Below, piece by piece: positions 1 to 64,000 of a stretch of DNA of 64,000 nucleotides. Each line of letters opens with the position of its first letter. Position 1 is the stretch's first letter. The notes beneath the pieces are model-generated. The model did not search any database and was not told the origin of the DNA. It saw only the letters and a program-made list of their open reading frames with translations. The position numbers were made by a program, and so were the translations under genes. Origin of the DNA: Bacteroidota bacterium (GTDB lineage Bacteria > Bacteroidota > Ignavibacteria > Kryptoniales > JAKASW01); assembly GCA_023381615.1 (NCBI GenBank), contig JAMCQL010000047.1, positions 1 through 64,000 on the forward strand. The letters run 5' to 3'.

Positions 1-2
1 TC

Positions 3-215
3 TTGTCTCAAGAGGATAACATTTTGCTCCTTTCAATTTCAAATCGAAAACGACCTCTTTTCTCTCTAACTCTTTCACTACTGATAACTTATAGCGTTTC
101 AATGTCTCAACGTTTGGACACTACTGAAACCCCTACGTTCATCAATCCTCTGGAATCCATCAGATATTTTGATTCATTGTTAATATCCAAACCCGAAACT
201 AATTTCAAAACATGA
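3..215 (+). CDS. possible short ORF or tail of an upstream gene
   Basis: An open frame starting at a TTG runs from the left edge and ends in a TGA that overlaps the ATG of the following TPR gene (ATGA). Residues 17-36 are hydrophobic after a basic RKR, like a signal peptide, but only about 35 residues follow. I do not recognise it. It may be the end of a gene that starts outside the window, a decayed gene, or chance. The overlap with the next start codon is the only positional argument for it being translated. Confidence 0.2.
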   Translation: MSQEDNILLLSISNRKRPLFSLTLSLLITYSVSMSQRLDTTETPTFINPLESIRYFDSLLISKPETNFKT

Positions 216-2053
216 CAAAGATCTATTTTGCCTTGATAATTGTCGTTGTTCTCTTTGCGGGACAAGCGTACTCTCAGACTGCGGATGAGTTGAATAAATA
301 CCGAATTGCCGAAGCGCTCGAGCAAGCCGGGGAGTACGACAAGGCGCTCGATTTCTATAAGCAGCTCTATCAAATCGCGCCGAATAACTTTGTTTACTTC
401 GATGGGTTGAGGCGAACCTACATGTATCTGAAAAAATATGACGACGTCAAGAATCTCATTCAAAGTAGATTGAAAATAGATCCGTCTAACGTCGTACTGC
501 TCTGCCAACTTGGAGATGCTTATTACAAAGGCTGCACGCCCGATTCGGCAATTGCCGTCTGGGACAAAGCTCTGACGATTAGTCCGACGAATCCAAATAC
601 ATATCGAGTTGTGGCGGACGTTCTCGTGAAAAACAGATTGTTCGATAAGGCGATTGAAGTTTATAAGAAAGGCGAAAGTGCTACCAACTCAAAAGCAATG
701 TTCGTAACAGAGATCGCGCGGCTTTACTTTTTGAATATGAACTATCGTGAATCCCTCAACGAACTTTTGAAGCTGCTGCAAATTCAGGACAAGAATTCAG
801 CGGTCGCTTACATACAATCGCAATTAGGAGCTTACAGCTCAAGCAAGGACGCCGTCGATCAATTTACAAATGAGATGGTAAAGGAAATCAAAGACAATCC
901 GGACAACGTGGAGTATAGACGTCTGCTGTCGTTTCTTTACATGGAACAGAAGAATTATCCGGCGGCATACGAAACATATAAATGGCTTGACACACGCTCG
1001 GGATCGAATGGCACAGAGCTTCTTGCTTTCGCTGACCGCGCCTACAACGATGAAGCATACGACGTTGCCGCCAATGCTTATCGGGAAGTCTCCGATCTTG
1101 CAAAGGACAATTCGGCCGTGGTAAAAGCCCTCATGGGCTACGCAAGTTCTCTTCGCAGACTTGGAGAGAAGGACTATACTGAAGACGACCGTCCTTGCGC
1201 AGTCGATGACACACTCAAGGACCTGAATGCCTCACTCAGCGTTTACGAGAGAGTCATCAAGGAATTTTCTAACACGCAATATTTGAGCGGGGCAGTTTTG
1301 AATGCTGTCGAAATTAAGATGAAATACTTTCATGATTTTGGCGGAGCGGAAAAGCTCTTGTCGGAGTTTGGAAATTTTCTTCCTATGTATCGTTACGAAG
1401 GAGTGCTCACCAGTATACAACTTTACATGATGGAAGGAAGATTCAACGATGCTTTAAGTACTGCGCTCGGAGTGGTCCAGTCAGGTACGCAAGCCAACAA
1501 CAGCCTATATGACCGCATTCAATATCAAGCAGGGCTTGCTCTTTATTATCTTGGGATGTACGACAGTTCGACTTATTATCTGAAAAAAATCACGGCTAAT
1601 CCGATGTCTGACGCCGCAAACGATGCGTTGCAGCTTTTGAATTTAATTACCGACAACAGCGGTAATCCTGAAGCGCTCAGGGAGTTTGCGTCTGCCGGCG
1701 CGATGGAAGCGTCCAATCGTCTTCCCGAAGCTGCTGCGATGCTGGAGGAAATTTTAAAAAATTATCCGCAGGTAGCGCTTGCGAACAATGCTCGTCTCGA
1801 TCTTGCCTCGGCATATTGTAAGATGGGGAAAGTACAAGAAGCCTTGAAGTATTACTCGGAACTTGCCGAGGATAGCACGGGAATTTTTGCGGATAGAGCG
1901 CAGTTTAGAATTGGCATAATATATCAGGAAACGTTACATCAGAAAGATAAAGCGGTCGATGAATACGAAGACTTTTTGATGCGGTTTCCAAATTCAATTT
2001 ATCAGGACAAGGTGCGAGCAATAATAAGAAATTTGCTTGGCGATAAGTCATAA
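212..2053 (+). CDS. secreted tetratricopeptide-repeat protein
   Basis: This 613-residue protein starts with a hydrophobic signal peptide (about residues 4-21, ending AYSQ), so it is probably exported to the periplasm. The rest is built of TPR units: alternating helices with A-x-G-x-Y-x-x-A and P-N-N/P-S-N turns begin at about residue 30 (EQAGEYDKALDFYKQLY) and recur to the C-terminus (DKAVDEYEDFLMRFPNS). TPR arrays are protein-protein docking scaffolds; no catalytic motif is visible. The next gene starts 9 bases downstream and is also exported, so the two are probably co-transcribed. The specific partner is unknown. Confidence 0.85.
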   Translation: MTKIYFALIIVVVLFAGQAYSQTADELNKYRIAEALEQAGEYDKALDFYKQLYQIAPNNFVYFDGLRRTYMYLKKYDDVKNLIQSRLKIDPSNVVLLCQLGDAYYKGCTPDSAIAVWDKALTISPTNPNTYRVVADVLVKNRLFDKAIEVYKKGESATNSKAMFVTEIARLYFLNMNYRESLNELLKLLQIQDKNSAVAYIQSQLGAYSSSKDAVDQFTNEMVKEIKDNPDNVEYRRLLSFLYMEQKNYPAAYETYKWLDTRSGSNGTELLAFADRAYNDEAYDVAANAYREVSDLAKDNSAVVKALMGYASSLRRLGEKDYTEDDRPCAVDDTLKDLNASLSVYERVIKEFSNTQYLSGAVLNAVEIKMKYFHDFGGAEKLLSEFGNFLPMYRYEGVLTSIQLYMMEGRFNDALSTALGVVQSGTQANNSLYDRIQYQAGLALYYLGMYDSSTYYLKKITANPMSDAANDALQLLNLITDNSGNPEALREFASAGAMEASNRLPEAAAMLEEILKNYPQVALANNARLDLASAYCKMGKVQEALKYYSELAEDSTGIFADRAQFRIGIIYQETLHQKDKAVDEYEDFLMRFPNSIYQDKVRAIIRNLLGDKS

Positions 2054-2062
2054 GGAGATGCT

Positions 2063-3328
2063 ATGAAAAAGTTAATGTTTTTGTTTCTGCTTTTGGTTAC
2101 GACGACGGCATTTGCGCAGGATAAACTTTTTATTTACATGGATCTTAAACAGACAAATGACTTAAAAGCGTACGGGATTGCATACTACGCCTTGCAGCAT
2201 GGAATAGAAGTAGATTGGCTCCTAAACTATCGCGGCGGTTCGTTCATGATGGATTACAATGATGTCCTCGCGAACGAGTGCAGAATCCGCGGAGTGGCTT
2301 TCGATGAACTCTCAGCTGCTCAGGCTTCCCAGATTTATGCGACAGTTCAGGATGTTGACAACAACATGGATGTTGTTCGCCTCGAGAAGGCGCCGAAGAT
2401 CGCCGTTTACATTCCGCCGAATTATAAACCTTGGGACGATGCGGTGACGCTTGCGCTAAATTACGCGCAGATACCTTACACGCAAATTTGGGATGAAGAT
2501 GTGCTCGACGGCAAAATCTACAAATATGATTGGCTGCATCTTCATCACGAAGATTTCACGGGACAATACGGAAAGTTCTACGCGGCTTACGGAAATGCGC
2601 CGTGGTACATCGAGGAACAGGCAACATACGAGAAGGAAGCGCATCGCCTTGGATTCAAGAAAGTGTCGGATGAGAAAAAAGCAGTTGCGGTGGCGATAAA
2701 GAATTACGTGGGTCACGGCGGTTTTCTTTTTGCGATGTGTTCGGCGACCGAAACGCTCGACATAGCGCTTGCGGCACAGCATACGGATATTTGCGACGTG
2801 ATGTTTGATGGTGACCCGCCCGATCCGGATGCTCAACAGAAGCTCGACTATTCACAATGCCTCGCTTTTCAAAATTTCAAGCTGGTGATGAACCCTTACC
2901 AGTATGCATTTTCTGATATCAACGATCCGTCGAACGACATGGTACAGTTCCGCGATCCCTCAACGGACTATTTCACGTTGTTCCAATTCTCGGCTAAGTA
3001 TGACCCTGTCCCGACAATGCTGACGCAAGATCAGGTCAACGTGATTCATAACTTCATGGGACAGACCACTTCATTTAAGAGAAGTTTGATCAAGCCGAAC
3101 GTGATCATACTTGCCCAAAAGGAGGGAACCGATGAGGTGAAATACATTCACGGTGATTACGGGAAGGGGACGTGGACATTTCTTGGTGGACATGACCCGG
3201 AGGCTTACGAACACTTGGTTGGCGATCCCCCAACGGATCTCTCGCTCCACAAGAATTCGCCGGGCTACAGACTGATTCTCAACAACATTTTGTTCCCGGC
3301 CGCGGAGCGCAAGCCGCAAAAGACGTAA
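2063..3328 (+). CDS. conserved secreted protein, type often labelled 'asparagine synthetase B'
   Basis: The 421-residue protein has a clear signal peptide (MKKLMFLFLLLVTTTAFAQ) and a ribosome site AAGGAG seven bases before the ATG. The segment LKAYGIAYYALQHGIEVDWLLNYRGGSF near residue 35 is typical of a family that I recall being named asparagine synthetase B in Bacteroidota and Ignavibacteria records. I see neither an N-terminal catalytic Cys nor a PP-loop SGGxDS motif, so that name is not supported. It contains GHGGFLFAMCSATETLDIAL (about 216-235), which looks like a glutamine-amidotransferase-like or ThuA-like fold with a Cys in a nucleophile-elbow-like position; that is inference. Function unknown. 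Confidence 0.7.
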   Translation: MKKLMFLFLLLVTTTAFAQDKLFIYMDLKQTNDLKAYGIAYYALQHGIEVDWLLNYRGGSFMMDYNDVLANECRIRGVAFDELSAAQASQIYATVQDVDNNMDVVRLEKAPKIAVYIPPNYKPWDDAVTLALNYAQIPYTQIWDEDVLDGKIYKYDWLHLHHEDFTGQYGKFYAAYGNAPWYIEEQATYEKEAHRLGFKKVSDEKKAVAVAIKNYVGHGGFLFAMCSATETLDIALAAQHTDICDVMFDGDPPDPDAQQKLDYSQCLAFQNFKLVMNPYQYAFSDINDPSNDMVQFRDPSTDYFTLFQFSAKYDPVPTMLTQDQVNVIHNFMGQTTSFKRSLIKPNVIILAQKEGTDEVKYIHGDYGKGTWTFLGGHDPEAYEHLVGDPPTDLSLHKNSPGYRLILNNILFPAAERKPQKT

Positions 3329-3552
3329 CGCTTGGAGCAAATTCGAAATTCGAAGCACCAAATGGCGTCTTGCTCCTTGGCACGTACCGATACAATTTTG
3401 TGATCATCATCCCAAACAAATCGCAATTCTGAAAACAGCAAAACGCAACCATACCGCATAATTTTGAGAATTGGAATTTGGATCTTTTGAGTTTGTTTAG
3501 GATTTAGGCTCTTAGAAGTAATATTTGTGCAATAAAAACAAAAATATTTTTG

Positions 3553-3623
3553 ACCGCAAAGTCGCAGAGGCGCAAAGTTCATTAATTAAAATTTGTTTTT
3601 TGCGTCGTCGCGCCTTAGCGGTT
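3553..3623. repeat. imperfect inverted repeat, ACCGCAAAG type
   Basis: The left arm ACCGCAAAGTCGCAGAGGCG (3553-3572) is matched by a right arm reading GCGTCGTCGCGCCTTAGCGGTT (3602-3623, inverse). The arms are built from a roughly 9-base unit (CGCAAAGnCGCAnAG). The A/T-rich centre includes a T-run. It has the same layout as the CACATAGGCACAT repeat near 45651-45709, suggesting one family of dispersed elements. Confidence 0.5.
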
Positions 3624-3660
3624 TTCTTCCTTTGCCGCTCAATTATTCTATATGCGTATG

Positions 3661-3680
3661 CGGCATGGCGCCAAAGGCGC
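3661..3680. repeat. 20-mer repeat, copy 1 of 2
   Basis: CGGCATGGCGCCAAAGGCGC occurs here and again, identically and in the same orientation, at 31915-31934. Each copy contains a small hairpin (GCGCC-AAA-GGCGC). Both lie in gene-free DNA. Confidence 0.7.
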
Positions 3681-3733
3681 TCATTTGGTTGCGGCTGCGC
3701 CGCGTTGGGATTTCGAATTTGATCTGTGAAGGT

Positions 3734-4144
3734 TTAGTGAATCAGTCTTCTGTGTTCGACCATGATACAGCGGTCCATAACAACTTTCAATCCGTTCTGA
3801 ATTGCAAACTTAGCTGCGCCTTCGTTCAATACCCCCAACTGCATCCAGATCACTTTCGCCTTCGCAGCGACTGCATCCTTTGCTACTTCGTCGGCAAACT
3901 CGCTCCTGCGAAACACATCCACAATATCGATCGGTCTTCCGATGTTGGTAACCGTTGGAAAACATTTTTTATCGAATATCTTTTCATAATTTGGGTTTAC
4001 AGGAATTACATCGTATCCAACTTTGATGAGATATTCCATGATCCGGTTGCTGTCACGGTTTAGATCCGGTGAAGCCCCGACGACAGCAATTGTCTTGGCG
4101 CCATTCAGAATTTCAGCAAGTTGTTTGTCGTTTTCGATTATCAT
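3734..4144 (-). CDS. CoA-binding domain protein (YccU-like)
   Basis: A 136-residue single-domain Rossmann protein of the CoA_binding (YccU) family. The nucleotide loop IAVVGASPDLNRDSNRIMEYL (about 18-38) and the VGYDVIPVNPNYE strand (about 42-55) are characteristic, as are the central VDVFRR and the C-terminal MDRCIMVEHRRL. The length fits stand-alone members. The family binds CoA; the physiological role is not known in most bacteria. It lies 127 bases downstream of gcvPB on the same strand, separated by AT-rich DNA, so co-transcription is possible but not shown. Confidence 0.88.
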   Translation of the reverse strand: MIIENDKQLAEILNGAKTIAVVGASPDLNRDSNRIMEYLIKVGYDVIPVNPNYEKIFDKKCFPTVTNIGRPIDIVDVFRRSEFADEVAKDAVAAKAKVIWMQLGVLNEGAAKFAIQNGLKVVMDRCIMVEHRRLIH

Positions 4145-4271
4145 CTATTTCAAAATCAAAATGCAAACACCAAAAGTCTAAACCACAACTAAAAAGTAAA
4201 AAATACGATAATTCAGTTTTGAGTCTTCAATTATATCTTTGATTTTTAAATTTTGACTTTTGACCTATCGT

Positions 4272-5738
4272 TCATTCCTTGTCCGAAGGACCCCTTTCGG
4301 GGAAACACACATTTACATTGCGTGCCGCGTAGGCATCGTCGAGGCGGCCGATTGGCGTCGTCGAAGGAGCTGAGCGAACCGTGTCTGGGGACAATTTTGT
4401 TTCTTCATCAATTTTCAAGAGAGATTCGGCAAATGCGTCGAGGGTCTCTTTCGTTTCAGTTTCGGTCGGCTCTATCATCAAAGCTTCGTGAACAATCAGC
4501 GGGAAATAAATCGTCGGCGCGTGGTATCCGTAGTCCAGAATTCGTTTAGCGATGTCGAGAGTTTTCACACCGCGGTCTTTCTGCATGTCTGCCGAAAGAA
4601 CAAACTCATGCATTGGTCTTGCTTTATAGGGGAGAACAAAATTATTGCGCAGTTTACTCAAAAGATAATTTGCGTTTATCACCGCATTAATGCTGTTATT
4701 CCTCAACCCGTCGGGTCCGTGAGAAAGAATGTAAGTGTAAGCCCGAACGAGCATTCCGAAGTTACCGAAGAAAGAATGAATCTTGCCGATGCTGTTGGTT
4801 TTATTGAAACTCAACACAAACTTGTCGCCCTGCTTTTCGATTACTGGCACAGGTAGAAAATCCTTCAGTTTGTCGTTGACTGCGACAGGTCCCGAGCCGG
4901 GTCCGCCGCCGCCGTGCGGAGTCGAGAATGTCTTGTGCAAGTTTATGTGAACAACGTCGAATCCCATATCGCCGGGGCGAACAAGCCCAACTATTGCGTT
5001 CAAGTTGGCTCCGTCCATATACATAAGCCCGCCGACATCGTGAACCATCTTGCTGATTTTCACTATGTCGGTTTCGAAAATGCCGAGCGTATTTGGATTG
5101 GTAAGCATCATTCCAGCGACTTCATCGTCGAGATGCTGTTTCAAATCATCGAGGTCAACAGTGCCACTCGGATTCGACTTTATGCTGACTGCCTTGTAGC
5201 CGCTGATTGCCACGCTTGCGGGATTCGTTCCGTGAGCGGAGTCCGGAACCAAAATTTTGCTGCGTACTTTACCTTTCGACTCGTGATATTTTCTGATGAG
5301 CATTATGCCTGTTAACTCACCCTGTGCGCCTGCCGCAGGCTGCAGAGAGACAGCTGACATTCCAGCAATTTCCTGAAGCATTTCCGAGAGATTGAACATA
5401 AGTTCCAATGCGCCCCGAACTGCTTCCTGTGGTTCAAGCGGGTGAATATCGGCGTTGCCTGACATCGCAGACGTTATCTCGTTCACCTTAGGATTATATT
5501 TCATGGTACAGGAGCCGAGCGGGTAAAAGCCTTTGTCGATGTGATAATTCATCGTCGATAAGCGAACGAAATGGCGTACCACCTCGTTCTCACTTACTTC
5601 AGGCAGCTCGACGGGCGTAGAGCGAATGTATTTATCAGGTATTGAGTGCTTAGCGGATCCGCTTGCCACGTCCATTTTGGGAAGCGTGTAACCTTTTCGG
5701 CCTTTGTGCGATAGTTCAAATATGAGTTTCTCAGGCAT
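4272..5738 (-). CDS. gcvPB: glycine dehydrogenase (decarboxylating) subunit 2
   Basis: 488-residue P-protein beta subunit of the glycine cleavage system, which decarboxylates glycine and passes the aminomethyl group to lipoyl-GcvH. The PLP lysine is K269 in [16 protein letters not shown], with the glycine-rich loop directly after it. Also visible are [13 protein letters not shown] (about 72-84) and [12 protein letters not shown]. The C-terminus is extended after the usual [10 protein letters not shown] end by a short tail encoded by two small palindromes (see findings). The partner subunit gcvPA and genes gcvT/gcvH are not in this window. The start has only a weak ribosome site. The gene is divergent from lemA across 126 bases. 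Confidence 0.95.
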
Positions 5739-5864
5739 TTATCTTTCTCTTTTTCATCAAGTTAAAAGTGGAAGGGAAATTAAACAAGGTGGCGATGGAC
5801 TCTTAAAGCTTTCTTGAGTTTCATTCAACCCTTTTCTAAATTAAATAAAACAAAGGAGTTAATT

Positions 5865-6470
5865 ATGTCGCGAGGAGCGATAATCGCACTATCAATCTTA
5901 GGCGTCATTATTCTGATCGGCCTTGGTGTGGTCGGCTGGGGATTCGGAGTTTACAACAAACTTGTTTCCTATGATGAAAATGTGAAGCAATCGTGGGGAC
6001 AGGTTGAGAATCAATACCAGCGAAGATTCGATTTGATACCAAATCTTGTTGAGACTGTTAAAGGTTATGCAAAACATGAGGCAGATGTATTCGAAAAAGT
6101 TGCAGAGGCGCGTTCAAGTGTCGGCAAATTAACGGTTACGCCGGAAGTTCTCGACAACCCGCAGGCTTTCAAAAGATTCCAGCAAGCGCAGGATGCATTG
6201 AGCTCCGCTCTGACGCGGCTCCTTGCGGTTACTGAAAACTACCCGGATCTGAAAGCGAACCAGAATTTCCTTTCCTTGCAGGCTCAGCTTGAGGGAACGG
6301 AAAATCGTATTGCTGTAGAACGGCGCCGCTTCAATGAAGCTGTGCAAAGTTACAACACGCTTGTCCGAAGAATGCCGGCGGGAATAATTGCGTCGTTTGC
6401 CGGTTTCCATGAGAGACCTTACTTTGAAGCCGTTGAAGGAGCAAATGTGGCTCCGAAGGTGCAATTCTAA
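5865..6470 (+). CDS. lemA: LemA family membrane protein
   Basis: 201 residues from the ATG at 5865, chosen because AAAGGAG precedes it by six bases; an upstream in-frame ATG at 5814 lacks such a site. One N-terminal transmembrane helix (about residues 5-25) is followed by the LemA helical bundle, with the typical VKQSWGQVENQYQRRFDLIPNL (about 40-61) and VKGYAKHE segments. LemA proteins are membrane-anchored with an extracytoplasmic or cytoplasmic coiled domain of uncertain function. The stop codon abuts the ATG of the TPM-domain gene, a classic LemA-TPM pairing. Confidence 0.95.
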   Translation: MSRGAIIALSILGVIILIGLGVVGWGFGVYNKLVSYDENVKQSWGQVENQYQRRFDLIPNLVETVKGYAKHEADVFEKVAEARSSVGKLTVTPEVLDNPQAFKRFQQAQDALSSALTRLLAVTENYPDLKANQNFLSLQAQLEGTENRIAVERRRFNEAVQSYNTLVRRMPAGIIASFAGFHERPYFEAVEGANVAPKVQF

Positions 6471-7241
6471 ATGCACCATTTGAATTTTCTTAGACCAGCT
6501 TATCTTCTACTTTTTCTTTTCCTTGCCTCGTTTCATTTTGCTCTTGCCCAAAAAGTACCGGCCTTAACCCAGTTCGTTACCGATCAAGCCGGTGTCTTAA
6601 CTTCGGATCAGACAGCGGCGCTCGATGCGCGACTCAAGACCTATCAAGACACAACCTCTAATCAAATCGTTGTGCTGATTGTGAATTCGGTGCCTGAAGG
6701 AGACCTTGAATCGTATTCGATTTCCGTTGCCGAGCAAAATAAGATCGGTCAGAAAGGGAAAGACAACGGAATACTTTTCATGGTTGACGTTGGCGATCAT
6801 AAAGCCCGCTTCGAAGTTGGATACGGCCTTGAAGGAATCGTACCCGATGCGATCGCAAGCTACATAATTGATGAAATTGTAATTCCTGAATTTAAATCCA
6901 ATGATTATTACGATGGTATCGACAGAGGCATCACGGCGCTTGCGGCGCAAATAGGAGGAACATTTCACGCCGACTTGAAGAAGCATCGCGACGGCGGAAG
7001 CGTTTTGCCTGTGATAATTATTTTCATCTTTATATTTGTTTTCCCGATGCTCTTTGGCAGCAGAAAATATTCTGCTTCATCCCGCGGAGTCAGAAGCAGC
7101 TGGTGGTTTTTTCCATTCTTTGGAGGATTCGGCGGCGGAGGTTTTGGTGGCGGCGGCTTCGGAGGAGGCGGTGGTGGCTTCGGTGGATTCAGCGGCGGAG
7201 GAGGAGGATTTGGCGGCGGAGGTGCGAGTGGAAGCTGGTAG
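6471..7241 (+). CDS. TPM-domain membrane protein with Gly-rich tail (YgcG-like)
   Basis: 256 residues. A signal peptide (1-26, FALAQ) is followed by a TPM domain (about 30-165: VTDQAGVLTSDQTAALDARL, IVVLIV, GILFMVDVGDHKARFEVGYGLEG), a transmembrane helix (about 180-197) and a C-terminal tail of roughly 45 residues that is almost only Gly, Phe and Ser. This is the standard architecture of YgcG-type proteins encoded beside LemA. TPM domains are proposed phosphatase-like or photosystem II repair factors in plants; the bacterial role is unclear. The gene directly abuts lemA and is followed after 18 bases by aroF. Confidence 0.92.
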   Translation: MHHLNFLRPAYLLLFLFLASFHFALAQKVPALTQFVTDQAGVLTSDQTAALDARLKTYQDTTSNQIVVLIVNSVPEGDLESYSISVAEQNKIGQKGKDNGILFMVDVGDHKARFEVGYGLEGIVPDAIASYIIDEIVIPEFKSNDYYDGIDRGITALAAQIGGTFHADLKKHRDGGSVLPVIIIFIFIFVFPMLFGSRKYSASSRGVRSSWWFFPFFGGFGGGGFGGGGFGGGGGGFGGFSGGGGGFGGGGASGSW

Positions 7242-7259
7242 AATTCGAAGGAAGTTTTC

Positions 7260-8276
7260 ATGCTCATTGTAATGGATAAGAACGCGGCGGACGAACAGAT
7301 CCAGCTGGTCGAAGATAAAATTCGCTCGCTGGGCTGGACGCCGCACGAAATTCCCGGCTCGCTTCGAATTGCGATTGGCATTACCGGAAACAAAGGAGCT
7401 GTGGACCAGAGCCTTTTCATTAGCCTGCCCGGAGTAGTGGAGTGTATCCCGGTCAGCAAGCCGTACAAGCTTGTGAGCCGTGACGTGAAAGCTGAAGATA
7501 CGATAATTCAAGTCGGCAGCGCTGTCATCGGAGGAAAAGACTTAATTGTGATGGCTGGGCCGTGCTCGATTGAAAGTCGCGCACAAATAATGGAAGTTGC
7601 AGAGTTTGTTAAATCTCAAGGTGCTCAGATGCTTCGGGGCGGTGCTTACAAACCGCGAACTTCGCCGTACGCTTTTCAAGGATTGAAGGAAGAGGGTTTG
7701 AAATATCTCCGCGAAGCTGCAGACAAATTTGGCATGGGTGTCGTAACGGAAGTAAAAGACACAGAAACAATTTCGCTGGTGAGTGAATATTCCGATATGC
7801 TCCAAGTTGGTGCGCGTAACATGCACAATTTTTCGCTGCTCGAAGCAGTAGGACGGATAAAGAAGCCCGTTTTGCTTAAGCGTGGACTCGCAGCTACAGT
7901 TGAAGAATGGCTCATGTCGGCTGAATACATCGCGTCACAAGGGAACTATAATATCGCTTTATGTGAACGCGGGATAAGAACTTTTGAAACTTACACGAGA
8001 AATACACTTGACCTGAATGCGGTTCCACTTGTCAAGCAGCTTTCGCATTTGCCAATTGTAGTTGATCCGAGTCATGGCACGGGGAGGTGGGAACTCGTCA
8101 CCCCGATGGCATTGGCCGCGGTTGTGGCAGGCGCAGATGGGCTGATGGTCGAAGTTCATCCTCATCCCGAGAAGGCGCTTTCTGACGGAAGGCAGTCTCT
8201 CAGGCCCGACAAGTTTGCCGAGCTGATCGAAAAGCTAAGGAAAATTGTTCCGGCGGTTAACAAGAATTTCAATTAA
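7260..8276 (+). CDS. aroF: 3-deoxy-7-phosphoheptulonate synthase (DAHP synthase, type I-beta)
   Basis: 338 residues. It condenses phosphoenolpyruvate and erythrose 4-phosphate, the first step of the shikimate pathway. The N-terminal ~75 residues ([20 protein letters not shown]...) form the ferredoxin-like regulatory domain of I-beta enzymes. The barrel carries [10 protein letters not shown] (about 97-106), [16 protein letters not shown] (about 127-142), LLKRG (about 204-208) and VDPSHGTG (about 261-268). AAGGA lies seven bases before the ATG. It is placed between two TPM-domain genes, which is unusual company; aroE, aroK and aroB lie elsewhere in the window. Confidence 0.96.
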
Positions 8277-8288
8277 GAGAATTCACAA

Positions 8289-8756
8289 ATGATACAGCAT
8301 AAGATTCTTACTAAGCAGGAATTGAAACAGCTCAGCGAACAGATCGGCGAGATCGAAAAGAAGACTCCCGCGGAGATCCGCGTCGTTGTGAGACACAAGA
8401 AACATTGGAGCGAGCGAAAACTGTCGCCGCGTCAAGTTGCCGAGCGCGAATTCAAATCTTTGGGGATGACAAATACCAAAGAGAGAACGGGAATTTTAGT
8501 CTTTATCCTTGTTAGCGAGAGACAGTTTGAGCTTCTTGCAGATCAAGGTATAATCAAAGTATTGCCGGATGAGTTTTGGACAAATATTGCGGGTAAATTA
8601 TCTGAACACTTTTCCAAGAGCAATTTTTATCATGGATTGAAAACGTCGCTCGCGGAAATCGGCGAGATTCTCGAAAGCAAGCTCCCTGTCCACAGGATCC
8701 ATGGGACAAGCAAAGAAAATCACGACGAGCTTCCGAACGACATAATCGAGGAATAA
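8289..8756 (+). CDS. TPM-domain protein, soluble short form
   Basis: 155 residues without signal peptide or membrane helix. The protein keeps the TPM core: KKTPAEIRVVVRHKK (about 23-37), REFKSLGMTNTKERTGILVFILVSERQFELLADQGI (about 55-90) and a following helix. It corresponds to the second TPM protein that often follows lemA and ygcG. The tail is acidic and polar. Function unknown. It follows aroF by 12 bases and is followed by a nitrilase-family gene after four bases, so it sits inside the same operon. Confidence 0.85.
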   Translation: MIQHKILTKQELKQLSEQIGEIEKKTPAEIRVVVRHKKHWSERKLSPRQVAEREFKSLGMTNTKERTGILVFILVSERQFELLADQGIIKVLPDEFWTNIAGKLSEHFSKSNFYHGLKTSLAEIGEILESKLPVHRIHGTSKENHDELPNDIIEE

Positions 8757-8760
8757 GATT

Positions 8761-9603
8761 TTGGAGAAATTTACCTTAGCAGTTGGGCAGGTGAAACCGC
8801 GCCTTGGCGATCTTAAATGGAATCTAGAACACCATGTTGAAATCGCTGAACGCGCTCAAAAGAACAGCGCACACTTGATTCTTTTTCCCGAACTGAGTAT
8901 GACCGGCTACTCAGTCCGCGATTTGAATGCTGAGCTTGCGCTGGATGTCGACGATAAGTTCTTCGATCCGCTCAAGTTCCTCAGCAAGAAGATTTCTATC
9001 GTTGTTGGGACGATAATTCGAGACGAGAACGGCGGTATACGCAACGCGCTAATCTATTTTGAAGACGGTGCGGTCAAGCACGTCCACTACAAAGTCTATC
9101 TGCCAACGTACGGGATTTTCGAGGAGCAGAGATACTTTCTGCCGGGCAGGACAGTGGAGGCTTTCGAGACGAAGTTTGGGAAATTAGGACTTTTAATCTG
9201 TGAAGACTTGTGGCACGTTCCGCTTCCTTATCTGCTCGCTGTTCAAGGAGCTAAACTCATCCTCGCATCAGCGGCGAGTCCGACTCGTCTTTCCGGCGAT
9301 GGCGGCGAACATCCGGGTTATCAGATTAACAGCGAGCAGCACAAAAGCATCGCGCGTCTGCTCAGTATTTACCTAGCATTTGCTAATAGAGTTGGTTTTG
9401 AGGACGGCGTGAATTTCTGGGGCGGTTCGGAAACGGTGTCTCCTCATGGCGAGGTTGCAGCAGTGGGGAAGTTGTTTGACGAAGATTTGATTTATTCAAA
9501 CATCGATCTTGCAGAGGTTGACCGCGCAAGGCTTTTCGCACGCCATTTCCTGGATGAGAACCCAGAGCTTCTGGTTTCTCATCTCAAAGCTCTCGGTTAT
9601 TAG
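8761..9603 (+). CDS. carbon-nitrogen hydrolase (nitrilase family)
   Basis: 280 residues from a TTG start preceded by GAGGA at a nine-base distance; no ATG fits near the conserved N-terminus. The nitrilase Glu-Lys-Cys triad is visible as FPELSMTGY (Glu, about 44), YKVYLPTYGIFEEQRYF (Lys, about 110) and LICEDLWHVPLP (Cys, about 147). The CEDLWH context and EQRYF segment are closest to the glutaminase domain of glutamine-dependent NAD+ synthetases, but the synthetase domain is absent, so it is a stand-alone amidase of unknown substrate. Four bases downstream of the TPM gene, end of the operon. Confidence 0.88.
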   Translation: MEKFTLAVGQVKPRLGDLKWNLEHHVEIAERAQKNSAHLILFPELSMTGYSVRDLNAELALDVDDKFFDPLKFLSKKISIVVGTIIRDENGGIRNALIYFEDGAVKHVHYKVYLPTYGIFEEQRYFLPGRTVEAFETKFGKLGLLICEDLWHVPLPYLLAVQGAKLILASAASPTRLSGDGGEHPGYQINSEQHKSIARLLSIYLAFANRVGFEDGVNFWGGSETVSPHGEVAAVGKLFDEDLIYSNIDLAEVDRARLFARHFLDENPELLVSHLKALGY

Positions 9604-9743
9604 AATTTTGCAATTCCCATTCCTTCACGAGTTTAACTGAATTCTGCAATTAACTTGCAAAACACCGCTTATGGGTGTTCCATTGCCTTGCAAGTCCATC
9701 ATTGGCTTGATAAATTATTCCGCAAAAGGAGGAAATATTTCTT

Positions 9744-10607
9744 ATGAAGAATACCTTGAAGACAGTGTTCTTTATGACCCTGATGATGGTGTTGTTCCTT
9801 TTCATTGGGGATCTAATTGGCGGAAAAACCGGTTTAGCTTACGCTTTCATTTTCAGTCTTGCAATGAATTTCTTCGCGTATTGGTTCTCTGACAAAATGG
9901 TTTTGATGAGTTATCATGCTAAGCAGGTAACAGAAGCGGAGGCGCCGAAGCTTTTTGCGATAGTTCATCGCCTTTCGACTCGAGCAAATATTCCGATGCC
10001 GAAACTCTACATTATTCCAACCGAGACGCCGAATGCATTTGCGACGGGAAGAAATCCACAGCATGCGGCTGTTGCAGTCACCCAAGGCATTATGAGAATC
10101 TTGAATGACGAAGAATTGGAAGCAGTCATCGGTCATGAATTGACTCACGTTCTTAATCGGGATATCCTCACGTCGACAATTGTCGCGACATTTGCCGGAG
10201 CCATAATATTCCTTGCTCAAATGTTGAGCTGGTCGATGTTCTTCTTTGGCGGCGGACGCGGTAGGAACGACGATTCGTCTTCGTTGATCGGTGAATTGTT
10301 TGTCATAATTGTCGCACCGATCGCGGCGACTTTGATACAGTTGGCGATTTCGCGTTCACGGGAGTACAAAGCCGATGAAGGCGGAGCAAAACTTTCAATG
10401 AAGCCGCTTTCGCTTGCCAGTGCGCTGCGCAAATTGGAGGTTGGCGCAAAACAGATTCCCATGCAGGCACAAACTTCGACTGCGCATTTATTTATTGTCA
10501 ATCCTTTGAAAGCAAGATCTGTATCGAGGCTCTTCAGCACGCATCCTCCGACAGAGGAGCGCATAGCAAGGCTCGAAGCCTTAGCGGCAGGCAAGAACCC
10601 TTACTAA
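9744..10607 (+). CDS. htpX: HtpX-like M48 membrane zinc metalloprotease
   Basis: 287 residues, with AAAGGAGGAAA about eight bases before the ATG. Two N-terminal transmembrane helices (about 5-48) precede the protease domain; the zinc motif is HELTH at 131-135, with the third ligand in SREYKADE (E207). Two more hydrophobic segments lie between them (about 146-170 and 190-205). HtpX cleaves misfolded or damaged membrane proteins at the cytoplasmic membrane. The C-terminal STHPPTEERIARL motif is typical. It is followed by gdh after 14 bases. Confidence 0.95.
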   Translation: MKNTLKTVFFMTLMMVLFLFIGDLIGGKTGLAYAFIFSLAMNFFAYWFSDKMVLMSYHAKQVTEAEAPKLFAIVHRLSTRANIPMPKLYIIPTETPNAFATGRNPQHAAVAVTQGIMRILNDEELEAVIGHELTHVLNRDILTSTIVATFAGAIIFLAQMLSWSMFFFGGGRGRNDDSSSLIGELFVIIVAPIAATLIQLAISRSREYKADEGGAKLSMKPLSLASALRKLEVGAKQIPMQAQTSTAHLFIVNPLKARSVSRLFSTHPPTEERIARLEALAAGKNPY

Positions 10608-10621
10608 AATTCAGGAGATAT

Positions 10622-11905
10622 ATGGAAACAGCCCTTTACAAAGAGCCGGCTCCAATCGCCGATAAAGAAAATCCATTTGAATCGATGATGCAGCGGTTTG
10701 ACGTCGCTGCAGAGCTACTGGAACTCGAACGCGGAGTTTATGAATATCTAAAAACCCCGGTCAAGCAAGTGACTGTTTCAATTCCTATACAGATGGACAA
10801 CGGCGAGATTGAGGTCTTCGAAGGATACCGCGTCATACACAATGATGCTCTCGGACCGTCAAAGGGCGGAATCCGTTATGCTCCCGATATAACTCTTGAT
10901 GAGATGAAAGCACTGGCTGCGTGGATGACATGGAAGTGTTCAATTGCAAATATTCCTTTCGGCGGCGCGAAGGGAGGAGTCAAGTGCGATCCCAATAAGC
11001 TGACACAGGTCGAACTAGAAAAAATTACCCGACGTTTTACCGCAAATATGCTTGATATCTTCGGTCCGGACAAAGACATTCCGGCGCCCGATATGAACAC
11101 GAACGAACAGGTCATGGCGTGGATAATGGATACTTACAGTATGCATGTCCGCCGAACCGAAACTGCAGTTGTTACCGGCAAGCCGCTCATAATTGGCGGA
11201 TCGCTCGGCAGACGCGAAGCGACTGGACGTGGTGTAATGGTCGTTACATTTGCCGCAATGGCAAAATTAGGCTTGAATCCGAAGCAGACGACATGTGCTG
11301 TTCAAGGATTCGGCAATGTTGGATCTGTTTCTGCAAAGCTGCTGAGTGAGCAGGGATTGAAGGTCGTTGCGATAAGCGATGTTAGCGGCGGCTATTATAA
11401 CAAAAGAGGAATTGATGTTAATCAAGCGATTGAATGGGTGCAGAAGCACAGAGTTCTTGAAGGGAGCGGAATAGGCGATCCTATTTCGAACGAAGAACTT
11501 CTCGAGCTTGACATAGATGTCTTAGTGCCGGCGGCGAAGGAAGACCAAATCACCGGAAAGAATGCTTCGAAGATCAAAGCCAAAATTATTGTAGAAGGTG
11601 CAAACGGACCGACAGCCTCGAAGGCCGATCCGATTCTTGACAGCAAAGGTATTCTGGTCGTACCTGATATACTTGCAAATTCTGGCGGAGTTACCGTCAG
11701 TTATTTTGAGTGGGTGCAGGATCGCCAAGGGTACTTCTGGACACTTGACAGAGTGAACCATCGTCTTGAGCGAATGATGCACGAAGCTTTCAACAATGTT
11801 TTTCAAACAGGTGAGAAGTACAAAGTCTCTATGCGACTTGGCGCCTACATTTTAGCAATTGACAAAGTCGCGAAGACTCTCAAGGTACGCGGAATTTATG
11901 CATAA
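10622..11905 (+). CDS. gdhA: glutamate dehydrogenase
   Basis: 427 residues, the length of hexameric NAD(P)-linked enzymes. The protein catalyses reversible oxidative deamination of glutamate. The substrate-binding region GPSKGGIRYAPD (about 80-91), catalytic GGAKGGVKCDP (about 115-125) and PAPDMNTNEQVMAW (about 158-171) are all present, then the Rossmann segment VQGFGNVGSVSAKLL (about 228-242). AGGAG lies five bases before the ATG. The final A of the stop codon is the first base of the next gene (TAATG), implying coupled translation. Confidence 0.96.
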   Translation: METALYKEPAPIADKENPFESMMQRFDVAAELLELERGVYEYLKTPVKQVTVSIPIQMDNGEIEVFEGYRVIHNDALGPSKGGIRYAPDITLDEMKALAAWMTWKCSIANIPFGGAKGGVKCDPNKLTQVELEKITRRFTANMLDIFGPDKDIPAPDMNTNEQVMAWIMDTYSMHVRRTETAVVTGKPLIIGGSLGRREATGRGVMVVTFAAMAKLGLNPKQTTCAVQGFGNVGSVSAKLLSEQGLKVVAISDVSGGYYNKRGIDVNQAIEWVQKHRVLEGSGIGDPISNEELLELDIDVLVPAAKEDQITGKNASKIKAKIIVEGANGPTASKADPILDSKGILVVPDILANSGGVTVSYFEWVQDRQGYFWTLDRVNHRLERMMHEAFNNVFQTGEKYKVSMRLGAYILAIDKVAKTLKVRGIYA

Positions 11906-12516
11906 TGAGGCATCCGTTTTCGTTTGGAGCTTTTGTCGTCGTTGCGGTTCTTCTATTGAGCGGCGCTTCGCAGGCAAAAAGACTAACTAATTACGAGATC
12001 TTCAGCGCACAAGTTGATACCTTAGTTAAATCGATTACTAAAGTCCTTGTTGAACGGCAAATAAAATCTGTGTATTGTAAAACAGGTCCGCAGGAGGTAG
12101 ATGCTTTTGTGCGTCAAAGAGTATTGGAAGGCTTGTTGAGAAACAATTTTCGTTTGGCGGCGGATTCTGTTTCAGTTTCGTCGTTGAGAGTCGCCGTCCC
12201 ATTGGTGGAAGTTTCATATTCTGCTCCTGTTGCGTCTCATATATTCGGATCTTCGGATGTTATTCGCACGATTCGATCTGCGTACGATGTTGAGATAGCA
12301 GACAGCAGCCAGATAAGATTCGCCAATTCGTATTCTTACGTTTTTTCGGATACAGTGAAAGAAAGCGAGATACTACAGTTGGAAGCCGGCGCGTATGGTT
12401 TTCTTCATGGCAAAATTGATTCAGGAAGTTTTCTTAACACTATGTTGCAGCCCCTTTTGTTCATAGCATCGGCGGCGGTAGTAGTGTATTTATTTTTTTC
12501 ATTAAGAGGTGCGTGA
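11905..12516 (+). CDS. uncharacterised envelope protein with C-terminal membrane helix
   Basis: 203 residues that I do not recognise. It has an N-terminal signal-like helix (about 8-24, ending SQAK), a soluble stretch with many Val/Ser (residues 30-175) and a C-terminal hydrophobic helix (about 180-198) followed by RGA. This suggests an exported domain anchored at the C-terminus. It overlaps the gdh stop by one base and abuts the bamD-like gene with no gap, so it may work in envelope biogenesis; that is inference from position only. Confidence 0.6.
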   Translation: MRHPFSFGAFVVVAVLLLSGASQAKRLTNYEIFSAQVDTLVKSITKVLVERQIKSVYCKTGPQEVDAFVRQRVLEGLLRNNFRLAADSVSVSSLRVAVPLVEVSYSAPVASHIFGSSDVIRTIRSAYDVEIADSSQIRFANSYSYVFSDTVKESEILQLEAGAYGFLHGKIDSGSFLNTMLQPLLFIASAAVVVYLFFSLRGA

Positions 12517-13299
12517 ATGAATTTGAGGAAGCTATCAGTATTGTTGGGCGTAATTGGATTGGCATTTTTACTCGCGTCTTGTTCTTCTAGTCAAAGTATA
12601 ATTGTGCAAGGAGCGGGCGAGACGTTCCACAGAGGTATGGACTTACTGCGCGACGAAGATTACGCGAAGGCGAAAGACGAATTTGACATTGTTGTCAAGC
12701 AATATCCGGCGAGCGCGTATGCGGATAGTGCGCAGTTCTATCTGGCTGAGACTTATTTCAAACGTGAAGAATATCTGACCGCAGCTTTTGAGTTCGAGAA
12801 TGTTTCGCGTAATTATCCATCGTCGAAATTGGCGCCGGAAGCCCGCTTCAAGATCGCTCAGTGTTATGCTGCGCAATCGCCGCGCGTGGAACTCGATCAG
12901 GCAAATACGCGAAAGGCGATAGACGCATTCCAGAATTTTATCGATTATTATCCGAATAGTGCGTTGGTGCCGGAAGCCGAAAAGGAAATTGCGAAGTTGA
13001 GAAATAAACTCGCTCAAAAAGATTATGATATCGCGCAATTGTATACAACGATGGGCTACTACAGAGCCGCGATAGTCTACTATGATCGGATTCTCGATGT
13101 GTATCACGATTCCGACGTGGCGGACAAAGCTGCGATTGGAAAGGTCAAAGCCCTCCTGAAGCGGCATAAGAGCGATGAGGCGCGCGCGGCGCTTGAGAAA
13201 TTTTATACAATGTTTCCGGATTCAAAGCTGAAACCTGAAGCCGATGAACTTGCCCATGGGCTTAATTTGAACGTCAACAAGCGGGACGAAGTCAATTGA
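12517..13299 (+). CDS. bamD: outer-membrane assembly lipoprotein, BamD/YfiO-like
   Basis: 260 residues. The lipobox LLASC puts the acylated cysteine at residue 22. Behind it are five TPR-like units (GMDLLRDEDYAKAKDEFDIVVKQYPAS, FYLAETYFKREEYLTAAFEFENVSRNYPSS, and so on), matching the BamD layout in length and spacing. BamD is the essential lipoprotein of the outer-membrane beta-barrel assembly machine. BamA is not in this window. It directly follows the unknown envelope gene and precedes a thioesterase gene by 46 bases. Confidence 0.85.
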   Translation: MNLRKLSVLLGVIGLAFLLASCSSSQSIIVQGAGETFHRGMDLLRDEDYAKAKDEFDIVVKQYPASAYADSAQFYLAETYFKREEYLTAAFEFENVSRNYPSSKLAPEARFKIAQCYAAQSPRVELDQANTRKAIDAFQNFIDYYPNSALVPEAEKEIAKLRNKLAQKDYDIAQLYTTMGYYRAAIVYYDRILDVYHDSDVADKAAIGKVKALLKRHKSDEARAALEKFYTMFPDSKLKPEADELAHGLNLNVNKRDEVN

Positions 13300-13345
13300 T
13301 GATTGATATTTTAGGAAGGATACCTGGGATTAGCGAGATCTTTGC

Positions 13346-13873
13346 ATGAGTCCGATCGATGCAGATGGGAAGGGGAAACACGTGCGTGAATCTCACGTGG
13401 AGATGGTGGAGTTGGTTCTGCCGAACGATACCAACCAGCTCGGGAATCTGCTTGGCGGCAGGCTGATGCACTGGATCGATATTGCGGCAGCGATGGCGGC
13501 AAGCAGGCACTCGAATCATGTTTGCGTAACCGCCGCGGTTGACGAAATAAGTTTTTTCCACCCTATAAAACTCGGTGAACTTGTAATTTTAAAGTCGAGT
13601 GTCAATAGAGTATTTAACACTTCGATGGAAGTTGGGGTGAAGATATTTTCTGAAAATCCGCTGACGGGAGAGAAAAAACATTCCAATTCAGCTTACTTGA
13701 CATTCGTCAGTATAGACCAGAATGGCAAGCCGGTTAAATCGGTTCCCATTTTACCTGAGTCTCACGATGAGACTCGTCGTTTCGAGCAGGCATTATTTAG
13801 ACGTGAACAGCGACTCCGGCACCGCGAAGAATCTAAGAGGATCTGGTCCGAAGGACCAAGTGGGCAGGGGTAA
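13346..13873 (+). CDS. acyl-CoA thioesterase, hotdog fold
   Basis: 175 residues of the YciA/BFIT-type acyl-CoA thioesterase family. The segment LPNDTNQLGNLLGGRLMHWIDIAAAMAASRHS (about 27-58) holds the conserved N-x-x-G-x-x-x-GG loop and the catalytic Asp helix; VDEISFFHPIKLGEL and SAYLTFVSID complete the hotdog sheet. It hydrolyses acyl-CoA thioesters in the cytoplasm; chain preference cannot be read from sequence. The last ~10 residues (WSEGPSGQG) are encoded over a small palindrome that has a twin at the end of gcvPB. Start context is weak. Confidence 0.9.
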   Translation: MSPIDADGKGKHVRESHVEMVELVLPNDTNQLGNLLGGRLMHWIDIAAAMAASRHSNHVCVTAAVDEISFFHPIKLGELVILKSSVNRVFNTSMEVGVKIFSENPLTGEKKHSNSAYLTFVSIDQNGKPVKSVPILPESHDETRRFEQALFRREQRLRHREESKRIWSEGPSGQG

Positions 13874-13885
13874 CCGCATAATGTA

Positions 13886-16039
13886 ATGAGCGGCATCGTT
13901 GGCAATACGTCGAATCAGTTATTAAAATACTTAATAATTCAGTTCGCCTTTTTCCTAAATTTTACTCAAGCCATTCAGGCTCAAGTTTACGATCCAATCT
14001 TCAAAGCAGTTGAAATGCAGGCAACCGTTGCACCTCTCGGAGAAATGGTCGTTGGAAATTTCTTCGGACACAGCAGCATTGCAGCAATTTCAAAATCCGG
14101 TAAGGCAATATACTTCTTCGTCGCTGATTCAATGGAAAACCTCATTCTTACTAACGTCGTCAGTTTGCCGGATACGCCGATCGCCATAGCAAAAGGAAGA
14201 GAAATCGTTATCGACAGTAGCGATCATGAAGGACGCTTGGCAAAATTGGCAGTCCTGATGAAATCGCGGTATGTAGCGTTGATTTCATTTGGGAAAGAGG
14301 GAGAGCCGGTTGTCTCCCCGGAAGTTAAAACCGAGCCGTATTGTACAGCTGTCAGAACTGCCGATCTTGAAGTATCTGGAAAATTAGACATGATTACTTT
14401 CGGCAAATTTTCTCTCGGAGTTTCGAATGCCAAAAATATTGGTGGAGGAAAATTCTCAGAAGGCCAGACGATGCGTGGAACATTGGGAAGTACGCCATTC
14501 AGCGATATAGCATTTGCGGATTTCAATGGCGACCTGGTACCCGATATTGCGGCCCTGGACTGGGTGAATCGCAGGCTGTTAATTTTTTACGGAAGAGGAG
14601 ACGGAACATTTGCTCAGCCTGTTTCCTTCCCGCTAAGGGCAGAACCGTCCACGTTGTCTGTTGCCGATTTAAACGGCAACGGTTATCCGGACATCGCTGT
14701 CGGTTACGCGCGTCTTGACAAGATCGATATCTTTGGCGGCGATGGCTTGGGAAGATTCTTTCTCCGTCAGACACTAAAAAGTGTCGGTCCAATTTCAAAA
14801 TTTGCGATAGCGGATTTCACCGGCGATGGAACGACTGATATAGCGGCTCTCAGTAACGACACAAAAGAAATTACCATGTTTTCTTACGACCCATTGACAA
14901 GAAACTTTCGCTATGCCGGAGCGATTGGGGTCGGAAGTGAATACGAAAACATTGTCCCGTTCTATTTTTCGAACCGTCTCAAGGCGGATTTGGTTGCCTC
15001 CAGCCCAAATGAAAAATTCATAAAGGTCTTCAAGAGTACCGTCAACTTCTATAAGTCTCCGGATGTACTTGTGCCGGTCTGCTCCGAGCCGGGGTTCTTG
15101 GCTGTAAGTGGGAATGATACTTCGAACTACATGATTGTGGGGAATCCGTCTGGAAGACTGACCGTGAGATATTCGGATGGGACAACGAGCATGAGTATCC
15201 GTTCGGCAATTGACTGGCAATCTCAGGGAACACCGAGCTCGTTTAATCTAATCGCAGACCAACCGCCGTACTTTATGCTGTCTTACAGCAACGCCGATTT
15301 CATAAGTCTCTATAAAATTCTTGGAAAAGGAAAAGGAGTCGACGAGCTTACTGCCGGAACTCCATTTTTGCCTTTTGCTTTGAACGGTGAAGTTAAAGGC
15401 GACTCCGCAGTTATGGCGGCTGCGTACCGAATGCAATCCGATAGTTCTATTGGCATATCATTTTTCAACACGATAAGAGGCAAAGACGAATTTATTGAAC
15501 AGGATTATTCGGTCCCAGAGAGTAAGACTTATTTGGCATCAGCGTTGGCAATTAACCCTTCGCCTTCGTTCTTCAGGTTATGGAGAATCGCTGAAGATAC
15601 TTTGGAACTTGCGTGTACCAACTTACAGAAGAACACAAGCGCCATGGCTTATATTTACGGTTCCGACGCTGCTTTCATCAATAATTCAATCTCCGGGTTC
15701 CCGATTCTTTTGCTCAAAAGCAATGATACTTTAAGTGTTTTCGGAACGTCGTTTACCGAACCTAAGAAGGTTGATCTGCATCTAATATCCAGTTTACCAT
15801 TTGTCGGCTCTGACTTTCACAGTGTTAGACTTGCAACCATGGATTCAACTTATTATGTAGCTTTCTTCAGCCAAGCCGACAACGCCGTTTTTCTTTATAC
15901 CATAAATGGCGATCATCTGCGCTATGTGAAGTCATGGCATGTTGCGCATGAGCCGAAAGATATCGCGATCTCTCCGTTTATGAATAGAATTTATTTCTTG
16001 AATCAACTGGAAGCTTATGCATCGATTCACACTTTTTAA
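13886..16039 (+). CDS. secreted FG-GAP/VCBS repeat protein
   Basis: 717 residues. A hydrophobic N-terminal segment (about 14-32, ending IQAQ) acts as signal peptide. From about residue 205 to 330 there are FG-GAP units with Ca-binding-like D-x-N-G-D-x-x-P-D loops: ADFNGDLVPDIAALD, ADLNGNGYPDIAVGY, ADFTGDGTTDIAALS. The rest is beta-rich without a motif I know. No sorting domain is visible at the C-terminus. FG-GAP repeats form beta-propellers used in surface adhesion or binding. The end overlaps the next secreted-protein gene by 23 bases, so the two are surely linked in translation. Confidence 0.8.
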   Translation: MSGIVGNTSNQLLKYLIIQFAFFLNFTQAIQAQVYDPIFKAVEMQATVAPLGEMVVGNFFGHSSIAAISKSGKAIYFFVADSMENLILTNVVSLPDTPIAIAKGREIVIDSSDHEGRLAKLAVLMKSRYVALISFGKEGEPVVSPEVKTEPYCTAVRTADLEVSGKLDMITFGKFSLGVSNAKNIGGGKFSEGQTMRGTLGSTPFSDIAFADFNGDLVPDIAALDWVNRRLLIFYGRGDGTFAQPVSFPLRAEPSTLSVADLNGNGYPDIAVGYARLDKIDIFGGDGLGRFFLRQTLKSVGPISKFAIADFTGDGTTDIAALSNDTKEITMFSYDPLTRNFRYAGAIGVGSEYENIVPFYFSNRLKADLVASSPNEKFIKVFKSTVNFYKSPDVLVPVCSEPGFLAVSGNDTSNYMIVGNPSGRLTVRYSDGTTSMSIRSAIDWQSQGTPSSFNLIADQPPYFMLSYSNADFISLYKILGKGKGVDELTAGTPFLPFALNGEVKGDSAVMAAAYRMQSDSSIGISFFNTIRGKDEFIEQDYSVPESKTYLASALAINPSPSFFRLWRIAEDTLELACTNLQKNTSAMAYIYGSDAAFINNSISGFPILLLKSNDTLSVFGTSFTEPKKVDLHLISSLPFVGSDFHSVRLATMDSTYYVAFFSQADNAVFLYTINGDHLRYVKSWHVAHEPKDIAISPFMNRIYFLNQLEAYASIHTF

Positions 16040-17690
16040 AACATCGCTGTTACTTTTGTCGAGCGTTTTTTTTGTGCAGTCGCTTTATGCTTCCGACCGA
16101 AGAGGGGAAATACATCGCTTCTTCGAATCTTACAATGTGAAGAATTACAATAAGTGCGGCTTTCATATTATCGCGCATTATTTCGGTCTGCCGAACGCAG
16201 AAATGTCGATCAAGCAAGTCTTGCAGATCAGACCAACGAACGACACAAGCATTGTAAGTCCGTCGGGCAAATTCAGAATACACTTTGATACATCGGGAGT
16301 CAATCAGCCGTTTCTTTACGATTCGGTTGGGCAGCCGATACCCAATAGCACTTTTGCTTTCGTGGATACAGTTGCAAAGATTAGTGATCATGTGTACCAC
16401 GTTGAAGTTGATTCCCTCGGTTATCCACCGCCGCCGCCTGACAGCGGTGCAGGTGGGGGAAATGAATACGACATTTATGTGCAAGACTTGCCGATCGGAG
16501 AATACGGCTACACAGATTGGGAGGATTCTCATCCGATTATCAATCGTGTCAACCCAACCTATGCAGCATGGATGGTGATCAGGAACGAATTTGAGTCAAC
16601 ATACACCAAGGGAATACCGGCGGTAGAGGTTACGATTGCCCACGAGTTTCATCACGGAATACAGATCGGCAATTACGGCTTGTGGCAGAATGATCTTTGG
16701 TTTTACGAGCTTACGTCGACCTGGATGGAACAAGTTGTTTACCCGGGTGTGAAAGACTATTATCAATACCTGCCGAACTTTTTCAACAATGTTGACCAAC
16801 CCTTTAATCTTTACAATCCAAATTCTTACGCGGGATATGAGCGCTGTGTCTTTGGTATTTTTGTGCAGAATGAACATGAATACGGTGCTCAAGTGATGAA
16901 GTCCATCTGGCAGAACATGGCGCATGAACCTGCGGTTCCTGCCATTGAAGATGCGTTTAAAGGAATAGGTGTTAGCCCGTCTTACGTGTTCCAGTTGTTT
17001 GCACAATGGAACTATTTCACCGGTTACAGAACGCAGTTTGCCGGACAATATGCTTTCTCCACCTATCCTCAAGCCGTCAATTATCCTTTGGTCAAGGTGA
17101 GCGGGATCGGGAGCCTTTCAGGCAGCGGTGTGGACTTTTCCGAGAGCGCCCTAAGATTGACAGAACATTTTTACCAAGTTAGTGAGGGAACCGACACCGT
17201 TGGGATGGCTGTGGTCAATAATAATTTTACCGCCGCTGTCAATTATGACACCACGAGTTTTCCGTTTTCTGTTGGAATTTCTAGCGGAGGTCCAAATTGT
17301 GTAAGAGAATTATCGGGAGGCTACTGTCTGTTCTTTAACACAGCCGATTATGGGAACTGGGGATTGGTTCCGTTTATCTTGGGTAAAGTGCTTGCAGCGA
17401 AAAACGATGTCGTCTTTCCGCAACCATTCAACCCATCACTTCAAAACCTAAGGATACCATATCCATTTTCTGATATAATCAACGCAAGCCTTTCTATTTA
17501 TGACATTTCTGGCAATCTAATTAATAAATTTACTGGTGATAGTAAGATCGTATACTATTTGCGTGGAAAGTATTTTCTATGGGATGGCAAGGATAGAAAC
17601 GGCAAAACTGTTGGAAGCGGTGTTTATATTTACATATTGACAGATGGTTCTAAAAGTGTTGCTGGCAAAATAGCCGTTGTGAGGAACTGA
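16017..17690 (+). CDS. secreted HExxH metalloprotease-like protein with FlgD-type C-terminal domain
   Basis: 557 residues. A signal peptide (1-25, LYAS) precedes a domain with the zinc motif HEFHH in VTIAHEFHHGIQIGNYG (about 204-220) and a downstream Glu in YELTSTWMEQ (about 232-241), the arrangement of the MXAN_6640-type putative metalloproteases. The C-terminal ~90 residues begin with FPQPFNPS and continue LSIYDISGNLINK...WDGKDRNGKTVGSGVYIYIL, a FlgD-like/type IX-sorting-like domain. It is probably delivered to the cell surface or outside. It overlaps both neighbours (23 bases upstream, one base with the ABC ATPase downstream). Confidence 0.82.
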   Translation: MHRFTLFKTSLLLLSSVFFVQSLYASDRRGEIHRFFESYNVKNYNKCGFHIIAHYFGLPNAEMSIKQVLQIRPTNDTSIVSPSGKFRIHFDTSGVNQPFLYDSVGQPIPNSTFAFVDTVAKISDHVYHVEVDSLGYPPPPPDSGAGGGNEYDIYVQDLPIGEYGYTDWEDSHPIINRVNPTYAAWMVIRNEFESTYTKGIPAVEVTIAHEFHHGIQIGNYGLWQNDLWFYELTSTWMEQVVYPGVKDYYQYLPNFFNNVDQPFNLYNPNSYAGYERCVFGIFVQNEHEYGAQVMKSIWQNMAHEPAVPAIEDAFKGIGVSPSYVFQLFAQWNYFTGYRTQFAGQYAFSTYPQAVNYPLVKVSGIGSLSGSGVDFSESALRLTEHFYQVSEGTDTVGMAVVNNNFTAAVNYDTTSFPFSVGISSGGPNCVRELSGGYCLFFNTADYGNWGLVPFILGKVLAAKNDVVFPQPFNPSLQNLRIPYPFSDIINASLSIYDISGNLINKFTGDSKIVYYLRGKYFLWDGKDRNGKTVGSGVYIYILTDGSKSVAGKIAVVRN

Positions 17691-18328
17691 TGATTTTAAC
17701 TGCAAAACAGCTCAAAAAAATTTTCAACAGACGCGTTGTATTTAAAGACATCTCGTTCGAAGTAAAGTCAGGCGAGGTTCTTTCGATAACCGGGCCAAAT
17801 GGCAGCGGAAAATCCACTGCTTCTAAGATCATTTGCGGGATTTTAACGCCGACAGCCGGTGAGGTCGCGCTTCACAACGGCGGCGGAAAAATTGACAGGG
17901 ACGAAATTCATCAATATATCGGTTTTGTTGCTCCTTATCTCGAGTTGTACGGAGAGTTTACCGCACTGGAAAATTTGCAGATCGAATCGCGCGCGCGGAA
18001 GCTGAAAACTGGCGATGAGAAAGCTTTGGAAATTCTTCAGCTTGTTGGATTGTTCAATAGAAGGAACGATGAATTGAGAGGCTTTTCATCCGGAATGAAA
18101 CAAAGACTTAAATATGCAGCGGCGCTTATTCATGATCCTGCCGTTCTAGTTCTCGACGAACCGACCGCCAATCTGGATACCGCGGGAGTGGAGATGGTGT
18201 ATTCCATAGTTGATCGTTATCGGAAAGACAGAATAGTAGTGATTGCCACAAATGACAATGAAGAAGCTTCGCTTGGTGATGTGAAAGTTGTGCTTTCGAA
18301 GAACTTAGGAGCTGTGAATGGGAAATAA
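17690..18328 (+). CDS. ccmA: ABC transporter ATP-binding protein, probable haem exporter CcmA
   Basis: 212 residues. Walker A GPNGSGKST (about 35-43), signature FSSGMKQRLKYAAAL (about 131-145) and Walker B VLVLDEPTANLD (about 152-163) are intact. The short length and LxxxYGEFTALENL region resemble CcmA. The only ABC permease in the window is CcmB at 24653-25315 on the other strand, so I infer that this ATPase powers CcmB. It is cut off from ccmBCDEF by copA and copZ, and it starts within the stop codon of the secreted protease gene (TGATG). It could instead serve an unlinked permease. Confidence 0.75.
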   Translation: MILTAKQLKKIFNRRVVFKDISFEVKSGEVLSITGPNGSGKSTASKIICGILTPTAGEVALHNGGGKIDRDEIHQYIGFVAPYLELYGEFTALENLQIESRARKLKTGDEKALEILQLVGLFNRRNDELRGFSSGMKQRLKYAAALIHDPAVLVLDEPTANLDTAGVEMVYSIVDRYRKDRIVVIATNDNEEASLGDVKVVLSKNLGAVNGK

Positions 18329-20624
18329 TTCAGAGATTGGCGAACAGACTAAGAAAAGTAAGATTAAACTTACACTTCCTGTGCAGGGAATGACTTGTGC
18401 AAGTTGTGTATTGAGGGTTGAGAATGCATTGAAGAGGGTTGAAGGGGTAAACGATGCCGTCGTAAATCTTGCGACTGAGTCAGCCACCGTTGAAATAGAG
18501 GCATTAAAAGTGAACGTTGATGTTCTCAAAGCGGCAGTAGAAGATGCGGGTTACAAAATTATTGACACCGCCGATGAAATCGATTCATTCAAGGTCGAAG
18601 CAGAGGCGCGGGAAAAAGAATATAAATCGCTCTGGAAAAAGTTTCTCATCGGGGCGGTGCTCGCTGTGCTGATAATGATCGGCAGTATGCCGGAAATATT
18701 CCCGTTCGTGCAAAACATTCCGACTGGAATTCGAAATTTTTCTTTGATGCTGCTCACCATACCTGTAATGTTTTACGTGGGGAGCAGGTTTTTCAGCGGT
18801 TTCTGGGCCGCGTTGCGACATGGAACGGCTGATATGAATACGCTTGTGGCTGTTGGCACGACATCTGCTTTTCTTTACAGCGCTGTTGCTACAATTTGGC
18901 CTAGCCTTTTTGTCTCGGCTGGAAAAAACGTCGATGTATATTTCGATACGAGTGCGGTTATCATTACGCTGATTCTTCTTGGGAAGATTCTTGAGGCGAA
19001 AGCAAAGTGGAAATCTTCGGAAGCGGTCAGGAAGTTGATGGCGCTTCAGCCGACAACAGCGCATCTATTGCTTGATGGAAAAGAAGTCGTCGTTCCCTTG
19101 ACGGCAATTCAGGTCGGAAGCATCCTGAGAGTCAAACCCGGCGAGAGGATTCCGGTCGACGGAAAGGTTCTCGACGGTTTCTCGATGGTGGATGAGGCTG
19201 CATTGACAGGGGAGAGCATTCCCGTTGAACGTACAATCGGGGGAACGGTGCTCGGTGGGACGGTTTGCCTTGATGGGACTATGACGATAGAAGCCGAAAA
19301 AGTGGGCAAAGAAAGTTTTGTCGCGCGCGTTGCAAAACTTGTCGAAGAAGCGCAGACTTCCAAACCTCCGGTTCAAAGACTTGCAGACAAAGTGGCGTCT
19401 GTTTTCGTTCCAAGCGTCATTGTGATCGCTCTTGTTTCTGCGGCCATCTGGGCTTTGTTTGGGCCGGCGCCGCTATTGATTCATTCTCTGATGACATTTG
19501 TGGCTGTGCTCATAGTTGCTTGTCCGTGCGCGCTTGGCCTTGCGACTCCAACTGCTATCATGGTAGGCACGGGACGCGGAGCTGAAATGGGAATACTCAT
19601 TAAGAACAGTGAGACATTGGAACAGGCTCGCAAAATAACTAGTATTGTCTTTGACAAAACAGGGACACTTACTGTTGGTGAAATGAGAGTTGTTGAGACG
19701 ATTCTGTTTGACGGAGCAACCGAAAACGATCTGTTGAAACTTGCTGCCTTGGCGGAGATTCATTCTGAACATCCGATAGCGAAGGCAGTCGTTGTTGAGG
19801 CGAAGCACCGCGGTTTGCTTATTCAGCCCAATGGCAATTACGGCTTTAAGAACTCTGCCGGCAAAGGCGTTGAGATAAGCTTGCGGGATTCTGTTGGACA
19901 AAAAACTATTCGAGTGGGGAAATTAGAATTTGTTTCAGACAGTTCTTCGGGGAAATTGGAAAAAGAATGTGAGGTCAAAGTTTCACAGAGAATAGATGAA
20001 TTAGCCGCCACGGTTCTTTACGTTTCCGTTGATTCACAGATACTTGGTGCAATTTTGGTAAGCGACTATGTTAGAGACGGTGCGGTTGAAGCAGTAAAGG
20101 CAATCAAGAATTTGGGACTAAAAATTTACCTTTTGACAGGCGACAGCGAGGCATCCGCAAAACGTATTGCTCAACAGGTTGGAATTGATAAGTACTTTGC
20201 CAGTGTTCCTCCGGACGGAAAGTTCGGCACAATAAAAGAACTGCAAAAGTCCGGCGAGGTAGTTGCGTTCGTTGGCGACGGTATAAACGATGCCCCGGCG
20301 TTGACTCAAGCAGATCTCGGAATAGCAATGGCAAGCGGGACAGACATTGCTGTTGAGACCGCAGATATTACTTTGATCAAGAATGACCTCAAGCTTGTGC
20401 CGATGTCTATCGGTTTGTCTAAAGGAACGCTGAGAGTGATCAAACAAAACCTTTTCTGGGCATTTTTCTATAACGTGATTTTAATACCACTTGCTGCCGG
20501 CGCGTTTTATCCTTTCACTGGATGGCAATTGAATCCGATGATCGCTTCTGTTGCGATGGCGATGAGTTCAGTGAGCGTTGTCAGCAATTCTCTTCGTTTG
20601 AAGAGAGTCAAGATAAGATCTTAA
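18318..20624 (+). CDS. copA: copper-translocating P1B-type ATPase
   Basis: 768 residues. One heavy-metal-binding domain with GMTCASC (about 24-30) is followed by eight predicted membrane helices. The ion-channel motif is CPC at 402-404; the phosphorylated Asp is D446 in DKTGTLT; TGES, HP (SEHPIAKA) and GDGINDAPAL loops are present. CopA exports Cu(I) from the cytoplasm, either for detoxification or for loading cuproenzymes such as cytochrome oxidase. It overlaps the ABC ATPase gene by 11 bases. The next gene, copZ, is its metallochaperone. Confidence 0.96.
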   Translation: MGNNSEIGEQTKKSKIKLTLPVQGMTCASCVLRVENALKRVEGVNDAVVNLATESATVEIEALKVNVDVLKAAVEDAGYKIIDTADEIDSFKVEAEAREKEYKSLWKKFLIGAVLAVLIMIGSMPEIFPFVQNIPTGIRNFSLMLLTIPVMFYVGSRFFSGFWAALRHGTADMNTLVAVGTTSAFLYSAVATIWPSLFVSAGKNVDVYFDTSAVIITLILLGKILEAKAKWKSSEAVRKLMALQPTTAHLLLDGKEVVVPLTAIQVGSILRVKPGERIPVDGKVLDGFSMVDEAALTGESIPVERTIGGTVLGGTVCLDGTMTIEAEKVGKESFVARVAKLVEEAQTSKPPVQRLADKVASVFVPSVIVIALVSAAIWALFGPAPLLIHSLMTFVAVLIVACPCALGLATPTAIMVGTGRGAEMGILIKNSETLEQARKITSIVFDKTGTLTVGEMRVVETILFDGATENDLLKLAALAEIHSEHPIAKAVVVEAKHRGLLIQPNGNYGFKNSAGKGVEISLRDSVGQKTIRVGKLEFVSDSSSGKLEKECEVKVSQRIDELAATVLYVSVDSQILGAILVSDYVRDGAVEAVKAIKNLGLKIYLLTGDSEASAKRIAQQVGIDKYFASVPPDGKFGTIKELQKSGEVVAFVGDGINDAPALTQADLGIAMASGTDIAVETADITLIKNDLKLVPMSIGLSKGTLRVIKQNLFWAFFYNVILIPLAAGAFYPFTGWQLNPMIASVAMAMSSVSVVSNSLRLKRVKIRS

Positions 20625-20648
20625 AAATAAAACATGACGGAGGAATTA

Positions 20649-20885
20649 ATGTTCAACATGGGAACAAAAAAGAAAGTCCTGAAGGTCGATGGCATGACAT
20701 GCCATCATTGTGAAATGACAGTCGAGAAAGCTTTGCTTGAGATTGACGGTGTGAAAGCCGCAAAGGCTGACCACACAAGCAAGAGCGTCGAAGTGCAGTA
20801 CAAAGATGAGCTTGATCTGGGTAAGGTAAAAGATAAAGTGGAGAAAGTGGGTTACAAGTTCGTCTCAGCGAACCGAATTATTTAG
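20649..20885 (+). CDS. copZ: copper chaperone CopZ-like (HMA domain)
   Basis: 78 residues starting at the ATG at 20649, five bases after a strong GGAGG; an ATG at 20634 lies upstream of that site and is less likely. A single HMA domain with the Cu(I) motif GMTCHHC follows KKKVLKVD, then the conserved second half VEVQYKDELDLGKVKDKVEKVGYKF. It delivers Cu(I) to CopA. The gene is 24 bases downstream of copA and ends at a palindrome that separates it from the convergent ccmF. Confidence 0.93.
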   Translation: MFNMGTKKKVLKVDGMTCHHCEMTVEKALLEIDGVKAAKADHTSKSVEVQYKDELDLGKVKDKVEKVGYKFVSANRII

Positions 20886-20907
20886 CATCGCGATAAATCG
20901 TGATGCT
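20884..20907. repeat. palindrome, GCATCGCGAT type
   Basis: Arms AGCATCGCGAT and ATCGTGATGCT can pair over 10-11 bases with one G-T pair. No T-run follows, so it is not a classic terminator although it lies between convergent genes and overlaps the copZ stop codon. Sixteen bases (GCATCGCGATAAATCG) recur in inverse orientation at 26131-26146. Confidence 0.6.
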
Positions 20908-20919
20908 GGTGCAAACAAG

Positions 20920-20936
20920 CCCCGCTAAAATCGGGA
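20920..20936. repeat. degenerate palindrome, CCCCG-TAAA-CGGG type
   Basis: CCCCGCTAAAATCGGGA differs at three of 17 positions from the perfect palindrome CCCCGATAAAGTCGGGG found inside the yqeY gene at 53078-53094; both are preceded by ACAAG. It lies in the spacer between copZ and ccmF. Confidence 0.5.
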
Positions 20937-21014
20937 TAGAGGGTTAGTCCTTTTTGAAGAGCCAGCCCTGAGCGAAGTCGATTGGGGGGACATGTTGTCA
21001 TGTTCTCTAATTTC

Positions 21015-23390
21015 TCAGGAGGCTTCTTTCATCAACTCTTCACGTCTTCGTCTCCACGTTACAATAAAACCGATTACCATAATGATAACTCCGCCCCAAA
21101 CAAGATTGATGAACGGCTTGATAGTTGCCTCGATGATGAGAACTTCCTTTCTGTTCTGCGGCTGTTCGGCTTGCGTCAGAAGGGAAACATCTTGAGATTT
21201 TGCAGAGGGCATATATCCCAATGTTATTGACGCCTCTTTCGTTTTGTCATCGACGCGAACATCAGTAACGGTAAACTGGTCGCCGGATTTTGTGTGAACG
21301 CTGTTGAGTTCTGTCTGACCACCGGGATTGATCTTGTTTGTTGGTAGTATTGTCTCTGTTTTGCCATCCGCAGTCGTGAGATCAATCAGTGATCCAAGCT
21401 GAAAAGCCTGGCCATTCATCATTGCCTGTCGCTGATTTTCCGGTACCTGAAATCCCTTGAACGTAAAAGTGTACTTCCCAAGAGAAACCGGCTGGTTTAA
21501 ATTAAGCGGGACGGAAATTCCATATTGAGTCGTCCGCAATCTGTTTCCGCCTTCATATTCAAGCGCCTGCGGCGACAAATAGAGATCGCGCGTCATCATG
21601 TTCTTTCCAATGAATGCAAGCAGCGCGGGATGACTGAATATATCATAATTGACAAGACTGAAAATGTACGGGTGGCGCATGACAGCACCGTCGTTGTAGG
21701 CGCTTGCATACATCACGAGCGGGGCGTTGAACTTGCTGTTGCCGTTTTGTACGATAACGTTGTATGCCGTTTTCTCGTTGTCTATCTGCGTTGTCCCAAC
21801 ATATTCCAATTTGTATCCGAAAGCATTTGCCGGTTCGTTGAGTGGAAGTGGGATTGTCATGTGCTTGTCATAATGAGCCGATGCGATGATCCCAATAAAC
21901 AGCAGCGACACTCCGATATGGGAGAGCGAAGCGCCCATGAATTTGGGATTTCCCTTGGCGATTTTGTAAGCGATCTGCAGGTTCACGAAAAAGGCAAACG
22001 CGCTTGCAAGGAAAAACAAAATCATGGAAAAGTCGTGCATTCCAGCAAAAATGACTATGATTGTCAGAATCGAAGCCGCGAGAACCGGAAGCTGCATTGT
22101 TTTCAAAAGGGTCTGCGAATTTGATTTCTTCCACCAGAAAAGTTGGCCGAATCCGATCATCGCAGCCATCAAAATTGCAAGCGGAAGATTTGTCTTGATG
22201 TAATAACTCGTATCTATCGCGCTCGCCTTGCCATTGAGAATATTTGTAATGAGCGGCGCGCTTGTGCCGATCAAAGTAAATCCGGCAATGATGACCAAGG
22301 ATGCGGCCCCGAGGAAGAGTGCGAATTCCCGCGAGGTCAGCGTGTAATTTATTTTTTGTTTGGGAATGTCTTTGACGCGGAAGAAATATAAACCGAATCC
22401 GATGATCGCGAAGAATGCCATCAGAGCAACGAGCAAAATGTAAACCCACATTCCGGGTGTGACGAAGCTGTGCACCGAAGTGTCGCCGAGAACGCCGCTT
22501 CTTGTAAGGAACGTGCTGTACAAGACGAGAAGGAACGGCATCATTCCCATGATGAAGTTCGCTCTCAAGAATCCGCCGGTGCGGCGCTGCACCAAAAGTG
22601 TATGAACGGAGGCAACTGCTACGAGCCATGGAATGAATGAGGAGTTCTCAACAGGATCCCATCCCCAGAAACCGCCCCAGCCTAAAGTCTCATACGCCCA
22701 GAAACCGCCGAGCGTAATTCCGAAACCAAGCACGGCGGAGCTGAAGAGCGTCCAAGGCACGGCAACGTTGATCCACTTCTTATAATCTTTTCGGAGCAAA
22801 CCAGAAATAGAATGCGCAAATGGAACAGCGGTCGAAGCAAATCCGAGGAACAAAATTGGCGGGTGAATTACCATCCAGAAGTTTTGAAGGAGTGGGTTAA
22901 GTCCTCTTCCGTCATCCGGCATGAATCCAGCCTTTACGTTTTGCGGCCAGGTTTGCCAGACATGCTCGAAAGGATTCTTCACTACGGCGAGCAAAACCAG
23001 GAAAGAAGCGATGGCAGAATATATTCCCATCACTGAAGATTCATAATGATGCTTTCGGGAATAGACCATCAGTATCAATCCGATGATAGCTGTGTACATC
23101 GTCCACAGCATGAAGCTTCCTTCTTGTCCCGCGTAAAAAGTCGAAACAAGAAGCGGCGCTGAGAGTTCAAGTGAGCTGAAGCTCCACACATACGTGTACT
23201 GGAACTGGTGAGTGAGGAGCATGTTCATGAAGAAACCGGCTGTGAGTATGACAGAAATTGCGCCGACGTGGTATCCGATTCTTGCAACCTTCAAAGCCTT
23301 CTCGTCGCCGGTGAAAAAGTTATATATATATGCAAATGTGGCAGTCAGCATTCCGCCGAATGCCGCGAATATTAAAACTCGGCCCAGCAT
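21015..23390 (-). CDS. ccmF: cytochrome c maturation protein CcmF (CcsA/CcmF family)
   Basis: 791 residues, a polytopic membrane protein. The tryptophan-rich haem motif WGGFWGWDPVENSSFIPWL (about 233-251) identifies the CcmF/CcsA family; HPPILFLGF (about 165-173) supplies a conserved histidine. About fourteen hydrophobic segments and a large periplasmic domain near the C-terminus (about 530-760) are seen. CcmF takes haem from CcmE and attaches it to apocytochrome c. It is the last gene of the ccmBCDEF operon, 13 bases after ccmE. No ccmH or ccmG gene is linked. Confidence 0.95.
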   Translation of the reverse strand: MLGRVLIFAAFGGMLTATFAYIYNFFTGDEKALKVARIGYHVGAISVILTAGFFMNMLLTHQFQYTYVWSFSSLELSAPLLVSTFYAGQEGSFMLWTMYTAIIGLILMVYSRKHHYESSVMGIYSAIASFLVLLAVVKNPFEHVWQTWPQNVKAGFMPDDGRGLNPLLQNFWMVIHPPILFLGFASTAVPFAHSISGLLRKDYKKWINVAVPWTLFSSAVLGFGITLGGFWAYETLGWGGFWGWDPVENSSFIPWLVAVASVHTLLVQRRTGGFLRANFIMGMMPFLLVLYSTFLTRSGVLGDTSVHSFVTPGMWVYILLVALMAFFAIIGFGLYFFRVKDIPKQKINYTLTSREFALFLGAASLVIIAGFTLIGTSAPLITNILNGKASAIDTSYYIKTNLPLAILMAAMIGFGQLFWWKKSNSQTLLKTMQLPVLAASILTIIVIFAGMHDFSMILFFLASAFAFFVNLQIAYKIAKGNPKFMGASLSHIGVSLLFIGIIASAHYDKHMTIPLPLNEPANAFGYKLEYVGTTQIDNEKTAYNVIVQNGNSKFNAPLVMYASAYNDGAVMRHPYIFSLVNYDIFSHPALLAFIGKNMMTRDLYLSPQALEYEGGNRLRTTQYGISVPLNLNQPVSLGKYTFTFKGFQVPENQRQAMMNGQAFQLGSLIDLTTADGKTETILPTNKINPGGQTELNSVHTKSGDQFTVTDVRVDDKTKEASITLGYMPSAKSQDVSLLTQAEQPQNRKEVLIIEATIKPFINLVWGGVIIMVIGFIVTWRRRREELMKEAS

Positions 23391-23403
23391 TATTTACCTC
23401 GGT

Positions 23404-23814
23404 TTAATTGAGAGTGCTGGTAGCAGCTTGGGAGGAAGCCTGAGGTCCGGTTTTGGATTGGTATTTAGAGGGACATTTGGTCAGCACTTCGCTGGCTTGG
23501 AATACGCCATTCTCGTAGCGGCCTTTCGCTACAATGTCGTTGGCGATTTCAAAATTATTCGGCTTCGCGCCGGCGAGTACGACAGGGAGGACGGTTTTTT
23601 GGTCGTCAACCATGTAGAAATGGAAAGTGTTTGTCTTCGGGTCGTAATAACTTTGCATGTCCTTCATCCATGTGCCTTTCACCTGGACAGTGCGGTTGGT
23701 CTTTTCGGCGCCTTTTGCAGAAACATACTCGATGTTATTCTGCATGAATGAAATTGCGCCGAAAATCACAAAGGCAACAATTACGAGCCCTGCCACTATG
23801 TATTTGGTCCTCAT
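23404..23814 (-). CDS. ccmE: cytochrome c maturation haem chaperone CcmE, Cys variant
   Basis: 136 residues. One N-terminal membrane helix (about 6-24) is followed by the OB-fold (VQVKGTWMKDM, FHFYMVDDQKTVLPVVLAG, VAKGRYENGVFQASEVL). CcmE carries haem covalently from CcmC to CcmF in the periplasm. The residue that binds haem is normally a His in HxxxY; here the motif is C114-P-S-K-Y118. Such CxxxY proteins are known from the variant called system I*, in some Deltaproteobacteria and archaea, which can work without CcmH. The start codon overlaps the ccmD stop (ATGA). Confidence 0.94.
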   Translation of the reverse strand: MRTKYIVAGLVIVAFVIFGAISFMQNNIEYVSAKGAEKTNRTVQVKGTWMKDMQSYYDPKTNTFHFYMVDDQKTVLPVVLAGAKPNNFEIANDIVAKGRYENGVFQASEVLTKCPSKYQSKTGPQASSQAATSTLN

Positions 23815-23972
23815 TTTACGTTCTCCTTTTCAGCTTCGGTCTTTTCATAGAGTTTGCTAACCTTCTTATCTAAACGATATAAATAAATAAAAATTCCCAG
23901 CCATATTACCAAAACGATTATCAAAACGACATAAAGCGAATGCGCATCGAGGAAGCTATATAGTGAACTCAT
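23811..23972 (-). CDS. ccmD: CcmD-like small membrane protein
   Basis: A 53-residue frame between ccmC and ccmE. Its ATG directly follows the ccmC stop codon and its TGA overlaps the ccmE ATG. One membrane helix (about 13-32, LYVVLIIVLVIWLGIFIYLY) is followed by RLDKKVSKLYEK and a charged tail, the layout of CcmD. CcmD helps release holo-CcmE from the CcmABC complex. Position, length and helix-then-basic-tail topology make this call fairly secure despite the poor conservation of the family. Confidence 0.88.
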   Translation of the reverse strand: MSSLYSFLDAHSLYVVLIIVLVIWLGIFIYLYRLDKKVSKLYEKTEAEKENVK

Positions 23973-24653
23973 TTATTCATTCTCCATCTGATTGTTGTAA
24001 GCTATTAAACTGATTTTTGTTCTCAACTGGAATAGCCAAACATAAAGAACGCTAAATCCAATGAGCGATGCGTAGAAAACATACCGCATGTTCATGTCCA
24101 TATACATTTTGCCGTTCGCATTTACAATCGGCGCAGAAGAGCCCTCTCCGCCGGGATGCAAGCTGAACATGATCCTCGGCATGATGAACACAAAGAACGG
24201 TACGGTCACAAATGCGACGATCGCGTAAACCGCGGAAAGGGAAGCGCGCCTCTCCTCATTTTCCAAAGCGCTGCGAAGCGAGAAATATGCTCCATAGATC
24301 AGCAGCAGGACAAAAATCGAAGTCTCTCTTGGATCCCAGTTCCAGAAACTTCCCCAATTGAATTTAGCCCAGATCGAACCTGTTATTGTCGCGAGTATGC
24401 TGAAAATAAATCCAAGCTCGGCGGCGGTCGCAGATTTTATGTCATACTTAATTTCTTTCTTTCTAAGATACGAAATGCCGTACCACATCGACATGAAGAA
24501 GGCGAGGACGGCAAGCCAAGACATCGGAACATGGAAGAATATTATTCTCGCTTTTGGGCCCAAGCCCGGTATATTTCCAATTGGCATTGCAAATCCGAAT
24601 ACGACAACTGCAGCAATCCAGATTCCGACACCTATTTTCATCCAGTTTTTCAT
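23973..24653 (-). CDS. ccmC: haem transporter/lyase CcmC
   Basis: 226 residues with six predicted membrane helices. The WWD-type motif WGSFWNWDPRETSIFVLLL (about 102-120) and two conserved histidines, in IIFFHVPMSW (about 38-47) and in FSLHPGGE (about 164-171), are the haem-binding elements. CcmC loads haem onto CcmE. Its start codon overlaps the ccmB stop (TAATG), and its own stop touches the ccmD start, so the operon is tightly coupled. Confidence 0.95.
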   Translation of the reverse strand: MKNWMKIGVGIWIAAVVVFGFAMPIGNIPGLGPKARIIFFHVPMSWLAVLAFFMSMWYGISYLRKKEIKYDIKSATAAELGFIFSILATITGSIWAKFNWGSFWNWDPRETSIFVLLLIYGAYFSLRSALENEERRASLSAVYAIVAFVTVPFFVFIMPRIMFSLHPGGEGSSAPIVNANGKMYMDMNMRYVFYASLIGFSVLYVWLFQLRTKISLIAYNNQMENE

Positions 24654-25315
24654 TAGTCTCTCCAGACAAAGTCGAACAAAACTATTGCGGCTGTTGTAAC
24701 CACAACCGCGTATGAAAGCATTATTTTAAAATCATCGAAAGCTTCAAACACCGAAGCGCCGTCGACCGACAATCGAGTCGCGTCTATCACGCTCATCAGG
24801 AGCGGCAGCAAAATTGGAAAGGATAAAACGGGGTAGAGAGTTCCCTTGGAATTGGCTTTGGAGATAATTGCCGCAATGAAAGTCGAAGCGGAGGCAAGTC
24901 CAAAACTTCCCAATAAAATTGTGACGAAGAAAATGAACGGCGTCTGAACTCTAAATGACTGCATTGTCAGCAGATAAGCCGAAATAATCAGGATATTCAG
25001 CACGTAGATCAGAACCGCGTTGAATGCGAGTTTGCCGAGCAGCACCGATGACGGTTTGACCCAAAGTTGAAGAGTCATTGTCGTGCCGCGTTCCTCTTCG
25101 CTCACGAAAGAACGCGACAGCCCGCTCATTGCTGCGAAGAAGATTATAATCCAGAGGATTCCGGCGGCAAGACTCGGCGAAACAGATTCGCCGGCGGTGG
25201 AGAAAAGAATTATCGAAAGCGTTACCACCACGAACATTATCAGCGAGTTTAGCGCATAGCGAGTGCGTAACTCACTGTAAAGATCTTTACTGAAAACAGC
25301 GGCGGCTCCTCTCAT
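24653..25315 (-). CDS. ccmB: haem exporter permease CcmB
   Basis: 220 residues with six membrane helices. The N-terminal FSKDLYSELRTRYALNSLIMFVVVTLSII and the EEERGTTMTLQLWVKPSSVLLGKLAFN segment (about 74-100) are typical of CcmB. It is the permease partner of CcmA in the CcmABCD complex. First gene of the minus-strand ccm operon; its ATPase partner is probably the gene at 17690-18328 on the plus strand. About 90 bases upstream on the coding strand lies a strong palindrome (25406-25429). Confidence 0.93.
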   Translation of the reverse strand: MRGAAAVFSKDLYSELRTRYALNSLIMFVVVTLSIILFSTAGESVSPSLAAGILWIIIFFAAMSGLSRSFVSEEERGTTMTLQLWVKPSSVLLGKLAFNAVLIYVLNILIISAYLLTMQSFRVQTPFIFFVTILLGSFGLASASTFIAAIISKANSKGTLYPVLSFPILLPLLMSVIDATRLSVDGASVFEAFDDFKIMLSYAVVVTTAAIVLFDFVWRD

Positions 25316-25405
25316 TGGAGTAAAGATAGTCCTTGCTCATTATATCTTCAAGGAAAGAAAAGTCGGAACTGGCGGAGAGGGTGGGATTCTCCGCTGGAGG
25401 CGTGA

Positions 25406-25429
25406 GCCTGAGGCTCATCAGCCTCAGGC
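25406..25429. repeat. perfect 10-bp palindrome
   Basis: Arms GCCTGAGGCT and AGCCTCAGGC flank a four-base loop CATC. There is no following T-run on either strand, so it looks like a REP-type element rather than a terminator. It lies between the GIY-YIG pseudogene and the start of ccmB. Confidence 0.6.
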
Positions 25430-25470
25430 CGAGATGCGCCTTTGTCCCAGAACCCTCGATACCAATTTTG

Positions 25471-25715
25471 CTAATCTCGTTTGAGCAGATCGTCCAAGAA
25501 TTTTCTCCCTACACCACTTTTCAGGAAAAGTTCTCTTTTCCTTGCCTCGGATATTGTCTTGTACTCTTCGACGTAAATAACTTTCCAAGGAATACGCCTT
25601 TGGTGAACTTTGAATGACCGCTGTTATGTTCAAGCAGTCTTTGTTGAACATCAGAAGTCGAGCCCACATACCTTTTGTTGAGCTTCTCACTGAAAAGGAC
25701 GTACACGAAATACAT
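25471..25715 (-). pseudogene. frameshifted GIY-YIG domain nuclease
   Basis: The first ~42 codons read MYFVYVLFSEKLNKRYVGST..HNSGHSKFTKG, the start of the small stand-alone GIY-YIG proteins. The frame then shifts near 25600: reading on in the next frame gives IPWKVIYVEEYKTISEARKR..FLKSGVGRKFLDDLLKRD and a stop, which is the normal C-terminal half. The total of 245 bases is one short of 82 codons, so a single deleted base explains it. Small GIY-YIG genes of this type often sit beside tRNA or rRNA genes; here two tRNA-Ser genes lie just upstream. A sequencing error is the alternative. Confidence 0.85.
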
Positions 25716-25738
25716 CAAGTTAGAAGATTTTGTCTTTT

Positions 25739-25826
<88 letters not shown>

Positions 25827-25849
25827 CAACCGATTTGAGAAATGAACTG

Positions 25850-25937
25850 CGGAGAGGGAGAGATTCGAACTCTCGGTAGCGCAAAGCACCACAACGGTTT
25901 TCGAGACCGCCCCGTTCGACCACTCCGGCACCTCTCC
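25850..25937 (-). tRNA. tRNA-Ser (anticodon CGA)
   Basis: The minus strand starts GGAGAGG and ends CCTCTCC, with T-arm GAGTTCGAATCTC. The anticodon stem-loop GGTCTCGAAAACC gives CGA. A long variable arm again marks a class II serine tRNA. It is 23 bases upstream of the other tRNA-Ser, so the two are probably one transcript. Confidence 0.95.
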
Positions 25938-26247
25938 GAAACGTGTAAATTTAACACTTACTGGCGAGGTCTACAACAGAAACTATTACAATTTTGACCA
26001 CTGTATGAAACGCGTTACAAAGAAAAAGTTTCGTTGGGAGAGAAACGGACTCTACATTTTGAGCATCACGGGGAATATTTGTTGAATAGACCTCTTCCAA
26101 TGAAGCCCTTAGTGCTCTCTCTGTGCAATTCGATTTATCGCGATGCGATGACTCTCGCTCTGATTTTTGAATGAGTCATAAAAAGACTTCGTTTCTTGAT
26201 TTTTACTCCCGCCAAGAATATCTTGGAAACGAGGTTTAGGAATCTGT
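25938..26247. other. 310-base gap between tRNA and TPR gene
   Basis: No gene is seen. It must hold the promoter for the tRNA pair (minus) and for the TPR gene (plus), though no box is clear enough to mark. It contains a second, inverse copy of the GCATCGCGATAAATCG 16-mer at 26131-26146, within a degenerate inverted repeat (GCAATTCGAT / ATCGCGATGC). Confidence 0.5.
26131..26146. repeat. 16-mer repeat, inverse copy of 20885-20900
   Basis: CGATTTATCGCGATGC is the exact reverse complement of the 16 bases at 20885-20900. It forms the right part of an imperfect palindrome starting at 26125. Confidence 0.6.
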
Positions 26248-27711
26248 ATGAGCAACGACGATTTTGATTTCACATTTGACGATGGCGAATACGATGAATT
26301 CGAGAAGCGCAATATTAACGAAGAAATAAAGCGCCTTCGACGGGAAGAGCCCACTTTTTCCAGCATAGCCGCACTTGAGGAAATAATCGATTATTTCATG
26401 AGCCAGGATAAATACGAGGATGCGCTTTTCTTCGCCAATAAATTGATTGCGATTATGCCCGTGAGTTCTGAAAATTGGTTCAGAAGGGGTGAAATAAATG
26501 AGACACTTGGCAAATTCGAAGAAGCGCTCGATGACTACACAAAAGCTCTCGAATTCAACCCGATTGAAGTTGATGCCCTGATCGGACGTGCAAGCTGCCT
26601 GCAAGTCCTCGATAGGTTCGAAGAAGCGCTTGACAGTATTGAGAGGGCGCTCGATGTCGATCCCGGCAGCTACGAAGCTCTGATGAACAAAGGCGTGATT
26701 CTGGAGAAGATTGCACGATACGAAGAAGCTTCGAAAGTTTTTAAATACCTGACTGAACTCGACGTGTCTGACAAGGATGCGTGGTTTGAATTGGCATATT
26801 GCTACGATTATCTCGATCAGCCTGAGAAGTCGTTGAAATGTTATGACAAAGTCATTGAGTTTGATCCGTACAACTATAGAGCATGGTACAACCGCGGCAT
26901 CTCACTGAATGCGCTTGGCAAATACCAAACTGCCGTCGAGAGTTACGACTTGGCAATTGCAATCGACGAGAAGTTCAGCGCAGCCTGGTACAACAGGAGC
27001 AATGCGCTGCTCAGTATGGGAAAACTCCGCGAGGCGATTGAAAGTTATAAGGCTACTCTAAAGTATGAACCGAAGGACGTTGCTACCTGGCACAACATGG
27101 CGACAGCGTATGAAGAGTTGGGCGAATACAAAGAAGCCGTGAGATGTTATTCCGAAGCGTTGAAAAGCGATCCGAATCATGTTGAGTCTTTGTTTGGCAG
27201 GGCGGTGTGTTATGACGCCATGAGTATGTACAGGAAGGCTCTTACCGATTTTACGAAAGCGGCGGAGTTAAACGGCACGGATCCGGACGTGTGGCATGCG
27301 CGGGGCGACGTGGAGTTTACGCTTGAACTTTTCGAGGACTCGGTCACAAGTTACACGCGAGTTACAGAGCTACAGCCTGAAAACGTGGACGGGTGGCTTG
27401 ATCTTGGAGATGCGCTTGTCGAGACGGGCAAGTATGACGACGCGTTGAAGGCGTACAATAAAGTTATCAGCATCTCACCGGATTGGGGGGAAGCCTATTA
27501 TCAGAAATGCAAATGTTGTCTGCAGGTCGGCTCCTTCAGCGACGCAATCGAGAGCGCGAAAAAGTCGCTTGAATTAGAACCACATAAAATCAACACATTC
27601 TTCCAAGACTTTGGACAGATTCAACATTCAAATCCTGAAATTCTCATTAAATTTGTTTTTCCTGTTTATGAATGGTTAGTGAATGAAAAAAAGTATAAAG
27701 ACGCACGCTAA
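26248..27711 (+). CDS. cytoplasmic tetratricopeptide-repeat protein
   Basis: 487 residues, no signal peptide or membrane helix. The acidic N-terminus (DDFDFTFDDGEYDEFEK) leads into about a dozen canonical 34-residue TPR units from residue ~45 onward (for example AWYNRGISLNALGKYQTAVESYDLAIAIDEKF, TWHNMATAYEELGEYKEAVRCYSEALKSDPNH). The repeats are closer to consensus than in the other TPR proteins here. Role unknown; likely a docking scaffold. The last 29 bases overlap aroE. Confidence 0.9.
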   Translation: MSNDDFDFTFDDGEYDEFEKRNINEEIKRLRREEPTFSSIAALEEIIDYFMSQDKYEDALFFANKLIAIMPVSSENWFRRGEINETLGKFEEALDDYTKALEFNPIEVDALIGRASCLQVLDRFEEALDSIERALDVDPGSYEALMNKGVILEKIARYEEASKVFKYLTELDVSDKDAWFELAYCYDYLDQPEKSLKCYDKVIEFDPYNYRAWYNRGISLNALGKYQTAVESYDLAIAIDEKFSAAWYNRSNALLSMGKLREAIESYKATLKYEPKDVATWHNMATAYEELGEYKEAVRCYSEALKSDPNHVESLFGRAVCYDAMSMYRKALTDFTKAAELNGTDPDVWHARGDVEFTLELFEDSVTSYTRVTELQPENVDGWLDLGDALVETGKYDDALKAYNKVISISPDWGEAYYQKCKCCLQVGSFSDAIESAKKSLELEPHKINTFFQDFGQIQHSNPEILIKFVFPVYEWLVNEKKYKDAR

Positions 27712-28573
27712 AATTGTCGGTATCATCGGGCACCCGGTATCGCACAGTTGGTCTCCAACAATTCACGAAACAGCCTTTAAGATTACAAAACAAAACTATT
27801 CTTATCTGGCATTCGATGTTCTTCCGAAGAATCTTCGTGAGGCGTTAAAGGGAATGCCCGCGCTCGGAATTGTGGGATCGAATGTAACCTTTCCTCACAA
27901 AGAGGCGGTGATAGAATTTCTTGATGAGGTTTCTGCGGATGCGCGGCTTGTCGGGGCGGTGAATACGATTTATGTTGACAACGAGACTTTAGTCGGGCAC
28001 AACACCGATGTTGACGGCGTCGTCGAGGCGCTGAAGCCCTACCGGGAGCAAATCGCAAACGAAACCGTTACAATCTTCGGCGCAGGCGGCGGAGCGCGCG
28101 CGGTTGTTTATTCTTTGATTTCTTATTTCCGTCCGGCTCAAATTATCGTGATGAATCGCGATACGTCTCATGCGGAATTGCTGAAGAAATTTTTTGCCGA
28201 TTCCCAAAATTTTCTGAATATCAAAGTTGTGGAGCTTCACAATCCCGATGAAGACGAGGCACTGGAGATGAGCAAGTTAGTTATAAATGCGACTCCGATG
28301 GGAATGTTTCCGGCAGTCGACGAAAGTGTACTCACTGCCGACTCCATGGATTTTGACGGGAAAATATTTTTCGATCTGGTTTACAATCCTGTGCAGACTC
28401 AATTCCTGAAAATTGCGAAAAAGAAGAATGCAATAACGGTAAGCGGACTGGAAATGCTTTACAATCAGGCAGCGAGAGCCTTCGAACTTTGGACTGGTGT
28501 CGCTATGCCGCTCAGCAAAGTCCGTGAGAAACTTGATTCCAAATTTATTGGGGCGAACCAGTCGAAGAAGTAG
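27683..28573 (+). CDS. aroE: shikimate dehydrogenase
   Basis: 296 residues. It reduces 3-dehydroshikimate to shikimate with NADPH. The substrate site GHPVSHSWSPTIHE (about 16-29), catalytic Lys in SNVTFPHKEAVIEFLDEVS (about 70-88), NTDVDG (about 112-117), nucleotide loop FGAGGGARAVVYSL (about 132-145) and MNRD are intact. It overlaps the TPR gene by 29 bases. The 3' end overlaps antisense with a small truncated gene on the minus strand. Confidence 0.95.
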   Translation: MKKSIKTHAKIVGIIGHPVSHSWSPTIHETAFKITKQNYSYLAFDVLPKNLREALKGMPALGIVGSNVTFPHKEAVIEFLDEVSADARLVGAVNTIYVDNETLVGHNTDVDGVVEALKPYREQIANETVTIFGAGGGARAVVYSLISYFRPAQIIVMNRDTSHAELLKKFFADSQNFLNIKVVELHNPDEDEALEMSKLVINATPMGMFPAVDESVLTADSMDFDGKIFFDLVYNPVQTQFLKIAKKKNAITVSGLEMLYNQAARAFELWTGVAMPLSKVREKLDSKFIGANQSKK

Positions 28574-28785
28574 ATCACGAGTTTCAACATGACATTTACG
28601 GCAAATTCAGTTGCGCTTAAGGCGCTCCGACATACGTCGGAGCCTGAGTATTTCGATAAACTGAACGCTTTCCCGACTGCTCGTCTCGCGCAGGCACGCG
28701 CCTTCCCGTCGTTGCCTTCCGCCAGCGCTGCTTGAGCCTGCCTCAGTTCACTTTCGATTTCCGTCGGAAGTTTTCTTGGTCCCAT
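28465..28785 (-). pseudogene. truncated small gene downstream of uvrA, interrupted by a palindrome
   Basis: The frame starts inside the 3' end of uvrA (38-base overlap). Its first ~46 residues ([20 protein letters not shown], then NDGKARACARRAVGKAFSLS) resemble a recurrent hypothetical family with an EGN-GKARVCARRAxG core that I recall from memory. After KYSG the frame runs through a perfect palindrome (28624-28643), then through DNA antisense to the aroE 3' end, so the rest of the family domain seems missing. It may be a decayed gene or a short functional one; its start has no clear ribosome site. Confidence 0.45.
28624..28643. repeat. palindrome GCTCCGAC-ATAC-GTCGGAGC
   Basis: Perfect 8-bp arms around a four-base loop, located where the small minus-strand gene loses similarity to its family. 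No T-run follows. Confidence 0.6.
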
Positions 28786-31639
28786 TCTTCAAATACTCTG
28801 ACAGATAGCGGGCGGTGTATGAGTTTTTTTTCCGCATAATTTCCAGCGGAGGACCCTCGGCGACAATATATCCGCCGTTCTCCCCACCTTCCGGTCCAAG
28901 GTCGATGATCCAGTCGGCGCATTTTACTACATCAAGGTTATGCTCAACAACTATGACGGTATTTCCTTTGTCCACTAATTTTTGGAGCAACTCAAGCAAG
29001 ATCCGGATGTCTTCAAAGTGAAGGCCGGTTGTCGGCTCATCGAGAATGTAAAGAGTTTTGCCTGTGGCAACTTTTGAGAGTTCTGTCGCAAGTTTTACGC
29101 GCTGAGCCTCGCCGCCCGATAATGTCGTCGATGATTGTCCAAGCCGCAGGTAACCGAGTCCGACTTCATTCATGGTTTGAAGCTTTCGCTTAATCGCCGG
29201 GATCTCTTCAAAAAGAGCCAGTGCGTTTTCTACAGTCAATTCAAGGACGTCTGATATTGTTTTACCTTTATACTTGACGTCAAGTGTCGCGGCGCTGTAT
29301 CGTTTGCCGTTGCAGACTTCGCACTTTACATAAACATCAGGCAGAAAGCTCATCTCGATTCTGCGCATGCCGTCGCCATCGCACGCCGGACATCGTCCTT
29401 CCTTCACGTTAAAAGAAAATCGTCCGGGCGCATAGCCTCTGATTTTTGATTCAGGAAGGTGAGCGAACAAATCGCGTATCGCGGTGAAGACTCCGACGTA
29501 GGTTGCGGGATTCGAACGCGGCGTTCTTCCGATCGGTGATTGGTCGATGTCCACCACTTTGTCAATCAGTTCGATTCCTGAAATTGAATCGTAGGGAAGA
29601 GGCTGCTCTGAAAGTCTGTAAAAACTTTTTCCGAGAATTCTGTAGAGCGTGTCGTTGATCAAACTGGACTTGCCCGAACCACTGACGCCGGTAATGCAGA
29701 TGAAAAGCCCAAGCGGAAATTTCATGTCGATGTTTTTAAGATTATTTCCCGACGCTCCATTTAGTGTCAGGAAAAAGCCGTTAGGCTTTCTCATCTCTGC
29801 CATTGAACGAACCGGAATCTCTCTTTCATCCCGGAGATAAGCGGCGGTGAGCGAATCTTTCTTCTCGGCCAAAATTTCTGCCAGCGTTCCGGCTTTGACA
29901 ACAAAGCCTCCGTGCTCTCCGGCTCCAGGTCCGAGATCGACTATGTAATCAGCATTCTCCATAGTTTCGCGATCATGCTCGACAACGATGACCGTGTTTC
30001 CGATGTCGCGGAGCGACTTCAACGAATTGATCAGCCTAATGTTATCACGCTGGTGAAGTCCGATCGAAGGTTCATCGATAACATAAAGGACTCCGGTTAG
30101 CTGTGAGCCGATCTGTGTAGCTAATCTGATCCGCTGCGACTCTCCGCCCGAGAGAGTGCCAGCCGCCCTGTTCAAATTTAAATAATTAAGCCCAACATCC
30201 TGAAGAAACTTCAGCCGGGTTCTGATCTCGTGCAGAATCGGGTGAGCAATTTTCTGATTTCGCTGCGGAAGGTTTAGCTTTTGAAATTGCAGGCTTACCT
30301 TGTCAATCGAATCTGTGACTGTAGAATTTATTGTGAGCTCTTTCCCGTCCGTGTCGACAACTCTCGCAAATCTGCTCTCTGCCCGCAAGCGCGTTCCGCC
30401 GCATTCGCTGCACTCGACGAACGGCAAATTTGCCTCAATGTTTTTGTATTCATTCCCGAAATAAACCTCGAAGTCGAGATTCTGGAGCATCGGGATTAGC
30501 CCCTCGAATTTGGTGTTCAAGTTCGAGATTGAAACGCCGGCGAACTTTATTCCTTTTTTGGAGTTTTTTTGATTCTTTCCAAAGAAGAGTAATTCGCGGA
30601 CTGTCGTGCTGAACTGTTCAAACGGTGTGTTCGCATTTACGCCATGGGGTTCAAGGACACTGTTCAGAAGACTCAACAGGAAGAAATCGTCGCGCTTGGG
30701 GAAGAGGAGCGCCCCTTCCGTGATGGAAAGCTTTGGATTAACCACAAGCGCTTCCGGAGTTACGTTCCGGCTGACTCCGGTTCCGTTGCAGGTTCTGCAC
30801 ATTCCAAATTTTGAATTGAACGAGAATGAGTTTGGCGCGAGGTCGGGATAACTCGTGCCGCATTTCGGACACGAGCGAAGACGGCTGAAGAAATGATCTT
30901 TCTTCTGTTCATGATCATAAAGGATTATTGTCCCCGACCCCCTTTCAAGAGCGAGTTTTAAAGATTCTCGCAATCTTGAGGCGGACTTCTTTTGGACTTT
31001 CAGTTTGTCAACTACAAGCTCGATCGTGTGAGTACCGTAACGCGAAAGCTCCATCCCATCTTGCAGGTCGCGTAAATTCCCATCGACTCTTACCTGCACG
31101 AAACCTTCTGCCATCAACTCCCGGAACAACTCTCTGTAATGTCCTTTTCGTCCGATTACAAGCGGTGCAAGCAAAAGAACATTTTTGCTGTTGAATTCGG
31201 AAAGAATCAATTGCAAAATTTGATCCGGTGTTTGCTGCTGGACGGGAATATTGCACTTCACACAGAATTGTGTTCCAACTTTCGCAAAAAGTAATCGGAC
31301 GTAGTCGTAAATTTCTGTAACAGTGCCGACAGTCGAATGTGGATTCTGGCTGATTGTCTTCTGTTCAATCGCAACGGACGGACTCAAACCTTCGATTAGG
31401 TCTACATCAGGTCTCTCAAGAATTTGCAGGAACTGCCGGGCGTAAGCCATCATTGTTTCGAGATAGCGGCGCTGTCCTTCCGCATAAATCGTGTCGAAAG
31501 CGAGCGAAGACTTTCCACTGCCACTGAGTCCCGTAATGACGATAAACTTGTCGCGCGGTAAATCTAAATCTATCGATTTCAAATTATGCTGTCGTGCGCC
31601 GCGAATTATGATCTTGCTTGTATCCGGTGTTTTGTCCAT
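28748..31639 (-). CDS. uvrA: excinuclease ABC subunit A
   Basis: 963 residues, full length. UvrA is the damage-sensing ATPase of nucleotide excision repair. Two ABC modules are present: Walker [10 protein letters not shown] (about 36-44) and GVSGSGKSS (about 654-662), signatures [17 protein letters not shown] and [16 protein letters not shown]. The zinc modules are visible as CPKCGTSY...CRTCNGTG (about 255-290) and CPACDGDG...CEVCNGKRY (about 750-780). It is convergent with aroE. The gene lies far from the UvrC-like gene at 32988, with a different orientation. Confidence 0.97.
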
Positions 31640-32075
31640 GTGAATCCTGAATTTAGTCTTGGTTCATCCGAGATTCAATTCAATATGCCGTCGCCGAGTT
31701 CAAAGGCTTTCCATGCGCATGAGACTTTATTGTACGAGGAGCGTGGCCGAAAAGTACATCCCGAAAAAGATGGAACACAGAGTTCCACCGTCAGAAATTA
31801 TTTATCCCGCTCATTATCATAATAAATAGGACATGCGGGATGCCGCTCCCGCTCTTCGGGATGCCGTATCATATGAAAAAATATAAATATCGGAACGGCA
31901 AGGGCGGCATATGTCGGCATGGCGCCAAAGGCGCCCACGTGTGCTATTTCTTTTCGATTTGATTCCGGTTTGTCCAGGTTGGGGAATTCATCATCTGAGT
32001 CATTCGTTGCTCAGGATGAAGGAAGCGATGATTTTTGAGCGTTCAAATCCGGTAAAAGCATATTAAATTAAGCAA
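31640..32075. other. 436-base intergenic stretch with repeat debris
   Basis: No gene is apparent between the divergent uvrA and ATP-grasp genes. It holds two direct copies of CGGGATGCCG (31836-31845, 31857-31866), an inverted pair ATCCCGC/GCGGGAT (31804-31810, 31835-31841), the 20-mer shared with 3661-3680, and a fragment TCATCTGAGTCATT..GCTCAGGATGA (from about 31989) that is itself a loose inverted repeat. Promoters for both genes must lie here but are not clear. Confidence 0.5.
31915..31934. repeat. 20-mer repeat, copy 2 of 2
   Basis: CGGCATGGCGCCAAAGGCGC is identical to 3661-3680. Here the hairpin GGCGCC-AAA-GGCGCC is one base pair longer because a C follows. Confidence 0.7.
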
Positions 32076-32987
32076 ATGAAAACACTTGATTGCGCAATAT
32101 TTTACGAATGGGAATACGACGACGATTTCGTTTCCATTCTATCTAACAACCTCAGGTCGAGAAACATTTCCCACGAAGTATTCCATCCGCGGAATTTCGA
32201 GAATGTTCTTGAAAAATTGCGGCGCAAGAGTTTGTCATTTAGAAGTGTTGTCGACCGCGCTTCAGACGTCGATGACAATTGCGAATCGATCATAAATTTG
32301 CTGAGCCACAGAGGAATCCACATCATCAATGATCCCGTGAACATTCGTCACGCTTCGGACAAAGCGTCAATGCATCTTGAGTTCATAACCGCGGGAGTCT
32401 ATGTTCCGTACACGATTATTATTTCACCTTACAGCACACAGCGTGAAGTTAGATTGAGCCTTAACCAGCTTGCTCATCTTGGAAGGCCGTTTATTATCAA
32501 ACCGGCGAACACAACCGGCGGCGGTATCGGTGTCGTAACAGGTGCCGAAGGCTTGCGCGACGTGATAGATACGCGACAGCACAACAAAGACGACAAGTAT
32601 TTGCTCCAGCAGAGAATCGAGCCGGCGATCTTCGGCGGGCGGAGGGCGTGGTTTAGGCCGTTCTATGTTTTCGACAAAGTGTTCGTTTGCTGGTGGGACG
32701 ATCTGACGCACATCTATTTCGAGGCAACGAAAGATGATATCGAGCACTACAATTTGCGTGAGATAGAAAATGTTGTGAGAAAAATTTACGGCGTATGCAA
32801 ACTCAATTTCTTTTCGACTGAGATTGCGGTAACACCTGACGGGAAGTTTATTGTCATAGATTATGTCAATGAAATGTGCGATATGCGTTTGAAGTCGAAA
32901 CATTACGACGGCGTTCCCGACACTGTTGTCGAAGCGGTTGCGGAGCGAATTGCCGCTGGAGTGCAAAGCTTGCTCGGAGCCAACTGA
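32076..32987 (+). CDS. ATP-grasp family protein (RimK-like)
   Basis: 303 residues. The N-terminal ~100 residues (pre-ATP-grasp) are followed by an ATP-grasp fold: PFIIKPANTTGGGIGVV (about 144-160) is the ATP-binding glycine loop, KYLLQQRIEPAIFGGRRAWFRPFYV (about 173-197) the second strand, and FFSTEIAVTPDGKFIVIDYVNEMCDMR (about 248-274) carries the metal-binding Asp/Glu/Asn triad. The family ligates a carboxylate to an amine or thiol; the substrate is unknown. The ATG of the next gene follows the stop directly, so it is co-translated with a nuclease fusion. Confidence 0.82.
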   Translation: MKTLDCAIFYEWEYDDDFVSILSNNLRSRNISHEVFHPRNFENVLEKLRRKSLSFRSVVDRASDVDDNCESIINLLSHRGIHIINDPVNIRHASDKASMHLEFITAGVYVPYTIIISPYSTQREVRLSLNQLAHLGRPFIIKPANTTGGGIGVVTGAEGLRDVIDTRQHNKDDKYLLQQRIEPAIFGGRRAWFRPFYVFDKVFVCWWDDLTHIYFEATKDDIEHYNLREIENVVRKIYGVCKLNFFSTEIAVTPDGKFIVIDYVNEMCDMRLKSKHYDGVPDTVVEAVAERIAAGVQSLLGAN

Positions 32988-34667
32988 ATGTTTGAAATAG
33001 ATTCCAATCCGAGCTGTAGTTTCCACGACGCTGTTTTTTCGGTAGTTGATGTCGAGACGACTGGTTTGATGCCCGCGCTGGACAAGATAATCGAATTCGC
33101 CGCTTTTAAAGTCCAACGCGGAAAAATTATTGAAGAATATGCAACCCTGATAAATCCCGGAAGGCCTATTCCGAATTTCATCAGGAATATGACCGGTATC
33201 AGCAACGAAATGGTTTATGATGCTCCATCTTTCAGAGAAATCGCGGTAAAAGTTAAAGACTTCTTGAACGGGACTGTATTCACGGCGCACAATTCGCAAT
33301 TTGATTATGCATTTGTACGCAACGAATTAACTGCAGTCGGACTTGAGTTTGATATCCCTCAGCTTTGCACGCGAAAACTAAGCTCGCGAATTTTTACGCA
33401 GCTTCCGCGAAAGGCGCTTGATCAAGTCTGCCATTATCTTGGCATAAAGATCAACGGAAGGCATCGGGCTTTCGGGGATGCGCGCGCGACCGCTCATTTG
33501 CTCATCGAATTGTTAGAGTTGATCAGCGAACGGCATGAAGTTGTTTGCCTTGATGAGCTTCTGCGTTTTCAGAGCGTTCCACATCGGATTGACCCGCACA
33601 AGAATCAGAATGTTTTCAAGAAAGCAATGACGACCGCCCCCAATGCTCCCGGGATTTATCGAGTTTACAATGCAGGTGAAGAAATTATCTATGTTGGCAA
33701 AGCCAAAAACCTTAAGCTGAGAATCGCATCGTATCTCACGAAAAATCCAAAGGATGCCGACAAAGTTCGCACGATGCTTTCTGAGGCGGAAAGGTTGGAA
33801 TGGGAAACAACTTCTTCTGAGCTTCATGCGCTGCTGAAAGAGCTCCAATTGATCAGGCAATACAAACCGGCGCTTAACTCGCAGCTCATCAATTCGAGAC
33901 GTTTCCCGTTTATAAAGATTTCTTCTGAAAAGAAATATGACAGGCTCGATATCGTTTACGAGTTGGGGGAAGATGGGAGATACTACGGACCGTTTGAAAG
34001 CTCGTTCATTGCGGAGCAGGTGCTTTCAGCGGCAGACAAATATTTTAAACTTGTGAAATGCGACAAGGATTTTGCCGAGCCGTTTGATCCTTGTTTGTAT
34101 TTCTACATCGAAAGATGCGCTGCCCCGTGCAAAGAGGACGTGAGCTATGACGAATATAATTCAGAAGTTGAAGCTGTCGAGGAATTTTTGTCAGGGTCAT
34201 TTGAGAAACTGACATCGGAGCTGCGAATTAGACTTGACGAGCTTTCGAAGAAATTAGAATTTGAAGAGGCTGCCGAGGCGAGAGACTTAATTGAGATACT
34301 CGAAAGGACATCATCTCGTCTCAAGTTATTGAACGGGCCTATCGAAAAGGCAAATTTCGTATGCGGATGGTTATCCGCCGGATCCGGCGGAAGGGGAAAT
34401 CGTTATGAGCTTTACAAAGTTACCAGGGGCTTGTTGAGTGACCCTGTTGTGGTTAGCGAAGATGAGTTTGAGCCGGGACTTTCTTTTTTGATGAAAGAAT
34501 CCGCGATTATCTCGAATGATTTTGTGCCTCTCAGGATACTTCTAAATCATGCGTTGAGGAACCCAAATGGTTTTTTCAGAGTGGCTTTGAACGGGAAAAT
34601 GGGCGAAGATAGAGTAAGGGACAAAATAAAAACCGCTGCCGAAAATTATTCCAGCAGCGGTTCTTGA
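32988..34667 (+). CDS. DnaQ-type exonuclease / GIY-YIG / UvrC-like fusion protein
   Basis: 559 residues in three parts. Residues 15-175 are a DEDD 3'-5' exonuclease: DVETTGL (D21, E23), HNSQFDYAF (H101, D106) and HRAFGDARAT (H159, D164). Residues 215-300 are a UvrC-like GIY-YIG nuclease: APGIYRVYNAGEEIIYVGKAKNLKLRI. The rest resembles the UvrC/Cho region and contains a UVR-like helix pair RLDELSKKLEFEEAAEARDLIEIL (about 410-433). The RNase H-like and HhH domains of true UvrC are absent. Such epsilon-Cho fusions are known in other phyla. Likely DNA repair. The 3' end contains a terminator for the convergent gene. Confidence 0.88.
   Translation: MFEIDSNPSCSFHDAVFSVVDVETTGLMPALDKIIEFAAFKVQRGKIIEEYATLINPGRPIPNFIRNMTGISNEMVYDAPSFREIAVKVKDFLNGTVFTAHNSQFDYAFVRNELTAVGLEFDIPQLCTRKLSSRIFTQLPRKALDQVCHYLGIKINGRHRAFGDARATAHLLIELLELISERHEVVCLDELLRFQSVPHRIDPHKNQNVFKKAMTTAPNAPGIYRVYNAGEEIIYVGKAKNLKLRIASYLTKNPKDADKVRTMLSEAERLEWETTSSELHALLKELQLIRQYKPALNSQLINSRRFPFIKISSEKKYDRLDIVYELGEDGRYYGPFESSFIAEQVLSAADKYFKLVKCDKDFAEPFDPCLYFYIERCAAPCKEDVSYDEYNSEVEAVEEFLSGSFEKLTSELRIRLDELSKKLEFEEAAEARDLIEILERTSSRLKLLNGPIEKANFVCGWLSAGSGGRGNRYELYKVTRGLLSDPVVVSEDEFEPGLSFLMKESAIISNDFVPLRILLNHALRNPNGFFRVALNGKMGEDRVRDKIKTAAENYSSSGS
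34631..34662 (-). terminator. Rho-independent terminator of the CpoB-like gene, inside a convergent CDS
   Basis: Arms AACCGCTGC (34631-34639) and GCAGCGGTT (34654-34662). On the minus strand the hairpin is followed by TTTTATTTTGT, so it ends transcription of the minus-strand lipoprotein gene. The hairpin lies within the last codons of the plus-strand nuclease fusion (AAENYSSSGS). Confidence 0.75.
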
Positions 34668-34687
34668 AAAGAAACTTTTTCTGAACT

Positions 34688-35491
34688 TCAGAGCTGTTTA
34701 AGAAATTCCTTTGCGCGAGCGGCGTATTGAGACTTAGGATCTTTCTTAATCAATTTTTGCCATGTGTCTCTTGCCCTGTCTTTATCGCCCAAACGGACGT
34801 ACGACATTCCAAGCATTATGTAAGCTGCCCCCTCCTTGTAACTTTTCGGATAGGTAAGAGTTCTCTCGAAAGCCCGGACAGCGTCATTGTATCTCTGCAA
34901 GGCGTAGTAACATTCGCCTAACCAATAATGAGCATTGCTGATCAAATCGGTTTTGACCTCGCTTGCAGTTAAGTCTTCAAAGTTTGCTACCGCGTCTTTG
35001 TATTCCCGTGCCTTGAAGAGTTTTAAACCTTCATTGTACTTCTCTTGGAATTCGGATCGAGTTGTAACCGTGCTTTGCTTAGTTGCACCGGTCATGAACT
35101 GCTTTTCCATATCGGCATTCTTTGCGCTCAGATCGCGGTTGATCTGTTTCTGAATTGTAAGTTCAGAATCGAGTGCGTTCACACGATTTTGCAGATCTTC
35201 GAGGTCCTGCCACTGCTGACTGCTTTGACCAAGTTTGGATGTAAGATCGGCAACTTTCGCAGTCAAAGCCTTCTTGTCCTGTTCAAGCTGAGCATTAGAC
35301 TTGCGAAGCTGTGCATTATCGCTTTGCAGTTTTTGATTATCGGATTGCAGCGAAGCCATCGTCAAGGAATCAGCCGCAGCTTGTGAAGCTTTTGTCGCTT
35401 CTTCGCTCGAGCCGCATCCGCTTAGAAGGAGGTTCGTTGCGAACAAAATGCCGATTAGTAAGAATGATGCCCCATGCAGTAAACGTTTCAT
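34688..35491 (-). CDS. lipoprotein with coiled coil and TPR, CpoB/YbgF-like
   Basis: 267 residues. Lipobox LLLSGC puts the lipid-bearing cysteine at residue 26. Residues 45-130 are a heptad coiled coil (LQSDNQKLQSDNAQLRKSNAQLEQDKKAL). The C-terminal 120 residues hold three TPR units (EKYNEGLKLFKAREYKDAVANFEDL, NAHYWLGECYYALQRYNDAVRAFERTL, KEGAAYIMLGMSYVRLGDKDRARDTWQKLIKKDP), the CpoB/YbgF plan. CpoB coordinates Tol-Pal with septal wall synthesis; tol and pal are not here, and a lipid anchor is unusual for CpoB, so equivalence is inferred. A GAGGGA ribosome site precedes the start. Confidence 0.8.
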   Translation of the reverse strand: MKRLLHGASFLLIGILFATNLLLSGCGSSEEATKASQAAADSLTMASLQSDNQKLQSDNAQLRKSNAQLEQDKKALTAKVADLTSKLGQSSQQWQDLEDLQNRVNALDSELTIQKQINRDLSAKNADMEKQFMTGATKQSTVTTRSEFQEKYNEGLKLFKAREYKDAVANFEDLTASEVKTDLISNAHYWLGECYYALQRYNDAVRAFERTLTYPKSYKEGAAYIMLGMSYVRLGDKDRARDTWQKLIKKDPKSQYAARAKEFLKQL

Positions 35492-35679
35492 AAATTTTCC
35501 CTCCTCGAGATTTTGGTTTGCTAATTCAAATGAAATTAGACAAGCACGTGCTAAAAGTCAAGAAAATTAGTTATTTACTGGTCAGATATCTTGGCGTCTG
35601 CTTTCTTCATGTTTGGGCAAACTCCGTGCAAAAGTTTTGCTAGTGGCATTTTTCTGCTTGATTAAATAGATTTAAAGCA

Positions 35680-38600
35680 ATGATTAAAAGGGCGAAGGAA
35701 CCAAAATTGTCAAAAGACTTGGGTTTCCCAACTTATGAATTCCATATTTCCCGCAAAGCGCGCGACTCTTACAGTTTCGATGAGACTTTCTTTTCGATAA
35801 CCGGCGATGTCGTCTTCTCGAATTTCCGCGCGGCGCAGATATTTGCAGCTAAGATGAATGAGAAGAAAGTGGACGCAGGCAAAAGTCCCATGCCTGCGTC
35901 GGTCAAAGATAGTCCTCGTGTTTTGCCGGGTGAGATTAATGCGATGGGACTCTTTCATGAAGTTTTGCATTTCGTAATCGATTCTTACGTCCAAGAAATT
36001 AATCCTTCGGCATTCGCCCAGCTCGAAGAATGGCTGAAAAAAAACGTAGGCAAAGTCGACTTTGAAAAATGTTCAACTGAATTTGTTGAAGCGTTTCCGC
36101 CGACTTCTGTTTACAGTAAAGCAGAATCGGCGGAAAATTATCTCGCGCGGAACGAGAGCGGAATTTCGAACCGGCATATAGTTCTCAAGGAACTCATACT
36201 TTTATGGCTTGAGAACCGGAATCCGGCCTTCGATCCGATTTCAGAACTCATCGATGATTCTCAGTTGAAGTTGGAAACACCTTACGAGGCGGTCATTTCC
36301 AATACAGATAAATTCTTTGAGACACAGCCAAAATACGGGACGACGAACTCTTCGCTTCTGAAAATGCTCCTCGCACCGATCGAGGCGCATCCAAATTCGA
36401 TCGACAAACAATTACAGTTTATTGCCAAGCACTGGGGAAATATTCTTGCGAAGTCTCCACATCTTCTCAAACTTCTCAGCGCCATCGATTTCATAAAAGA
36501 AGAGGGGAAGTATTTCCTGATGTTGGCGCAAGCGCAGGCGGACAAAGAAAAAATTCCGAATGTGCTCCAAGCGGGATTCTTCGGATTTGGCGAAAAAGAA
36601 TCCGCGCCCGTACCGCAATTCCGCGGTGCCGGTTATGAATTTGAGCCGGAGAATTTCAGTTCTGATCTAAACTGGATGCCTCGTTTAGTTTTGATTGCAA
36701 AGAATGCATTTGTGTGGCTCGACCAGCTGAGCAAGAAATACCAGCGGACAATTACTCGTTTAGATCAAATTCCCGATGAGGAACTCGGGATTCTTTCAAG
36801 GCGCGGATTCAGCGGACTCTGGCTGATAGGAATTTGGCTTCGCAGTCACGCTTCTCAAAGAATAAAACATTTGAATGGCAACATGGACGCCATTGCTTCG
36901 GCGTATTCGTTGAATTCTTACGACATTTCGCCGGAGCTTGGTGGATTTGAAGCTTACCAGAATCTCAAAGAACGAGCATTGAAGTACGGAATCCGACTCG
37001 CGAGCGACATGGTTCCTAATCACATGGGAATTGATTCCGCGTGGGTCATGAACCATCCGGATTGGTTTCTGAAGTCTGACTATGCGCCGTTTCCTAACTA
37101 TACTTTCAATGGCCCAGACTTGAGCGGCGATGAACGAGTTGGAGTCTTCATCGAGGACGGGTACTGGTCAAAGCGAGATGCTGCAGTAGCGTTCAAGCGT
37201 CTCGACAGGTGGACCGGAGATGTGAAATATATTTATCATGGAAATGATGGCACACACATGCCGTGGAATGACACAGCGCAGTTAGATTTCACAAACCCAG
37301 AGGCACGGGAAGCAGTCATTCAATCGATCCTTCACGTTGCGCGAATGTTTTCGATAATTCGTTTCGATGCCGCAATGGTTTTGAGCAAAAAGCACTATCA
37401 GCGTCTGTGGTTTCCAGAGCCTGGAACCGGCGGCGCGATTCCGTCGCGTTCAAATTTCTCAATGACGAAAGAGCAATTTGACAGTGTTATGCCGGTCGAA
37501 TTTTGGCGCGAGGTTGTTGATCGAGTTCAGAAAGAAGCTCCAGACACCCTTTTGCTTGCAGAAGCTTTCTGGCTCATGGAAGGTTACTTTGTGCGGACTC
37601 TTGGGATGCATCGGGTTTACAACAGCGCTTTCATGAACATGCTGAAGCGAGAAGAGAATGCAAATTACCGGCAGGTGCTCAAGAATGTTTTAGAATATAA
37701 CCCGCAGATATTGAAACGCTTTGTAAATTTCCTAAACAATCCTGATGAGGAAACCGCGATTGCTCAGTTCGGCAAAGACGACAAGTACTTTGGAGTTTGT
37801 GTAATGATGTCGACAATGCCGGGTTTGCCGATGTTTGGACACGGACAGATAGAGGGATTCACCGAAAAGTATGGTATGGAATTCAGAAGGGCATACCGAG
37901 ATGAACATGCGGACGGGAATTTAGTATCGCGGCACGAGGGAGAGATTTTTCCGCTGCTGAAGAGAAGGCATCACTTTAGTGAGATGGACAACTTCTTGTT
38001 GTATGATTTCTTCGCAGGAGATGGGACAGTGAATGAAGATGTGTTCGCTTACAGCAACGGCATCGGGACCGAGCGCAATTTGGTCGTGTACAACAATCGC
38101 TTTTCTCATGCCGCCGGTTGGATAAGGACATCGGTTGGCTTTCGCGACCAAAACGGCAAGATGGTACAAAGGACTCTTGGCGACGGGCTCGCGCTTGCAG
38201 GAGGTAAGGACAACTACTGCATTTTCAAAGATGTGATAAGCGGCTTGGAATATATCAGATCTACGAAATCGTTGAAAAAACACGGGCTTTATGTGGAATT
38301 GGGCGCGTACAAGTACAATGTCTTCATGGATTTCAGAGTAGTCCACTCAACTACGGACAGGCCCTATGAAGAATTATTCAAGTCTTTGGAAGGGCGGGGC
38401 GTGCCTTCTATTGAAGAGGAAATTTTGAATCTGAAACTTCGGAAAATCCGTTCCGCATTTTATGAAGCGGTAAATGCAGGTAGTCTTCGTTACTTAATTG
38501 GCGGCTCGGCGAAAGGCAGGCTCAAGACTGATAGAGCGAAAGCCTTCAAGGAAAAATTTCATGGATTAATTTCCGCCTCCGAAGAATATGCCCGTATCAA

Positions 38601-39258
38601 AGTAGATGCTGGCGACCTATTGGAGGCCAAGCTAAAGGAGTATGAGATATTGCTGTCATTACCTGATCTTTCGAAGGAGCAGAAAGCGCGTGAATATGTT
38701 TTGAAGATACTTGGGGTTGAGAATGACATGTCGTTGCCGGGCTGGAGAATCTTATTCGTCTGGATTTTCCTTGATGGTGTTGGAAGGCTTCTGCAAAAAA
38801 CAACCGGTGAGCCACCCAGCTTGATCGACGATTGGCGTCTCGCGGATCAGATAAAAATCGGCTTCAACGAACTTGGGGTGAATGTTGAACTTGCAAGCTA
38901 TGAGACGAGAGTCTTGAAGGAGATGATAGATCTCAAATCAACCGTCGAAGAAAACCAAAGTTTCGAAGATGTGTTTCACCTATTACTTCGTAAAAATTCT
39001 GCCCAGGAACTCGTTGGAATTAATGAGTACAACGGAGTCAGGTATTTCAACAAAGAGCGGTTTGAAGATCTTATGGGTTATGTGGCATTGGTTTGGGCTG
39101 TCAAAGTCATCGCACGCCAGCGCGGAAAATCTTCGCGAGAAGATGAATCGGAACTTTTGAACGGAGTTGTGAATTCGGCGATTAAGTTGAAAAGACATGC
39201 GGGAAAGTCCGAATATCAATTTGATGAATTTCTAAGTGCAAGAGAGTCCCAAACTTAA
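35680..39258 (+). CDS. large alpha-amylase-family (GH13) protein
   Basis: 1192 residues with no signal peptide, so probably cytoplasmic. The first ~330 residues are a helical domain I do not recognise. The GH13 barrel follows: DMVPNHMG (about 445-452), RFDAAM with nucleophile D563, LLLAEAFW with acid/base E628, and NNPDEETA with D689; the usual His before the last Asp (NHD) is Pro here. GFTEKYGMEFRRAYRDE is typical of this long subfamily. The C-terminal ~350 residues are helical and unassigned. It would act on alpha-glucans such as glycogen. A palindrome is inserted in frame at residues 65-74. Confidence 0.85.
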   Translation: MIKRAKEPKLSKDLGFPTYEFHISRKARDSYSFDETFFSITGDVVFSNFRAAQIFAAKMNEKKVDAGKSPMPASVKDSPRVLPGEINAMGLFHEVLHFVIDSYVQEINPSAFAQLEEWLKKNVGKVDFEKCSTEFVEAFPPTSVYSKAESAENYLARNESGISNRHIVLKELILLWLENRNPAFDPISELIDDSQLKLETPYEAVISNTDKFFETQPKYGTTNSSLLKMLLAPIEAHPNSIDKQLQFIAKHWGNILAKSPHLLKLLSAIDFIKEEGKYFLMLAQAQADKEKIPNVLQAGFFGFGEKESAPVPQFRGAGYEFEPENFSSDLNWMPRLVLIAKNAFVWLDQLSKKYQRTITRLDQIPDEELGILSRRGFSGLWLIGIWLRSHASQRIKHLNGNMDAIASAYSLNSYDISPELGGFEAYQNLKERALKYGIRLASDMVPNHMGIDSAWVMNHPDWFLKSDYAPFPNYTFNGPDLSGDERVGVFIEDGYWSKRDAAVAFKRLDRWTGDVKYIYHGNDGTHMPWNDTAQLDFTNPEAREAVIQSILHVARMFSIIRFDAAMVLSKKHYQRLWFPEPGTGGAIPSRSNFSMTKEQFDSVMPVEFWREVVDRVQKEAPDTLLLAEAFWLMEGYFVRTLGMHRVYNSAFMNMLKREENANYRQVLKNVLEYNPQILKRFVNFLNNPDEETAIAQFGKDDKYFGVCVMMSTMPGLPMFGHGQIEGFTEKYGMEFRRAYRDEHADGNLVSRHEGEIFPLLKRRHHFSEMDNFLLYDFFAGDGTVNEDVFAYSNGIGTERNLVVYNNRFSHAAGWIRTSVGFRDQNGKMVQRTLGDGLALAGGKDNYCIFKDVISGLEYIRSTKSLKKHGLYVELGAYKYNVFMDFRVVHSTTDRPYEELFKSLEGRGVPSIEEEILNLKLRKIRSAFYEAVNAGSLRYLIGGSAKGRLKTDRAKAFKEKFHGLISASEEYARIKVDAGDLLEAKLKEYEILLSLPDLSKEQKAREYVLKILGVENDMSLPGWRILFVWIFLDGVGRLLQKTTGEPPSLIDDWRLADQIKIGFNELGVNVELASYETRVLKEMIDLKSTVEENQSFEDVFHLLLRKNSAQELVGINEYNGVRYFNKERFEDLMGYVALVWAVKVIARQRGKSSREDESELLNGVVNSAIKLKRHAGKSEYQFDEFLSARESQT
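35872..35900. repeat. in-frame palindrome inside the GH13 gene
   Basis: Perfect 10-bp arms GACGCAGGCA (35872-35881) and TGCCTGCGTC (35891-35900) with a nine-base loop. It is translated as DAGKSPMPAS within the N-terminal domain. Confidence 0.65.
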
Positions 39259-39416
39259 CTCAAGAGATGCTTCTTCGTTGTGGCTAAGCGCTTAAATCTT
39301 CTTGTTTTTTCTCTCCATAAGTGAAAACTTATTGCCAGTCAAAGTTTGGATTGTCCTCTTTGGCTGAGTTGCCTTGTGCACTTGTCCATTACTTTTTCAA
39401 AAAGGAGCAAAACTAA

Positions 39417-41198
39417 ATGCAGCTTACTTATGTCGACTGGATTGTAATAGCACTTTATTTCGCATTTAACTTGGCAGTAGGTTTGTATTACCGAAAACGT
39501 GCGACGCAGAGTGTCAGCGACTTTTTCGTCTCGGGTAGAAATGTTTCTTGGTGGCTTGCGGGCACTTCCATGGTTGCCACGACTTTTGCCGCCGACACAC
39601 CTCTTGCAGTTACAGGTCTCGTTGCGCGAAACGGTATCGCGGGTAATTGGATTTGGTGGAGCATGGCATTCAGCGGAATGCTGACAGTCTTCTTTTATGC
39701 TCGACTGTGGAGAAGAGCAGGAGTATTAACCGACGTTGAATTTGCCGAGATAAGATACAGCGGAAAGCCCGCGAGTTTTCTCCGGGGCTTCAGAGCGCTT
39801 TACCTGGGCATCCCGGTCAATCTCATAATAATGGGCTGGGTCAATCTTGCCATCGTGAAAATAATGATGTTGACTCTCGGAGTTTCGAAAGTTGAAGCGC
39901 TTGCATTTGCAATATTTATCATGTTTATAACGGCTTCCATTTCGACTCTCTCCGGATTATGGGGCGTTCTGGTTACCGATCTTTTTCAATTTGTCTTGAA
40001 AATGGGAATGGTGATTCTCCTCGCGGTCTTCGCAGTCCAGGCGACAGGCGGAATGGGAAGTCTAATCTCCGGGCTTCATCAAGTTGACCAGACAAGAGGG
40101 GTGGCTGGATCTGTTCTATCCTTCGTTCCGGACTTCAGCTCCGCTTGGATGCCGATGATAACTTTCTTTGTCTACATCGCGGTCAACTGGTGGGCATCGT
40201 GGTACCCGGGCGCCGAACCGGGCGGCGGCGGCTACATCGCGCAGAGGATTTTTTCGGCGAAGGACGAGAAGAATTCTGTTCTTGCAACGCTCTGGTTTAA
40301 CATTGCGCATTATGCTCTTCGTCCGTGGCCGTGGATAATCGTTGCGCTTGTTGCCGTCGTCCGGCTTCAGCATAATCCTGCTTTTATTCATGATCCGGAA
40401 TCGGGCTACATAATGATCTTGGTAAGTGATTTACCTGCGTCTCTCCGAGGTTTGATGCTCGCAGCATTTGCCGCGGCATACATGTCCACGATCGGCACTC
40501 AACTAAATTGGGGCGCGAGCTACATCGTCAACGATTTCTACAGGCGGTTTTGGATAAAGACTAAAAGCGAAAAGCACTATGTCAATGCTTCACAAGTAGC
40601 GACAATAATTTTGATGGTTTTATCTGCCATCGTCACATTTTACATGAATTCTATCGCGAACGCGTGGAAGTTTTTGATCGCATTAGGAGCGGGAACGGGA
40701 CTCGTCTACATTTTGCGCTGGTTCTGGTGGCGGATAAACGCATGGAGCGAGGTCTCTTCGATGGCGGCAGCACTCATCACTTCGCTTGTGCTTCAGTATT
40801 ATTTCAATTTGAGCGACACAGAACCGAGGGATTTTGCTTATCTCGTACTGCTCACTGTTCTGGTTACTACAGCAGTTTGGCTTATCGTGACTTTCATTAC
40901 TGCTCCCGAAAAGAAAGAAATTTTAGTTTCATTTTACAGACGCGTTCACCCAAGTGCAAAACTCTGGGGGCCGATCGCAAGGGAAGTTCCGGATGTACAG
41001 CCCGACAAAGATGGAATATTCAACTTAGTAGATTGGTTGAGCGGAGTTGCAATGATTTATTCGCTTCTTTTTGGGACTGGAAATATCATTTTTGGCAGGA
41101 CGCTTGTCGGACTGATAATGGTATTTGTTGGATTAGTCTTCGGTTCGATTATTTATATCGACTTGAACAAGCGCGGCTGGGCAACACTTGGTAAGTAA
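39417..41198 (+). CDS. sodium:solute symporter (SSS family)
   Basis: 593 residues, 13 or so membrane helices. The N-terminus VDWIVIALYFAFNLAVGLYYRKRATQSVSDFFVSGRNVSWWLAGTS is the family signature; GEPGGGGYIAQR-type loop (AEPGGGGYIAQRIFSAKDEKNS, about 263-284) is also conserved. It couples Na+ entry to uptake of a sugar, amino acid, carboxylate or similar solute; the substrate cannot be read. AAAGGAG precedes the ATG by seven bases. The methyltransferase trio starts 38 bases downstream, so the symporter may import the methyl donor; equally, it may serve the upstream GH13 gene. Confidence 0.9.
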   Translation: MQLTYVDWIVIALYFAFNLAVGLYYRKRATQSVSDFFVSGRNVSWWLAGTSMVATTFAADTPLAVTGLVARNGIAGNWIWWSMAFSGMLTVFFYARLWRRAGVLTDVEFAEIRYSGKPASFLRGFRALYLGIPVNLIIMGWVNLAIVKIMMLTLGVSKVEALAFAIFIMFITASISTLSGLWGVLVTDLFQFVLKMGMVILLAVFAVQATGGMGSLISGLHQVDQTRGVAGSVLSFVPDFSSAWMPMITFFVYIAVNWWASWYPGAEPGGGGYIAQRIFSAKDEKNSVLATLWFNIAHYALRPWPWIIVALVAVVRLQHNPAFIHDPESGYIMILVSDLPASLRGLMLAAFAAAYMSTIGTQLNWGASYIVNDFYRRFWIKTKSEKHYVNASQVATIILMVLSAIVTFYMNSIANAWKFLIALGAGTGLVYILRWFWWRINAWSEVSSMAAALITSLVLQYYFNLSDTEPRDFAYLVLLTVLVTTAVWLIVTFITAPEKKEILVSFYRRVHPSAKLWGPIAREVPDVQPDKDGIFNLVDWLSGVAMIYSLLFGTGNIIFGRTLVGLIMVFVGLVFGSIIYIDLNKRGWATLGK

Positions 41199-41236
41199 TT
41201 CGTGTTATTGATTTTATGATTCCAAACACAAGGTAA

Positions 41237-42382
41237 ATGACGCCCAAAGAACGCGTAAAGATTGCAATGGATCTCGGAGTGCCCGATCGAATTCCTCTGA
41301 TGTGTCAATTGAGCGTCGGGCACATGCTTCAACAGATCGAAGTTTCATCACTCGATTTCTGGTTCGACAAAGAGGTCTTTTCTGCTGGACTCATAAAACT
41401 CAGACAGATTTATGACTTTGACGGAATACTTGTAAGTCTGCATGGACATGATCCTAATTGGAAAAAGAGAATCAAGGCAAGGCAGTCGACGCAGGAAGGT
41501 GAAGAGATAATCCGGGAAAATGGCGATCGAATTTTATTCACTCGTGATGACCTCCCGCAAGTTGTACCGGCAAAAGAGAAACCGAAGCCCAATATTTTCG
41601 ACATTTCCCTGGGATCCTTCGGACAAGAGAAGGATCTGCCGGAAGAGCTTGATTACATTCCGGTCTCTCAAGGACTTCATTTCGAAATATGCAGGGAGCA
41701 CAAATTCGATGTCATTAACTCCATCATTGAAAAAGCAGGCGAACAATTCTCCATTCACGGTGAAGTGACTTCGCCATTTGACTACTTCCTCGATTTACTT
41801 GGACATCAGGATGCATTGATGGCACTTATCGATGAACCGGAGAAGTCGAAGCTTATTCTTGACCACTTCGCTGAGCTTGTATCCAAACTGACAAGCGAAA
41901 TGTGCGATACCGGTGTAGATGCTATCAAGCTGTCCTCTCCGTTCGCAGGCGCTGGTTTTATTTCTCCTAAATTTTACTCCGAGTTTGTTCTCCCTTTTGA
42001 GTCAAAAGTGGTTCGTGCTGCACGAGAAAAAGGAGTCCATATTTACATTCATACCTGCGGTGCCATCGGAGATCGGTTAGAGCTCCTGTTTGATTCCGGA
42101 GCAAGTGGAATCGAGTGTCTTGATCCTCCACCCCTTGGCAATGTCGAACTCAAAGAAGCAAAAGCGGTGGCGCGAAATAAAGGATTCATAAAAGGAAATG
42201 TTGATTCCGTTAACACGTTGCTTTTGGGAACCGATCAGGAGATAACGGAGGACACTCATCGCCGCCTCGAAATAGGGAAAGATGGGGGAGGTTTTATACT
42301 TAGTACAGCGTGTTCCATTGCACCCCGGGTCAAGCGTGCAAAAATATTGCTCCTAAGAGAGGCAGTAGAAAGATGGGGATAA
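41237..42382 (+). CDS. URO-D-superfamily zinc methyltransferase (corrinoid-dependent)
   Basis: 381 residues of the uroporphyrinogen decarboxylase superfamily. It lacks the RQAGR motif of HemE, and instead carries a zinc-site pattern like MtaA/MtbA: H272-x-C274 (IYIHTCGAIGD) and C359 (LSTACSIAP). Members with these ligands move methyl groups between a donor or acceptor and a corrinoid protein. The next two genes encode exactly such a corrinoid protein and a homocysteine methyltransferase; the stop codon overlaps the corrinoid gene start. I infer it demethylates an unknown substrate onto cobalamin. It could alternatively act in the reverse direction. Confidence 0.82.
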   Translation: MTPKERVKIAMDLGVPDRIPLMCQLSVGHMLQQIEVSSLDFWFDKEVFSAGLIKLRQIYDFDGILVSLHGHDPNWKKRIKARQSTQEGEEIIRENGDRILFTRDDLPQVVPAKEKPKPNIFDISLGSFGQEKDLPEELDYIPVSQGLHFEICREHKFDVINSIIEKAGEQFSIHGEVTSPFDYFLDLLGHQDALMALIDEPEKSKLILDHFAELVSKLTSEMCDTGVDAIKLSSPFAGAGFISPKFYSEFVLPFESKVVRAAREKGVHIYIHTCGAIGDRLELLFDSGASGIECLDPPPLGNVELKEAKAVARNKGFIKGNVDSVNTLLLGTDQEITEDTHRRLEIGKDGGGFILSTACSIAPRVKRAKILLLREAVERWG

Positions 42383-43023
42383 CCGATGAACTCGGCAGCC
42401 TTGCTCGAGCCGTGATCGATGGCAAGCATTTGGATGCTGAAAGCTTAACCTTCCGCCTGTTAGAAGAAGGCATCGAAGCAAGAACAATTCTTGACGATGG
42501 ACTGCTGCCTGGAATGGATGTAGTTGGACGGTGTTTCAGAGATAATCTAATTTTTCTTCCACAAGTGTTGGTCTCCGCGCGTGCCATGAAAGTCTCGATG
42601 AAAATCCTTGAACCGCTGCTTGCTAATGCGAAGATAAAGTCGAAGGGGAAAATTCTATTTGGAACAGTCAAGGGTGACTTTCATGACATAGGAAAGAACA
42701 TCGTCGAAATCATGCTTCAGGGAACGGGATATACTGTCATAGATATCGGCACCGACTGCGATAAAAACAAATTCTTGCTCGGATTTGAACAACATAAGCC
42801 GGATGTTATTGGAATCTCAGCAATGCTGACCACGACGATGGTCTACATGAAAGTCGTGATTGATTATCTTCGTGAGAAAAAAGTGAGCGTTCCGATAATT
42901 GTCGGAGGCGCCCCACTCAATAAGAAGTTTTCCGAAGAAATTGGTGCGACTGGATACGGAAAAAATGCGGCCGATGCTGTTGAGCTTGTGAAAAACATCT
43001 TGAAGGGTCAGGTGCAAAGATGA
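42373..43023 (+). CDS. corrinoid (cobalamin-binding) methyl carrier protein
   Basis: 216 residues from the ATG at 42373, which overlaps the upstream stop by ten bases. Residues 1-85 form the helical cap typical of MtaC/MtbC and MetH (AVIDGKHLDAESLTFRLLEEG, GLLPGMDVVGRCF, FLPQVLVSARAMKVSMKIL). Residues 92-216 form the B12 Rossmann domain with D102-F-H104-D-I-G107; H104 is the lower cobalt ligand. VIGISAMLTTTM and VGGAPLN are the further cobalamin-contact loops. The last four bases overlap the homocysteine methyltransferase gene. Confidence 0.94.
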   Translation: MGITDELGSLARAVIDGKHLDAESLTFRLLEEGIEARTILDDGLLPGMDVVGRCFRDNLIFLPQVLVSARAMKVSMKILEPLLANAKIKSKGKILFGTVKGDFHDIGKNIVEIMLQGTGYTVIDIGTDCDKNKFLLGFEQHKPDVIGISAMLTTTMVYMKVVIDYLREKKVSVPIIVGGAPLNKKFSEEIGATGYGKNAADAVELVKNILKGQVQR

Positions 43024-43907
43024 ACACCATCGAAAAATTACTTAGATCCAAGCCGGTACTATTTGACGGTGCAACCGGAACCGAGCTGCAGAAGCGCGGA
43101 CTTCCTGCAGGCGTAGCTCCTGAACTCTGGAATCTTGAAAAGCCGGAAGTAGTTGAAGAAGTCGCTCGTAATTATGTCAGAGCTGGAGCGTTTGTAATCG
43201 AAACGAATTCCTTCGGTGGAAATCGCAAAAGATTAGAAGCCGGAGGAATAGATAGAAAGATCAATGACGTCAATATCGGCGCTGTGAAAAGTGCGCTCAA
43301 AGCGGCGAACAAGGACGCGGTTGTTATCGGATCGATCGGTCCATTGGGAACCCTAATTGAGCCGTTGGGTGAAACAAGCAGAGTCGGGGCGAAGGATCTC
43401 TTTCGTGAACAAACGGAAATTCTCCTTAAAACCGGTGTCCATGTGGTTCTAGTCGAAACGATGATTTCGCTTGATGAAGCTCTGCTGGCTCTCGCGGGCG
43501 CGAAGGAGGCGGGATGCGAAGAAGTTGGCGTAACAATGACCTTTGAAGTAAAGGCGAATGGCGTTCGCACTCCTTTTGGAGAGGATGTTGCGAAAGTTGC
43601 AGAAAGTCTCGAAAGAGCAGGAGCAAGTTTTATCGGCTCTAACTGTGGGAACGGTTTTGAGGAAATGCTGGTTGTCGCCAAAGAGATGAGGATATCCACA
43701 GGATTACCTTTGTTGATTCAACCTAATGCTGGACTTCCCGTTTATAATGGGAATGGAATATCGTATCCGGGAACGCCGGAACAGTTTACGGAATTTGTTG
43801 TGAAGGCGGTATCTATGGGAATTGACTTCGTAGGAGGCTGCTGCGGGACAACTCCTGCTCACATCGCGGCTGCTCACGGCTCTCTTGAACAATTGAGAGT
43901 AAAATGA
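43020..43907 (+). CDS. homocysteine S-methyltransferase (MetH Hcy-domain type)
   Basis: 295 residues, a stand-alone Hcy-binding barrel. FDGATGTELQKRGL (about 15-28) opens the domain; zinc ligands are C209 (IGSNCGNG) and C274/C275 (VGGCCGTTPAHI). It transfers a methyl group to homocysteine, making methionine. It has no folate, cobalamin or reactivation domain, while the preceding gene (ATGA overlap) is a separate corrinoid protein. Together they reproduce two modules of MetH. S-methylmethionine or betaine as direct donors is a less likely alternative given the context. Confidence 0.92.
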   Translation: MNTIEKLLRSKPVLFDGATGTELQKRGLPAGVAPELWNLEKPEVVEEVARNYVRAGAFVIETNSFGGNRKRLEAGGIDRKINDVNIGAVKSALKAANKDAVVIGSIGPLGTLIEPLGETSRVGAKDLFREQTEILLKTGVHVVLVETMISLDEALLALAGAKEAGCEEVGVTMTFEVKANGVRTPFGEDVAKVAESLERAGASFIGSNCGNGFEEMLVVAKEMRISTGLPLLIQPNAGLPVYNGNGISYPGTPEQFTEFVVKAVSMGIDFVGGCCGTTPAHIAAAHGSLEQLRVK

Positions 43908-43966
43908 CGGGTACCAAGTCTGAAGAAAGAAAAAATCACAGATATTTTTGTCGATAGGTATTTTTA

Positions 43967-44617
43967 ATGGATGCACAAAATTACATACAAGAACTTCGTC
44001 GGGAGTATTCAGGCAGGCCTCTCGATGAAACGAAAATTGCCGGTGATCCCATCGAACAGTTCAGCCTTTGGCTGGAAGACGCTTTACAGGCTTTGGTACC
44101 TGACCCACACGCCATGGTTGTCGCAACAGCTGATCGAAATGGGAAACCATCCGCCAGAGTTGTTCTTCTCCGCGGCTTTTCAAAAGACGGATTCGCGTTT
44201 TTCACGGATTATCGAAGCCGGAAGGGATCTGAGATTCTTGAAAATTCTCGTGTCGCCGCGGTTTTATTCTGGCACGAACTGGATAGACAAGTGCGCGTCG
44301 AAGGGACTGTCGAGAAGCTGAGCGCTTCAGATTCGGATAAATATTTTCAATCGAGGCCCAGGGAAAATCAGATTGCAGCCTGGGCTTCGGGTCAAAGTGG
44401 AGTCATCTCTACTCGAGCCGAATTAGACGAGCGCTTTGCGGAGTTTGAGAAGAGATTTACGAATCAACCTGTGCCGAGGCCGGATAACTGGGGAGGATTT
44501 AGAATTAAGCCGGAGAGTGTCGAGTTCTGGCAGGGCAGGCCGAGCAGACTGCACGACAGGATCCTTTACACTCTAAACAAGACCGGCTCGTGGGAGATTT
44601 GCCGCTTGGCGCCGTGA
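43967..44617 (+). CDS. pdxH: pyridoxamine/pyridoxine 5'-phosphate oxidase
   Basis: 216 residues, full length. It oxidises PNP or PMP to pyridoxal phosphate with FMN. RVVLLRGFSKDGFAFFTDYRSRKGSE (about 63-88) and FYWH-like VLFWHELDRQVRVEGTVEKL (about 100-119) bind FMN, and the C-terminal WQGRPSRLHDRI (about 188-199) is diagnostic. It follows the methyltransferase operon by 59 bases. It is convergent with the epimerase gene, with only eight bases between the two stops. Confidence 0.96.
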   Translation: MDAQNYIQELRREYSGRPLDETKIAGDPIEQFSLWLEDALQALVPDPHAMVVATADRNGKPSARVVLLRGFSKDGFAFFTDYRSRKGSEILENSRVAAVLFWHELDRQVRVEGTVEKLSASDSDKYFQSRPRENQIAAWASGQSGVISTRAELDERFAEFEKRFTNQPVPRPDNWGGFRIKPESVEFWQGRPSRLHDRILYTLNKTGSWEICRLAP

Positions 44618-44625
44618 GAGTCGCA

Positions 44626-45546
44626 TTAGCTACTTTGCAGAATGTCTCTTAGCGCGTCCAGCAAATTTGTGAACTGAAATTTGAATTCCGATTCTTCCAA
44701 TCTCTTTGGGAAGACGCGCTGACTTGTGAGGAGTAATTCATCTGCCATTTTGCCAAGTGCAAGTCTCAAGGCGAACGACGGTACAGGAAACCATGATGGA
44801 CTTCTCAGCAATGTTCCCACGAGGATAGAAAGCCGTTCGAATGTTGCCGGCTCCGGAGATGAGAGATTGAAAACTCCCGAAAGATTTTGATGTTCAAGCA
44901 AAAACATTATAGATGCTATTTCATCATTGTAATGGATCCACGGCAGCCATTGATTCCCGCTTCCGAGCGTTCCGCCAAAATAGAATTTGAACGGAAGTAA
45001 AATCTTTGGTAATGCACCACCATCTTTGTTCAGCACAACTCCGGTTCTGATAACAACTCTTCTAATGCCAAGTCTTTCAACTTCCAGTGTCGAGTCCTCC
45101 CACTGACGCGAGACGAGCGGCAGAAACCCCTCACCGGCTGAAGAAGTCTCATCAATCACATCGTTCCCACGGTCGCCGTAAAACCCGACAGCCGATGCTT
45201 GGATCAAGACTTCCGGTTTTCGCGACAATTTCTTGAACGCATTAGCAATAGCTTTTCCTGATTCTACTCTGCTGTATAGTATCAAATCTTTTTGTTCCTT
45301 TGTCCAGCGCCGCGAGCTGATGTTTTCACCAACTAAATTCACCACCGCATCCGAGTTTTCGAGCAAGGGAACGATTTGTTCAACCGACTTAGCATCCCAA
45401 CGGACAACTTTGATGTTATTTCCAAGTTTCAGTCTCGCTGTTCCCGGATTACGCGTCAGCGCTGTTACAGAATGTCCTTGGAAAGCAAGCTCCTTGCATA
45501 ATCCGCTTCCAATAAAACCTGTCGCACCCGCAACTATAACTCGCAT
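44626..45546 (-). CDS. TIGR01777-type NAD(P)-dependent epimerase (SDR)
   Basis: 306 residues from the ATG at 45546, selected because AAAGGAG lies six bases before it; the open frame extends further upstream without such a site. The Rossmann start MRVIVAGATGFIGSGLCKELAFQGHSVTALTRNP, the VVNLVGENI loop and YGDRGND (Y of YxxxK region altered) are typical of the YfcH family. Substrate unknown; homologues are linked to cell division or pigment paths in other species without firm proof. Confidence 0.9.
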   Translation of the reverse strand: MRVIVAGATGFIGSGLCKELAFQGHSVTALTRNPGTARLKLGNNIKVVRWDAKSVEQIVPLLENSDAVVNLVGENISSRRWTKEQKDLILYSRVESGKAIANAFKKLSRKPEVLIQASAVGFYGDRGNDVIDETSSAGEGFLPLVSRQWEDSTLEVERLGIRRVVIRTGVVLNKDGGALPKILLPFKFYFGGTLGSGNQWLPWIHYNDEIASIMFLLEHQNLSGVFNLSSPEPATFERLSILVGTLLRSPSWFPVPSFALRLALGKMADELLLTSQRVFPKRLEESEFKFQFTNLLDALRDILQSS

Positions 45547-45650
45547 TTTATCTCCTTTGATGAAAGATAATGTATCAAACTCGATTTCTAATCTAAACAA
45601 CTCAATTTGCGATGGGTGTGCGACAAATTTGTAAAAAGCAATAGATTAAC

Positions 45651-45709
45651 CACATAGGCACATTAGAAAACATAGATTTATTCGTTAATGTGCCCTATGT
45701 GCCTATGTG
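45651..45709. repeat. inverted repeat CACATAGGCACAT type
   Basis: Perfect 13-bp arms CACATAGGCACAT (45651-45663) and ATGTGCCTATGTG (45697-45709); an inner alternative pairs GGCACATTA (45657-45665) with TAATGTGCC (45686-45694). The arm is itself made of a 9-base unit (CACATAGGn). Similar in design to the repeat at 3553-3623. Confidence 0.7.
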
Positions 45710-45825
45710 TTTTATATTTTTGTCGCAGACCCATTTGCGATGCGGTTGCTAAAGTGTACTTAGCGATATTTTTCTTCTCGAAAAGGATGGAAATTTCCCT
45801 TTTTTTTGACAATTTAGGATACAAA

Positions 45826-47082
45826 GTGGCTACGAAATTATTTATAATAATCGTTTTACTTCTGTTTGCTTTCATTTTGTCCGCGGCTGAGGTTGCGCTC
45901 TATACAATCACGAGTTCAAAGGAGCAAATGGAGGGGAAGGTCTTGTCTCGGCTCTTCAAAACGCCGCAGCTTTTGTTGTCAACAATACTTGTCTCTAATA
46001 CGATAGCAGTTTTTCTGTTCACTCTTATTGGGGCTTCGCTTGCTGTTGAGCTCGCCGCAAAGTTTTCGATCAATAGGACTCTTGCTCTTGGTGTCGAAGT
46101 GGTGATTGTCTCCGCGCTGCTCATTCTCTTTGCCGATGCAGTTCCGAAAATTGTTGCTGCGCGCAATTCGAAGTTGGTTGTTAAACTTTGTCTGCCGCTT
46201 CTCGTTTTGTTGCTGATTATTGAAAGCCCTCTCGTATATCCGTTGAATGCATTCCTGTCAAGACTGACGGCGAAGAGAAAGAAAGCTGTCCTGACCATCG
46301 ACAGCGAGGGACTAAAAACGCTTTCGAAAATTGCCGGCAGCGCGGGAGTGATCGAAGAACACGAAGCTGAACTGCTGAGAAAAATTTCCTTTCTGGGTGA
46401 AAAAAATGTTCGTGATACAATGACACCAAGAACAGAGATAACAAGCATTTCCATAGAGAGCAATTTTGAAAATGTTACGGAGGCATTCAAGAAGAGCGAA
46501 CATTCGAGACTGCCTGTCTTTGCAGACACTCCGGACAATGTGGTAGGGATGCTGTACGCACGGGATTTTTTGCCGCTTCTCAGGAAGAAAACAGCGCACA
46601 GGAAATTCAACGTGAATGCTTTGATGCAGAAACCCGTGTTTGTGCCGGAGACGCAGCCGTTGGAAAAACTTCTCGAAACTTTCAGGACAAACAAAAAACA
46701 TATAGCAGTGGTTGTAGATGAGTTTGGCGGGTTGGCGGGGCTTGTTACCCTCTCTGATGTGGTACGGGAAATTTTTGGAACGAGCGCCGAAATGCCGAGA
46801 GAAGGACAGCGTCTTACTAAACTTTCCGACGGAAGCTTTTTGGTCAAAGGGAATGCGCGGCTGGACGAGATCGCAGATGAAGTGGGCGGTTTTGCTTTTG
46901 ATTTTGATGCTGGGGAAACGATCTCGTCGTTGTTGATTGCTCAACATGGATTGGTGCCGAGAGTGGGGAACAAAATTGATATCGGCAATTTTGAGTTTGA
47001 GGTCGAACAATCGACGCCGAAAGTGATTTTGCAAGTTAAACTTCGACAGTTATATTCTGGCTCGGTGGGAAAAAATGAGTGA
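45826..47082 (+). CDS. CNNM/CBS-pair membrane protein (HlyC/CorC family)
   Basis: 418 residues from a GTG at 45826, six bases after TAGGA; an in-frame ATG at 45787 is possible but badly spaced, and earlier codons run through the repeat at 45651-45709. A CNNM domain with four membrane segments (LFIIIVLLLFAFILSAAEVALYTI...) is followed by two CBS motifs (VRDTMTPRTEITSISIESNF; NALMQKPVFVPETQPLEKLL) and the CorC_HlyC domain (VKGNARLDEIADEVGG). The family is linked to Mg2+/Co2+ export or regulation. The end overlaps aroK by eight bases. Confidence 0.88.
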   Translation: MATKLFIIIVLLLFAFILSAAEVALYTITSSKEQMEGKVLSRLFKTPQLLLSTILVSNTIAVFLFTLIGASLAVELAAKFSINRTLALGVEVVIVSALLILFADAVPKIVAARNSKLVVKLCLPLLVLLLIIESPLVYPLNAFLSRLTAKRKKAVLTIDSEGLKTLSKIAGSAGVIEEHEAELLRKISFLGEKNVRDTMTPRTEITSISIESNFENVTEAFKKSEHSRLPVFADTPDNVVGMLYARDFLPLLRKKTAHRKFNVNALMQKPVFVPETQPLEKLLETFRTNKKHIAVVVDEFGGLAGLVTLSDVVREIFGTSAEMPREGQRLTKLSDGSFLVKGNARLDEIADEVGGFAFDFDAGETISSLLIAQHGLVPRVGNKIDIGNFEFEVEQSTPKVILQVKLRQLYSGSVGKNE

Positions 47083-47626
47083 ACCTAAGCACGTCATTTT
47101 TCTTGCAGGATTTATGGGCAGCGGCAAAAGTACGATTGGTCCCCGGTTAGCGCGTACACTCGATTATGATTTCGTTGACATCGATGACCTGATCGAAGAA
47201 ATCGAAGGCATCTCAATTTCAGAGGTTTTCAAAAAATTTGGCGAGCAACATTTCCGCAAAATCGAGAAACGCGTTCTAGGTGAGATATGCCGAAATAGCA
47301 AGAGCCTTGTCGTAGCGCTTGGCGGCGGAACGCTGACACATGAGGAGAATCGGCTGATTGTCAAAAACGGCGGAACCTTAGTTTATTTGAAGGCCGAACC
47401 CCGAAATATCTTTGAGCGCGTCAGAAGTAAGCGAAATAGGCCGATGCTCCTTGCGCCCGACGGGAGCCCTTTGGGCGATAAAGAACTTCTTGAGAGAATT
47501 GAATCGCTCCTTCGCGAGCGTGAAAAACATTATATGGAAGCCAGCATTATCGTGAGCACGTCGGAACTAAGTATTGAGAGAAGCGTCGAAGAAATTGCAC
47601 AAAAATTGCAGGGAAGAACTTCATGA
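47075..47626 (+). CDS. aroK: shikimate kinase
   Basis: 183 residues. Walker A GFMGSGKST (about 12-20), the shikimate-binding DIDDLIEE (about 34-41), GGGTLT (about 88-93) and the LID arginine in RSKRNRPML (about 115-123) are all present. It phosphorylates shikimate at the 3-hydroxyl. It overlaps the CNNM gene by eight bases and aroB by four (ATGA), giving the common aroK-aroB pair. Confidence 0.95.
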   Translation: MSEPKHVIFLAGFMGSGKSTIGPRLARTLDYDFVDIDDLIEEIEGISISEVFKKFGEQHFRKIEKRVLGEICRNSKSLVVALGGGTLTHEENRLIVKNGGTLVYLKAEPRNIFERVRSKRNRPMLLAPDGSPLGDKELLERIESLLREREKHYMEASIIVSTSELSIERSVEEIAQKLQGRTS

Positions 47627-48708
47627 AGGCTTTGAATTACCGTGTAAACTCGTCGCGAGTGCCGATCTACATTGTGGATTCTGATTCTACTTTGTTGGCA
47701 CAGTTGCGAGGAGTTACGAAGGCTGCTGTTGTTGTCGATTCGCGAGTCGCAGAGCTGTACAAAAATCTGGTCTCGGAAATCGGCGGCGTGGACGGAACAG
47801 TTATTACGACTTTTCAAGCCAGAGAGGAAAACAAGAATCTGGACAAATTGGAAGGATTATTGACATTTTTCTTCCAGAAAAACATACGGCGCGATTCCGT
47901 TCTATTTGCGATCGGGGGAGGAATAACCGGCGATTTATCTGGGTTCGCTGCCGCTGTCTTCCAGCGTGGAATCGATTATGTCCAAGTGCCTACAACTCTC
48001 CTCGCGATGGTAGATAGTTCAGTGGGAGGAAAAGTCGGAGTAAACCACAACTTTGGCAAGAACATGATCGGCGCTTTCCACCAGCCGAGTTCAATTATCA
48101 TCAACACAAAATTCCTGGAGACACTTCCCAAAGAGGAACTCATTTGCGGTCTCGGAGAAATAACGAAATATGCCGTATTGAGTGGAGAACCGTTCTTTGA
48201 TTTTTTAGAAAAGAATCACGTGAAGCTTCTCAACAAAGAAGAGAAGACTTTGCAGAGAATCATAAAGATGTCTGTCGAGACCAAGAAACGGTATGTTGAA
48301 AAAGACGTGAGAGAGTCAGGGATTAGAGCGCACCTCAACTTGGGACACACTGTTGGGCATGCGATCGAGGCTGCAACGAACTTCAACAAGTTTAAACACG
48401 GCGAAGCAGTGCTCATAGGACTCGTGGCTGAATCGCACATTGCTATGCACATGAAACTCCTTCACCCATCCCATTTTGAACGTATCTTAAAAATAGTGAG
48501 ACAGATCGCGCGACAAAGTAATGAGAAAGTCCCGCTCGAAGAAGTGTTAAATCGTCTTAATTATGACAAGAAAATAAAATCCGGGAAAGTGCGTTTCATT
48601 CTGCCGACAGGGATTGGGAGAGTCGTCATCCGCGACGATGTTTCGACAAAGAATGTTACCGACGCGATGAAATTTGTCGCGTCAGACGGTTTATTGTCAA
48701 TCACTTGA
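47623..48708 (+). CDS. aroB: 3-dehydroquinate synthase
   Basis: 361 residues. The NAD-binding GGGITGDLSGFAAAVFQRG (about 99-117), VPTTLLAMVDSSVGGKVGVNH (about 121-141), GLGEITKYAVL (zinc-ligand Glu, about 180-190) and NLGHTVGHAIEAATNF (zinc-ligand His, about 242-257) are conserved. It converts DAHP to 3-dehydroquinate. Translated together with aroK. The next gene, purM, follows after 71 bases and has its own ribosome site. Confidence 0.96.
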   Translation: MKALNYRVNSSRVPIYIVDSDSTLLAQLRGVTKAAVVVDSRVAELYKNLVSEIGGVDGTVITTFQAREENKNLDKLEGLLTFFFQKNIRRDSVLFAIGGGITGDLSGFAAAVFQRGIDYVQVPTTLLAMVDSSVGGKVGVNHNFGKNMIGAFHQPSSIIINTKFLETLPKEELICGLGEITKYAVLSGEPFFDFLEKNHVKLLNKEEKTLQRIIKMSVETKKRYVEKDVRESGIRAHLNLGHTVGHAIEAATNFNKFKHGEAVLIGLVAESHIAMHMKLLHPSHFERILKIVRQIARQSNEKVPLEEVLNRLNYDKKIKSGKVRFILPTGIGRVVIRDDVSTKNVTDAMKFVASDGLLSIT

Positions 48709-48779
48709 AAAGTGAATAAAGTTAAGAAGTATCTCAAACTGTGTTACATTAAAAAATTATTCTCATTGGAGAAGAGTAA

Positions 48780-49775
48780 ATGACTACATATAAGCAGAGT
48801 GGCGTAAACATAGACGAAGCAGATAAACTCATCAAGAGGATCAAACCGCTTGCGAAGCAGACGTTCAACAAAAATGTTCTTTCGGAGATAGGATTCTTTG
48901 GCGGATTTTTTAACGGTAAATTTCCGGGTTATCGAAATCCCGTACTTGTTTCGAGCGTTGATGGAGTTGGGACGAAGGTCAAGGTCGCGATTGAAATGGG
49001 AAAACACGATACGATCGGACAAGATTTGGTGAATCACTGTGTGAACGATATCGGCGTCGGCGGAGCGAAGCCGCTTTTCTTTCTTGACTATTTTGCATGC
49101 GGCAAGCTGAACGCCGACATCGCCGAACAGGTTATCAAGGGTTTTTCCTTAGCTTGTAAGGAAAATGGTGTCGCGTTGATCGGCGGCGAGACGGCGGAGA
49201 TGCCAGGAGTCTATTCGGAGAACGATTACGATTTGGCGGGAACAATTGTGGGAGTTGTCGACCGCGCCAAAATTATTAACGGCAGCAAAGTGAAGAAGGG
49301 CAATGTCCTTGTCGGCATCGCATCAACCGGGTTGCACACGAACGGTTACTCGCTTGCAAGAAAAACTCTGTTATCAAAGTATAGAGTTGACAGTTATGTT
49401 GATGAACTCGGCGAGACAGTTGGTGAAGCATTGCTCAGGACGCATAGATCTTATTTGCAGGTCATGGAGTATGCTGCGGAGAAGTTCTCGGTTCACGGCA
49501 TGGTTCACATAACGGGCGGCGGCATAGAAGGGAACACGGTGCGTGTGATTCGTGAGCCGCGAAAATTCAAAGTGCTTTGGGGAAACTGGGAAGTGCCTCC
49601 GATTTTCGGATTGATACAATCGCTCGGCGGCGTTCCTGAGGCTGACATGAGGAAGACTTTTAATTTGGGAGTCGGATTGATTTTGATTGTGTCCGCGAAT
49701 GAAGTCGACAGGCTCATCTCCTATCTGAAGAAGAGAGGAGAAACATGTTTTATAGTCGGGGAAGTTACGGGATAA
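48780..49775 (+). CDS. purM: phosphoribosylformylglycinamidine cyclo-ligase
   Basis: 331 residues. It makes aminoimidazole ribonucleotide from FGAM with ATP in purine synthesis. DGVGTKVKVA (about 61-70), the catalytic-fold segment HCVNDIGVGGAKPLFFLDYFACGKL (about 83-107), GGETAEMPGVY (about 138-148), GLHTNGYSLARK and HITGGGIEGN are conserved. GGAG precedes the ATG by about nine bases. A strong bidirectional terminator follows 30 bases after the stop. Confidence 0.96.
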   Translation: MTTYKQSGVNIDEADKLIKRIKPLAKQTFNKNVLSEIGFFGGFFNGKFPGYRNPVLVSSVDGVGTKVKVAIEMGKHDTIGQDLVNHCVNDIGVGGAKPLFFLDYFACGKLNADIAEQVIKGFSLACKENGVALIGGETAEMPGVYSENDYDLAGTIVGVVDRAKIINGSKVKKGNVLVGIASTGLHTNGYSLARKTLLSKYRVDSYVDELGETVGEALLRTHRSYLQVMEYAAEKFSVHGMVHITGGGIEGNTVRVIREPRKFKVLWGNWEVPPIFGLIQSLGGVPEADMRKTFNLGVGLILIVSANEVDRLISYLKKRGETCFIVGEVTG

Positions 49776-49806
49776 AATCCCGAGTTTCATTTTTTCTCTA
49801 AAATGA

Positions 49807-49836
49807 AGAAGCCCTCTTTCGAGGGCTTCTGTTTTT
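49807..49836. terminator. bidirectional Rho-independent terminator
   Basis: Perfect 10-bp arms AGAAGCCCTC (49807-49816) and GAGGGCTTCT (49821-49830) around TTTC, followed by GTTTTTT on the plus strand. On the minus strand the hairpin is followed by TCATTTTAGAG. It separates convergent purM and the M13 protease gene. Confidence 0.9.
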
Positions 49837-49843
49837 TACCTTT

Positions 49844-51910
49844 TTACCAAATCTTTGCTCTGACACTATCCGGCCTGTACATCGGATCACCGGGTTTGCA
49901 TCCGAAAGCCTCATAAAAAGGCGGGAAGTCTGAGAGAGGTCCATTTGCACGGAACATGTTTGGTGAATGCGGGTCAACAATAAGTCTTTGTCTCAACGCC
50001 TGCGGCCTGTCGTTCTCCCGCCACATCTGCGCCCAAGCGAGGAAGAAACGCTGTTCCGGTGTAAAACCGTCAATCTTTGCAGGACGTGGTTTGTCCTTTA
50101 GGGTATTCTCGAACGCGTCAAAAGCAATTGACACGCCGCCGAGATCGGCTATGTTTTCTCCTTCGGTCAGTTTGCCGTTGATGTGCAGAGAATCGAGAAC
50201 TGTGTAGCCGTCGAACTGCTTGACGAGGACATCAGCTTTCTTCTTAAAGTTTGCGGCATCTGATTTTGTCCACCAGTTCTTTAAATTGCCTTTCGCATCG
50301 AACTGGCTTCCTTGATCGTCAAAACCGTGTGTCATCTCGTGGCCGATGACTGCGCCCATTCCTCCGTAGTTTACAGCGTTATCTGCATTTGGATTGAAGA
50401 AAGGCGGCTGCAAAATTCCGGCAGGGAAAACAATCTCGTTCATTGAAGGATTGTAGTAAGCATTCACAGTCGGAGGTGTCATGCCCCATTCGGTTCGATC
50501 TACAGGCTTGCCTATCTTATTAATTTGGCGATTGAATTCGAATTCGTCCGCCCGCATCACATTAAGAACATACGCGCCGCGGTCAATGTCCAAGCCGGCA
50601 TAACTTCTCCACTTGTCGGGATATCCGATCTTGTTGACAATAGCTTTCAATTTTACAAGCGCCTGTTTCTTTGTAGCCTCGCTCATCCAATCAAGATTCT
50701 TTATTCTTTCTGCGAAGGCGGCTTCAAGGTTGTGGACCATTTCTTCGGCGCGGGCTTTTGCTTGCGGCGAGAAATTCTCTTTTACATACAGCTTGCCGAG
50801 CGCAAATCCGACCGAACTGTTGATCGTTCCGACAACACGTTTCCACCTCGGCTGCAATTTCTTGGCGCCCGTCAGTACAGTCCCATAAAAGTTGAAATGC
50901 TCATCAACAAAGTTCTGAGTCAAGTACGGAGACATTGCATTGATCAAATGCCAGCGTAAATAAACTTTCCAATCATTCAGCGGAATTTGTTTCAGCATCA
51001 AGCCAACTTCTTTCATAAACTTCGGCTGGGACACGTTGATCTTTTTTAAACCGGCTAATTTGAAATATCTGATGTACTTATTCCATGAAAAGTCTGGCGT
51101 CAAAGAATTTACCTGCGCCAAGGTCATCATGTGGTAAACTGCTTTCGGATCTCGCTGCTCGACTTTCGTCATCGAAGCTTCGGCAAGTCTGTGCTCGATC
51201 ATCGTTACTGTCTTTGCTTCATCCGCGGCTTTATTTTCGTTGTCGCCTAACATCGTAAACATTTTCTTCATGTAGCTGTCGTATTCCTGCAATATTTCCT
51301 TCGACTGCTTGTCGGTCTTCGTATAATAGTCGCGGTCGGGCAGACTGAGCCCCGATTGATGAAGAGTTGCGATCATCATCTTGCTGTTCTTGAAGTCTTG
51401 TCGAGACGAGAAATAGAACAAGACATTGACGCCTTGGCGTTGAAGCTTTGCAATGACTTCTTGAAGTCCACTCAAGTTCTTGAGCGCTTCAATTTCTTTG
51501 AAGTATGGTTCGAGAGGTCTCAGCCCTTGGTTTTCAATGTCTGTCGTGTCCATTCCGCTGTAGTAGAAGTCCCCGACAAGCTGAGTGTCGCTTCCTTTCT
51601 TCGCATCGGGAGTTGCGGCTGCCTTCTCGGCGATCTCGTGCAGGATGTTCATGTTGCGATCATATAGTTCTGAGAAGCTGCCCCATCTGCTGAATTCGGG
51701 CGGGATAGGGTTCTTCTTGAGCCATTCGCCGTTGGCGTAAAGATAAAAATTCTGGCAGGGCTTGACAGAGGTATCAATGTTTGCCGGATCGAGCGGCGGT
51801 TTCGTCTGGCTTGCCGGCTTCTCTTGAGCCACGGTTTTAGAAGTTTCCACCGAAATGGCTAAGAAAAGAGCAAGCAGAATAAGAGATGAAATTGCACGAA
51901 AGATTTTCAT
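49844..51910 (-). CDS. M13 family zinc metallopeptidase (PepO/neprilysin type), exported
   Basis: 688 residues from the ATG at 51910, six bases after AAAGGA; an ATG two codons earlier touches that site. A signal peptide (about 1-28) is present. Peptidase_M13_N begins at DTSVKPCQNFYLYANGEWLKKNPIP; the catalytic motif is HEMTH (H524, H528) in VIGHEMTHGFDDQG, third ligand in ENIADLGG (Glu). NAYYNPSMNEIVFPAGILQPPFF is the family signature and the C-terminus ends YRPDSVRAKIW. It degrades oligopeptides in the periplasm or outside. Downstream is the shared terminator. Confidence 0.96.
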   Translation of the reverse strand: MKIFRAISSLILLALFLAISVETSKTVAQEKPASQTKPPLDPANIDTSVKPCQNFYLYANGEWLKKNPIPPEFSRWGSFSELYDRNMNILHEIAEKAAATPDAKKGSDTQLVGDFYYSGMDTTDIENQGLRPLEPYFKEIEALKNLSGLQEVIAKLQRQGVNVLFYFSSRQDFKNSKMMIATLHQSGLSLPDRDYYTKTDKQSKEILQEYDSYMKKMFTMLGDNENKAADEAKTVTMIEHRLAEASMTKVEQRDPKAVYHMMTLAQVNSLTPDFSWNKYIRYFKLAGLKKINVSQPKFMKEVGLMLKQIPLNDWKVYLRWHLINAMSPYLTQNFVDEHFNFYGTVLTGAKKLQPRWKRVVGTINSSVGFALGKLYVKENFSPQAKARAEEMVHNLEAAFAERIKNLDWMSEATKKQALVKLKAIVNKIGYPDKWRSYAGLDIDRGAYVLNVMRADEFEFNRQINKIGKPVDRTEWGMTPPTVNAYYNPSMNEIVFPAGILQPPFFNPNADNAVNYGGMGAVIGHEMTHGFDDQGSQFDAKGNLKNWWTKSDAANFKKKADVLVKQFDGYTVLDSLHINGKLTEGENIADLGGVSIAFDAFENTLKDKPRPAKIDGFTPEQRFFLAWAQMWRENDRPQALRQRLIVDPHSPNMFRANGPLSDFPPFYEAFGCKPGDPMYRPDSVRAKIW

Positions 51911-52242
51911 GTGCATTCCTTTCTTTGTTGTTTAATGAAGTGCTTGAGGGAAGGTCGGATAAAGATTCGGTATGTCGTTTAGCGTAACCACCTCGTGTTT
52001 GCCAAACAGAAAGTTTGTTAACGAGAAAAACTTTACTACTCAAATTGTCGGTCGAACACTAATCTAATGTTGCGGTGTTTTTAGAATTCGCTAAACGGAG
52101 TTCGAATAACAATTGTTTAGTCCTTTGCCGCTTTGGTCTTTAGTTGTTTTTCGAAAAGACAATGTAATCTATTTAGTCTTTAGACGAAAGTTACATGTTT
52201 GAGTAAATTGCTTTTTACCAACTATAAAAATAAATTTTCAAT
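51911..52242. other. 332-base divergent promoter region
   Basis: AT-rich spacer between the divergent M13 protease and SDR genes. I see no gene, tRNA or strong hairpin; only small symmetric words such as GTTTGCCAAAC (52000-52010). Promoters for both genes are expected but I cannot place them with confidence. Confidence 0.4.
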
Positions 52243-52950
52243 GTGATTAAGCTTTCGGGTAAAGTTGCGCTGGTAACAGGCGGGTCGGTCGGAACGCGGC
52301 TTGCTCGCGCATTTTTGGAGGCTGGCTGTAAGGTTGCTCTTGTCTACAGGAATCCGGCGAGGGGAAATGAGCTTGATAAGGAATTCGCCAGTTATTCCGG
52401 CGCGTTTCTGCCGCTGCAAGCCGATCTATCAAATTTCAAAGACGCAAAAAGCGCCGTCAATTCAGTGAGGAGCAAATTTGGAAGGATTGATTTCCTACTT
52501 AATTCGCTCGGTGGTTGGATCGGCGGAAAGAAGCTGCATGAGCACACAACTTCCGAGCTTCAAAAAATGTTCTCTATAGATGTGGTGCCGACTTTCAATG
52601 TTATGTCTCAAGTGCTGCCTGTTATGGCTGAAGGGAAATTCGGGAGAGTAGTGAATTTCATCTCATTGCAGGTCTTCGGAAATGGAGCGGGGAACTCTAT
52701 CTATGCCGCATCCAAGTCGGCAGTCCTTGCGCTTTCAAAAGCCGCCGCCGAAGAGTACAAGAATTCCGGAATTTCGGTCTACACAATTGCGCCCTCGACG
52801 ATCGACACAGAGAACAACAGAAAAGCTATGCCGAAAGCCGACACGAGCAAATGGGTAAAGATTGAAGAAATTGTGGATGCGACTTTGTTTTTGTGCGCCG
52901 CAGGCGATTCTTTAAACGGAACAATTTTAAAATTTCCAGGGAAACTATAA
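52243..52950 (+). CDS. short-chain dehydrogenase/reductase
   Basis: 235 residues from a GTG start (the ATG one base earlier would be out of frame); no clear ribosome site. Classical SDR features: VALVTGGSVGTRLARAFLEAG (cofactor loop, about 8-28, with GSVGTRL instead of GGSxGIG), LLNSLGGWIG (about 86-95), and YAASK (Y155-like catalytic pair) in NSIYAASKSAVLALSKA. PSTIDTENNR follows. The substrate is not predictable. The stop overlaps the YqeY start (TAATG), starting a four-gene operon. Confidence 0.88.
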   Translation: MIKLSGKVALVTGGSVGTRLARAFLEAGCKVALVYRNPARGNELDKEFASYSGAFLPLQADLSNFKDAKSAVNSVRSKFGRIDFLLNSLGGWIGGKKLHEHTTSELQKMFSIDVVPTFNVMSQVLPVMAEGKFGRVVNFISLQVFGNGAGNSIYAASKSAVLALSKAAAEEYKNSGISVYTIAPSTIDTENNRKAMPKADTSKWVKIEEIVDATLFLCAAGDSLNGTILKFPGKL

Positions 52951-53408
52951 TGACTTTGAAGGAAACGTTAAGCGACCATATCAAAAATGCAATGCTTCAG
53001 AAAGATGCACTGCGTCTCGGAACATTGCGAATGATCAAAGCAAAACTTCTAGAGAAAGAAGTTGAGAAGCGGACAAGCCCCGATAAAGTCGGGGTGACGG
53101 CTGAAGATGAAATGCAGGTTCTAATAAGCTCCGCCAAAATGAGAAAAGAGTCGATTGAAGAATTCGAAAAAGCGGGTCGGAAGGATCTTGCCGACAAAGA
53201 GCGAGCAGAACTTGAAATAATTCAAGAATATCTTCCGAAGCAAATGAGCCGCGGGGAAGTCGAAAAAATTGTCAATGAACTTGCTGTGTCGCTCGGCGCG
53301 CAGACTCAAAAAGACTTCGGTAAACTCATGGGGGCAGTAATGAAGGAATTGCGCGGCAAAGTCGATGGAAAGATTGTTCAAGAAGTTGTGAAAGCGAAAC
53401 TGGGATGA
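52950..53408 (+). CDS. yqeY: YqeY/GatB-like domain protein
   Basis: 152 residues from the ATG at 52950, which shares a base with the preceding stop. The helical YqeY domain is clear: MTLKETLSDHIKNAMLQKDALRLGTLRMIKAKLLEKEVEK, EEFEKAGRKDLADKERAELEIIQEYLPKQMS, and the GatB-tail-like DFGKLMGAVMKELRGKVDGKIVQEVVKAKL. The family is related to the tRNA-binding tail of amidotransferase GatB; its job is not settled. Residues about 43-48 (SPDKVG) are encoded by a perfect palindrome. It overlaps cvpA by four bases. Confidence 0.93.
   Translation: MTLKETLSDHIKNAMLQKDALRLGTLRMIKAKLLEKEVEKRTSPDKVGVTAEDEMQVLISSAKMRKESIEEFEKAGRKDLADKERAELEIIQEYLPKQMSRGEVEKIVNELAVSLGAQTQKDFGKLMGAVMKELRGKVDGKIVQEVVKAKLG
53078..53094. 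repeat. in-frame palindrome inside yqeY
   Basis: CCCCGA-TAAAG-TCGGGG, 6-bp arms with a five-base loop, translated as part of TSPDKVGV. A degenerate copy with the same ACAAG upstream lies at 20920-20936. Confidence 0.65.
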
Positions 53409-53920
53409 TAAGCGGATTTGACATCATCTTGATTATTGCGCTCATCGCCTTTGCTGTGCACGGGTTTTCAAAGGGCTTATTCAGCAAGCTGCTCTCGCTC
53501 GCCGCAATCGTAGCGGGAATTATCATTGCCGCAAAGTATTCTAAGAGGATCGCTCTCTTCGTCGGAAATATCTTGGGCACGAGCGAAATGGCCAGCGGTA
53601 TAATCGGGCTGGTCATCTTATTTGCGGTGCTTTTTTTCATTGCCGGACTACTTTCAAAAGGACTGCGGAAAGTATCTATTTTACAGTTATTGGACAAGTT
53701 CGGCGGAGCAATTTTCGGTCTCTTGGAGGGAGCGCTCTTGCTCAGCCTCTTGCTGCTGATTCTTTCAATCTTTGACATTCCCGCGCCCGGGCCTTCGCGT
53801 GAAAAATCTTTTATGTATAAACCTGTAAAGAATTTTGCAGGTGTTGTCTACAAAACTTTCATTATGAAATCATCGACCGAAAAATACATAGATGAATTCT
53901 TCAGTCCTCCTCGCAAATGA
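53405..53920 (+). CDS. CvpA family membrane protein
   Basis: 171 residues with four predicted membrane helices (about 5-22, 28-47, 65-85, 100-125), the CvpA (colicin V production) layout: FDIILIIALIAFAVHGFSKGLFSKLLSLAAIVAGIIIAAKYS at the N-terminus. The family is involved in envelope homeostasis in some bacteria; the biochemical role is unknown. The gene overlaps yqeY and mutS2 by four bases each. Confidence 0.9.
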   Translation: MISGFDIILIIALIAFAVHGFSKGLFSKLLSLAAIVAGIIIAAKYSKRIALFVGNILGTSEMASGIIGLVILFAVLFFIAGLLSKGLRKVSILQLLDKFGGAIFGLLEGALLLSLLLLILSIFDIPAPGPSREKSFMYKPVKNFAGVVYKTFIMKSSTEKYIDEFFSPPRK

Positions 53921-56277
53921 TTGAACGCGATTCCGAATTACTTCGCTCGTTCGAAAAGCTTGAATTTCCGAAGTTAATCTCATTCCTAAAGACTCTTTGC
54001 CAGACCGAGCTTGGCGAGAAATATTTAGATGATATCCCGCTTATTTTCGACAAGGGTTCGCTGGAAAAAGAATATGTACTTGTCGATCAAGCGCATTCTC
54101 TAAGTGTCCGAAATATTTTTCCGGATTTAACAGGAGTCAAGGATGTGCGCGCCTCACTCGCTCGCGCATCAAAAGAAGGAAGTTTCCTGCTCGGGAAAGA
54201 ACTCCGCGATATCTCAAAACTCCTGCACGTTGTGGAGTCGGCGCGAAAAAGTCTGCTGAAACAGAAGAATGAACTTCGGGAAATTTCCGAGATCGGCTTT
54301 CAACTATATCCCGATTCGATTTTAGAGTTCAATATCAACAGGGCAATGGACGAAGAAGGAAACGTCCGCGACGATGCGAGCAAAGAGCTGCATAGGATAA
54401 GAGCGAGTTTGAATCACACACGAAGCACGCTTCGGAAGAAAATCATGACGATCGCCCGCTCATTTTCCGAAATGGAATATTCCGAAGAAGATATTTTTAC
54501 TCAGCGCGACGGGCGTCTAGTTTTACCGGTGAAAGCTGAATTTAAGAGGCAGATTCCGGGTTTAATTCACGGTTCAAGCGCAACGGGGCAGACGGTATTC
54601 ATCGAGCCGTCTTTTGCGGTCGATCTAAATAATGAAGTCATTTCTCTTCAATTCGAAGAACAGAGAGAGATCGAAAAGATACTTCGCGAGCTTACAGAGA
54701 GAATAAGGGGAGTTGTTCCGCAGCTTGTTCAAGATGTCGAGGTGATTGCTTATCTCGACAGTTTTTACGCGAGGGCGGTTTACGCAATGCGTTTAAGAGC
54801 GGTCGTGCCTGCGGTTGGAGTGGTGAAAGTGCCGCGGCTTGTCAAGGCAAGACATCCGCTGCTCGTCATAAAAATGGGACGGGATAAGGTAACTCCGATT
54901 GATATGTTTTTGGATGACACAACTCATGCAGTTGTCATAAGCGGCCCCAATTCCGGCGGGAAGACCGTGACGTTGAAGACAGTAGGTTTATTTGTTCTCT
55001 GCAATCTTGCTGCAATTCCGCTTACCGCCGATCCCGGAACGGAACTTCCTATCTACGAAAATATTTTTACGGACATTGGTGATGAGCAGTCAATTGAAAA
55101 TGACCTAAGCACCTTCACTTCACGAATTAAACATTTTGTGGAAGTGCTTCTAAAGGCTAATGACAAATCAATGGTGCTTGTAGATGAATTCGGAGAAGAA
55201 ACCGAGCCGGCGGAAGGAGCGGCGCTTGCTTCTGCGATGCTCGAAGATTTGCGGGACATAGGCTCGACATCTTTCGTTACTACGCACAACTCCGGTTTGA
55301 AAGTCTTTGCCGCCGATGCGCCGGGGATGTTAAATGCTGCGATGGAATTTGACCAGAAGACTCTCACGCCTACGTACAAACTCGTTCTTGGAAGGCCCGG
55401 TTCCAGTTATGCTTTCGAGATTGCTCAGAGAACCGGTTTGAAGCAGAAGATAGTTGAACGTGCACGAAAGTATGTCGGTGAAGGCAGAGACAAACTTGAG
55501 AATCTGCTTTTGAGAGTCGAACAGCTTGAAAATGAGCTGCGCGACAGGGTTATCGAAATAAAAAAAGAGCAAGAGCTTGCTGAGACGATGCGTCAGGATT
55601 ATGAGAAGAAAATTCATTCCGCGAAAAAAGAAGCGTCGGAAATCAGGAACAAAGCCGTTGATGAATCCGAAAAGATGGTCGTCGAGCTGAATCGAAAGAT
55701 CGAAAATATAATTCGTGAAATTCGTGAATCGAATGCTGAAAAGGAAACCATCAAGCGCGCGCACGTTCAAATCGATGAGATGAAACAACAGGTTGTGAAA
55801 TTGAAAGCGACTGAGCAAGCCGCTCGAACAAAGGGCTTTCAAATTGGCGATCCCGTTCTGATAAAAGGGACACTCCTTGCCGGAGAAGTAGTCGAGAAGT
55901 CCAATGAAAAGGGCGAGCTTTTAGTAGAAGTCAACGGTTTGAAGATGCGTGTTCACGAGAGTGAGCTTCAGGAAACGACGCGAAGCAAAATGGCAAAGGG
56001 TGAAATCACAGTCGAAGTGCAATCCGGGATTCCAACCGAGGTGGATATTCGTGGCATGAGGCCGTATGAAATTCAGACTTCAGTAGAGAAGTTCTTGGAT
56101 GACGCTTATCTCGGCGGCTTGAAGCAAGTGGAAATAGTTCATGGCACAGGTACGGGATCGCTGCGAAGGGCGGTCGAACAACTGCTGAAAGTTCATCCGT
56201 TTGTAGTTTCATTCAGAACTGGCGAACTTGGCGAAGGTGGACAAGGTGTTACGGTTGTCTCGCTGAGAGCAGATTGA
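53917..56277 (+). CDS. mutS2: endonuclease MutS2
   Basis: 786 residues. The core and clamp helices (1-300) lead to the ATPase: Walker A GPNSGGKTVTL (about 344-354), Walker B MVLVDEFGEETEPAEG (about 417-432). A long coiled coil (about 510-640) follows, then a C-terminal Smr nuclease domain (VDIRGMRPYEIQTSVEKFLDDAYLGG...VEIVHGTGTGSLRRAVEQLL, about 705-775). The mismatch-recognition domain of MutS is absent, as in all MutS2. It acts in recombination control and rescue of collided ribosomes in other species. Last gene of the operon starting at 52243. Confidence 0.96.
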   Translation: MIERDSELLRSFEKLEFPKLISFLKTLCQTELGEKYLDDIPLIFDKGSLEKEYVLVDQAHSLSVRNIFPDLTGVKDVRASLARASKEGSFLLGKELRDISKLLHVVESARKSLLKQKNELREISEIGFQLYPDSILEFNINRAMDEEGNVRDDASKELHRIRASLNHTRSTLRKKIMTIARSFSEMEYSEEDIFTQRDGRLVLPVKAEFKRQIPGLIHGSSATGQTVFIEPSFAVDLNNEVISLQFEEQREIEKILRELTERIRGVVPQLVQDVEVIAYLDSFYARAVYAMRLRAVVPAVGVVKVPRLVKARHPLLVIKMGRDKVTPIDMFLDDTTHAVVISGPNSGGKTVTLKTVGLFVLCNLAAIPLTADPGTELPIYENIFTDIGDEQSIENDLSTFTSRIKHFVEVLLKANDKSMVLVDEFGEETEPAEGAALASAMLEDLRDIGSTSFVTTHNSGLKVFAADAPGMLNAAMEFDQKTLTPTYKLVLGRPGSSYAFEIAQRTGLKQKIVERARKYVGEGRDKLENLLLRVEQLENELRDRVIEIKKEQELAETMRQDYEKKIHSAKKEASEIRNKAVDESEKMVVELNRKIENIIREIRESNAEKETIKRAHVQIDEMKQQVVKLKATEQAARTKGFQIGDPVLIKGTLLAGEVVEKSNEKGELLVEVNGLKMRVHESELQETTRSKMAKGEITVEVQSGIPTEVDIRGMRPYEIQTSVEKFLDDAYLGGLKQVEIVHGTGTGSLRRAVEQLLKVHPFVVSFRTGELGEGGQGVTVVSLRAD

Positions 56278-56599
56278 ATCTAAGATCGGAAATCTGAGAC
56301 TGAAGATCTTCTATTTAAAATCCTAACGCGAACGAGCCGGAACCAGATCGAGAAAGAGCAATAGCACACGGACTGCACAGATGACACTGATTCCCACTGA
56401 CCATTTTATTTCTTTCCGACCGCTCGTAGAGATTCTTCTCCTAAACTTTGCTCTTCACGAAAGTAACAACGCTTCGATATGCAGATGGTTTTGATCCGAG
56501 TTATTCGTGTTCTATTATGTCTTTCCATTCGGCTTTTGATTAAATTTCATCATCAAGCTATTAGTTTGTTCACAAACATTAAATTCAAACAAACCTGAA
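56278..56599. other. 322-base intergenic stretch
   Basis: No gene is seen. The first part has the words CACGGACTGCACAGATGACA (from 56369), reminiscent of degraded ACACGGAT-type intergenic repeats. The 60 bases before accC are A/T-rich (TTAGTTTGTTCACAAACATT contains the symmetric TTTGTTCACAAA) and probably hold its promoter. Confidence 0.4.
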
Positions 56600-58105
56600 A
56601 TGAGCAGGCAAATCAAAAAAATACTTGTCGCCAACCGCGGAGAAATTACGCTGAGAATTATGCGGACGATAAGGGAAATGGGAAGGCAATCTGTTGCGAT
56701 TTATTCTGATGTTGATATCGCGATGCCGTTCGTCCGTTACGCCGACGAAGCGTATTCACTCGAAGGGAAAGAAGCCCGCGAGACTTATCTCGACATACCA
56801 AAAATTATTTCAATTGCTCGCAAAGCAAAAGTTGATGCAATTCATCCGGGCTATGGGTTCTTATCTGAAAATTCGGAGTTCGCGCGCGAAGTGGGAAAGG
56901 CGGGAATTATTTTCATTGGTCCACGTGCCGACGTAATCAAGTCGATGGGCGACAAAACGGAAGCGCGAAAGTTGGTCAGCGGTTACGGTGTGCCTGTTGT
57001 GCCCGGAACACCGAATTCTATCGATGACTTAAGAGAGGCGAAAGAAGCTGCGAGAAAAATCGGATATCCAATTTTAGTGAAAGCAGCAGCTGGCGGTGGC
57101 GGAAAAGGAATGCGTCTCGTTAAAGAAGAGAGCGAGCTTGAGTCCAGTTTGCGCGGTGCACAATCAGAGGCGCTATCGGCTTTCGGAGACAACCGGATTT
57201 TCATAGAAAAATATATCGTTAACCCACGCCATATCGAATTTCAGATCCTTGCCGACAATTACGGAAATGTTGTTCATCTTTTCGAACGTGAGTGTTCAAT
57301 TCAAAGGCGCCACCAAAAAGTGGTTGAGGAAACGCCCTCCATGGCACTGACGCCGGAGCTTCGCGAGGAAATGGGAGACGCCGCCATAAATGCGGCGAAA
57401 GCTTGCGGCTACTCTAATGCAGGAACGGTAGAGTTTATTCTTGGCGAAGATGGGAAATACTATTTCCTCGAGATGAACACCAGACTGCAGGTTGAACATC
57501 CGATTACCGAAGCGACTACTGGAATTGATATTGTTCGCAAGCAGATAAAGATAGCTGAAGGAAATAAACTGGACTTTTCGCAAAAGGAAATAACGAGGAG
57601 AGGGCATTCAATCGAAAGTCGTATTTACGCCGAGGATGTTTTCAACGGTTTCCTGCCGGATACCGGAACATTGAAAATGCTGCGCGAGCCTGTGGGGAAT
57701 GGCGTGCGCGTCGATTCCGGTGTCGAAAGCGGAAGCGAGATCTCCGTTTACTACGATTCCATGATCGCAAAGCTGAGTGTTTGGGATACATCGAGAGAAC
57801 ATGCAATAAAAAAGATGCTGCGTGCTCTGGATGAATACGTGATCGTCGGAGTAAAGACAACCATACCTTTCTGCAAGTTTGTCTTAGAAAGCGATGACTT
57901 CAGAGGAGGAAAGTATTCCACGCATTTTGTTGAGAAACATTGGAACGCTGAAGGATTGAAGATCAATAATTTTGCGAACGACGGATTGGATGCAGCAGTC
58001 ATAGTCGCCGCCTCACGATTAAAAAAGAAATCGAACAAGCAAAACAGCACGGAGAGATCGGAGAAAATAAAATCCAATTGGCGCGACGGGAGGTTTGAAA
58101 GCTGA
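56600..58105 (+). CDS. accC: biotin carboxylase (acyl-CoA carboxylase alpha-type subunit)
   Basis: 501 residues. KKILVANRGEITLRIMRTIREMG opens the domain; ATP-grasp loop KAAAGGGGKGMRLV (about 159-172), HIEFQILAD, ERECSIQRRHQKVVEE (about 228-243) and EMNTRLQVEHPITE (about 290-303) are conserved. It carboxylates biotin with bicarbonate and ATP. The Lys/Ser-rich C-terminal tail (about 475-501) is not part of the fold. The biotin carrier gene overlaps the stop by one base. No carboxyltransferase gene is linked, so it may serve acetyl-CoA, propionyl-CoA or another acceptor. Confidence 0.93.
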   Translation: MSRQIKKILVANRGEITLRIMRTIREMGRQSVAIYSDVDIAMPFVRYADEAYSLEGKEARETYLDIPKIISIARKAKVDAIHPGYGFLSENSEFAREVGKAGIIFIGPRADVIKSMGDKTEARKLVSGYGVPVVPGTPNSIDDLREAKEAARKIGYPILVKAAAGGGGKGMRLVKEESELESSLRGAQSEALSAFGDNRIFIEKYIVNPRHIEFQILADNYGNVVHLFERECSIQRRHQKVVEETPSMALTPELREEMGDAAINAAKACGYSNAGTVEFILGEDGKYYFLEMNTRLQVEHPITEATTGIDIVRKQIKIAEGNKLDFSQKEITRRGHSIESRIYAEDVFNGFLPDTGTLKMLREPVGNGVRVDSGVESGSEISVYYDSMIAKLSVWDTSREHAIKKMLRALDEYVIVGVKTTIPFCKFVLESDDFRGGKYSTHFVEKHWNAEGLKINNFANDGLDAAVIVAASRLKKKSNKQNSTERSEKIKSNWRDGRFES

Positions 58106-58593
58106 TGCCGGCTATTCTGATTGACAATATGGTTGTTAATTTCTCAGTTCAAGACGGCGCCGTGTCGTTCAATGGCAAGATAATCGGACACGTAATTCTA
58201 CGTGACCAGGAGGGACGACTGCTTGTCAAAATAGGAAACAGCGTGAGAGAGATAATCTATTTTGAAAATGAGGAGAACATAGAAATTTCCACGAGCGGTG
58301 GACGTTCGACATTCAAGGTGCTCAGTGACCGGGACCTATTCCTCAGGAATTTTCAATCGGAGAAGTCGAGCCGTCATCTACATTCTGAGATTAAAGCGCC
58401 GATGCCGGGATTAGTCGTCACAGTTCTGGTGAAGAAAGGGGATAGCATAAAGCAAGGGGCAACGTTAGCTATACTCGAAGCCATGAAAATGGAGAATGAA
58501 ATACGGACGCCGCGGGATGCGGAAGTTGCGGATGTGTTAGTCAAAGACGGGGACGTAGTCGAAAAAGATCAAGTGATAGTAACCCTTCAGTAA
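58105..58593 (+). CDS. biotin carboxyl carrier protein
   Basis: 162 residues. The C-terminal ~75 residues are a biotinyl domain with the modified lysine in EAMKMENEI (about 132-140), preceded by IKAPMPGLVVTVLVKKGDSIKQGATLAIL. The N-terminal ~85 residues are beta-rich, without the Pro/Ala-rich linker of AccB, more like carriers of propionyl-CoA or pyruvate-type carboxylases. It is coupled in translation to the biotin carboxylase (TGATG overlap). Confidence 0.93.
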   Translation: MPAILIDNMVVNFSVQDGAVSFNGKIIGHVILRDQEGRLLVKIGNSVREIIYFENEENIEISTSGGRSTFKVLSDRDLFLRNFQSEKSSRHLHSEIKAPMPGLVVTVLVKKGDSIKQGATLAILEAMKMENEIRTPRDAEVADVLVKDGDVVEKDQVIVTLQ

Positions 58594-58956
58594 AACATTT
58601 TCTTGCTTTAGTCTTTTTGAGGAACTTTTTTTCAATTTTGGTATTGAAAAGAAAGTCAGATGAGTATATATTTTTCGCCGAGGTTCTACGAGAGGACAAT
58701 AATTAAGCAGCACAGAAGTATTACAACAACATCTTTTAATTAATGATAATGCTTTTGAGCCAAACACGGTTGAGATAGTGTGAGTAAGTTTTTGTTCACA
58801 GCCTCAATGCGATGATTTGGTAGTTGAATTTCTCAACATACTGGAGTACCGTTGCAAGTTCTGCACCACCTTACTTCCTATTATTATTTTGTTCGGTTTA
58901 GCAAATACCATTTCCATTCTGAAACTTCAAAAATATTCTTGGGTGAATAAACCGCA
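58594..58956. other. 363-base leader of the alternative complex III operon
   Basis: No gene is seen between the biotin carrier gene and actA. A weak hairpin TTCAAT-TTTGGT-ATTGAA lies at 58630-58647 just after a T-run. The remainder is AT-rich and must contain the act promoter, but I see no box good enough to mark. The act start has no obvious ribosome site. Confidence 0.4.
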
Positions 58957-59526
58957 ATGAACAGGACTCTTCTGGAATATACGCTGCGGGTTCGCGTCCC
59001 TGTGCTCATTTTTGTGGCGATGACCTCGATTACAGTTACTTACTTTGTAACAAGACCTGCAAGGGAAGGCATCGGTTACGCACCAAAGCAGCCAATCGCT
59101 TTTTCGCACAAGCTCCACGTAGGCACAATGAAAATTGATTGTGCATACTGCCACATCGGTGTTTATAGGTCGAGATACGCAGTTGTTCCAGCTGTAAGCA
59201 CTTGTATGAACTGCCACACGATTGCAAAAAAAACACAACCCGTAATAATTAAACTCACAAAATACTACGACGAAGGAAAACCAATTCCCTGGAAACGAGT
59301 CCAAAAGCTTCCCGATTACGTTTATTTCAGTCACAGTTTCCACGTGAATACGGGGATCAAATGTCAGGACTGTCACGGCAGAGTACAGGATATGGACGTG
59401 ATCAAGCAAGTTTCTTCGTTCACAATGTCTGCATGTTTGGATTGCCACAGAAATGCTCCGCAGCGTCTTTCGTACATTCCGAACGTTAAACCCGGCCCGA
59501 CGTATTGCGTGGCTTGCCACAGGTAA
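58957..59526 (+). CDS. actA: alternative complex III pentahaem cytochrome c ActA
   Basis: 189 residues. One N-terminal membrane helix (about 12-30) anchors a periplasmic domain with five CxxCH haem sites: CAYCH, CMNCH, CQDCH, CLDCH and CVACH. Distal His residues are in FSHKLH and FSHSFH. This matches ActA, the multihaem subunit of alternative complex III, a quinol:cytochrome c (or oxidase) oxidoreductase that replaces bc1. Maturation would need the Ccm genes at 17.7-25.3 kb. First gene of the operon. Confidence 0.94.
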   Translation: MNRTLLEYTLRVRVPVLIFVAMTSITVTYFVTRPAREGIGYAPKQPIAFSHKLHVGTMKIDCAYCHIGVYRSRYAVVPAVSTCMNCHTIAKKTQPVIIKLTKYYDEGKPIPWKRVQKLPDYVYFSHSFHVNTGIKCQDCHGRVQDMDVIKQVSSFTMSACLDCHRNAPQRLSYIPNVKPGPTYCVACHR

Positions 59527-59537
59527 GGGAAGGAAAA

Positions 59538-59747
59538 ATGAAGGAAAAACAAAATTCTGATTTGTCTTCCGGCTTACAAAGAAGAAAGATATTGGGCTGG
59601 GTGGGACTTGGTTTAGTCGGCGCGTTTGCTGTGAAGGCATTGCCGATGAAGTTCATCTCGAAAAGAATCGAACGAAAGAATAAAGTAAAAGTTTCTATTA
59701 ATGAATTAGCAGTAAAACGGAACAAGAAGGCAACTAGACATGGCTGA
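59538..59747 (+). CDS. small membrane protein between actA and actB, undescribed
   Basis: 69 residues from the ATG at 59538, which is preceded by GGAAGG. A basic LQRRKILG leads into one hydrophobic helix (about 21-38, WVGLGLVGAFAVKALP), then a very basic segment (KRIERKNKVKVSINELAVKRNKKATRHG). Its RRKILGW resembles the Tat signal of Rieske and ActB proteins, but no Cys or His cofactor site follows. The last eight bases overlap actB. I do not recognise a family; it may be a small subunit, an assembly factor, or a remnant. Confidence 0.7.
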   Translation: MKEKQNSDLSSGLQRRKILGWVGLGLVGAFAVKALPMKFISKRIERKNKVKVSINELAVKRNKKATRHG

Positions 59748-62700
59748 TTCAAATAAAGAAAATCCTGAAAAGGGTCAATTTTATTGGAAGAGTCTCAAAG
59801 AATTTCACGACGACCCTGCATCTGCTGAAGCGAAGGCAAACGAGTTCATGGCAGGAGTAACGGATGACTTTAAGTTATCCGGCATGTCGGATATGTCTCG
59901 CAGAAAATTTCTCGCGCTGTTGACGGCTTCCGCATCTTTTGCAGCGGCGAGTTGTTCCACTTATCCCAGCAAGGGTGAGGTAATACCTTACAATAAAGAA
60001 CCGCGCGGAGTGATTCCTGGAATAGCGAACTACTACGCCTCGACTTGCACTGGCTGCAATCAGGCGTGCGGGATCCTCGTGAAGACAAGAGAAGGCCGTC
60101 CCATTAAGATAAACGGTAACGACGAACATCCGGTAAATAAAGGAAAGATTTGCGCGCGAGGTCAGGCTTCGATCTTGAATTTGTACGACCCGGAAAGGAT
60201 TCGCGAGCCGCAAAAGAAAAGCGGAAGCAGCTTTTCGAAATCATCCTGGGCATCTGCGAATGGAACAATCATCAGCGCATTAAGCGCGGCGGTATCGAGC
60301 GGCAAGGAGATTGCCGTTGTGATGAAGACACTGCTTTCTCCGACAGCGAAAAAAGCGTTCGACGAATTTGCCGCAAAGTATCCAACTGTGAAACTTTATT
60401 CTTACGAGTTCTTCAGCAACGTGAACAGAAATTCTGCGTGGAAGAAGTCTTACGGCAGCGAGCAATTTCCCCTGATAAGTTGGGATAAAGCAAAGTTGAT
60501 TTTGGCTCTTGAAGCGGATTTCCTCGGGAACGAAGGAAACATGATCGAGCAGACAAGAATGTTCGTCGAGACACGGAACAATGGTGACATAAAGAATTTC
60601 AGCCGTCTGGTAGTTGCAGAATCTGAAGTGAGTATTACGGGGATGAACGCCGACATCAGGTTGAGTCTCCATCCGGAAGAACAATACAACTTTGTAATGT
60701 CGCTCTTGCATGAGTTCGTGGTTAAACGGCAAGTTTCACGATTTGCGCTTGACAGAAACGTTGTTAATACGCTGCAGGATTTTTCACTAGAAAAGTTTGC
60801 TGAAAGAAATGGGATAGATCAGAAGTCTTTGAAGGGTCTTGTTTCTTACATGTCAAAATACAAAGACTCTTCAATTGTTTACGCCGGTGACAGGCTTCCG
60901 GAGTCTGTTCACATCGCCGTTAATTTTCTCAACGAAGTGCTTGGTAGTACAAGACTTTACCGCGAAAATCAGGCAAATATTGAGCTTTTGGCATATTCGA
61001 CCGCGCAGGATTGGGAAGGCCTTGTCTCAAAAATGATGTCGGGAAATGTCGAAGTCGTCATTCATTATGACTCCAATCCGGTGTACCATCTTCCCGAAGA
61101 TTATGGTTATGCAGCAGCTCTTGGAAAAGTTTCAACGATAGTGACTCTGGCTCAAACAGAGAATGAATCTTCAGCGGCAAGTCAGTGGCTGCTTCCGATA
61201 AATCACGATCTTGAATCATGGAACGATTTCCAGACGCGCACGGGTCTTTACAGCCTTCAACAACCAGTGATATATCCATTGTATACAACACGACAGAAGG
61301 AAGCTATCGTTATAACCTGGGCATCGGGGAACGAGAGCGCGTACCATGATACGCTTTATCACGAATACCTAATGAACAGGTGGCAAAAGGAAGTTTATCC
61401 TTCCATGAAGCTTGCCGTCGATTTCAAAACATTTTGGTACAGCGCTTTGCACGACGGTGTGGTGAGCTTTGTTGAAAAGCCAGAAGGTTGGGATTCATAC
61501 AAAGTCGAATCATTCACATCTTTACCCACCCCTTCGACTTCCAAAGGTTATTCTGTGGTTCTTGCCGAAAGCTACGTCTTAGGCGACGGGCGTTTTGCAA
61601 GCAACGGCTGGCTGCAGGAGCTGCCGCATCCGGTGACGAAAGTGGTGTGGGATAATTACGCTGCTCTTTCTCCTGACACGGCAAAAGAACTCGGCGTTGA
61701 TTACAACGATCTCGTGGAAGTCCGGATTGACAATCGAAAACAGAAACTGCCCGTATTCATCCAGCCCGGAATGGCAAGGAAAGTCGTTGCCATCGAGCTC
61801 GGATATGGAAGGACAAACGCCGGTACAGTCGGAACGGGAATAGGTGTCAATGCAAATGTCTTTCTTAGCAAAAAAGGGTCTTTCAGCCAGTGGATATACT
61901 CTGATGCTGCTGTCTCTAAAGTTAACGGCAAATATGAACTTGTCACGACGATGGAGCACTATTCAATCGATAATATTTTCAACAAAGACATTCAGTTCAC
62001 CCGCGGTATAATACGCGAAGGTACTATTGACGAATATGAGAAAGATCCAAATTTCATACAGGTAGAACGCGAAGCGGATAAGCCTGTAAGCATATATAAG
62101 AAATTCGAGTACAACGGCATCAAATGGGCGATGTCTATCGATCTGAACAAATGTACTGGCTGCAGTGCTTGCGTTATCTCGTGCAACGTAGAGAACAATA
62201 TTCCTGTGGTTGGCAAAGATCAGGTTAAAGTAAGCCGTGAAATGCAGTGGTTGCGGATTGATCGATATTATTCGGGCACACCTGTCGAGCCGAAAATCAG
62301 TCTGCAGCCAATGCTTTGTCAGCAGTGCGACAATGCAACATGCGAGAACGTTTGTCCGGTCGCTGCGACGACGCACAGCCCAGACGGATTGAACATGATG
62401 GTTTACAACCGCTGCGTTGGAACAAGATACTGCTCCAACAACTGCCCGTACAAAGTTCGCAGATTCAACTTCTTTAACTTCAGATATCATTTCGATGGCG
62501 GTTACTATGCACAGCAGCCGGTTGAGATGGTCAACAATCCTGAAGTAACGGTTCGCACGCGAGGTGTTATGGAAAAGTGCACGTTCTGTGTCCAGCGAAT
62601 TGTTGAGGCACGTCAAGAGGCACTGCAGGATGGGAGGAAGTTCAAAGGAAGCGATGTGGTCACAGCCTGTCAGGAAGCATGTCCCGCTGATGCAATTATC

Positions 62701-62829
62701 TTTGGCGATATGAACGATCCAAATTCTGACGTTTCAAAAATGCGAGAACACCCGCTTGGGTATTATGCTCTCGAGGAACTCGGAACAAAACCGAACGTGA
62801 CATATCTCGCAAAGCTAAGAAACATTTGA
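59740..62829 (+). CDS. actB: alternative complex III iron-sulfur subunit ActB
   Basis: 1029 residues. A Tat-type signal SRRKFLALLTASASFAAASC (about 53-72) ends in a Cys that could be lipidated. The first two thirds resemble a molybdopterin oxidoreductase, with CTGCNQAC...GKICARG (about 105-145). The C-terminal third is a four-cluster ferredoxin: CTGCSACVISC, CQQCDNATCENVCP, CVGTRYCSNNCP and CTFCVQRI...CQEACP. This fusion is diagnostic for ActB. It faces the periplasm and relays electrons between the quinol site and the cytochrome subunits. actC follows after 13 bases. Confidence 0.95.
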   Translation: MADSNKENPEKGQFYWKSLKEFHDDPASAEAKANEFMAGVTDDFKLSGMSDMSRRKFLALLTASASFAAASCSTYPSKGEVIPYNKEPRGVIPGIANYYASTCTGCNQACGILVKTREGRPIKINGNDEHPVNKGKICARGQASILNLYDPERIREPQKKSGSSFSKSSWASANGTIISALSAAVSSGKEIAVVMKTLLSPTAKKAFDEFAAKYPTVKLYSYEFFSNVNRNSAWKKSYGSEQFPLISWDKAKLILALEADFLGNEGNMIEQTRMFVETRNNGDIKNFSRLVVAESEVSITGMNADIRLSLHPEEQYNFVMSLLHEFVVKRQVSRFALDRNVVNTLQDFSLEKFAERNGIDQKSLKGLVSYMSKYKDSSIVYAGDRLPESVHIAVNFLNEVLGSTRLYRENQANIELLAYSTAQDWEGLVSKMMSGNVEVVIHYDSNPVYHLPEDYGYAAALGKVSTIVTLAQTENESSAASQWLLPINHDLESWNDFQTRTGLYSLQQPVIYPLYTTRQKEAIVITWASGNESAYHDTLYHEYLMNRWQKEVYPSMKLAVDFKTFWYSALHDGVVSFVEKPEGWDSYKVESFTSLPTPSTSKGYSVVLAESYVLGDGRFASNGWLQELPHPVTKVVWDNYAALSPDTAKELGVDYNDLVEVRIDNRKQKLPVFIQPGMARKVVAIELGYGRTNAGTVGTGIGVNANVFLSKKGSFSQWIYSDAAVSKVNGKYELVTTMEHYSIDNIFNKDIQFTRGIIREGTIDEYEKDPNFIQVEREADKPVSIYKKFEYNGIKWAMSIDLNKCTGCSACVISCNVENNIPVVGKDQVKVSREMQWLRIDRYYSGTPVEPKISLQPMLCQQCDNATCENVCPVAATTHSPDGLNMMVYNRCVGTRYCSNNCPYKVRRFNFFNFRYHFDGGYYAQQPVEMVNNPEVTVRTRGVMEKCTFCVQRIVEARQEALQDGRKFKGSDVVTACQEACPADAIIFGDMNDPNSDVSKMREHPLGYYALEELGTKPNVTYLAKLRNI

Positions 62830-62842
62830 TCGGAGAAGAACA

Positions 62843-64000
62843 TTGGAAGTAGTCGATTACAGTAAAGCTCCCCCTCTCATCGAAGGGAATCCAACGCTCG
62901 GACATATTGACGACTCTATCGCTGTGCCGATGGAGAAGCGCCCGTCGAAGAAGTACTTCGCGGCATTGTCAATCACTCTGACGATGCTTCTGATTGGAGC
63001 CGTAGCTCTCGGGTACACATTCTATTATGGTATCGGAATGTGGGGGAACAATATCCCTGTCGGTTGGGCTTTCGATATTACGAACTTTGTATTCTGGATT
63101 GGCATTGGTCATGCCGGCACACTTATTTCGGCGATACTGTTTCTTTTCCGGCAGAGGTGGAGAACTGGAATAGCTCGATTTGCAGAAGCGATGACGATCT
63201 TTGCGGTGATGTGCGCCGGTCTGTTTCCGCTGATTCACCTTGGACGACCGTGGTACGCAGCTTTCGTATTTCCGTATCCGAACCAGCATGGGATTTGGAT
63301 CAACTTCAACTCTCCTCTTGTCTGGGACGTATTTGCAGTCTCAACTTATTTCACTGTGTCTTTAATGTTTTGGTATATCGGCTTGATTCCTGATCTTGCG
63401 TCGATGCGCGACAGAACGACAAACAAGTTCAAGAAGGCGGTCTATTCTGTATTAAGTCTTGGCTGGAGATTTTCGAACAAGCATTGGCAGCATTACGAGA
63501 AGACTTACGTTATACTTGCCGGTCTTGCAACACCGCTGGTGCTGTCAGTTCACAGTATAGTCAGCTTTGACTTCGCCGTATCAATTCTCCCGGGCTGGCA
63601 CACGACAATATTCCCGCCGTATTTCGTTGCTGGTGCTATATTCTCCGGATTTGCAATGGTGATGACTGTTCTCATAATTGTCAGAAAAGTTTTCGATTTG
63701 GAATACATCATCACGAAAAAGCATCTCGACAAAATGGCAAAGATCATTTTGGTAACAAGCATGATGGTTGCCTATGCTTACTTGATGGAACCGTTCATCG
63801 CATGGTACAGCGGGAATGCTGTCGACTGGTTCGTGGTGGTAAGTCGGGCGACTGGCCATTATGCGGTTGGTTTCTGGATGATGGTTGCGTGCAACGTATT
63901 TATTCCGCAGCTCTTCTGGTTCAAGAAAATTAGAAGTTCAATTCCCGCTTTGTTTATCATTTCGCTTCTCGTAAATGTCGGGATGTGGCTTGAGAGATAT
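62843..64000 (+). CDS. actC: alternative complex III membrane subunit ActC (NrfD family), partial
   Basis: 386 residues are visible before the window ends; the 3' part is missing. It starts at a TTG preceded by CGGAG at nine bases; no ATG is available before the first membrane helix. NrfD/PsrC-type membrane helices are seen from about residue 45 on, with WIGIGHAGTLISAILFLFRQRWR, PLIHLGRPWYA and SVHSIVSFDFAVSILPGWHTTIFPPYFVAGA (quinol-pocket region). ActC is the quinol-oxidising membrane subunit. actD-F and oxidase genes probably follow beyond the edge. Confidence 0.93.
   Translation, partial: MEVVDYSKAPPLIEGNPTLGHIDDSIAVPMEKRPSKKYFAALSITLTMLLIGAVALGYTFYYGIGMWGNNIPVGWAFDITNFVFWIGIGHAGTLISAILFLFRQRWRTGIARFAEAMTIFAVMCAGLFPLIHLGRPWYAAFVFPYPNQHGIWINFNSPLVWDVFAVSTYFTVSLMFWYIGLIPDLASMRDRTTNKFKKAVYSVLSLGWRFSNKHWQHYEKTYVILAGLATPLVLSVHSIVSFDFAVSILPGWHTTIFPPYFVAGAIFSGFAMVMTVLIIVRKVFDLEYIITKKHLDKMAKIILVTSMMVAYAYLMEPFIAWYSGNAVDWFVVVSRATGHYAVGFWMMVACNVFIPQLFWFKKIRSSIPALFIISLLVNVGMWLERY

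Follow-up and report, generated by a model that had tools for sequence, protein, structure and literature searches.

A CcmE haem chaperone whose haem-binding histidine is replaced by cysteine, the sole form seen in a draw of Bacteroidota genomes

The window, by which we mean the whole 64,000-nucleotide stretch of DNA analyzed here, encodes on its minus strand a CcmE in which cysteine replaces the haem-binding histidine of the Escherichia coli protein, and this assignment was confirmed. The protein very probably belongs to System I*, the cysteine-type route of cytochrome c maturation that often does without CcmH. It is ordinary for its host, the cysteine form being the sole form seen in our draw of the phylum. 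The features discussed below are collected in Table 1.

Table 1. Features of the window, the host genome, and related loci (C, contigs; G, genomes; L, loci)
Feature	Location	Strand	Evidence
ccmE, cysteine-type haem chaperone, 136 aa	23404..23814	-	PF03100, 5.2e-17; AlphaFold model against solved CcmE structures
Haem-attachment motif C114-P-S-K-Y118	23461..23475	-	Alignment with E. coli H-x3-Y; cysteine in 127/127 CcmE-bearing genomes
ccmB, 220 aa	24653..25315	-	PF03379, 9.4e-17
ccmC, 226 aa	23973..24653	-	PF01578, 3.3e-26; TIGR01191 ccmC, 4.9e-33, under its cut-off
ccmD, 53-aa one-helix protein, 4-base overlap with ccmE	23811..23972	-	PF20077 CcmD_alt, 1.6e-7
ccmF, haem lyase, 791 aa	21015..23390	-	PF16327, 3.8e-24; PF01578, 2.7e-23
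Probable ccmA, 212-aa ABC ATPase	17690..18328	+	TIGR01189 ccmA, 1.6e-32
ActA-like cytochrome c, 5 CxxCH, likely client	58957..59526	+	Translation and motif count; name by eye
Second CcmF, host genome (G000), two pieces	C57 start (L038 1-695) and C36 end (L037 17325-19082)		Shared residues at contig ends
Cys-rich protein directly after second CcmF	L037 17009-17365	-	Also in L079, L080, L081
Divergent CcmH-like proteins	L057-L064, L076, L077, L143, L146-L149
CcmE2	L097 7413-7766	+
CcmE2	L161 5614-5985	+
CcmE2	L172 7363-7716	+
Tailless CcmE-like protein, outside main ccm operon, directly before extra CcmF	L078 5437-5784
Tailless CcmE-like protein, outside main ccm operon, CcmH-like genes on same stretch	L146 1961-2326
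Tailless CcmE-like protein, outside main ccm operon	L320 3740-4078

The ccmE open reading frame is preceded by a plausible ribosome-binding site (AAGGAG), and its product scores 62.5 bits on PF03100 (cut-off, 24.6). Matches to the NCBIfam CcmE models all fall below cut-off (best, 50.6 bits against 126), perhaps because histidine-type proteins underlie those models. In the sequence itself, CPSKY occupies residues 114 to 118 (codons 23475-23461), and alignment with the CcmE of the annotated ccm operon of E. coli K-12 pairs C114 with the histidine of AKHDENY. The Pfam match and this pairing uphold the original prediction, which had read a CcmE with C114-P-S-K-Y118 here. In a phmmer search of the PDB, the top match was the Desulfovibrio vulgaris CcmE (2KCT), with the cysteines aligned, at an E value of 0.099 that is not significant alone; unrelated phospholipase C chains follow close behind (E values of 0.15 and up), and the 2KCT chain stops right after the cysteine region, which places the motif tyrosine outside the comparison. 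A D. vulgaris CcmE structure is mentioned in the literature (PMC3884852). An AlphaFold model of the window protein, built from an alignment of 30 sequences, had a mean pLDDT of 85.5 that was low solely in the tail from residue 122, and a Foldseek search with it returned the CcmE structures 8ce8_E, 1lm0, 1sr3, 1j6q, and 2kct within the first ten matches. By analogy with characterized cysteine-type proteins, we infer that haem would be held covalently at C114.

On the minus strand the gene order is ccmB, ccmC, ccmD, ccmE, ccmF, identical to the order of the homologues in the classical System I of E. coli. The two systems differ in the CcmE residue, histidine in E. coli and cysteine in the host, and in the placement of ccmA, ccmG, and ccmH, which lie within the E. 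coli gene run. The small gene between ccmC and ccmE reaches 31.7 bits on CcmD_alt (cut-off, 23.5), and a CcmD match was present in 71/80 and 69/83 ccmE loci of two sets that differ in stretch length and have some genomes in common. CcmF of the window matches E. coli in each of the four histidines used for comparison (E. coli His 173, 261, 303, and 491), which we take to be the functional histidines. The operon contains neither ccmH nor ccmG, as had been noted at the outset, and to that earlier picture can be added ccmD and a probable ccmA. The latter lies 2.7 kb past ccmF on the opposite strand, separated from ccmBCDEF by copA and copZ; it scores 112.8 bits on TIGR01189 against a cut-off of 131.6, and other ABC families score equal or higher. 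In L040, a member of the same genus, ccmA is placed as in the window. Under a strict cut-off, TIGR01189 picked up the ATPase ahead of ccmB in 47 of the 54 ccmB-bearing loci of one set, and a ccmA match accompanied ccmB in only 17/47 of the other. A detached ccmA is thus not rare in the phylum. The plus-strand stretch from 17690 to 20885 holds the probable ccmA, then a copper ATPase (copA), and then a copper-chaperone-like protein (copZ). The pentahaem ActA that had also been predicted is present in the window as an ActA-like protein with five CxxCH motifs.

System I*, with a cysteine in CcmE, is a described variant (PMC3601427). According to the 2011 review, CPSKY is the majority motif of the bacterial variant CcmE (25/36), CcmH is present in about one-third of the bacteria with a cysteine CcmE, and delta-proteobacteria, Chloroflexi, and Firmicutes are named as holders (PMC3601427). 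A Desulfovibrio operon without CcmH and CcmG makes holocytochrome in E. coli (PMC3601427). With the Desulfovibrio system (PDB 2KCT), the host shares the cysteine CcmE, CcmD, and an operon devoid of CcmH and CcmG, as far as these sources describe it (PMC3601427, PMC9084895, PMC3884852); putative differences on the host's side are the detached probable ccmA, a second CcmF, and a CcmG-like thioredoxin and CcdA encoded elsewhere in the genome. The streamlined Ccm system of Methanosarcina acetivorans, in which the CxxxY motif is required for haem attachment to CcmE, is likewise described with a CxxxY CcmE and with neither CcmH nor CcmI (PMC9084895). In contrast to the archaeal genomes of that account, which are without CcmD and CcmH, the host has a CcmD (CcmD_alt match, 23811-23972), and whereas CcmF is split into two proteins in M. 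acetivorans, the CcmF of the host operon is one full-length protein (PMC9084895). The host combines a CcmE cysteine with CcmB, CcmC, CcmD, CcmF, and a probable CcmA, as in System I*, and CcmH, which only some System I* bacteria have, is unmatched in the draft genome.

Of 392 genomes drawn evenly across the phylum, each at least 90% complete, 264 had CcmE, and CcmH matches were few and weak, occurring in 12 (5 over cut-off). The motif itself was surveyed in a draw of 188 genomes chosen regardless of motif, with every CcmE match listed. CcmE occurred in 127 of these genomes, and the DNA of all 128 matches was read: 126 carry CPSKY, one carries CPSRY, one is a tailless paralogue whose genome encodes a CPSKY copy as well, and none carries histidine. 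Cysteine was therefore found in every CcmE-bearing genome (127/127), and because the draw was blind to the motif, this is not chance. The reading that the host matures its cytochromes through the CxxxY variant is supported, while the oddity that the original prediction had implied for such a bacterium falls away. The invariance of the motif in two further alignments (A1 and A4) is no evidence, their sequences having been selected by motif. A genome scan for L[TVM]KCPSKY, which sees the cysteine form alone and is uninformative on the histidine form, yielded at least 579 confirmed CcmE stretches. Among the matches listed, 80 loci were kept, mostly labelled Ignavibacteria or Bacteroidetes, with further labels of Kapaibacterium, Chlorobiota, Calditrichota, Zixibacteria, and Acidobacteria and single records of Deltaproteobacteria and Armatimonadetes. 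A search of the open-access literature on CcmE or cytochrome c maturation in Bacteroidetes or Ignavibacteria returned no statement of the variant being fixed in the phylum, which is no proof of absence; in Melioribacter, a CcmF has been named (PMC5492636).

A CcmE tree was built from 122 chosen rows and 120 columns, a selected part of the loci. Four members of the host's genus form one clade (support, 100/99) beside rows from Ignavibacteria (94/81). The 30 rows that represent other classes of the phylum group to one side (96/96), where they are joined by ten rows of other phyla, and E. coli, the sole histidine row, sits on a very long branch. The position of the ten rows among other Bacteroidota classes means either that inheritance was not purely vertical or that the tree is too weak. 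The simplest reading is mostly vertical inheritance with possible exchange between phyla, and the cysteine form was probably inherited with the phylum.

The host genome is a 3.37-Mb draft in 86 contigs, 94.4% complete, with the window on contig C53, so a gene scored as missing could sit in a gap. A genome-wide CcmE profile search gave a single match, with the motif CPSKY; the HxxxY of classical System I was not encountered. CcmH (PF03918), the other mark of the classical system, had zero matches in the draft genome, the same search being positive in 4 of 14 control genomes. No CcmI scored over cut-off in the draft (best, 24.7 bits against 29.3, in a 762-aa frame; 2/14 controls positive). A second, HxxxY-type CcmE with a full ccmGH set had been named as the observation that would overturn the original prediction; we looked for it and found one CcmE and no CcmH in the draft genome, and the prediction stands. 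A qualification applies to CcmG. The CcmG model matches six places in the genome, all below cut-off (best, 52.8 bits against 123), and the best of these CcmG-like thioredoxins lies 8 kb from the gene of the one DsbD/CcdA protein in the genome, on a contig other than that of the window, so a CcmG function may exist.

These searches bear on the alternative in which a hidden second system, be it System II or another set of CcmE and CcmH, matures the cytochromes, leaving the cysteine CcmE as a relic or a side branch. Such a system could lie in the missing part of a genome that is only a 94% draft. The ResB model (PF05140, System II), which had zero matches in the draft genome, also fails on the Bacteroides control, which PF01578 detects, and might likewise overlook a divergent CcsB of System II; in addition, contig C7 encodes a protein of the CcsA superfamily. 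By its place, however, this protein looks HemX-like, with a hemA-like gene next to it (both names were given by eye), and it is the sole PF01578 protein read neither as CcmC nor as CcmF. PF01578 marks five places in the genome: CcmC, CcmF, the HemX-like protein, and two pieces, one at the end of C36 and the other at the start of C57. Because these pieces have 40-odd residues in common, the more likely reading is a single second CcmF split by the assembly and not a CcsBA. A separate System II was set aside as the less likely reading, ResB being unmatched (by a weak model) and all five PF01578 places being read otherwise. Against a hidden system of any kind stand the failure to find ResB, CcmH, or a second CcmE in the draft genome, the retention of ccmBCDEF and a probable ccmA with the compared CcmF histidines intact, and the conservation of the CcmE cysteine across the 127 genomes, and we consider it very improbable.

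Both pieces of the second CcmF retain the compared histidines, and a CcmF_C search gave two matches in the host genome and two or more in all 12 genomes of the genus examined. In four of five genus loci (L037, L079, L080, and L081), the second CcmF is followed by an open reading frame for a Cys-rich protein of 109 to 144 aa; the fifth, L082, is cut off at CcmF by the end of its contig. This recurrent neighbour could be an unrelated, lineage-specific partner that replaces CcmH. However, by eye it has neither a signal peptide nor a membrane helix and is probably cytoplasmic, the two proteins tested had no Pfam match, and no homologue was found in the examined loci of other genera. The archaeal and Desulfovibrio systems, moreover, are described as functioning without CcmH (PMC9084895, PMC3601427). 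The Cys-rich protein was set aside as a CcmH replacement because it looks cytoplasmic and has no Pfam match, and that any such partner replaces CcmH in the host seems to us highly unlikely.

Under the System I* assignment that we favour, CcmABCD would deliver haem to the periplasmic side, where it would be loaded onto CcmE and, as in Desulfovibrio and Methanosarcina, become covalently bound to C114. CcmF would then receive the haem from CcmE and, unaided by CcmH, join it to apocytochromes such as ActA at their CxxCH motifs. To reduce the cysteines of the apocytochromes, the host would probably rely on genes located elsewhere, those for CcdA and a TlpA/CcmG-like thioredoxin. In this account the gene content, the motif, its distribution, and the lack of any trace of alternatives in the draft genome were observed, whereas the haem chemistry, the partners, the clients, and the mode of inheritance are inferred.

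On its own the window matters little, since it merely enlarges a described variant by one member. Of greater interest is the survey, in which the cysteine form was the sole form in the phylum draw and CcmH matches were few and weak: the phylum offers a large natural set for studying how CcmF manages in the absence of CcmH and by what means a stable thioether to CcmE is broken again. Relatives of the host also provide a concrete, testable extra component, a tailless CcmE paralogue that we call CcmE2. It is 116 to 124 aa long (12 aligned), has no Cys/His-x3-Tyr, and ends just before the position of the haem motif; a G-H-x-H and a later histidine are invariant or nearly so. No Pfam model matched it over cut-off. 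A comparison of the CcmE2 and CcmE profiles by hhalign gave 98.2% (4.5e-14), the aligned part stopping just before KCPSKY. The structure model (pLDDT, 85.7) combines a small beta domain with a helix at the N terminus. In a Foldseek search with this model, other OB folds took the leading places and CcmE 1j6q came at rank 46 (E value, 0.013), so the kinship of CcmE2 to CcmE rests on sequence and gene order. In 17 of the 19 loci with both genes, several of them from the same genomes, CcmE2 overlaps ccmE or starts at most 60 bases after it, and ccmF follows within 291 bases in 15/19, the remaining four stretches showing no ccmF. The two genes lie on different contigs in G168, which speaks against a fixed link. 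Strong CcmE2 matches (at least 79 bits; the next, 39) were found in 16 of 119 genomes of the host's Ignavibacteria-like class. These 16 belong without exception to families f5, f6, and f10, and the 12 genomes of the host's genus had none. Two of seven CcmE2-bearing database loci are labelled Candidatus Kapaibacterium.

Divergent CcmH-like proteins occur in families f3 and f2 of the class. We inspected 8 of the 12 CcmH-matching genomes (L057-L064; G132, G047, G076, and G355 were left out), and all eight matches were divergent, L062 and L063 encoding an identical protein. The match spans roughly the first 80 of 143 positions, and in place of LRCxxC there is a Cys-rich stretch (e.g., CGCGSC) in which CxxC is retained; several of the proteins carry a zinc ribbon at the N terminus and come with a second copy. 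The stretches of L076, L077, L143, L147, and L149 hold an extra CcmF besides the CcmH-like genes, and those of L146 and L148 do not. The genes around these loci presumably encode efflux, FtsX-type ABC, and DUF2318-like proteins (named by eye). CcmE2 and the CcmH-like proteins are more unusual than the CcmE of the window, and the roles proposed for them are putative. One speculative scenario, which we regard as rather unlikely, is that the cysteine pathway became fixed in a phylum missing canonical CcmH and that some lineages refilled the CcmH position in different ways, the host representing the plain form. CcmE2, with its OB fold, G-H-x-H, and later histidine, would fill that position in f5, f6, and f10 and carry haem from CcmE to CcmF in non-covalent form, and in f3 it would be filled by the CxxC-keeping CcmH-like proteins, several of which are near an extra CcmF. 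Some 40 kb from L143 and on the same contig, L078 encodes a tailless CcmE immediately ahead of a further CcmF.

Follow-up and report, generated by a model that had tools for sequence, protein, structure and literature searches.

The modular construction of corrinoid-dependent methionine synthesis is not itself a new idea, having precedents in Phaeobacter and Ruegeria. In Phaeobacter inhibens, a three-part MetH makes methionine with a separate homocysteine methyltransferase and corrinoid protein, with a pterin-binding protein as the third part and activation by other proteins of the RamA-like and DUF1638 types (Price 2018, PMC5764234). The MtgBCDE system of Ruegeria pomeroyi uses one corrinoid protein for both glycine betaine demethylation and methionine synthesis, with a PF06253 donor enzyme for glycine betaine and a bidirectional folate module, MtgD (PNAS 2025, PMC12478193). 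UroD-type donor enzymes are found, first, in the Type 1 mlp clusters, where two or three Mlps, among them a UroD with a His-Cys-Cys zinc site, accompany a corrinoid protein and a Ram/RACE activase without a folate methyltransferase; the core genes include no dedicated homocysteine transferase, and recycling of the methyl group to methionine has been proposed (Kountz and Balskus, PMC10418091). Second, the Cdm, Odm and Mtv systems combine a UroD-type donor enzyme and a corrinoid protein with tetrahydrofolate as the acceptor, and CdmB is without zinc (PMC13222342).

Here, we describe a three-gene set, preceded by a symporter gene, in a 64,000-nucleotide stretch of DNA from a Bacteroidota bacterium (the window):

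39417..41198, plus strand: SSF, sodium:solute symporter, 593 aa (SSF 6.6e-26)
41237..42382, plus strand: URO, URO-D-superfamily methyltransferase, 381 aa (Pfam URO-D 1.4e-32); proposed donor module
42373..43023, plus strand: COR, stand-alone corrinoid protein, 216 aa (B12-binding 1.6e-24, cap 2.8e-18); methyl carrier
43020..43907, plus strand: HMT, homocysteine S-methyltransferase, 295 aa (S-methyl_trans 2.5e-60); acceptor module

Like the P. inhibens MetH, this set has a separate homocysteine methyltransferase and corrinoid protein predicted to make methionine, and activation would come from other proteins; however, its third member is a UroD protein rather than a pterin-binding one, and there is neither an activase in the operon nor a RACo in the genome. 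With MtgBCDE it shares a non-folate methyl donor predicted to feed a corrinoid protein common to the homocysteine module, but the donor is a URO-D protein (PF01208) and not one of PF06253, and the operon has no folate gene while MetH is kept in the genome. It resembles the Type 1 mlp clusters in its UroD with His-Cys-Cys (here a sequence motif) and corrinoid protein and in the want of a folate methyltransferase, yet it has one UroD, without Mlp2 and Mlp3, no Ram/RACE activase (no RACo_C_ter match in the genome) and an HMT of its own. It is like Cdm, Odm and Mtv in its UroD-type enzyme and corrinoid protein, though with a homocysteine rather than a tetrahydrofolate module and a predicted zinc site. 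Finally, it has the homocysteine and B12 modules of MetH, but the operon contains neither a pterin nor an activation domain, and MetH itself lies elsewhere in the genome. What is distinct here, to judge by gene content, is a predicted UroD donor hard-wired to its own COR and HMT and lacking both a folate partner and a Ram/RACE activase; the literature searched describes no UroD-type donor that comes with a corrinoid protein and a homocysteine methyltransferase of its own.

The three proteins and their predicted relay

On re-examination, the open reading frames, motif residues and 4-10 base overlaps of the preliminary description all proved exact: URO and COR overlap by 10 bases (42373-42382), COR starting at the ATG at 42373, and COR and HMT by 4 bases (43020-43023). 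None of the three proteins reaches a curated NCBIfam cut-off, and so they cannot simply be assigned to any named subfamily. In a profile search the top solved relative of URO is MtaA of Methanosarcina (4ay7/4ay8), whose H-x-C and C align with H272, C274 and C359 of URO, that is, with its predicted zinc site (H272-x-C274 plus C359); against TIGR01463 (MtaA/CmuA family methyltransferase) it scores 96.9 bits, below the cut-off of 235.4. The AF2 model of URO (pLDDT 94) is nearest in fold to MtaA, followed by HemE and then MetE. Across the URO-family alignment H272 and C274 are present in 81/81 sequences and C359 in all 79 readable rows, with H174, E176, D182, Y183, K231, E293, C294, D296, K319, N321 and D323 as further invariant positions of the 81. 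Both modelled fold and ligands agree with a UroD-superfamily corrinoid methyltransferase, for which methyl transfer itself is predicted.

The closest solved structure to COR is 1y80, the next being the trimethylamine corrinoid protein, methyltransferase 1 (2i2x) and the MetH B12 modules. As in MetH, it comprises a B12 cap and a B12-binding domain with DxHxxG, here DFHDIG at residues 102-107, which makes H104 the lower ligand; D102, H104 and G107 are conserved in 21/21 readable rows. Among solved structures, HMT is closest to the homocysteine module of Thermotoga maritima MetH (1q7m) and, like it, is a homocysteine module with a Cys3 zinc site, the ligands of which are C209 (11/11), C274 (10/11) and C275 (11/11). 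In one locus from the window's own genus (L053:9116-9499; genome G002, contig C77) COR is reduced to 127 aa by an in-frame gap of ~89 residues that takes in the cobalt ligand H104, with the flanking URO and HMT both intact; the gap is either a deletion or an assembly error. Across the window, an Rfam search at gathering score returned two tRNAs only, with no cobalamin or SAM riboswitch. The region upstream of the symporter (35680-39258) encodes a protein of 1192 aa whose central part weakly matches an alpha-amylase domain and whose two ends contain no recognised domains.

We propose that URO, COR and HMT probably constitute a modular corrinoid methyl-transfer chain running from a donor through URO and COR to homocysteine. 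Here, the zinc-containing URO would bind a methylated compound and move its methyl group to the Co(I) of COR, and the methyl-Co(III) form of COR would dock on HMT, whereupon methionine would be made and Co(I) regenerated. Co(II) arising from accidental oxidation would be rescued by an activation domain acting in trans; the split MetH is its most likely source in this genome. Methionine synthesis would gain a second source of methyl groups from such a relay. We infer the direction of transfer and the docking by analogy with MtaA, with MetH and with the system of Ruegeria, and likewise the reactivation in trans and the substrate class.

Recurrence and assembly of the gene set

When two peptide patterns of the URO family were run against 84,980 species genomes, at least 137 stretches were returned, 80 of which were fetched; counts over 81 are these and the window. 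The fetched loci belong to Ignavibacteria, Aminicenantes, Bacteroidales, Marinimicrobia and others. The order URO-COR-HMT is seen in 10 of them and in the window (11/81, some loci ending at contig edges), and gene overlaps like those of the window are seen again in several; this recurrence rules out a chance origin of the overlapping arrangement. That the three genes are kept together holds, then, for a recurrent minority. Most URO loci have no adjacent COR or HMT, and in three (L056 of genome G011, L059 and L092) URO is followed by COR without HMT. Where URO stands apart, it may use a COR encoded elsewhere or do something else; genomes with a solitary URO often have an HMT-COR or COR-HMT pair at another location (G056, G038, G047 and G008), which fits a shared hub. 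A stand-alone COR is present in 13/13 genomes with a clear URO orthologue as opposed to 12/46 without one (Fisher p=1.3e-6, computed without correction for relatedness; G023 and G051, with partial or weaker URO matches, were left out of the 13).

The trees of the three proteins point to repeated assembly. On the URO tree this gene context requires seven changes, at least four of them forced by supported branches, so the context has been gained or lost repeatedly. A clade of HMTs with support 99/98 unites the window with 8 of the 10 URO-COR-HMT loci and one further HMT (G058), and the matching CORs lie near one another in a group without resolution at its base. In L060 and L062, COR and HMT fall inside another lineage (100/100 branches), whose other members are found with a different UroD and a free-standing activation domain. 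Two COR-HMT sources behind one URO family argue for a functional link, as opposed to mere shared descent of the block, and the trees support the view that the URO family has been placed before COR-HMT at least twice.

The relay of methyl groups through cobalamin to homocysteine, as first proposed from the window, gains support from the recurrent order, the two COR-HMT lineages and the stand-alone COR in 13/13 genomes, together with the conserved zinc and cobalt ligands and the MtaA-like fold. Counting against it are L056 and L059 without HMT, the L053 COR without H104, the many URO loci with neither partner and the lack of an activase gene in the window's operon. If the relay is true, Ignavibacteria and some Bacteroidetes could take the methyl groups of methionine from some environmental compound, with no need of folate, and the distribution of the URO family would mark who might run it.

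Bacteroidales show a variant in which URO follows COR, some loci adding a second UroD, a CobW GTPase and a stand-alone MetH-activation-domain protein. One such second UroD (L111:5075-6433) carries a C-terminal extension with CxxC, thioredoxin-like by eye, and the CobW GTPase beside it could supply zinc. In another relative an MtaB-like methanol:corrinoid methyltransferase (L139:7605-8984) adjoins COR and a UroD protein, and in yet another (L140:4997-17873) there is an island of COR, activation domain, PfkB kinase, three UroD paralogues, GFO/IDH and HMT.

Candidate substrates

Two substrate classes, both compatible with the relay, find some support. MtaA acts on a thiol, and the substrate of URO could, as a tentative proposal, be a methylated sulfur or selenium compound whose methyl group (e.g. 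from methylthio-compounds) is salvaged into methionine. The invariant His-Cys-Cys of URO, aligned with MtaA, accords with the rule of Kountz and Balskus linking this triad to S- or Se-methyl substrates, and recycling of such methyl groups into methionine is proposed in the same work (PMC10418091). Against this, no sulfur or selenium genes appear among the named neighbours in the partial annotation of the fetched loci. Moreover, MtaB uses two Cys and a Glu for methanol, so oxygen is compatible with a pair of Cys ligands.

The alternative of an O-methylated sugar or polyol, entering through SSF, having its ether methyl removed anaerobically and then being catabolised as a sugar, strikes us as rather doubtful, though several neighbours point to it. 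SSF ends 38 bases before URO, 10 loci, the window among them, have a homologue close to URO, and among solved transporters SSF is closest to vSGLT, followed by a putative sodium:solute symporter and SGLT1; it is a possible importer of the methylated substrate. Near URO we also found a rhamnosidase, GFO/IDH, AP_endonuc_2 (xylose-isomerase-like), GH28, GH13, a GATase1-like protein and a sulfatase, and beside related islands of UroD, COR, HMT and activation domain there are PfkB, PFK, a sugar MFS transporter and GFO/IDH. The annotated neighbours were picked by hand, so their carbohydrate flavor is a lead only. Among the families listed, at most 25 per list, GH78, GH20, GH94 and GH3 occur in sampled near neighbours and in none of the far ones, in a small sample compared without a statistical test. 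However, the context is mixed, including also urocanase, glutamate synthase, HypD, radical SAM and saccharopine dehydrogenase; the zinc site of URO is of the thiol type; and the literature searched gave no sugar-demethylating UroD enzyme and no direct precedent for an anaerobic, corrinoid-dependent removal of methyl groups from sugars. His-Cys-Cys argues for S- or Se-methyl compounds, and the neighbours hint at methylated sugars. A wider scheme, which we regard as unlikely, is an anaerobic B12 route from the methyl groups of methylated sugars or polyols to methionine, in which several UroDs of differing specificity would feed one COR-HMT hub, and a stand-alone activation domain of the MetH type would serve this hub as activase.

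Methionine synthase, folate and proposed corrinoid reactivation in the same genome

The preliminary description saw in this set a methionine synthase with its folate module replaced. This is not supported: the genome (94% complete) encodes a full MetH split over two adjacent genes (HMT-pterin, 609 aa; B12-activation, 588 aa) as well as a YitJ-like bifunctional HMT-MTHFR, and MetH-type activation domains are present in 13/13 genomes with a clear URO orthologue. Accordingly, replacement of MetH is ruled out; the set stands beside MetH and adds to it, and is most readily understood as one more route by which methyl groups enter methionine. A MetE/Mes-type alternative is absent from the genome, which has no MetE-type catalytic domain (PF01717) and none of the core methionine synthases MesA-D. 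The proposed bypass of methyl-folate, on the other hand, is supported by gene content. The operon has no pterin (methyl-folate) domain, and those of the genome are confined to a FolP-like protein (282 aa, contig C71) and the MetH half on contig C56, beyond which there is no stand-alone methyl-corrinoid:folate transferase; the operon therefore provides for no acceptor besides homocysteine.

The pterin domain of that MetH half does open another reading, namely that COR and HMT are a split MetH paralogue, a spare methionine synthase borrowing the HMT-pterin half in trans, with URO as an occasional feeder or a bystander. It could draw on the HMT-COR pairs of G056, G038 and G047, which have no URO beside them, and on Ruegeria MtgD as precedent for a folate module in trans (PMC12478193). 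We consider it improbable, as URO is the gene immediately before COR in each of the two lineages that were assembled separately, the frames overlapping in several loci, and a stand-alone COR accompanies URO in every one of the 13 genomes.

That URO is instead a uroporphyrinogen decarboxylase, with which it shares a Pfam superfamily, deserves next to no credence, since it scores 35.5 bits for TIGR01464 (HemE), where the cut-off is 303, the HemE proteins shown are without the aligned H-x-C and C, and a genuine HemE of 412 bits on contig C7 is the single URO match in the genome besides URO itself, the one UroD of the operon. The preliminary description had set its proposal against a full metH combined with a porphyrin role of URO; the former is present and the latter excluded, and the comparisons support URO as a probable MtaA-like enzyme.

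With no activase in the window's operon, the sole activation domain of the genome is that of the split MetH on C56, and RACo/RamA are absent (no RACo_C_ter match). In two related loci a stand-alone MetH-type activation domain (PF02965) directly follows HMT, and in one relative RACo lies beside URO; this company indicates that the set belongs with corrinoid chemistry. The need for a separate activase, as originally surmised, is thus a fair inference from these loci and from the missing RACo/RamA. Taking the preferred reading of a URO-COR-HMT relay, the simplest arrangement would be reactivation of COR in trans by the MetH activation half, made plausible by the stand-alone domains of the relatives. 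The set is a definite starting point in the search for what an uncharacterised UroD family acts on and for a corrinoid activase of a new, stand-alone type. Beside corrinoid proteins in three loci (L108:7366-7998, L060:10793-11530 and L051:7420-8151) there are stand-alone proteins of 210-245 aa that match only the C-terminal half of PF02965, possibly a widespread separate activase.
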